From positions 1 to 20,597 of IMG/VR virus record IMGVR_UViG_3300000101_000022: DNA of 20,597 nucleotides; one strand, 5' to 3'. A program made the translations under genes and the position numbers. Below, in pieces: positions 1 through 20,597 of the stretch. The stretch is from a virus. The notes below the pieces were generated by a model. It searched no databases and had not been told where the DNA came from. It saw nothing but the letters and a program-made list of their open reading frames with translations. The stretch's first letter is position 1. Every line of letters begins with the position of its first letter.

Positions 1-110
1 AGCCCAATTTGTTTGGTGGCTTCCTACCTCTGGGTAGTCGATCAATATGTACGTGTGCTTCTATACGAGAGCTTTTTCCACAGCGGTATTTCTAATCTGG
101 CCCGCTAACC
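1..110. other. Window edge with no supported gene
   Basis: This stretch lies downstream of the GIY-YIG-like gene on the minus strand. I see no tRNA-like fold, no convincing terminator hairpin and no reading frame with a good start and ribosome binding site. A minus-strand frame open from a TTG at 45 to the edge (LIDYPEVGSHQTNWA) looks protein-like. It has no Shine-Dalgarno sequence and a TAG lies six codons before the TTG, so it is only a possible start of the next leftward gene. Confidence 0.3.
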
Positions 111-560
111 TTATGTGTTGGAATGTTTTGCCTGTATGTGTTGTTCTAGCAATGCCTGTTTAAGTTTGTCCGATCCGCCTACTCTAACATTAATGATACC
201 ATTATAGTAGTCATCTGTTTCAAGTACTCGCCTATCAAACTGCTCTCGTGCCTCTATGTAGGACATTTCGCCCCTACCTTTACATAGGTATAATATTTCT
301 CTTGTAAACTTTTCTTCGCCTAGTTCTGCAACATCTGCGTTTAGTCTATCACTGGATCCCCAGTAAGTACGCCAATCGCTTTCTTTAGTGCCGCGTCTTT
401 TGTTTTTCTTGCCTTTTAGTGGTGGCTTAGTAGTTTTAAATTTTGCTAGTTTTTTGCCTATGTATTTTTGCCCAGTGATCGTATTAGTAATGAGATAAAC
501 AAAACCTTCGTATTCGTCCGGTATGTTTTCTACCTCTTTGCCTTGATAAGTCCACTTCAT
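111..560 (-). CDS. GIY-YIG-like nuclease domain protein
   Basis: A 149-residue protein resembling small GIY-YIG nucleases common in T4-like phages. The two beta-strand signatures are degenerate: VYLITN at 21-26 stands for GIY and KYIGKK at 32-37 for YIG. Downstream come SDWRTYWGSS (61-70), REIL (87-90), a possible metal-binding Glu at E103, and YYNGIINVRVGG (118-129) with the usual late Asn. A lysine-rich stretch (about 36-58) follows the YIG strand. No separate C-terminal DNA-binding module of the kind carried by homing endonucleases is visible, so it may process DNA ends or branches rather than home. It is the last gene of the leftward operon, 11 bases after the small gene, with only a weak ribosome binding site. 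The fold is fairly likely; activity and role are inferred. Confidence 0.7.
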   Translation of the reverse strand: MKWTYQGKEVENIPDEYEGFVYLITNTITGQKYIGKKLAKFKTTKPPLKGKKNKRRGTKESDWRTYWGSSDRLNADVAELGEEKFTREILYLCKGRGEMSYIEAREQFDRRVLETDDYYNGIINVRVGGSDKLKQALLEQHIQAKHSNT

Positions 561-571
561 AGTGATACTTA

Positions 572-781
572 TTACTTGCCTTGTTTTTCTGCCTGTTTCT
601 TGGTTTGATACGTGTCGTGTATCTCGTCCATTCTTGTTTTTGCAAGACTTCTAATTTCTCTTAACCAGCGTCTGCTACTAGCATGAGTTCTGTGTGATTT
701 ACGAGCCTCGTAAGCCTCGTTAGATTTAAAGTACTCCATGTAAGCCTTAGTTAACTTGTCATGTGTATCGTCGTCTATCAT
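572..781 (-). CDS. Small basic helical protein, function unknown
   Basis: A 69-residue protein I cannot assign to a function. It is highly charged and predicted mostly helical, with an acidic N-terminus (MIDDD) followed by Arg/Lys-rich segments (EARKSHR near 25-31, RRWLREIR at about 37-44) and a KKQAEKQGK tail. It has no membrane segment and no cysteine. The start overlaps the stop of gp46 as ATGA (778-781), so its translation is probably coupled to gp46. Similar short basic proteins sit beside gp46 in other T4-like phages. A nucleic-acid-binding or recombination accessory role is possible but unsupported by any motif. Confidence 0.7.
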   Translation of the reverse strand: MIDDDTHDKLTKAYMEYFKSNEAYEARKSHRTHASSRRWLREIRSLAKTRMDEIHDTYQTKKQAEKQGK

Positions 782-2547
782 TCCACTACTTCTACATCAT
801 TTTCATAACTTGTAAAACCGTTCTCTTTAACAACTTTTAGTATTGTGTTTACTCGACCTACAAGTTCGTCTTTGTGACTAATTAAATAAATGTTCTTTTC
901 ACGTTCACGTGCCATTTTCTTCAGCACACTTAATGAACTTTCTACACCTGCTGTATCCATACCACTATCAATTAACTCGTCTATAAACAACAAGTTAATG
1001 TTCTGATACAAACTTTCCCAAACATCTCTAAATGCAAACGACAAACCTAATATAAGTCTGTTACGTTCGCCTCTTGACAAGTTATCAAAGTCTAAGTCTT
1101 GACCAAGTTGTGTAATTTCAACAACTAAGTCGTTTTGGAATACAACTTGATGTGGCAATCCTAATCTATCAAGATAGTATGTAAGTCTATTATTAAGATA
1201 CATTAGGTTTTGTTCGATAATCTTTTTACGTATAAAACTGTCTTTGTTTGTCAACAGTTTTAACATAAAGTCTTGATGTTCTTTGTATGTTGTAAGTTCG
1301 TTTACAGGCGTCCAATCAATTTCTTGTATTGCACTTTCATTAAGTTCATTAATTTGTGCTTCATACGGATCTTGTTCATCTTTCTTAGACTCGTATGCCT
1401 GCTTTAGACTGTCAACATTTTGTCTATGTTCATATGCTTCTTTAGCAGTATCATAAAACACACTAGGTTTACCATTAATATCACCAATGTCTTTTAAGCC
1501 TTTTGTAACCTCTAAAAGTTTACCACTTATTTCTGTTTGATATGCTAGTGCATCCTCAAGTTCTTTTTTCTTACGTTCTGCAATTTCTGCTTTTTTATCT
1601 GCATGTAAATCTTGACCACAGGTATAACATTTAGCATCTTCTAAATCTGCAATATCCTTAGTCAACTTATCAGCACTTTTATCAGCACGTTGTAGTGCCG
1701 GCTCTAATGTACTAAGCTCTTTCTTAAGGGCTAAAATAGCATTATTATGTTCATTCCAATTAGACAGTTTTTCATGCGATTCTAATTCAACCTCAATGTC
1801 TAAATGTTCTAATTCGTTAATAGCTTCTTTTAGTTTTATTGTATCAGTAGTGCGTTTTGAAAGCCATGCTTTTTGATTGCTTTGCAAACTTGCAATAGTT
1901 GACTCAATTTTACTGTTAGCAGTTTGCGTTGCTTCAATTTTTAGCGTTTCTTGTGTAATTGCATCTTTAGTATTACGAACTTGTTCTTTTAAATTGTCTG
2001 CTTTTTCACTAAGAATAGTAATACCAAGTAATTGTTCAATAATAGCACGTTGATCGTTAACTCGCATACTTAAAAACGGCTCAGAATATGTGTTTAATGC
2101 AACAATATGCTTAAACATATCGTGACTCATACCTAATAAATCGTTCAAATATTCCTGTGTTTTACGACTATCACCTTGCGATTCGTCATCTATTTGTTCT
2201 TCATTATTAATAAAAAACTTAAAAAATGTCGGAGATCTTCCACGTTCTATTTTATACTGTATATTGTCCTTTTCAAAATCAAGCGAAACAACCATACCTT
2301 TGCTATTAGTCTTATTAATAAGGTTGTTACGTTTAATGTTTGTAAGTGCAGTACCATATAATGCATAACTTAGTGCATTAATAATTGTTGTTTTACCAGT
2401 ACCATTACGTGATCCACTATCGTCACCACCTTGATCTAAGTTTTCACCTAATACAAGTGTTAGTTTTGCTTTATTGAAATCTACAGCCTGGGTCTGATTG
2501 CCCACACTCATGAAGTTCTTTACGGTTAAATCTTTAATACGTATCAT
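778..2547 (-). CDS. 46: gp46, Rad50-like subunit of recombination endonuclease
   Basis: This is the SMC/Rad50-type ATPase that pairs with gp47 to resect DNA ends for recombination-dependent replication and to degrade DNA. It has 589 residues, against about 560 in T4. The order is complete: N-terminal nucleotide-binding half with Walker A ending RNGTGKT (K52), long charged coiled-coil arms (about 180-300 and 320-440), zinc hook CYTC (C307, C310) between them, then ABC signature LSRGER (490-495), Walker B LLFIDE (519-524) and H-loop ISHKDE (556-561). The Walker A loop carries about 11 extra residues (ENLDQGGDDSG) compared with T4. The start codon overlaps the gp47 stop as ATGA, and no strong Shine-Dalgarno is present, which suggests coupled translation. 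All catalytic motifs are intact. Confidence 0.97.
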   Translation of the reverse strand: MIRIKDLTVKNFMSVGNQTQAVDFNKAKLTLVLGENLDQGGDDSGSRNGTGKTTIINALSYALYGTALTNIKRNNLINKTNSKGMVVSLDFEKDNIQYKIERGRSPTFFKFFINNEEQIDDESQGDSRKTQEYLNDLLGMSHDMFKHIVALNTYSEPFLSMRVNDQRAIIEQLLGITILSEKADNLKEQVRNTKDAITQETLKIEATQTANSKIESTIASLQSNQKAWLSKRTTDTIKLKEAINELEHLDIEVELESHEKLSNWNEHNNAILALKKELSTLEPALQRADKSADKLTKDIADLEDAKCYTCGQDLHADKKAEIAERKKKELEDALAYQTEISGKLLEVTKGLKDIGDINGKPSVFYDTAKEAYEHRQNVDSLKQAYESKKDEQDPYEAQINELNESAIQEIDWTPVNELTTYKEHQDFMLKLLTNKDSFIRKKIIEQNLMYLNNRLTYYLDRLGLPHQVVFQNDLVVEITQLGQDLDFDNLSRGERNRLILGLSFAFRDVWESLYQNINLLFIDELIDSGMDTAGVESSLSVLKKMAREREKNIYLISHKDELVGRVNTILKVVKENGFTSYENDVEVVE

Positions 2548-3554
2548 AGGTCGTTATAAATGTCCATTAGCGTCTTCTTGTTGAAGTTGTTTGTGTCAAT
2601 TTCTGCGATTTCTTTAGATACAATTTCGTCAACTGTTTCAAATTGAGTAATATCTAAGTCTGTTGTAATTTCTTCTTCTTGTTTTTGCGGTATTAATGTA
2701 ATTTCTCTACAACCGTGTTGTGAGATATAGTTTTCTTTGATAAACTGTGCTTCTTCATAACTTACAGGTAAATCAAGTGTAACTCGCAAATACATTTTAG
2801 GCTTTATTATATCGCTATCTGGATCTAATAATTGCGAAAGTTTTACTGTACGATATTTAGGACAGTTCCACCAGTTAATGTATTCTGGCTCTTTGTCGTT
2901 TTCACGATCAAGTATCATCATACCACGTTCGTCATCCCATGCATCTGCATAGTTGTGCGGAAACGCATTACCGATGTAATGTATTTTACCCTGTACTTGA
3001 CGTTTATGGAAATGTCCACTAAACACATATTCTTGATGTTTAAAATGTTGCGGTTTTAGATCACCATGATCAGGCATTTTTACAAGTGCGTTCATATAAA
3101 AACTAGGAAGTTCAAAATGACCAAACATATACTTGGATTTTACCTTTTCAATCTTCTTCCATTCTTCGCCAACTAACCACGGAACTAATGTAACATCTTC
3201 TTCAGTGTACATTTCGTCAACTATAGTAATACCTGGAATATGCTTACCAAAAATAGTTGAACTTACGTCACGTTTGTCTTTGTAATACAAGTCGTGGTTA
3301 CCAACAAACATATAAAACTTTTCAAATGCCGCACCTAGTTTTTCTAGACTGCGAATAGTTGCATCCATAGTTGTAAGATTTAAACTGTTTCTATTGTGAT
3401 GCCAATCACCACAAAAGATGCCAGTTTCACAACCGTTTGCTTTTGCCTGTTCTATATACCAATCAACAAACTCTTCACAATCTTGATTGTGAAGCTTTGA
3501 ATTACTTTTTAAGCCGAAATGTATATCGGTAAAAACTGCCGCTTTTTTAAACAA
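2544..3554 (-). CDS. 47: gp47, Mre11-like nuclease subunit
   Basis: This is the metallophosphoesterase nuclease partner of gp46, 336 residues against about 339 in T4. The five phosphoesterase motifs are visible in order: DIH (10-12), GDWHHNR (49-55), GNHD (85-88), GHFE (145-148) and SGHFH (179-183). These supply the Asp, His and Asn ligands for two metal ions. The C-terminal part (about 230-336) should contact gp46. The start is TTG at 3554-3552, chosen because the phosphoesterase motif begins at once, no in-frame ATG lies between the upstream stop and it, and GGAG (3566-3563) sits 8 bases ahead. A sigma70-type promoter lies just upstream. With gp46 it forms the complex that feeds UvsX-type strand exchange in T4. 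Confidence 0.96.
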   Translation of the reverse strand: MFKKAAVFTDIHFGLKSNSKLHNQDCEEFVDWYIEQAKANGCETGIFCGDWHHNRNSLNLTTMDATIRSLEKLGAAFEKFYMFVGNHDLYYKDKRDVSSTIFGKHIPGITIVDEMYTEEDVTLVPWLVGEEWKKIEKVKSKYMFGHFELPSFYMNALVKMPDHGDLKPQHFKHQEYVFSGHFHKRQVQGKIHYIGNAFPHNYADAWDDERGMMILDRENDKEPEYINWWNCPKYRTVKLSQLLDPDSDIIKPKMYLRVTLDLPVSYEEAQFIKENYISQHGCREITLIPQKQEEEITTDLDITQFETVDEIVSKEIAEIDTNNFNKKTLMDIYNDL

Positions 3555-3581
3555 AATGAGATCTCCATAGTTGTACTAAAC

Positions 3582-3610
3582 ATAATACTATCTTTTGCAC
3601 TTAAGGTCAA
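3582..3610 (-). promoter_or_regulatory. Sigma70-type promoter for gp47-gp46 operon
   Basis: On the minus strand, TTGACC (3610-3605) and TATTAT (3587-3582) are separated by exactly 17 bases. Transcription would start near 3575, giving a leader of about 21 bases that contains the GGAG of gp47. The -35 box includes the TGA stop codon of gp55 (3609-3607), so the promoter is packed into the end of that gene. Each hexamer differs from consensus at one position. Confidence 0.8.
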
Positions 3611-4455
3611 CTGCTTTTGGCTGATTTAGCCGCATTAATTTTTGCTGTTTCACGCTTCATAGAAGCTTCCCATTCTGCGTTATGCTGTCTAGTATAACTT
3701 GGATTCATATCATTCATTTCTAAGATGTCGTCTCTGATGTTTTGATTGCGCTTTTCAAGGTTAATAACTCTGACAAACGAATTGGTAACGGCGGCTGTGT
3801 AATAAGCGAATGGATTGTTGGACTTTGATTCATCAAACTGTAGACCAATTTGTGCCAATTGTAAGATTGCCTGTCCTCGCATTTCATCGTTGTATGTATA
3901 TCCACGTACATTTCCTCTTGTTGCATAACGTTCACATAATTTAATCCACATACGAGCAAGTTCGTCTGTTGCTTTTGCATGTTTCATACTAAAATAACCA
4001 TTTTCCATACCGCCAACCCAATGACTTTTGCCAACTACTATAAGTTCTCCGTCTTCGTTGAACTTGTAATGCTGAAAGGGTGGAAAATTTAGTTTTACTT
4101 TTGTATCTGCTATTGTTTTAGGATTCTTTTTACGTCCGGGCTCTTCAGGTATATGGTCAAATGTCATAATTCTAAAAATTAAGTCTTCTTTCTCCATCTT
4201 TCTGTAGTCAATTTCGCATTGTGCTAGTTTAACTTTCTCACCAGCTAGTTTACGTGCTTCAAAATCTAGGTGTTGCAGTCTTTTTGCTTTGTTTCTTTTT
4301 GCTTCTGCAACAGTACGGATGTTTATTTTGTCTAAATCAGTTAGTATGATGTCGAACTGATTGAAATCAGGCTCCATAAAACTACAAAACTCTGATTTAG
4401 ACTTGTGAATCTGTTTTAGCATATCTTTGTTATTAAGATAATTTACTTTTCTCAT
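3607..4455 (-). CDS. 55: gp55, T4-type sigma factor for late transcription
   Basis: This is the minimal sigma factor that directs host RNA polymerase to TAAATA late promoters. It has 282 residues against 185 in T4. The N-terminal VNYLNNKDMLKQI (4-16) matches the T4 start (NYVNNKELLQAI). The core GYTYNDEMRGQAI...LQFDES...NPFAYYTAAVTNSFVR (185-229) matches the T4 region-2-like segment. Between them lies a long insertion (about 25-165) that is lysine-rich and ends in a KSHWVGGMENGYF stretch. I recall similar insertions in distant T4 relatives, so this is likely a family variant. The end (KINAAKSAKSS) lacks the hydrophobic clamp-binding tail of T4 gp55 (SLDFLYE). GGAG (4465-4462) sits 6 bases before ATG, under a consensus promoter. 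Confidence 0.92.
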   Translation of the reverse strand: MRKVNYLNNKDMLKQIHKSKSEFCSFMEPDFNQFDIILTDLDKINIRTVAEAKRNKAKRLQHLDFEARKLAGEKVKLAQCEIDYRKMEKEDLIFRIMTFDHIPEEPGRKKNPKTIADTKVKLNFPPFQHYKFNEDGELIVVGKSHWVGGMENGYFSMKHAKATDELARMWIKLCERYATRGNVRGYTYNDEMRGQAILQLAQIGLQFDESKSNNPFAYYTAAVTNSFVRVINLEKRNQNIRDDILEMNDMNPSYTRQHNAEWEASMKRETAKINAAKSAKSS

Positions 4456-4478
4456 ATATTTCTCCAGGTTATTACTCT

Positions 4479-4507
4479 ATTATAAACTACATACTTAATT
4501 TTGTCAA
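4479..4507 (-). promoter_or_regulatory. Perfect consensus sigma70 promoter for gp55
   Basis: On the minus strand, TTGACA (4507-4502) and TATAAT (4484-4479) are separated by exactly 17 bases, a full match to the bacterial sigma70 consensus. Transcription would start near 4472, leaving a leader of about 17 bases that holds the GGAG of gp55. It implies strong early transcription by unmodified host polymerase. Confidence 0.92.
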
Positions 4508-4514
4508 CTAAATA
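4507..4514 (+). promoter_or_regulatory. T4-type late promoter motif before the baseplate operon
   Basis: ACTAAATA on the plus strand resembles the T4 late promoter TATAAATA (6 of 8 bases). The following bases make TAAATACT, an 8-mer repeated exactly upstream of gp6 (11125-11132). Transcription would start about 4520, right at the GGAG (4521-4524) of the first baseplate gene, so the leader would be unusually short. It shares base 4507 with the -35 box of the divergent gp55 promoter. Confidence 0.65.
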
Positions 4515-4530
4515 CTTGTAGGAGATTGAA

Positions 4531-5382
4531 ATGAATTTAAAAAAGATAGTCCAATCCAATGTTAGCAACTTTCAAGAGTCTGTTGAAAATACTGTCAAGT
4601 CCACTGCAACTAATTTTGCAAACTCGGCACTCGAAAACGTATTAGGTGGCGGTGCCGCCGGTATTTTAAAAAGTCTTTTAAAAGGTCCTAGCTCGATACC
4701 ACCAACAGGTGAAAAAACACAGGCAACGGATGGCGCCAAGACTAACGACTGGCGTGTACGTTTAAGTATTCCTCCAAATATGGTTGACGGTAATGAAATG
4801 TTTAAACCTCTTATTGAGACCAATGGACTAGTATTTCCATATACTCCTACTATATTAGTACAGCATACGGCCAATTATGACGCAATGCATCCTACACATA
4901 GTAATTATCCTTTCCCTCAGTATCAGAACAGCCAAATTGAAGATATCGTAATTACAGGTGACTTTTTTGTAGAAAATGCTAAAGATGCGCAATATTGGGT
5001 AGCGATGACACACTTTTTACGTAGTGTAACAAAAATGGACTACGGTTTAGGACAGAATTCCGGTGCTCCGCCACCATTAATATTTTTAAATGGATACGGA
5101 GACTTTGTATTTCCAAATGTTCCGGTTGTTGTTAGAAACTTTACGTTTGATTTGCCTGCAGATGTTGACTACATCAAGACACAAGCAAGTGGTGAAATAT
5201 CAACAGGTCCAACTACTGGAGATCCAAAAGGTAAAGCAGGCTTTGTACCAACACAATCTCAAGTATCAATAACAGTTGCTCCTGTTTACTCAAGAGCAAA
5301 AACTTCACAGTTTAATTTAGACAAATTTGTAAAAGGTGACTACCTTGGCACTAATGGTAACAACGGCGGAGGGTTTATCTAA
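4531..5382 (+). CDS. Baseplate tail tube cap protein (gp48/gp54 type)
   Basis: A 283-residue structural protein in the place where marine T4-like phages carry the tail-tube cap annotated gp48. It joins the tail tube to the baseplate hub. An N-terminal helical stretch (about 1-50, Ala/Gly-rich at 38-45) is followed by a tube-like fold: NDWRVRLSIPP (72-82), YTPTILVQHTANYD (104-117), IEDIVITGDFFV (136-147), YWVAMTHFLRSVTKM (155-169) and NGYGDFVFPNVPVVV (187-201). The pattern of two beta sheets with a central helix fits the gp19/gp48/gp54 tube family, but direct similarity to T4 gp48 or gp54 is weak, so I leave out a symbol. GGAG lies 6 bases before ATG. The tail (NNGGGFI) encodes the ribosome binding site of the next gene, which overlaps by one base. 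Confidence 0.75.
   Translation: MNLKKIVQSNVSNFQESVENTVKSTATNFANSALENVLGGGAAGILKSLLKGPSSIPPTGEKTQATDGAKTNDWRVRLSIPPNMVDGNEMFKPLIETNGLVFPYTPTILVQHTANYDAMHPTHSNYPFPQYQNSQIEDIVITGDFFVENAKDAQYWVAMTHFLRSVTKMDYGLGQNSGAPPPLIFLNGYGDFVFPNVPVVVRNFTFDLPADVDYIKTQASGEISTGPTTGDPKGKAGFVPTQSQVSITVAPVYSRAKTSQFNLDKFVKGDYLGTNGNNGGGFI
5368..5373 (+). promoter_or_regulatory. Ribosome binding site for gp53 inside the preceding gene
   Basis: GGAGGG ends 8 bases before the gp53 ATG at 5382. It is formed by the two Gly codons in the GGF end of the upstream protein. Confidence 0.75.
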
Positions 5383-5684
5383 TGGCACGTTACAGTGAAA
5401 TGAGCCCTTGGGGTAAAACACGAGTAGTAAACAAAGACTATTTGAATGTATTAGAAATTAGACCGGTACCTAAGTCAGACGATGATGTATTATATGAAAT
5501 ACAGCCGCAGTTTACACATAGACCAGATCTATTAGCGTATTCTGTATACGGCAGTTCAAAATTATGGTGGGTGTTTGCACAAAGAAACATGGACGTACTA
5601 AAAGATCCAGTATATGATTTAGTTGCTGGTGCAAAAATTTACTTACCAAGAGCAGATTCATTACAAAAGTACTTAGGTTACTAG
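5382..5684 (+). CDS. 53: gp53, baseplate wedge subunit
   Basis: A 100-residue protein corresponding to the conserved part of the T4 baseplate wedge protein gp53 (196 residues in T4). The diagnostic block is EIQPQFTHRPDLLAYSVYGSS (39-59) followed by KLWWVFAQRNMD (60-71), DPVYDL (75-80) and AGAKIYLPR (82-90). This LysM-like ending is typical of the family. It is much shorter than T4 gp53, as in other marine T4-like phages, so only the core wedge-joining domain is kept. Its start overlaps the preceding stop as TAATG, with a strong internal ribosome binding site, suggesting reinitiation. It stops 3 bases before the next gene. In T4, gp53 joins neighbouring wedges around the hub. Confidence 0.88.
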   Translation: MARYSEMSPWGKTRVVNKDYLNVLEIRPVPKSDDDVLYEIQPQFTHRPDLLAYSVYGSSKLWWVFAQRNMDVLKDPVYDLVAGAKIYLPRADSLQKYLGY

Positions 5685-5687
5685 AGT

Positions 5688-8171
5688 ATGGCAAATAGCA
5701 GACTAACAAAATCTGTAATAGATGCACAACTACAAAAGTCTATGGGCAAAGGCTCAAAACTTGTAGACTCAGTTTCTAACTTTGCTTCATTTGGTGTAGA
5801 TCAAATGAAAGGACTAGTAAGTGATGCTAGTTTGAAAGTTATAGATGCGGCTAAGAATGGAGTAACAGATTCTCTTACTGGTGCAACAGCAGGTATTGAA
5901 GGTGCTAGTTTAGATACAACTTTTGAAGAGATGTTATCAGACTTGCAAGAGTCACTTAAGAATTTACCAGTATTAGGTAAAACTGCAAATCAATTAAAAA
6001 GATATGCAACATACAATTACAATATTACACTTGCTTGTTTAACAGTCAATGAAATAAATTTTCCAGATTCAACATATAGAATATCTCCTCCACAAGTAAC
6101 AGTTTTAAGATCAGGCGGTGGTGCTCCTGGAAAAGCATTAACAGCATACGAAAGTTCTGATGCTCAGTTAGAATACTATATTGATAATTTAGTAATGAAT
6201 AGTGTAATTGCACCAACTAGTAAAACACGTACTTCAAATGCTACTGTACAAACTTTTACTGTACACGAACCATACAGTATGGGACTGTTCCTACAAACTT
6301 TAATGATCGCCGCAAACAAAGCAGGTCATGCAGACTATTTAAAAGCACCTTATGCATTAATAGTTGAGTTTAAAGGATATGACGACAACGGGCAGATACT
6401 TGATACAGGTTCAACAACACGAAGAATATTTCCTATTAAAATTGCTAAGATGGATTTTGATGTAAACGGATCAGGTAGTTCATATAATATTAGATCACAT
6501 GCTTGGAACGAGAGTGCATTAACAATGGTTTCTCAGTATACAAAAACTGATACAATTATAACAGGTGATTCAGTACAAGAACTTCTACAAGGCGGTCCTG
6601 AAAGTTTAACTGGTATTATCAATAGACGTAATAGAGAAGAAGCAGAAAAACTTAACGCAATTAATAAAGATGAATATTTTATTATGTTTCCACCACAACT
6701 TGTAAGTAGTCTTGGACTAGGAAACAAAGCAGACACACCAGGCGAAAATGCCGCATCAATGAAAGAAATAGAGTTTTATAAAAAATTAACAGGCGGAACC
6801 TTTGACACTTTATTAGACTATGAAGAAACTGCCGCAAGTGACAGTATAGAAAATTACATTAATTTACAACCGGGTAATAATAACCTATCAGCAGTTATAA
6901 AGCGTATAGCAGATAATAAAGATATTTCAAACAAGATAGGTAAAGGTACAATAGCACGTTCAATGGCTACCGGCGGTGCAGTGCCATTTGGCAGAGAAGC
7001 ATTTTCAAATGACCCAGATACTGATGTTTTTAATTCAGACCGTGTAACAATATCTAATAGTTTTAGAACATTTTCGTTTCCGCAGTCAACAAGCATAGAA
7101 CAAATAATTGAAGAAATAGTTATATTAAGTACCTATGCAAAAGATGCCGCAGTTGAAGTTAAAGCAGATGCAGACGGAATGGTAGATTGGTTTAGAGTTC
7201 ATACTCAAACGTTCTTAGTTCCAGATGAAGAAGTAAGATCAAAGACAGGTGAAAATCCAAAAGTATTTGTTTATGCGGTTGTGCCTTACAAAGTACATAG
7301 CAGTGTGTTTAGTAATGTAACACAACCGTCAGTTGGAATTGAAAAGCGAGTATCACAAGCGGCAAAAGAATACAATTATATATACACAGGTAAAAATGAT
7401 GATATCATAGACTTTGAAATTAATTTTAATACAGCATTCTTTACTGCATTAAGCTCTAACTACAACGGCTCGGGCGATTCTAAAAATGCAACAAAAGATT
7501 CTACTAACAATCCAGGTAATCCTCATATAGCGGCTAAAGAAGGTTCCCAAGGAAACAATAGTTCTACTGGTAGTAAATCTCTCAAAGAAGATCCTACTGC
7601 AAAAAATACAGGAACCGGAGGAGGCAATACCTTAGATACTCCGGAAGTTCAAATTGCTAGATCATTTAATGAAGCGATAGTAAATAATCAGACTGACTTA
7701 GTGTCTATGGACTTAACAGTTTTAGGCGATCCGTACTACCTTGCAGACAGTGGCCAAGGAAATTACAGTTCTCCTACATTAACAAAAGCATACACTGCTG
7801 ATGGAACAATGGACTATCAAAATTCTGAAGTAGAAGTAGTTGTAAATTTTAGAACACCCATTGACTATAATCGAACAGATGGGTCAATGATATTTCCAGA
7901 AGACACTGTACCAGTTAAATCATTTAGTGGATTGTATAAAGTGAACACAGTTGAAAATAAATTTGAAGGTGGTAAATTTATACAAGTACTTTCACTAATA
8001 CGTAGAAACAATCAAGAGTCAGATATTGGAATACCAGGTACTCCAGATAATACATCAGCACTTGAAACAACAGATAAAAAAGATAAAGTTGAAGATAAAA
8101 ATAATCCAACAGCAGTAACTAAAACAGATACAGCACCAACTAGTACAGTAAGCGGAGGCGGCGGTAAGTAA
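5688..8171 (+). CDS. Large baseplate protein, candidate hub (gp27 analogue)
   Basis: An 827-residue structural protein with no clear T4 counterpart that I can name. A helical, Ser/Ala/Lys-rich N-terminus (about 1-105) leads into a beta-rich domain beginning YNYNITLACL (about 108), with PYALIVEFKGYDDNG and FPIKIAKMDFDVNGSG following (about 222-270). A second large domain includes VFVYAVVPYKVHSSVF (about 525-545). A low-complexity linker (594-650, Asn/Gly/Ser/Lys) precedes a C-terminal domain with VLGDPYYLADSG (about 678-690), a pattern seen in large tail-hub-like proteins. The last 35 residues are disordered, ending SGGGGK. In T4 the spike gp5 pairs with hub gp27; no separate gp27 is visible here and this gene lies immediately before gp5, so a hub role is plausible. 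Its ribosome binding site is weak and it starts 3 bases after gp53. Confidence 0.7.
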   Translation: MANSRLTKSVIDAQLQKSMGKGSKLVDSVSNFASFGVDQMKGLVSDASLKVIDAAKNGVTDSLTGATAGIEGASLDTTFEEMLSDLQESLKNLPVLGKTANQLKRYATYNYNITLACLTVNEINFPDSTYRISPPQVTVLRSGGGAPGKALTAYESSDAQLEYYIDNLVMNSVIAPTSKTRTSNATVQTFTVHEPYSMGLFLQTLMIAANKAGHADYLKAPYALIVEFKGYDDNGQILDTGSTTRRIFPIKIAKMDFDVNGSGSSYNIRSHAWNESALTMVSQYTKTDTIITGDSVQELLQGGPESLTGIINRRNREEAEKLNAINKDEYFIMFPPQLVSSLGLGNKADTPGENAASMKEIEFYKKLTGGTFDTLLDYEETAASDSIENYINLQPGNNNLSAVIKRIADNKDISNKIGKGTIARSMATGGAVPFGREAFSNDPDTDVFNSDRVTISNSFRTFSFPQSTSIEQIIEEIVILSTYAKDAAVEVKADADGMVDWFRVHTQTFLVPDEEVRSKTGENPKVFVYAVVPYKVHSSVFSNVTQPSVGIEKRVSQAAKEYNYIYTGKNDDIIDFEINFNTAFFTALSSNYNGSGDSKNATKDSTNNPGNPHIAAKEGSQGNNSSTGSKSLKEDPTAKNTGTGGGNTLDTPEVQIARSFNEAIVNNQTDLVSMDLTVLGDPYYLADSGQGNYSSPTLTKAYTADGTMDYQNSEVEVVVNFRTPIDYNRTDGSMIFPEDTVPVKSFSGLYKVNTVENKFEGGKFIQVLSLIRRNNQESDIGIPGTPDNTSALETTDKKDKVEDKNNPTAVTKTDTAPTSTVSGGGGK
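8154..8158 (+). promoter_or_regulatory. Ribosome binding site for gp5 inside the preceding gene
   Basis: GGAGG ends 12 bases before the gp5 ATG at 8171, rather far but the only candidate. It is built from Gly codons of the SGGGGK tail. Confidence 0.55.
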
Positions 8172-10633
8172 TGGCAATTGATGGACGTAGTGCTAGGCCC
8201 AAGTTAGTAACTAACCCAGGACCGTATGAAGCAATAGTTGTATCACATCTAGATCCAAAAAAGATGGGAACACTATCAGTTGAACTATTAAAGAATAGTA
8301 GTTCAGGTAACCAAACAGAACGTAGCGGACAAGTTGTACAAGTAAAGTACATGTCTCCATTTGCTGGATCAACACCTATCAGTGGTAACACAGCAAACGA
8401 AGATTTTGCAGGAACACAAAAAAGTTACGGTATGTGGTTTGTTCCGCCAACACCAGGAACAAAGGTTCTTGTTGTATTTGCTGAAGGTAACCTAGCAAGA
8501 GGTTATTGGATTGGTTGTATTCAAGACGCATATATGAATTGGATGACTCCAGATCCTTGGAGCGGTACAACAGCAAATAATTATGATCCTAATTTAAAAT
8601 TACCAGTAGGTGAATTTAACAAACGTTTGCAAACAGGCAAAGGCACAAATCCTAGCTTATATGAGAAGCCTGCAAATTTAGACTTCTATACTATACTTGG
8701 CAGACAAGGTCTGCTGTATGACGATGTAAGAGGCCCTGCTAACAGTTCTAGTAGGCGTAATTTGCCCAGCAGTGTGTTTGGTATATCAACTCCAGGACCA
8801 AGAGACAAAAGGGACGGAGCACCAAAAGCTACAGTAGGCGCTTCAGAAACAAGAACACAAAGATTTTCAAGTACACTTGGCGGATCAAGTTTAGTATTTG
8901 ATGACGGCGATGAGCGTTATGTAAGAAATAGTTTTGCTCAAAGTGATGCCCAAATATATACAGATTTAATTGAAGAAGACAATCCACAATCTGGTCTTAA
9001 ACAAGTTCCTAAAGGAGAATGTGTACGTTTAAGAACTAGAACAGGTCACCAAATACTTTTACACAACTCCGAAGACTTAATTTACATTGCTAATGCACAA
9101 GGCAGTTCTTGGATTGAAATGACTGCTAACGGTAAGATTGATATCTATGCACAAGATAGTGTAAGTGTTAGAACACAAAACGATTTGAATATAAGTGCAG
9201 ATAGAGATATAAATTTAGCCGCGGCAAGAGATATTAATATGAACGCCGGACGTGACTATAAACTTACTGTATCAAATAACAGTGATGTTAAAGTTGGTGT
9301 TGATCATAAAATTGACATTGGTTCAAATAATGATATCTATGTAGGTGCTGATCAAAAATTATTTGTAGGTGCAACTAGAAATACAATAATAACAGGCGCA
9401 CATACTATTAGTAACAAAGCAACACTTGATGTTAATACAACAGGTGATAGAAAAGATACACAAGCAAACTTAGATCTAAACACAGCCGGCTATAACTATC
9501 TTACAGCAGGTGGTAATACTGACATACTCAGTGGAGGCAATCATACAGAAACTGCCGCAGAGATTCACATGAATGGTCCAGCGGCTGTAGAAGCGGCAAC
9601 GGCAGGTACAGCGGCAACGGCAGTAGTTGCGGCACCAGCACTTTGGCCTGTTAGAGTTCCTGTACATGAGCCGTGGACTGCACATGAACATTTAGATCCA
9701 CTAACGTTTGTTCCAAGTTTTACACAAGCAAGTGGCTCACCAAGTCCTGCACTTAGAGAAACTACTCCGTTAATTAATACAGATTCAGATGCAAGTGTAA
9801 TAAACACAACAAATCAATCAGCGGCAAATGTTGGCGGCGCACAAACAGTTACTCCAGGAGTAGTTGGCCCATCAGGAAATCAACCTGCTAATCCTGTACC
9901 AGTAACAGACTTACAAGAATATTTCTTAAGTGTAATGATAAAGAAAGCAGGACTAGATCCTGCTACTGCACTTAATACAGCAGACGCTTCGAAACTTGCT
10001 GAAGGTGAAACTCCAGGCAATGCAGAAGCACTTGGTATGGCTATGGCACAGATACAAGCAGAGTGCGGATTTAAACCACGAAGCGAAAACTTAAACTATA
10101 GTGCTAGACGTCTGCGTCAAGTATATCCAAGTCGTGTTAAATCTGATGCGTTTGCACAAGAACTAGCGGCCGCAGGACCTGCCGCTATAGGTAATACATT
10201 GTATGGTAACAGATATGGTAATGCACAAAATGAAGGCTACAAGTATCGTGGTAGAGGACTTATTCAGTTAACATTCAAAGGCAACTACGAAACATACGGT
10301 AGAAAAGCCGGACACCCTGAAATTGTTCAAAACCCTGACTTAGTTAATGATCCAGAAATTGCAGTTGCAGTTGCGGCTGGATATATTAATAGTAAAACAA
10401 TAAGTTGGGATAGTTTTGATTTTGGAATACTAGGCGAACAATATCGTAGAGCAGTTGGTTATGCAAACCAAGGTGGTGCAGAAACTAATAAACGTATTGG
10501 ACTAGGTAGAGGTTTTGCAAGTAAAATGATAACCGGAGATCTTGTAACAAGAGATAGTATTACAACAGAGCCAGCAGGAACTAATATTGAAGCAGGCAAG
10601 CGTGTAGAAACACCAATTTCGGGTCCACAATAA
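8171..10633 (+). CDS. 5: gp5, baseplate spike with C-terminal GH19 lytic domain
   Basis: This is the central spike that pierces the outer membrane and digests peptidoglycan, 820 residues against 575 in T4. An N-terminal OB-fold (about 12-125) includes YEAIVVSHLDPKKMGTLSVE and MWFVPPTPGTKVLVVFAEG. A triple-stranded beta-helix (about 292-480) has VgrG-like repeats such as RDINLAAARDINMNAGRDY. An Ala-rich patch and a His-rich segment HEPWTAHEHLDP (499-510) follow. The C-terminus (about 578-760) is a GH19 chitinase/lysozyme domain: AQIQAECGF with candidate catalytic E631, ENLNYSARRLRQVYP, GNRYGNAQNEGYKYRGRGLIQLT with candidate E688, and NPDLVNDPEIAVAVAAGY. T4 instead carries a GH24 lysozyme between the OB-fold and helix, which is absent here. 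The start overlaps the previous stop as TAATG. The assignment is strong; which bonds it cuts is inferred from the family. Confidence 0.93.
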   Translation: MAIDGRSARPKLVTNPGPYEAIVVSHLDPKKMGTLSVELLKNSSSGNQTERSGQVVQVKYMSPFAGSTPISGNTANEDFAGTQKSYGMWFVPPTPGTKVLVVFAEGNLARGYWIGCIQDAYMNWMTPDPWSGTTANNYDPNLKLPVGEFNKRLQTGKGTNPSLYEKPANLDFYTILGRQGLLYDDVRGPANSSSRRNLPSSVFGISTPGPRDKRDGAPKATVGASETRTQRFSSTLGGSSLVFDDGDERYVRNSFAQSDAQIYTDLIEEDNPQSGLKQVPKGECVRLRTRTGHQILLHNSEDLIYIANAQGSSWIEMTANGKIDIYAQDSVSVRTQNDLNISADRDINLAAARDINMNAGRDYKLTVSNNSDVKVGVDHKIDIGSNNDIYVGADQKLFVGATRNTIITGAHTISNKATLDVNTTGDRKDTQANLDLNTAGYNYLTAGGNTDILSGGNHTETAAEIHMNGPAAVEAATAGTAATAVVAAPALWPVRVPVHEPWTAHEHLDPLTFVPSFTQASGSPSPALRETTPLINTDSDASVINTTNQSAANVGGAQTVTPGVVGPSGNQPANPVPVTDLQEYFLSVMIKKAGLDPATALNTADASKLAEGETPGNAEALGMAMAQIQAECGFKPRSENLNYSARRLRQVYPSRVKSDAFAQELAAAGPAAIGNTLYGNRYGNAQNEGYKYRGRGLIQLTFKGNYETYGRKAGHPEIVQNPDLVNDPEIAVAVAAGYINSKTISWDSFDFGILGEQYRRAVGYANQGGAETNKRIGLGRGFASKMITGDLVTRDSITTEPAGTNIEAGKRVETPISGPQ
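9593..9623 (+). repeat. 13-base direct repeat in the gp5 Ala-rich segment
   Basis: GCGGCAACGGCAG occurs at 9593-9605 and 9611-9623, 18 bases apart and in frame. It encodes two tandem Ala-Ala-Thr-Ala units (AATAGT then AATAVV) between the beta-helix and the His-rich segment of gp5. It looks like local slippage or a tolerated linker duplication. Confidence 0.7.
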
Positions 10634-10649
10634 GTAGGTAAATATAGTT

Positions 10650-11096
10650 ATGAGTACACAAGAGAAAAAACTGTATAAAGATGTTACAGTAAAGTCAAAT
10701 AAAAGACCGCAACCGCAGGTACAAAGTAGAGCCTATAGAGGTATTTCTACAACAAATCCTGAGAACACCAGTTTCAATCTCTACGATATTGCACTTATTA
10801 AACAGGATATCATAAACCACTTTCATATTCGAGTAGGTGAAAGACTAGAGAATCCAGAATTTGGAACTATTATTTGGGATGTCATTTTTGAACCAATGAC
10901 AGATGGCTTAAGAGATGCTATCGCAAACAATGTAACAGATATTATTAATTTTGACCCAAGAGTAAGCGTTGAACAAGTTACAGTCGACACTTATGAAAGC
11001 GGTATTATGGTTGAGTGTACACTTACATACTTGCCTTACAATATTTCTGAAAGTATGCGTATGAAATTTGATGAAGATAACGCTATTTTAACATAG
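10650..11096 (+). CDS. 25: gp25, baseplate wedge subunit
   Basis: A 148-residue protein of the gp25 lysozyme-like baseplate family, found in all contractile injection systems, slightly longer than T4 gp25 (132). The family core is clear: IKQDIINHFHIRVGERLENP (50-69) followed by EFG, then VIFEPMTDGLRDAI (78-91) with the conserved EP, and FDPRVSVEQVTV (101-112). The first 40 residues are a basic, probably flexible extension. It seeds sheath assembly and contacts gp6 and gp53 in T4. The gene starts 16 bases after gp5; the ribosome binding site is weak (TAGG about 11 bases ahead). A GTAAATAT at 10638-10645 resembles a late promoter but would leave no room for the ribosome binding site, so I do not call it. 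Confidence 0.93.
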   Translation: MSTQEKKLYKDVTVKSNKRPQPQVQSRAYRGISTTNPENTSFNLYDIALIKQDIINHFHIRVGERLENPEFGTIIWDVIFEPMTDGLRDAIANNVTDIINFDPRVSVEQVTVDTYESGIMVECTLTYLPYNISESMRMKFDEDNAILT

Positions 11097-11097
11097 A

Positions 11098-11105
11098 ATT
11101 AAATA
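11098..11105 (+). promoter_or_regulatory. Late promoter motif upstream of gp6 (distal)
   Basis: ATTAAATA, 6 of 8 matches to TATAAATA, begins 2 bases after the gp25 stop. It is followed by CG. It may be a second start site for the gp6 transcript; weaker than the one at 11123. Confidence 0.4.
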
Positions 11106-11122
11106 CGCACTTTACCGTTCTT

Positions 11123-11130
11123 AATAAATA
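11123..11130 (+). promoter_or_regulatory. Late promoter motif upstream of gp6 (proximal)
   Basis: AATAAATA matches the T4 late consensus TATAAATA at 7 of 8 bases and continues as CT, so that TAAATACT equals the motif before the first baseplate gene. Initiation would fall near 11136, leaving a 20-base leader that holds the AAAGGAAG ribosome binding site (11142-11149) of gp6. This 59-base gap is the largest on the plus strand, which suits a promoter. Confidence 0.7.
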
Positions 11131-11155
11131 CTGTAACATATAAAGGAAGCAAAGT

Positions 11156-14100
11156 ATGTCAACAACCGACAGACAAAATAGACTATTACTAGCTGAAGAT
11201 TGGAAGCGAGTATATCAGTCTTTTAGAAATGCAGATTTCCAAAGTTACGACTTTGATAACCTGCGCAGAACAATGATAAATTACCTCCGTCAGAACTATC
11301 CGGAGGATTTTAACGACTACATCGAATCAAGTGAATACTTGGCATTGATTGACCTTATTGCTTTCTTAGGTCAAAACATGTCTTTCCGTGTTGACCTTAA
11401 TGCAAGAGAAAATTTCTTAGAACTAGCAGAACGTAGAGAGTCGGTACTACGTTTAGCTCGTTTACTATCTTACAATCCAAAACGTAACCAATCAGCAAAC
11501 GGACTGCTAAAATTTGAAACAATTAGTTCTACAGAAGAATTGTATGATTCAAATGGTACTAACTTATCCGGACAAACAGTTATTTGGAATGATGTTTCAA
11601 ATCAAGACTGGTATGAGCAATTTATTAAAGTAATGAATTCTGCACTACCTGCAAACAGTGTGTTTGGTCGTCCTGTAAAAACTGATACTGTTAATGGTAT
11701 TAGTGTTGAGCAGTACAGAGTTAATGGTGTAAACGTAGATATTCCAATATTTGGATTTAGTAAAAACGTTGATGGTAAATCAACACAGTTTGAAATTACA
11801 AGTACTAATGTTGAAAGTGGAAATATTGTAGAAGAGTCTCCACTACCAGGCAACAATTTTGCATTCCTTTACAGAGACGACGGTCAAGGTGCTGGATCAA
11901 ATAATACAGGCTTCTTTGCACACTTTAGACAAGGACGTTTAGATCAAGGTAACTTCTCAATAACAACTCCAAGTTCAAACCAAGTTGTTGCAATTGATGC
12001 TGTAGACGTTAATAATACAGATGTTTGGTTGTACAAATTAGATGACATTGGTAATGAAAATGAATTATGGAGCAAAGTTGATGCTGTAGAAGGTAACAAC
12101 ATTGTTTATAACAGTTTAAGTAAAAATATTAGAAACATTTATTCAGTACTAACTAGAGTTGAAGATAGAATTAGTTTAATATTCTCAGATGGTACATTTG
12201 GTGCATTGCCAAAAGGTACATTTAAAGTTTACTACCGTGTAAGTGATAATAGAACATTTGTTGTAAGTCCATCAGAGCTTATAAACATTACAATTACTAT
12301 TCCTTACAGAAGTAAATTAGGAACATCAGAAAACCTTACAATAGGCTTAGAGCTAAAATATCCTGTTGAAAATTCAAGTACTTCAGAAACTAATGCAAGT
12401 ATCAAAGCAAATGCTCCTGCAACATACTATACACAAAATAGAATGGTTACAGGCGAAGACTACAACGTTGCTCCACTAGGAGTAAGTCAAGAAATTATTA
12501 AAGTTAAGAGTGTAAACAGAACAGCAAGTGGTATTAGTAGATATTATGATTTACTTGATGCTACTGGCAAATATAGTAAAACTAATTTATATGGTAAAGA
12601 CGGTATACTTTATACACAAAACTTAACTAGCAAAGAAGTATTTTCTTTTGCAACAAAAACAGACATTGAAGGTATTATTAAGAATCAAATTGAAGTTATT
12701 CTTAAGAACTATAAAATTAAAAACTTTTATTACTCACAGTTTGCAAAAATAATTGTAGAAGAATTAGGTGCAAGATGGAATCAAGTTTCAACAGCAACTA
12801 ATTTAACAACAGGTTACTTAACAGATATTGATAATACAAAATTAAGAGTAGGAACATTTACAGGCTCTACGTTACAATACCTTGAACCAGGTAGTATGAT
12901 AAAGTTTGTAGCACCAACAGGGTATCATTTTATGCCTGATGGATCTATAATGGCAGGCGCCGCAGATCATCCAGGTGCAACTACTTACAAATGGACAAAA
13001 ATTATAAGTGTTAATGGCCCAGGTGTTGATAACACTAATGACGGTTCAGGTCCAATAGCATTAAATGATGTTATTCCAGGACCAATTAACAACGATTTAT
13101 CAACTGCTCCTATTATACAAGAAATTAAACCTGTGTTTACTACAGCAATTGAAAATCAAATTAAAACTCAAATTATTGATCAAGTGTTTACTTATAAAAC
13201 GTTTGGTTTAAGATTTGATTTTAAATCATCAACATGGCGTGTTATAGTAGAAGACGATCTTGATATTTTAAATGCGTTTACTACAGGTAAAACAGGTGAC
13301 ATAACAGGACAAAACTTAGACAGTAGTTGGTTATTGTTATTCCAAACAGACGGAGAAACATATACAATTACATATCGTGGACAGCGTTATGTGTTTGAAA
13401 GCGATAAAGAAATTAGATTCTATTACGATAAGTCAGATAAAGTATATGATCCATTAACTAACGAAGTTGTAAAAGATAAAATTAGTTTAATGAGTATTAA
13501 CACACAGCCAACTAGTAACGGATATGCACTTACTCCGTTTACAGTTCCTTTTAATTGGGAAATTGTAAATGAGTATAGAGATAAAGAAGGCTATGTAGAT
13601 AGTAAAAAGATTGAAGTTGGATTTTATGACAGCGACGATGATGGCGTTGTAGATGATCCAGAAATTTTTGATAAGTTTATTACAACATCATCCACAGGTA
13701 AATTTATATACCAAAAACAATATACTACAACTGATGCTGTAGAAGACTTTAGATATGTAGATGCTGTTGATGAAAAAATTACAGCAGTAGCAACAGAAAC
13801 AGTTATTACTGATACTGGTATTGAAAGTTATGCAACAGGCACAGTTTTTTATATCATAGATAAAAATATTTTTAAAGTTTACAATACAACAACTGAAAAG
13901 TTAGAGTTAACAGTAAACTTTAGAGCTTACACAGGTAGAGATGGAATTATATTCCAATATGAGCATTCAGCAGACGAAAGCAACAGAATAGATCCAAGTA
14001 GCTCTAACATTATTGACACTTATGTATTAACAAGATCGTATGACACGTCTTATAGACAATATGTAGCAGGCGCTCTAGCAACTAAACCGTTGCCGCCAAG

Positions 14101-14710
14101 CAGTGATGTATTGTTTATTAACTTTGGTGAAGAAATAAACAAAATTAAATCAATTAGTGACGAAGTAATTTATCATCCAGTTAAGTACAAAGAGCTGTTT
14201 GGCACCGGAGCAAGTGACGACTTGAAAGCATCATTTAAAATTGTAAAAAATACAGATAAAGTTGTCAATGAAAATGAATTAAAGGCAGGTGTTATTACAG
14301 CAATTAATGAATTCTTTGCTATAGAAAATTGGGAGTTTGGCGATACGTTTTACTTTACAGAGCTTAGTGCTTATGTAATGACACAACTTGCTCCAAACTT
14401 AGCGGCATTTGTTATTGTTCCTACACAAGACTCACTTACTTTTGGTAGTTTGTTTGAAGTTAAGTCAGAATCTGACGAAGTGTTTATAAGCAGTGCAACA
14501 GTTGATAACATTGAAGTTGTTACAACTCTTACAGCAACTAAACTAAAATCACAAGGTGCAATAGTTAGCACAACACAAGACATAAGTGCTAGTGAAGCAG
14601 TATCAAGTAACAGTAGTTTGAACTTAGGTACTAGTTCAAGTTCAAATAGTAGTAGCTCGAATCAAAGCAGTGGTTCAAGTAGTAGCAATAGCGGAGGAAG
14701 CGGTTACTAA
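11156..14710 (+). CDS. 6: gp6, enlarged baseplate wedge subunit
   Basis: The core wedge protein that forms the baseplate ring with gp7, gp25 and gp53. At 1,184 residues it is nearly twice T4 gp6 (660). The N-terminal signature is unmistakable: EYLALIDLIAFLGQNMSFRVD (60-80), LNARENFLELAERRESVLRL (81-100) and ARLLSYNPKRN (101-111). The baseplate-J-like motif NRMVTGEDYNVAPLG lies at 427-441. The conserved C-terminal wedge part (VITAINEFFAIENWEFGDTF, about 1044-1063) comes only near the end, so about 500 residues (530-1030) are inserted in the middle. That insert contains an EF-hand-like loop DSDDDGVVDDPE (825-836). The last 35 residues are Ser/Asn/Gly-rich low complexity. A strong ribosome binding site lies 6 bases ahead and a late promoter upstream. 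The next gene overlaps by one base. Confidence 0.92.
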   Translation: MSTTDRQNRLLLAEDWKRVYQSFRNADFQSYDFDNLRRTMINYLRQNYPEDFNDYIESSEYLALIDLIAFLGQNMSFRVDLNARENFLELAERRESVLRLARLLSYNPKRNQSANGLLKFETISSTEELYDSNGTNLSGQTVIWNDVSNQDWYEQFIKVMNSALPANSVFGRPVKTDTVNGISVEQYRVNGVNVDIPIFGFSKNVDGKSTQFEITSTNVESGNIVEESPLPGNNFAFLYRDDGQGAGSNNTGFFAHFRQGRLDQGNFSITTPSSNQVVAIDAVDVNNTDVWLYKLDDIGNENELWSKVDAVEGNNIVYNSLSKNIRNIYSVLTRVEDRISLIFSDGTFGALPKGTFKVYYRVSDNRTFVVSPSELINITITIPYRSKLGTSENLTIGLELKYPVENSSTSETNASIKANAPATYYTQNRMVTGEDYNVAPLGVSQEIIKVKSVNRTASGISRYYDLLDATGKYSKTNLYGKDGILYTQNLTSKEVFSFATKTDIEGIIKNQIEVILKNYKIKNFYYSQFAKIIVEELGARWNQVSTATNLTTGYLTDIDNTKLRVGTFTGSTLQYLEPGSMIKFVAPTGYHFMPDGSIMAGAADHPGATTYKWTKIISVNGPGVDNTNDGSGPIALNDVIPGPINNDLSTAPIIQEIKPVFTTAIENQIKTQIIDQVFTYKTFGLRFDFKSSTWRVIVEDDLDILNAFTTGKTGDITGQNLDSSWLLLFQTDGETYTITYRGQRYVFESDKEIRFYYDKSDKVYDPLTNEVVKDKISLMSINTQPTSNGYALTPFTVPFNWEIVNEYRDKEGYVDSKKIEVGFYDSDDDGVVDDPEIFDKFITTSSTGKFIYQKQYTTTDAVEDFRYVDAVDEKITAVATETVITDTGIESYATGTVFYIIDKNIFKVYNTTTEKLELTVNFRAYTGRDGIIFQYEHSADESNRIDPSSSNIIDTYVLTRSYDTSYRQYVAGALATKPLPPSSDVLFINFGEEINKIKSISDEVIYHPVKYKELFGTGASDDLKASFKIVKNTDKVVNENELKAGVITAINEFFAIENWEFGDTFYFTELSAYVMTQLAPNLAAFVIVPTQDSLTFGSLFEVKSESDEVFISSATVDNIEVVTTLTATKLKSQGAIVSTTQDISASEAVSSNSSLNLGTSSSSNSSSSNQSSGSSSSNSGGSGY
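14693..14697 (+). promoter_or_regulatory. Ribosome binding site for the giant gene inside gp6
   Basis: GGAGG ends 12 bases before the ATG at 14710 and is formed by the two Gly codons of the GGSGY end of gp6. Confidence 0.55.
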
Positions 14711-17700
14711 TGGCGTATGAAAATAACCAGTCAGATTTTCCATTACCAGCAGGTGGTAATGAAGGAAGTCGTAAAAGTGAGAACTTACTTCCTAAGTACT
14801 TTAGAACTGATGCTAACAGTAAATTTTTACAAGCAACATTAGATCAATTAGTACAGCCAGGCGTTGCAGAAAAACTTAACGGTTACTACGGCAGACAAAT
14901 ATCTAAAGCATACAATGCTGACGATAATTATGTAGGCGATATATCTACACAAAGAGAAAATTATCAGTTTGAACCTGTAACACTTATAAAAGATGAATTA
15001 GATAATGTTACATTTTATAAAGACTATAATGACTATCTAAATCAAATTAAAAGTTTTGGTGGCAACACAGAAAATCAAGAAGTATTAAACTCGCAAGAAT
15101 ATTATGCTTGGCAACCGCATGTTGACTGGGATAAGTTTAGTAACTTCCGCGAATACTATTGGTTACCATATGGACCACAAACTGTAAGGATTGCAGGACA
15201 AGAACGTGGCGTAGAAAGTACTGTTGAAGTATCGTTATTTAATAACGTAGACAACGTTGCATATAAGTTTTCATCAGATGAATTAGTAAACAATCCAACA
15301 CTTATTTTATACAAAGGTCAAACATACACATTTGACATTGATGCAATCGGCACACCAATTACATTTAAAACAAAAAGAACATTAGAATCTAGTTTTAATT
15401 ACAATGACGGTGTTAGTGCCCAAGGCGTTGAAAAAGGTACAGTAACATTTCAAGTAGATGTTAATGCTCCTGAAGTATTATACTACGTTGCAGAAAATGA
15501 CATTAATAATAGTGGCCTAATACAAATTAAAGACATAGATGAAAATACAGACATAGATGTTGAAAAAGAAATACTAGGTAAAAAGAAATACAAAAGTTCA
15601 AACGGTATACAACTATCAACAGGTATGAAAGTATCCTTTGCAGGATTTGTTACTCCTGAAAAATACGCAACAGGCGATTGGTATGTTGAAGGCGTTGGTA
15701 GTAATATTAAATTAGTACCTGAAAACGAACTTTCAATTCCGGGTTCATATTCAGATAACAGAGATGTTGCATTTGATACAAATGCATTTGATAGATTGCC
15801 ATTTGCTAATGCTAACGGATATCCTGCTACAAAAGACTACATTATAGTTAATCGTAGCAGTAATGATAGAAACATGTGGAGTAGATATAATAGATGGTTC
15901 CACAAAAATGTAATTGAAGAGTCTGCTAGAATAAATGGTCAAGAAGTTGACATTGATCAAAATGCAAGAGCAACAAGACCTATTATTGAATTTAATGCAA
16001 ACTTAAAATTATTTAACTTTGGTACTTCAACTAAAAATAACGTAAACGTTATTGATACATTTACAAAAGATATATTTTCAACAGTTGAAGGCGCAGTAGG
16101 TTATAATATAGACGGCATTGATCTTGTAGAAGGCATGCGTGTGTTATTTACTGCTGAAGAAGACATTCGTGAAAGCGGTAAAATATTTAAAGTTAAATTT
16201 ATTACACAAAAAGGTCGCAGACAAATTAGTTTAATTGAAGAACCTGATACTGCTCCTTTAGAAAACGAAACTGTATTAGCTCTTGATGGACTAGAATACA
16301 AAGGTCGTATGTTTTATTACGATGGCAACACATGGAATTTAACACAAGAAAAAACTAAAGTAAATCAACCACCATTGTTTGATTTGTTTGATTCAAGTGG
16401 TATTAGTTATGGCGACAGTTCTACATATCCTAACTCTACGTTTGCAGGTAATAAAGTTTTTAGTTATCGCGAAGGTACAGGAACTAATGATTCACAACTA
16501 GGCTTTCCTATTACATACAGAAGTATTGAAAATATTGGTGACATAGTTTTTGATTTTAATTTACTTAACAGTAGTTTTACATATACTGATGCAACATTTG
16601 AAACAGTAACAGCATCAACTGATGTGTGTACATTACAGCAATACAAAACAAGAACAGACTACAGTAGTGTCAACGGTTGGATAAAAGCAAATACACAAAG
16701 TACACAAAGAGTTTTACGACAGTACGTAGCAACTAATAATCAAACTAGTTTTGTAGTTGACGTATTTGATAATAGTTCGTCATTAAGTGATTTAGACGTT
16801 AAAGTTACAGTAAACAACAACTTAAAATTTGAAACTACAGACTATGTATTTGATAAAACTGAAACAAATGTAATTGTTAGATTTAACACAGCACTTACAA
16901 AAGATGATGTAGTTGTTTTTAGATGCCGTTCAAGTGCTACTAAAAATGCAAACGGTATATATGAATTACCAATTAACTTAGAACGTAATCCACTTAACAA
17001 TGATATTACAACATTTACACTAGGTGAAGTTAACGATCATGTAACAAGTATTGTACAAGAAGTAAATGAGTTCTTTGGTGTACACCCTGGACCAGGAAAT
17101 TTAAGAGACATTGGAAACTTGTCTACATTTGGTAAAAAGTTTGTACAGCATAGTGGCCCAACAAACCTTGCATTATATCATATTACAGATAAGAGTGCAA
17201 ACATTATTAAAGCAATTGACTTTAACAGACGTGAGTATGCTAAGTTTAAAAGATTGTTTATTCAAACATCATTAGGTTTAGGATTTGACGGAACACCTAA
17301 AGCACATGTTGATTTAATATTTGCAGAACTTAATAAAAACAAAACAAGTAACTTACCGTTTTACTTTAGTGATATGGTACCTACAGGTGGCGCAAGAACA
17401 ATTACTTACGATGCAATACCAGGTAATGTATATTATGCACTAAATGCAATATATAACATAACTGAACCAAGTGTAAAAGCAGTTACAGTATACATAGATG
17501 ATGAACAATTAGTATTTGGTCAAGACTATACTTTTAACACAGATGGCTTTTGTGAAATTACAAAAGAACTTACTGCTGGTCAAGTAATTACAATTAACGA
17601 ATATGAAACTACTGACGGATCATACGTTCCGCCAACTCCAACTAAGTTAGGTTTGTATCCAAAGTTTGCTCCTGTTAAATTTATTGACAATTCATACACT

Positions 17701-20597
17701 GAGCCAACAGAAGTAATTCAAGGACATGATGGATCTATAACAAAAGCATATGGCGATTTTAGAGATGACTTAATACTTGAATTCGAAAAAAGAATTTATA
17801 ATAATATTAGAACTAATTACAATTCAGATATTATTGACATACACGATTTTATTCCAGGAACATATAGAAATACAACTGTAACTAAAGAAAACATTGATAA
17901 CGTAATGCTTAAAGACTTTGCGTCTTGGTTAACAAACATTGACGATGTTGACTATACAGCATTTGACTTTTACAATAGAAGCAATTCATTCTCCTATAAC
18001 TATAGTTCAATGCAGTCTCCATTAGACACAGCGTTACCAGGTTATTGGAGAGGAGTATATAAACAAGCATACGATACTGATCGTCCACATACTCATCCAT
18101 GGGAAATGATAGGACTAACAAGTAAGCCCGACTGGTGGGAAACAGTTTATGGTCCTGCTCCTTACACAAGTAATAACTTGTTACTATGGGAAGACTTAGA
18201 AAAAGGTATTATTGCAAAGCCGGGTGTAAACAAAGTTGTATTAGAAAAATACAAAAGACCTGGACTTACAACACATATTCCTGTAAATGATTTAGGACAG
18301 CTATTAAGTCCATTAGATTCAGGCTATGCTAAAAACTATGTAAATGGTTTAACAAGAGCTTCGTTTGTATTTGGTGACGAAGCACCAGTAGAAACTGCTT
18401 GGCGCAGAAGTTCAGAATATGCTTACTCATTATTTAAAGCCTGGATGTTAAATCAACCTACAAAAATTATTGGACTAGGTTTTGATAGACTAAGAACTAT
18501 AAGAGATAATTCAAATCAAATTGTATATTCTACAACTAGTAAGCGTATGCGTTTAGTAGATTTAGTATATCCAAATAATAGTACAACAGGTTCAGACTCA
18601 GTAAGAGTGTTTACATCAGGCTTTGTAAACTTTGTTGCAAACTATCTTGCAAGTAATGTTGTATCTAATTATGAAACATATCAAAGCAATGTTGCGAGTA
18701 TTACAAACCAAGTTGCATTTAAAGTAGGCGGCTTTACAGACAAGAGTAAATTTAATTTATTACTTGATAGTAGAACTCCTTTAAACCAAGGTAACGTTTT
18801 TGTTCCAGAAGAAAACTATCAAGTTACACTACAAACAAGTAGCCCAATTGATGTTGTTACTTACAGTGGTGTTGTAATTGAAAAAGCATCAGCAGGTTAT
18901 ATTATTAGAGGATACGATTCTTCTAATCCAAGTTTTAAATATTACAAATATGTGCCTAATCAAAATGACCCATTAGTAAATGTTGGCGGAGTAAGTGATT
19001 CGTTTATTGAATGGGATTCAGGCAAACGTTATGTTGCAGACGGAGTTGTAAAGTATCAAGAAACTTTTTATAGAGTTACTACAGCACATACTAGTGATAC
19101 AATTTTTGATCAATCAAAATTCGCTAAACTTCCAGACTTACCAGTTGTTGGCGGGCGTTCTGCACAGTTTAGAACAAGATTTGATTCTAGATTTGTAAAA
19201 CAATTACCATACGGAACATTATTAAGAACAACACAAGAAGTTGTTGACTTTTTATTAGGTTACGGAGACTATTTACAAAAAGCAGGATTTGTATTTGATA
19301 ATTTTAATCCTACTTTAGAAGCAGTTGAAAATTGGAAATTAAGTGCAAAAGAATTTATGTTCTGGACATTACAAAACTGGGACGCAGGAAGTTTAATTAC
19401 TGTAAGTCCTTCAGCACAACGTATTGAGTTTTCAACTTCCTATGCAGTAGTAGATGATATATTTGATCCATTTTATGAATACGGGTTAGTATCTGCAAAC
19501 GGTACAAAGTTAAGAAAAGAATTTGTAAACATTTTAAGAACAAATGAAAATACTTTTTCACTTACAGTTAAAAATACAGCAGATGGAATATATGCTTTAA
19601 AACTTCCGTTAGTACAAAAAGAACATGTTGTTGTACTTGATAACCAAACTGTATTTAAAGATATTATTTACGATCTAGAAGCAGGTTATAGACAAGAACG
19701 TATTCGTGTACTAGGTTACAGGACTGCTGATTGGGCAGGCGGCTTAAACATTCCAGGCTTTATATATGATGATGCTATTGTTACAACTTGGCAACAATGG
19801 AAAGACTATGCAATCGGCGATGCTGTTAAGTATAAAGAATTTTATTATGCGGCCATTACAAAAGTTACAGGCTCAGAATTATTTGTTGACAGTCAATGGT
19901 ACAGACTAGAAAAAAAACCTCAAAGTAAATTACTTACTAACCTTGAATACAAAACAAATCAGTTTGCAGATTTTTATGATCTTGATACAGACAACTTTGA
20001 TGTTAACCAACAAGAAATTGCACAGCATTTAATTGGTTATCAGAAGCGTGAATACTTAGCAAACATTATTAATGATGATGTAAGTCAGTATAAATTCTAT
20101 CAAGGAATGATTGCAGACAAAGGAACTAAAAATGTTCTTACAAAATTGTTTGATGCATTAAGTAGTGCAGATAAAGAGAGTTTAGAATTTTATGAAGAGT
20201 GGGCTGTTAGATCAGGACAGTACGGTGCCAGTGACGGTTTTGAAGAATTAGAATTTTTATTAGACGAAGAACAGTTTCAATTAAGTCCACAGCCAATTCT
20301 ATTAACAGAAACAATACCAGATGACGTATCAGATTTAATTTATCGCCAACTACCAGGAAGCGTATTTGTAGCACCTAATGGTTATGCACATAAACCGTTT
20401 CCAGTAAAATATGTAAATGATCCAGAATTAAAAACTGCTGGTTATGTAAGACAAGAAGATGTAAACTATACTGTAAAAACATTTGATGACATATTAAATA
20501 TTGATCATACTATTATAAAACAAGGACAGTATGTTTGGGTAACATTTGATAAAAATGATTGGAATGTATACAAATATACAGATACACCTTGTACTAT
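14710..20597 (+). CDS. Giant baseplate protein, partial (gp7-position analogue)
   Basis: An open frame of more than 1,960 codons that runs off the right edge. The start overlaps the gp6 stop as TAATG. It belongs to a family of very long virion proteins that follow gp6 in marine T4-like phages. The N-terminus is characteristic: PKYFRTDANSKFLQATLDQL (28-47), NGYYGRQISKAY and WQPHVDWDKFSNFREYYWLPYG (134-155). A cupredoxin-like domain spans about 194-276 (LYKGQTYTFDID ... VLYYVAEND) without His, Cys or Met ligands. PHTHPWEMIGLTSKPDWWE lies near 1126-1144. Two related 40-residue modules lie at 1435-1474 and 1694-1733. T4 has the wedge protein gp7 (1,032 residues) after gp6, so a wedge role is inferred from position only. 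No frameshift is visible. Confidence 0.8.
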   Translation, partial: MAYENNQSDFPLPAGGNEGSRKSENLLPKYFRTDANSKFLQATLDQLVQPGVAEKLNGYYGRQISKAYNADDNYVGDISTQRENYQFEPVTLIKDELDNVTFYKDYNDYLNQIKSFGGNTENQEVLNSQEYYAWQPHVDWDKFSNFREYYWLPYGPQTVRIAGQERGVESTVEVSLFNNVDNVAYKFSSDELVNNPTLILYKGQTYTFDIDAIGTPITFKTKRTLESSFNYNDGVSAQGVEKGTVTFQVDVNAPEVLYYVAENDINNSGLIQIKDIDENTDIDVEKEILGKKKYKSSNGIQLSTGMKVSFAGFVTPEKYATGDWYVEGVGSNIKLVPENELSIPGSYSDNRDVAFDTNAFDRLPFANANGYPATKDYIIVNRSSNDRNMWSRYNRWFHKNVIEESARINGQEVDIDQNARATRPIIEFNANLKLFNFGTSTKNNVNVIDTFTKDIFSTVEGAVGYNIDGIDLVEGMRVLFTAEEDIRESGKIFKVKFITQKGRRQISLIEEPDTAPLENETVLALDGLEYKGRMFYYDGNTWNLTQEKTKVNQPPLFDLFDSSGISYGDSSTYPNSTFAGNKVFSYREGTGTNDSQLGFPITYRSIENIGDIVFDFNLLNSSFTYTDATFETVTASTDVCTLQQYKTRTDYSSVNGWIKANTQSTQRVLRQYVATNNQTSFVVDVFDNSSSLSDLDVKVTVNNNLKFETTDYVFDKTETNVIVRFNTALTKDDVVVFRCRSSATKNANGIYELPINLERNPLNNDITTFTLGEVNDHVTSIVQEVNEFFGVHPGPGNLRDIGNLSTFGKKFVQHSGPTNLALYHITDKSANIIKAIDFNRREYAKFKRLFIQTSLGLGFDGTPKAHVDLIFAELNKNKTSNLPFYFSDMVPTGGARTITYDAIPGNVYYALNAIYNITEPSVKAVTVYIDDEQLVFGQDYTFNTDGFCEITKELTAGQVITINEYETTDGSYVPPTPTKLGLYPKFAPVKFIDNSYTEPTEVIQGHDGSITKAYGDFRDDLILEFEKRIYNNIRTNYNSDIIDIHDFIPGTYRNTTVTKENIDNVMLKDFASWLTNIDDVDYTAFDFYNRSNSFSYNYSSMQSPLDTALPGYWRGVYKQAYDTDRPHTHPWEMIGLTSKPDWWETVYGPAPYTSNNLLLWEDLEKGIIAKPGVNKVVLEKYKRPGLTTHIPVNDLGQLLSPLDSGYAKNYVNGLTRASFVFGDEAPVETAWRRSSEYAYSLFKAWMLNQPTKIIGLGFDRLRTIRDNSNQIVYSTTSKRMRLVDLVYPNNSTTGSDSVRVFTSGFVNFVANYLASNVVSNYETYQSNVASITNQVAFKVGGFTDKSKFNLLLDSRTPLNQGNVFVPEENYQVTLQTSSPIDVVTYSGVVIEKASAGYIIRGYDSSNPSFKYYKYVPNQNDPLVNVGGVSDSFIEWDSGKRYVADGVVKYQETFYRVTTAHTSDTIFDQSKFAKLPDLPVVGGRSAQFRTRFDSRFVKQLPYGTLLRTTQEVVDFLLGYGDYLQKAGFVFDNFNPTLEAVENWKLSAKEFMFWTLQNWDAGSLITVSPSAQRIEFSTSYAVVDDIFDPFYEYGLVSANGTKLRKEFVNILRTNENTFSLTVKNTADGIYALKLPLVQKEHVVVLDNQTVFKDIIYDLEAGYRQERIRVLGYRTADWAGGLNIPGFIYDDAIVTTWQQWKDYAIGDAVKYKEFYYAAITKVTGSELFVDSQWYRLEKKPQSKLLTNLEYKTNQFADFYDLDTDNFDVNQQEIAQHLIGYQKREYLANIINDDVSQYKFYQGMIADKGTKNVLTKLFDALSSADKESLEFYEEWAVRSGQYGASDGFEELEFLLDEEQFQLSPQPILLTETIPDDVSDLIYRQLPGSVFVAPNGYAHKPFPVKYVNDPELKTAGYVRQEDVNYTVKTFDDILNIDHTIIKQGQYVWVTFDKNDWNVYKYTDTPCT
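19012..19131 (+). repeat. Carbohydrate-binding-like module, copy 1 (protein repeat)
   Basis: Residues 1435-1474 of the giant protein, with the pattern W...K.Y.....VKY.E..Y...T..T....F..S....L. It aligns without gaps to the copy at 19789-19908, with 13 identical residues of 40. The aromatic spacing recalls CBM5/12 chitin-binding modules, but that is inference. Confidence 0.6.
19789..19908 (+). repeat. Carbohydrate-binding-like module, copy 2 (protein repeat)
   Basis: Residues 1694-1733 of the giant protein, including WKDYAIGDAVKYKEFYYAA and DSQWYRL. This copy is closer to the CBM5/12 pattern (Y..GD.V.Y...YY.A......S.W..L) than copy 1, in which the second Trp is Phe. Confidence 0.6.

Follow-up and report, generated by a model that had tools for sequence, protein, structure and literature searches.

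Can a phage late sigma factor turn down its own gene by acting at a promoter that is joined to the one from which it is made? This question is raised by an intergenic gap of 75 bases in a 20,597-nucleotide stretch of viral DNA (hereafter, the window), which belongs to a virus record of 52.8 kb. The gap separates the start of gp55 (4455) from that of a virion gene (4531). Leftward from it run gp55, gp47, and gp46; rightward, the virion protein gene is followed by gp53 and then by more baseplate genes (Table 1).

Genes of the locus

A gp55-family sigma factor is encoded at the left of the gap, as indicated both by its PHROG match and by the match of its family profile to T4 gp55 in PDB 7d7c (7d7c_F, E 6.8e-11). 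In this protein an N-terminal region of about 145 amino acids, predicted mostly with high confidence, precedes the stretch corresponding to sigma domain 2. The fold search of the gp55 model against the PDB gave nothing significant (best E 0.7), and among its weak matches are some to sigma factors or to domain 2 of such factors. To the right, the product of 4531–5382 is a homologue of a PA5oct protein (E 3e-33, 34% identical) whose annotation as a virion structural protein has mass-spectrometry support, and gp53 is 49% identical to its PA5oct counterpart over 76 amino acids. By megablast, the window matched no cultured phage, and a Vibrio phage query returned zero viral contigs.

Table 1. Genes and predicted control elements at the gp55 locus, in window coordinates.
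Feature	Position	Strand	Remarks
Separate sigma70-type promoter for gp47, TTGACC-17-TATTAT	3582..3610	-	Downstream of gp55
gp55, late sigma factor, 282 aa	3607..4455	-	PHROG 12791, E 2e-75
Predicted gp55 mRNA leader	4456..4472	-	Start near 4472, placed 7 bases past the -10 box
-10 box TATAAT	4479..4484	-	Invariant in 52 non-redundant relatives; the selection pattern required ATTATA
-35 box TTGACA	4502..4507	-	Plus-strand core GTCAA unchanged across relatives, with A or T as the sixth base
Late promoter box ACTAAATA (predicted)	4507..4514	+	-13 to -6
Shared base	4508	both	Minus: G just upstream of -35; plus: C at late -12
Predicted late mRNA leader, 11 bases	4520..4530	+	Starts with AGGAG ribosome site
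Virion structural protein gene, at the head of the rightward late operon	4531..5382	+	PHROG 12050
gp53, baseplate wedge	5382..5684	+	PHROG 7145

Early promoter of gp55

On the minus strand, 23 bases upstream of gp55, TTGACA (4507..4502) and TATAAT (4484..4479) are separated by a 17-base spacer, and they agree with the sigma70 consensus at 12 of 12 positions. No other site within the window does so; when the window was simulated as a first-order Markov chain, 0.05 perfect sites were expected by chance, and at least one was found in 5.2% of the runs. The arrangement TTGACA-17 bp-TATAAT ahead of the gene keeps its spacing in relatives, and a GGAG ribosome site can be read in the predicted leader. 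A consensus early promoter of the host type is supported for gp55. A dyad around AGTTAA..TCAACT, which had been seen by eye, was dropped because its left half varies among relatives. Elsewhere, at G000:C1 ~49062–49160, upstream of an ORF on the minus strand (48379–49062), an early TTGACA-17-TATAAT holds a CTAAATA of the same strand in its spacer, possibly forming a dual early/late promoter.

Late promoter of the virion genes

On the plus strand, ACTAAATA is found at 4507–4514, 16 bases upstream of the virion-protein gene. Within the window this box is indistinguishable from chance, with two occurrences of CTAAATA against 7.5 expected, and the count was discarded as support since the motif is not enriched; judged by comparison with the sequences of relatives, the box is real. 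In eight long related records, ATAAATA is enriched upstream of genes above every other 7-mer (61 occurrences versus 2.6 expected) and often lies 16–30 bases ahead of the start codon; this genome-wide enrichment reveals a late-motif system of the T4 type. The form CTAAATA, beginning at -12, is the late consensus of Aeh1 (PMC1524935; PMC2988020). The box ACTAAATA falls within what is expected of a TATAAATA-like box or the Aeh1 CTAAATA and is conserved in the window clade, and ATAAATA boxes stand ahead of genes genome-wide, the functions of these genes being only partly assigned; the gene downstream of ACTAAATA is the one homologous to the PA5oct virion protein. These comparisons support ACTAAATA as a putative gp55-type late promoter for virion genes, with a late +1 at 4520 when the T4 numbering, in which the box lies at -13 to -6, is applied (PMC2988020).

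A second late promoter of the window is suggested at 11124–11130, where ATAAATA lies 25 bases ahead of the 1184-aa gene that begins at 11156. In related records, ATAAATA is also found on each strand between other divergent genes, at G003:C1 69134–69213, G008:C1 15893–15960, and G007:C1 10702–10780, possibly a divergent late/late arrangement.

Conservation of the contact

The -35 and late boxes overlap or abut in all 72 distinct relatives of the window clade (gp55 at least 73% identical) that have a readable site, with the late box reading CTAAATA in 70 of them and ATAAATA in two, and lying 11–31 bases ahead of the start codon of the divergent gene. Gene calling by script was simple throughout, and the loci form a set of metagenomic fragments that contains redundancy. 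In 13 of the 14 long records, GTCAACTAAATA is present exactly once, always at gp55, and the fourteenth carries GTCAATAAATA instead; GTCAAATAAATA and TGCAATAAATA are other versions in which the contact is kept. When eight records were searched for the composite of a late box with opposite -35 and -10 boxes, it occurred before a gene start only at gp55. In an alignment of 52 non-redundant relatives, selected with a pattern in which most of these letters are fixed while C4508 and the order GTC are free, the 12-mer and the -10 core are invariant while most sites between and outside them vary, and the four-fold degenerate sites of gp55 have a mean diversity of 0.53 and a minimum of 0.11. The pattern itself is matched by 63 of the 64 distinct relatives at 73% gp55 identity or above, and the remaining one also has the 12-mer. 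Strong purifying selection on both promoters is supported by these alignments.

The base shared by the two promoters

The first-pass annotation had described a perfect sigma70 promoter driving gp55 leftward, a late-type motif pointing rightward, and one base common to the late motif and the -35 box. The early promoter was borne out with its coordinates (4507..4479) correct, the late motif was found in its place and is conserved, and the count of one shared base holds for the bare hexamer (A4507). When the preferred G or C ahead of TTGAC is counted, two bases are shared, 4507–4508. Among the 23 other early promoters of this kind (TTGAC, spacing of 16–18, TATAAT-like; reversed controls gave 1) in the same eight records, whose G+C content is about 35%, 22 have the G or C.

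At late position -12, C is present in 70 of the 72 members of the window clade, and A in 102 of the 113 relatives that belong to classes without a called overlap. The overlap, together with the G/C preference of the early promoter, forces the C at this position. The overlap thus carries a visible cost: the favored base stays with the early promoter, and the late promoter has to make do with a C, as in Aeh1. Two loci of the window clade (L016 and L043) have lost one base; in them the late box reads ATAAATA, and the early promoter is without its G/C.

Divergence and spacing in the wider clade

Across the wider clade, gp55 is divergent from its neighbor in 239 of the 240 evaluable loci, and a late box is present in the loci of 202 of 206 distinct proteins. 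In the cultured jumbo phages Phosso, PA5oct, Atu_ph07, RaK2, Vibrio 2.275.O, and CBB, gp55 is divergent from its neighbor and an NTAAATA box points away from it in all six, and gp47/gp46 follow gp55 in five. The spacing of the motifs is -1 to 0 bp in the window clade and -1 to 75 bp in the wider clade. In the RaK2/CBB clade, which has a different -35 class, the sites are 2–4 bp apart according to one caller and up to 6 bp according to another, while the spacing is 35 bp in most PA5oct-like loci and ~48 bp in a further group. The overlap is not required, since in sister clades the pair is still divergent although 15–75 bp separate its motifs.

The footprint of a sigma70 polymerase extends to -55, and that of the late complex to about -40, and the two would overlap at a distance of 47 bp. 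Both sites were called in 162 loci, 143 of which are closer than this; the number rises to 156 with a clamp addition of 13 bp, which, like the contact at -39, is a T4 value (PMC2988020). The gp45 Pfam model was silent in 14 partial records, in which the controls were likewise silent, and with gp45 unmatched the longer footprint that the clamp gives in T4 may be inapplicable here. The AsiA Pfam model was also silent in 14 partial records, again together with its controls, and neither silence is read as absence.

Some of the loci have peculiarities of their own. Of the 34 PA5oct-like loci (L153–L197), 28 have the gp55 -35 and the late box 35 bp apart, and the gap contains conserved blocks, TTTC-N3-ATAAAA-N8-GTTTAT...TG, before ATAAATA, possibly a further regulatory element or an extended late promoter. 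No sigma70 promoter was confidently called upstream of gp55 in L218, L222, L229, L235, L254, and L268, which have in common GTGACCACAAACAGGTCTGTT, with the dyad GACC..GGTC, and on the late side GTGCCTATAAATATAGTTAAAGTATAC or a near version of it; here gp55 may be under another regulator. Although GTCAACTAAATA is present in Atu_ph07 (L122) letter for letter, a clear -10 at the proper distance is missing, and for this reason the phage was left out as a tight member. In the same phage, a cytidyltransferase gene (1839–2393) lies between the late box and the phrog_12050 virion gene, so the late promoter would now drive the cytidyltransferase gene first.

A proposed early/late switch and its alternatives

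We consider it rather probable that the 75-base gap is a two-way early/late switch, in which the two complexes are mutually exclusive and gp55 damps its own synthesis. Early on, host sigma70 polymerase on TTGACA/TATAAT would make gp55 leftward, with some read-through into gp47/46, and in starting near 4472 it would cover the late start at 4520. Later, gp55-bound polymerase would open ACTAAATA and begin rightward near 4520, and this complex would lie over the gp55 promoter from its -35 through the spacer and probably onto its -10. With rising gp55, the virion operon would open and gp55 synthesis would fall. In T4, gp33 cross-links at -39 and -36/-35 (PMC2988020); the equivalent positions in the window, 4481 and 4484/4485, fall at the -10 box of gp55. 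Because of these contacts, and of the sigma70 polymerase lying over 4520, the complexes should exclude each other. Mutual exclusion of the early and late polymerases would be the most likely mechanism, and shut-off of gp55 by its own product the result expected from it. As the late box has C rather than A at -12, the late polymerase may prevail weakly or with a delay, and because gp47/46 have their own sigma70 promoter (3610..3582), whose counterpart is present in seven of the eight long records, the shut-off of gp55 need not silence them. The feedback switch suggested by the first-pass annotation is supported in part, by the two promoter sequences, their overlap, the selection on them, and a geometry that favors exclusion; given the sister gaps of 15–75 bp, divergence instead of overlap may be what matters. 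A broader reading, which we put forward tentatively and with more doubt than confidence, is that repression of its own gene by the gp55 holoenzyme, through a target promoter fused to the early promoter, is a general early-to-late switch of a large jumbo-type clade, with a spacing tuned in each clade.

The main rival is compaction without function, whereby independent promoters with no regulatory role have been squeezed together and stay so because an insertion at a single junction bond is rare. Coding density in the eight records (94–98%, about 96%, by a simple ORF caller) and the near-minimal leaders of the window are in keeping with it. The junction length changed only twice on the gp55 tree, versus 30 and 34 changes for the two leaders, but this constancy was rejected as proof of selection because, for a junction of about one bond, only ~1.4 changes are expected, and a fixed length therefore has little power against compaction. 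We nevertheless regard compaction as unlikely, since leaders in the same clade hold 10–20 spare bases while the sites remain in contact, and since the non-consensus C at late -12 persists in 70 of 72 although one inserted base would remove the cost. Moreover, relatives can afford gaps of 35–48 bp, and RaK2/CBB show near-contact despite a different -35 class.

Quite improbable, in our view, is a coupling in which negative supercoils from leftward early transcription would help to open the AT-rich late box and so activate the late side: basal late transcription of T4 is much lower on a relaxed template (PMC2988020) and divergent promoters are near-universal in the clade, but the predicted starts, ~48 bp apart, are too close for both polymerases at once. 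We give still less credit to the idea that CTAAATA serves the gp55 promoter as an AT-rich upstream element and is no promoter itself. It does lie directly upstream of the -35 box, and the motif alone is not above chance within the window; yet the 11–31 bases that separate it from the divergent start codon are like those of other late boxes, the NTAAATA box stays with the virion gene and not with the -35 where the promoters are apart, and CTAAATA has its precedent in the Aeh1 consensus.

Significance and comparison with known systems

A two-way switch at gp55 would bear on the passage from early to late expression, and on how the late sigma factor is limited, in marine jumbo-type phages. The 12-base overlap predicts a simple switch and brings two promoters into measurable conflict over a single base (C4508), and the divergent gp55/late virion operon is a conserved landmark by which this group can be found and read in metagenomes.

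The late promoters of T4 and Aeh1 are alike in having a box at -13 to -6, a gp55-family sigma factor, and virion genes downstream, with CTAAATA as the Aeh1 form. Here, however, an early sigma70 promoter on the opposite strand shares the box, and gp55 is longer, with an extra N-terminal region. In the cyanophages P-SSM4 and S-RIM8, the gene order gp55-gp47-gp46 is the same, but gp55 is not divergent, its upstream neighbor on the same strand being the uvsW region. In CBB/GAP32, ATAAATA precedes structural genes, early promoters are RpoD-like, and gp55 diverges from structural genes; the promoters were predicted singly, and the back-to-back arrangement and its conservation were not found in the parts of that report consulted (PMC5259590). 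These phages differ from the window in their -35 class and in a gap of 3–4 bp. By analogy, the phi29 promoters A2c/A2b and A3 also place early and late promoters in one region, with the early ones off while the late one is on (PMC3100819); there, the regulators p4 and p6 act with the host sigma, while in the window the role of switch would fall to the incoming sigma factor itself. A narrow literature search found no description of an overlap between the early promoter of gp55 and a late promoter. The T4-type late promoter and the divergent early/late pair are both known things, and the overlap at gp55 is a variant of them.
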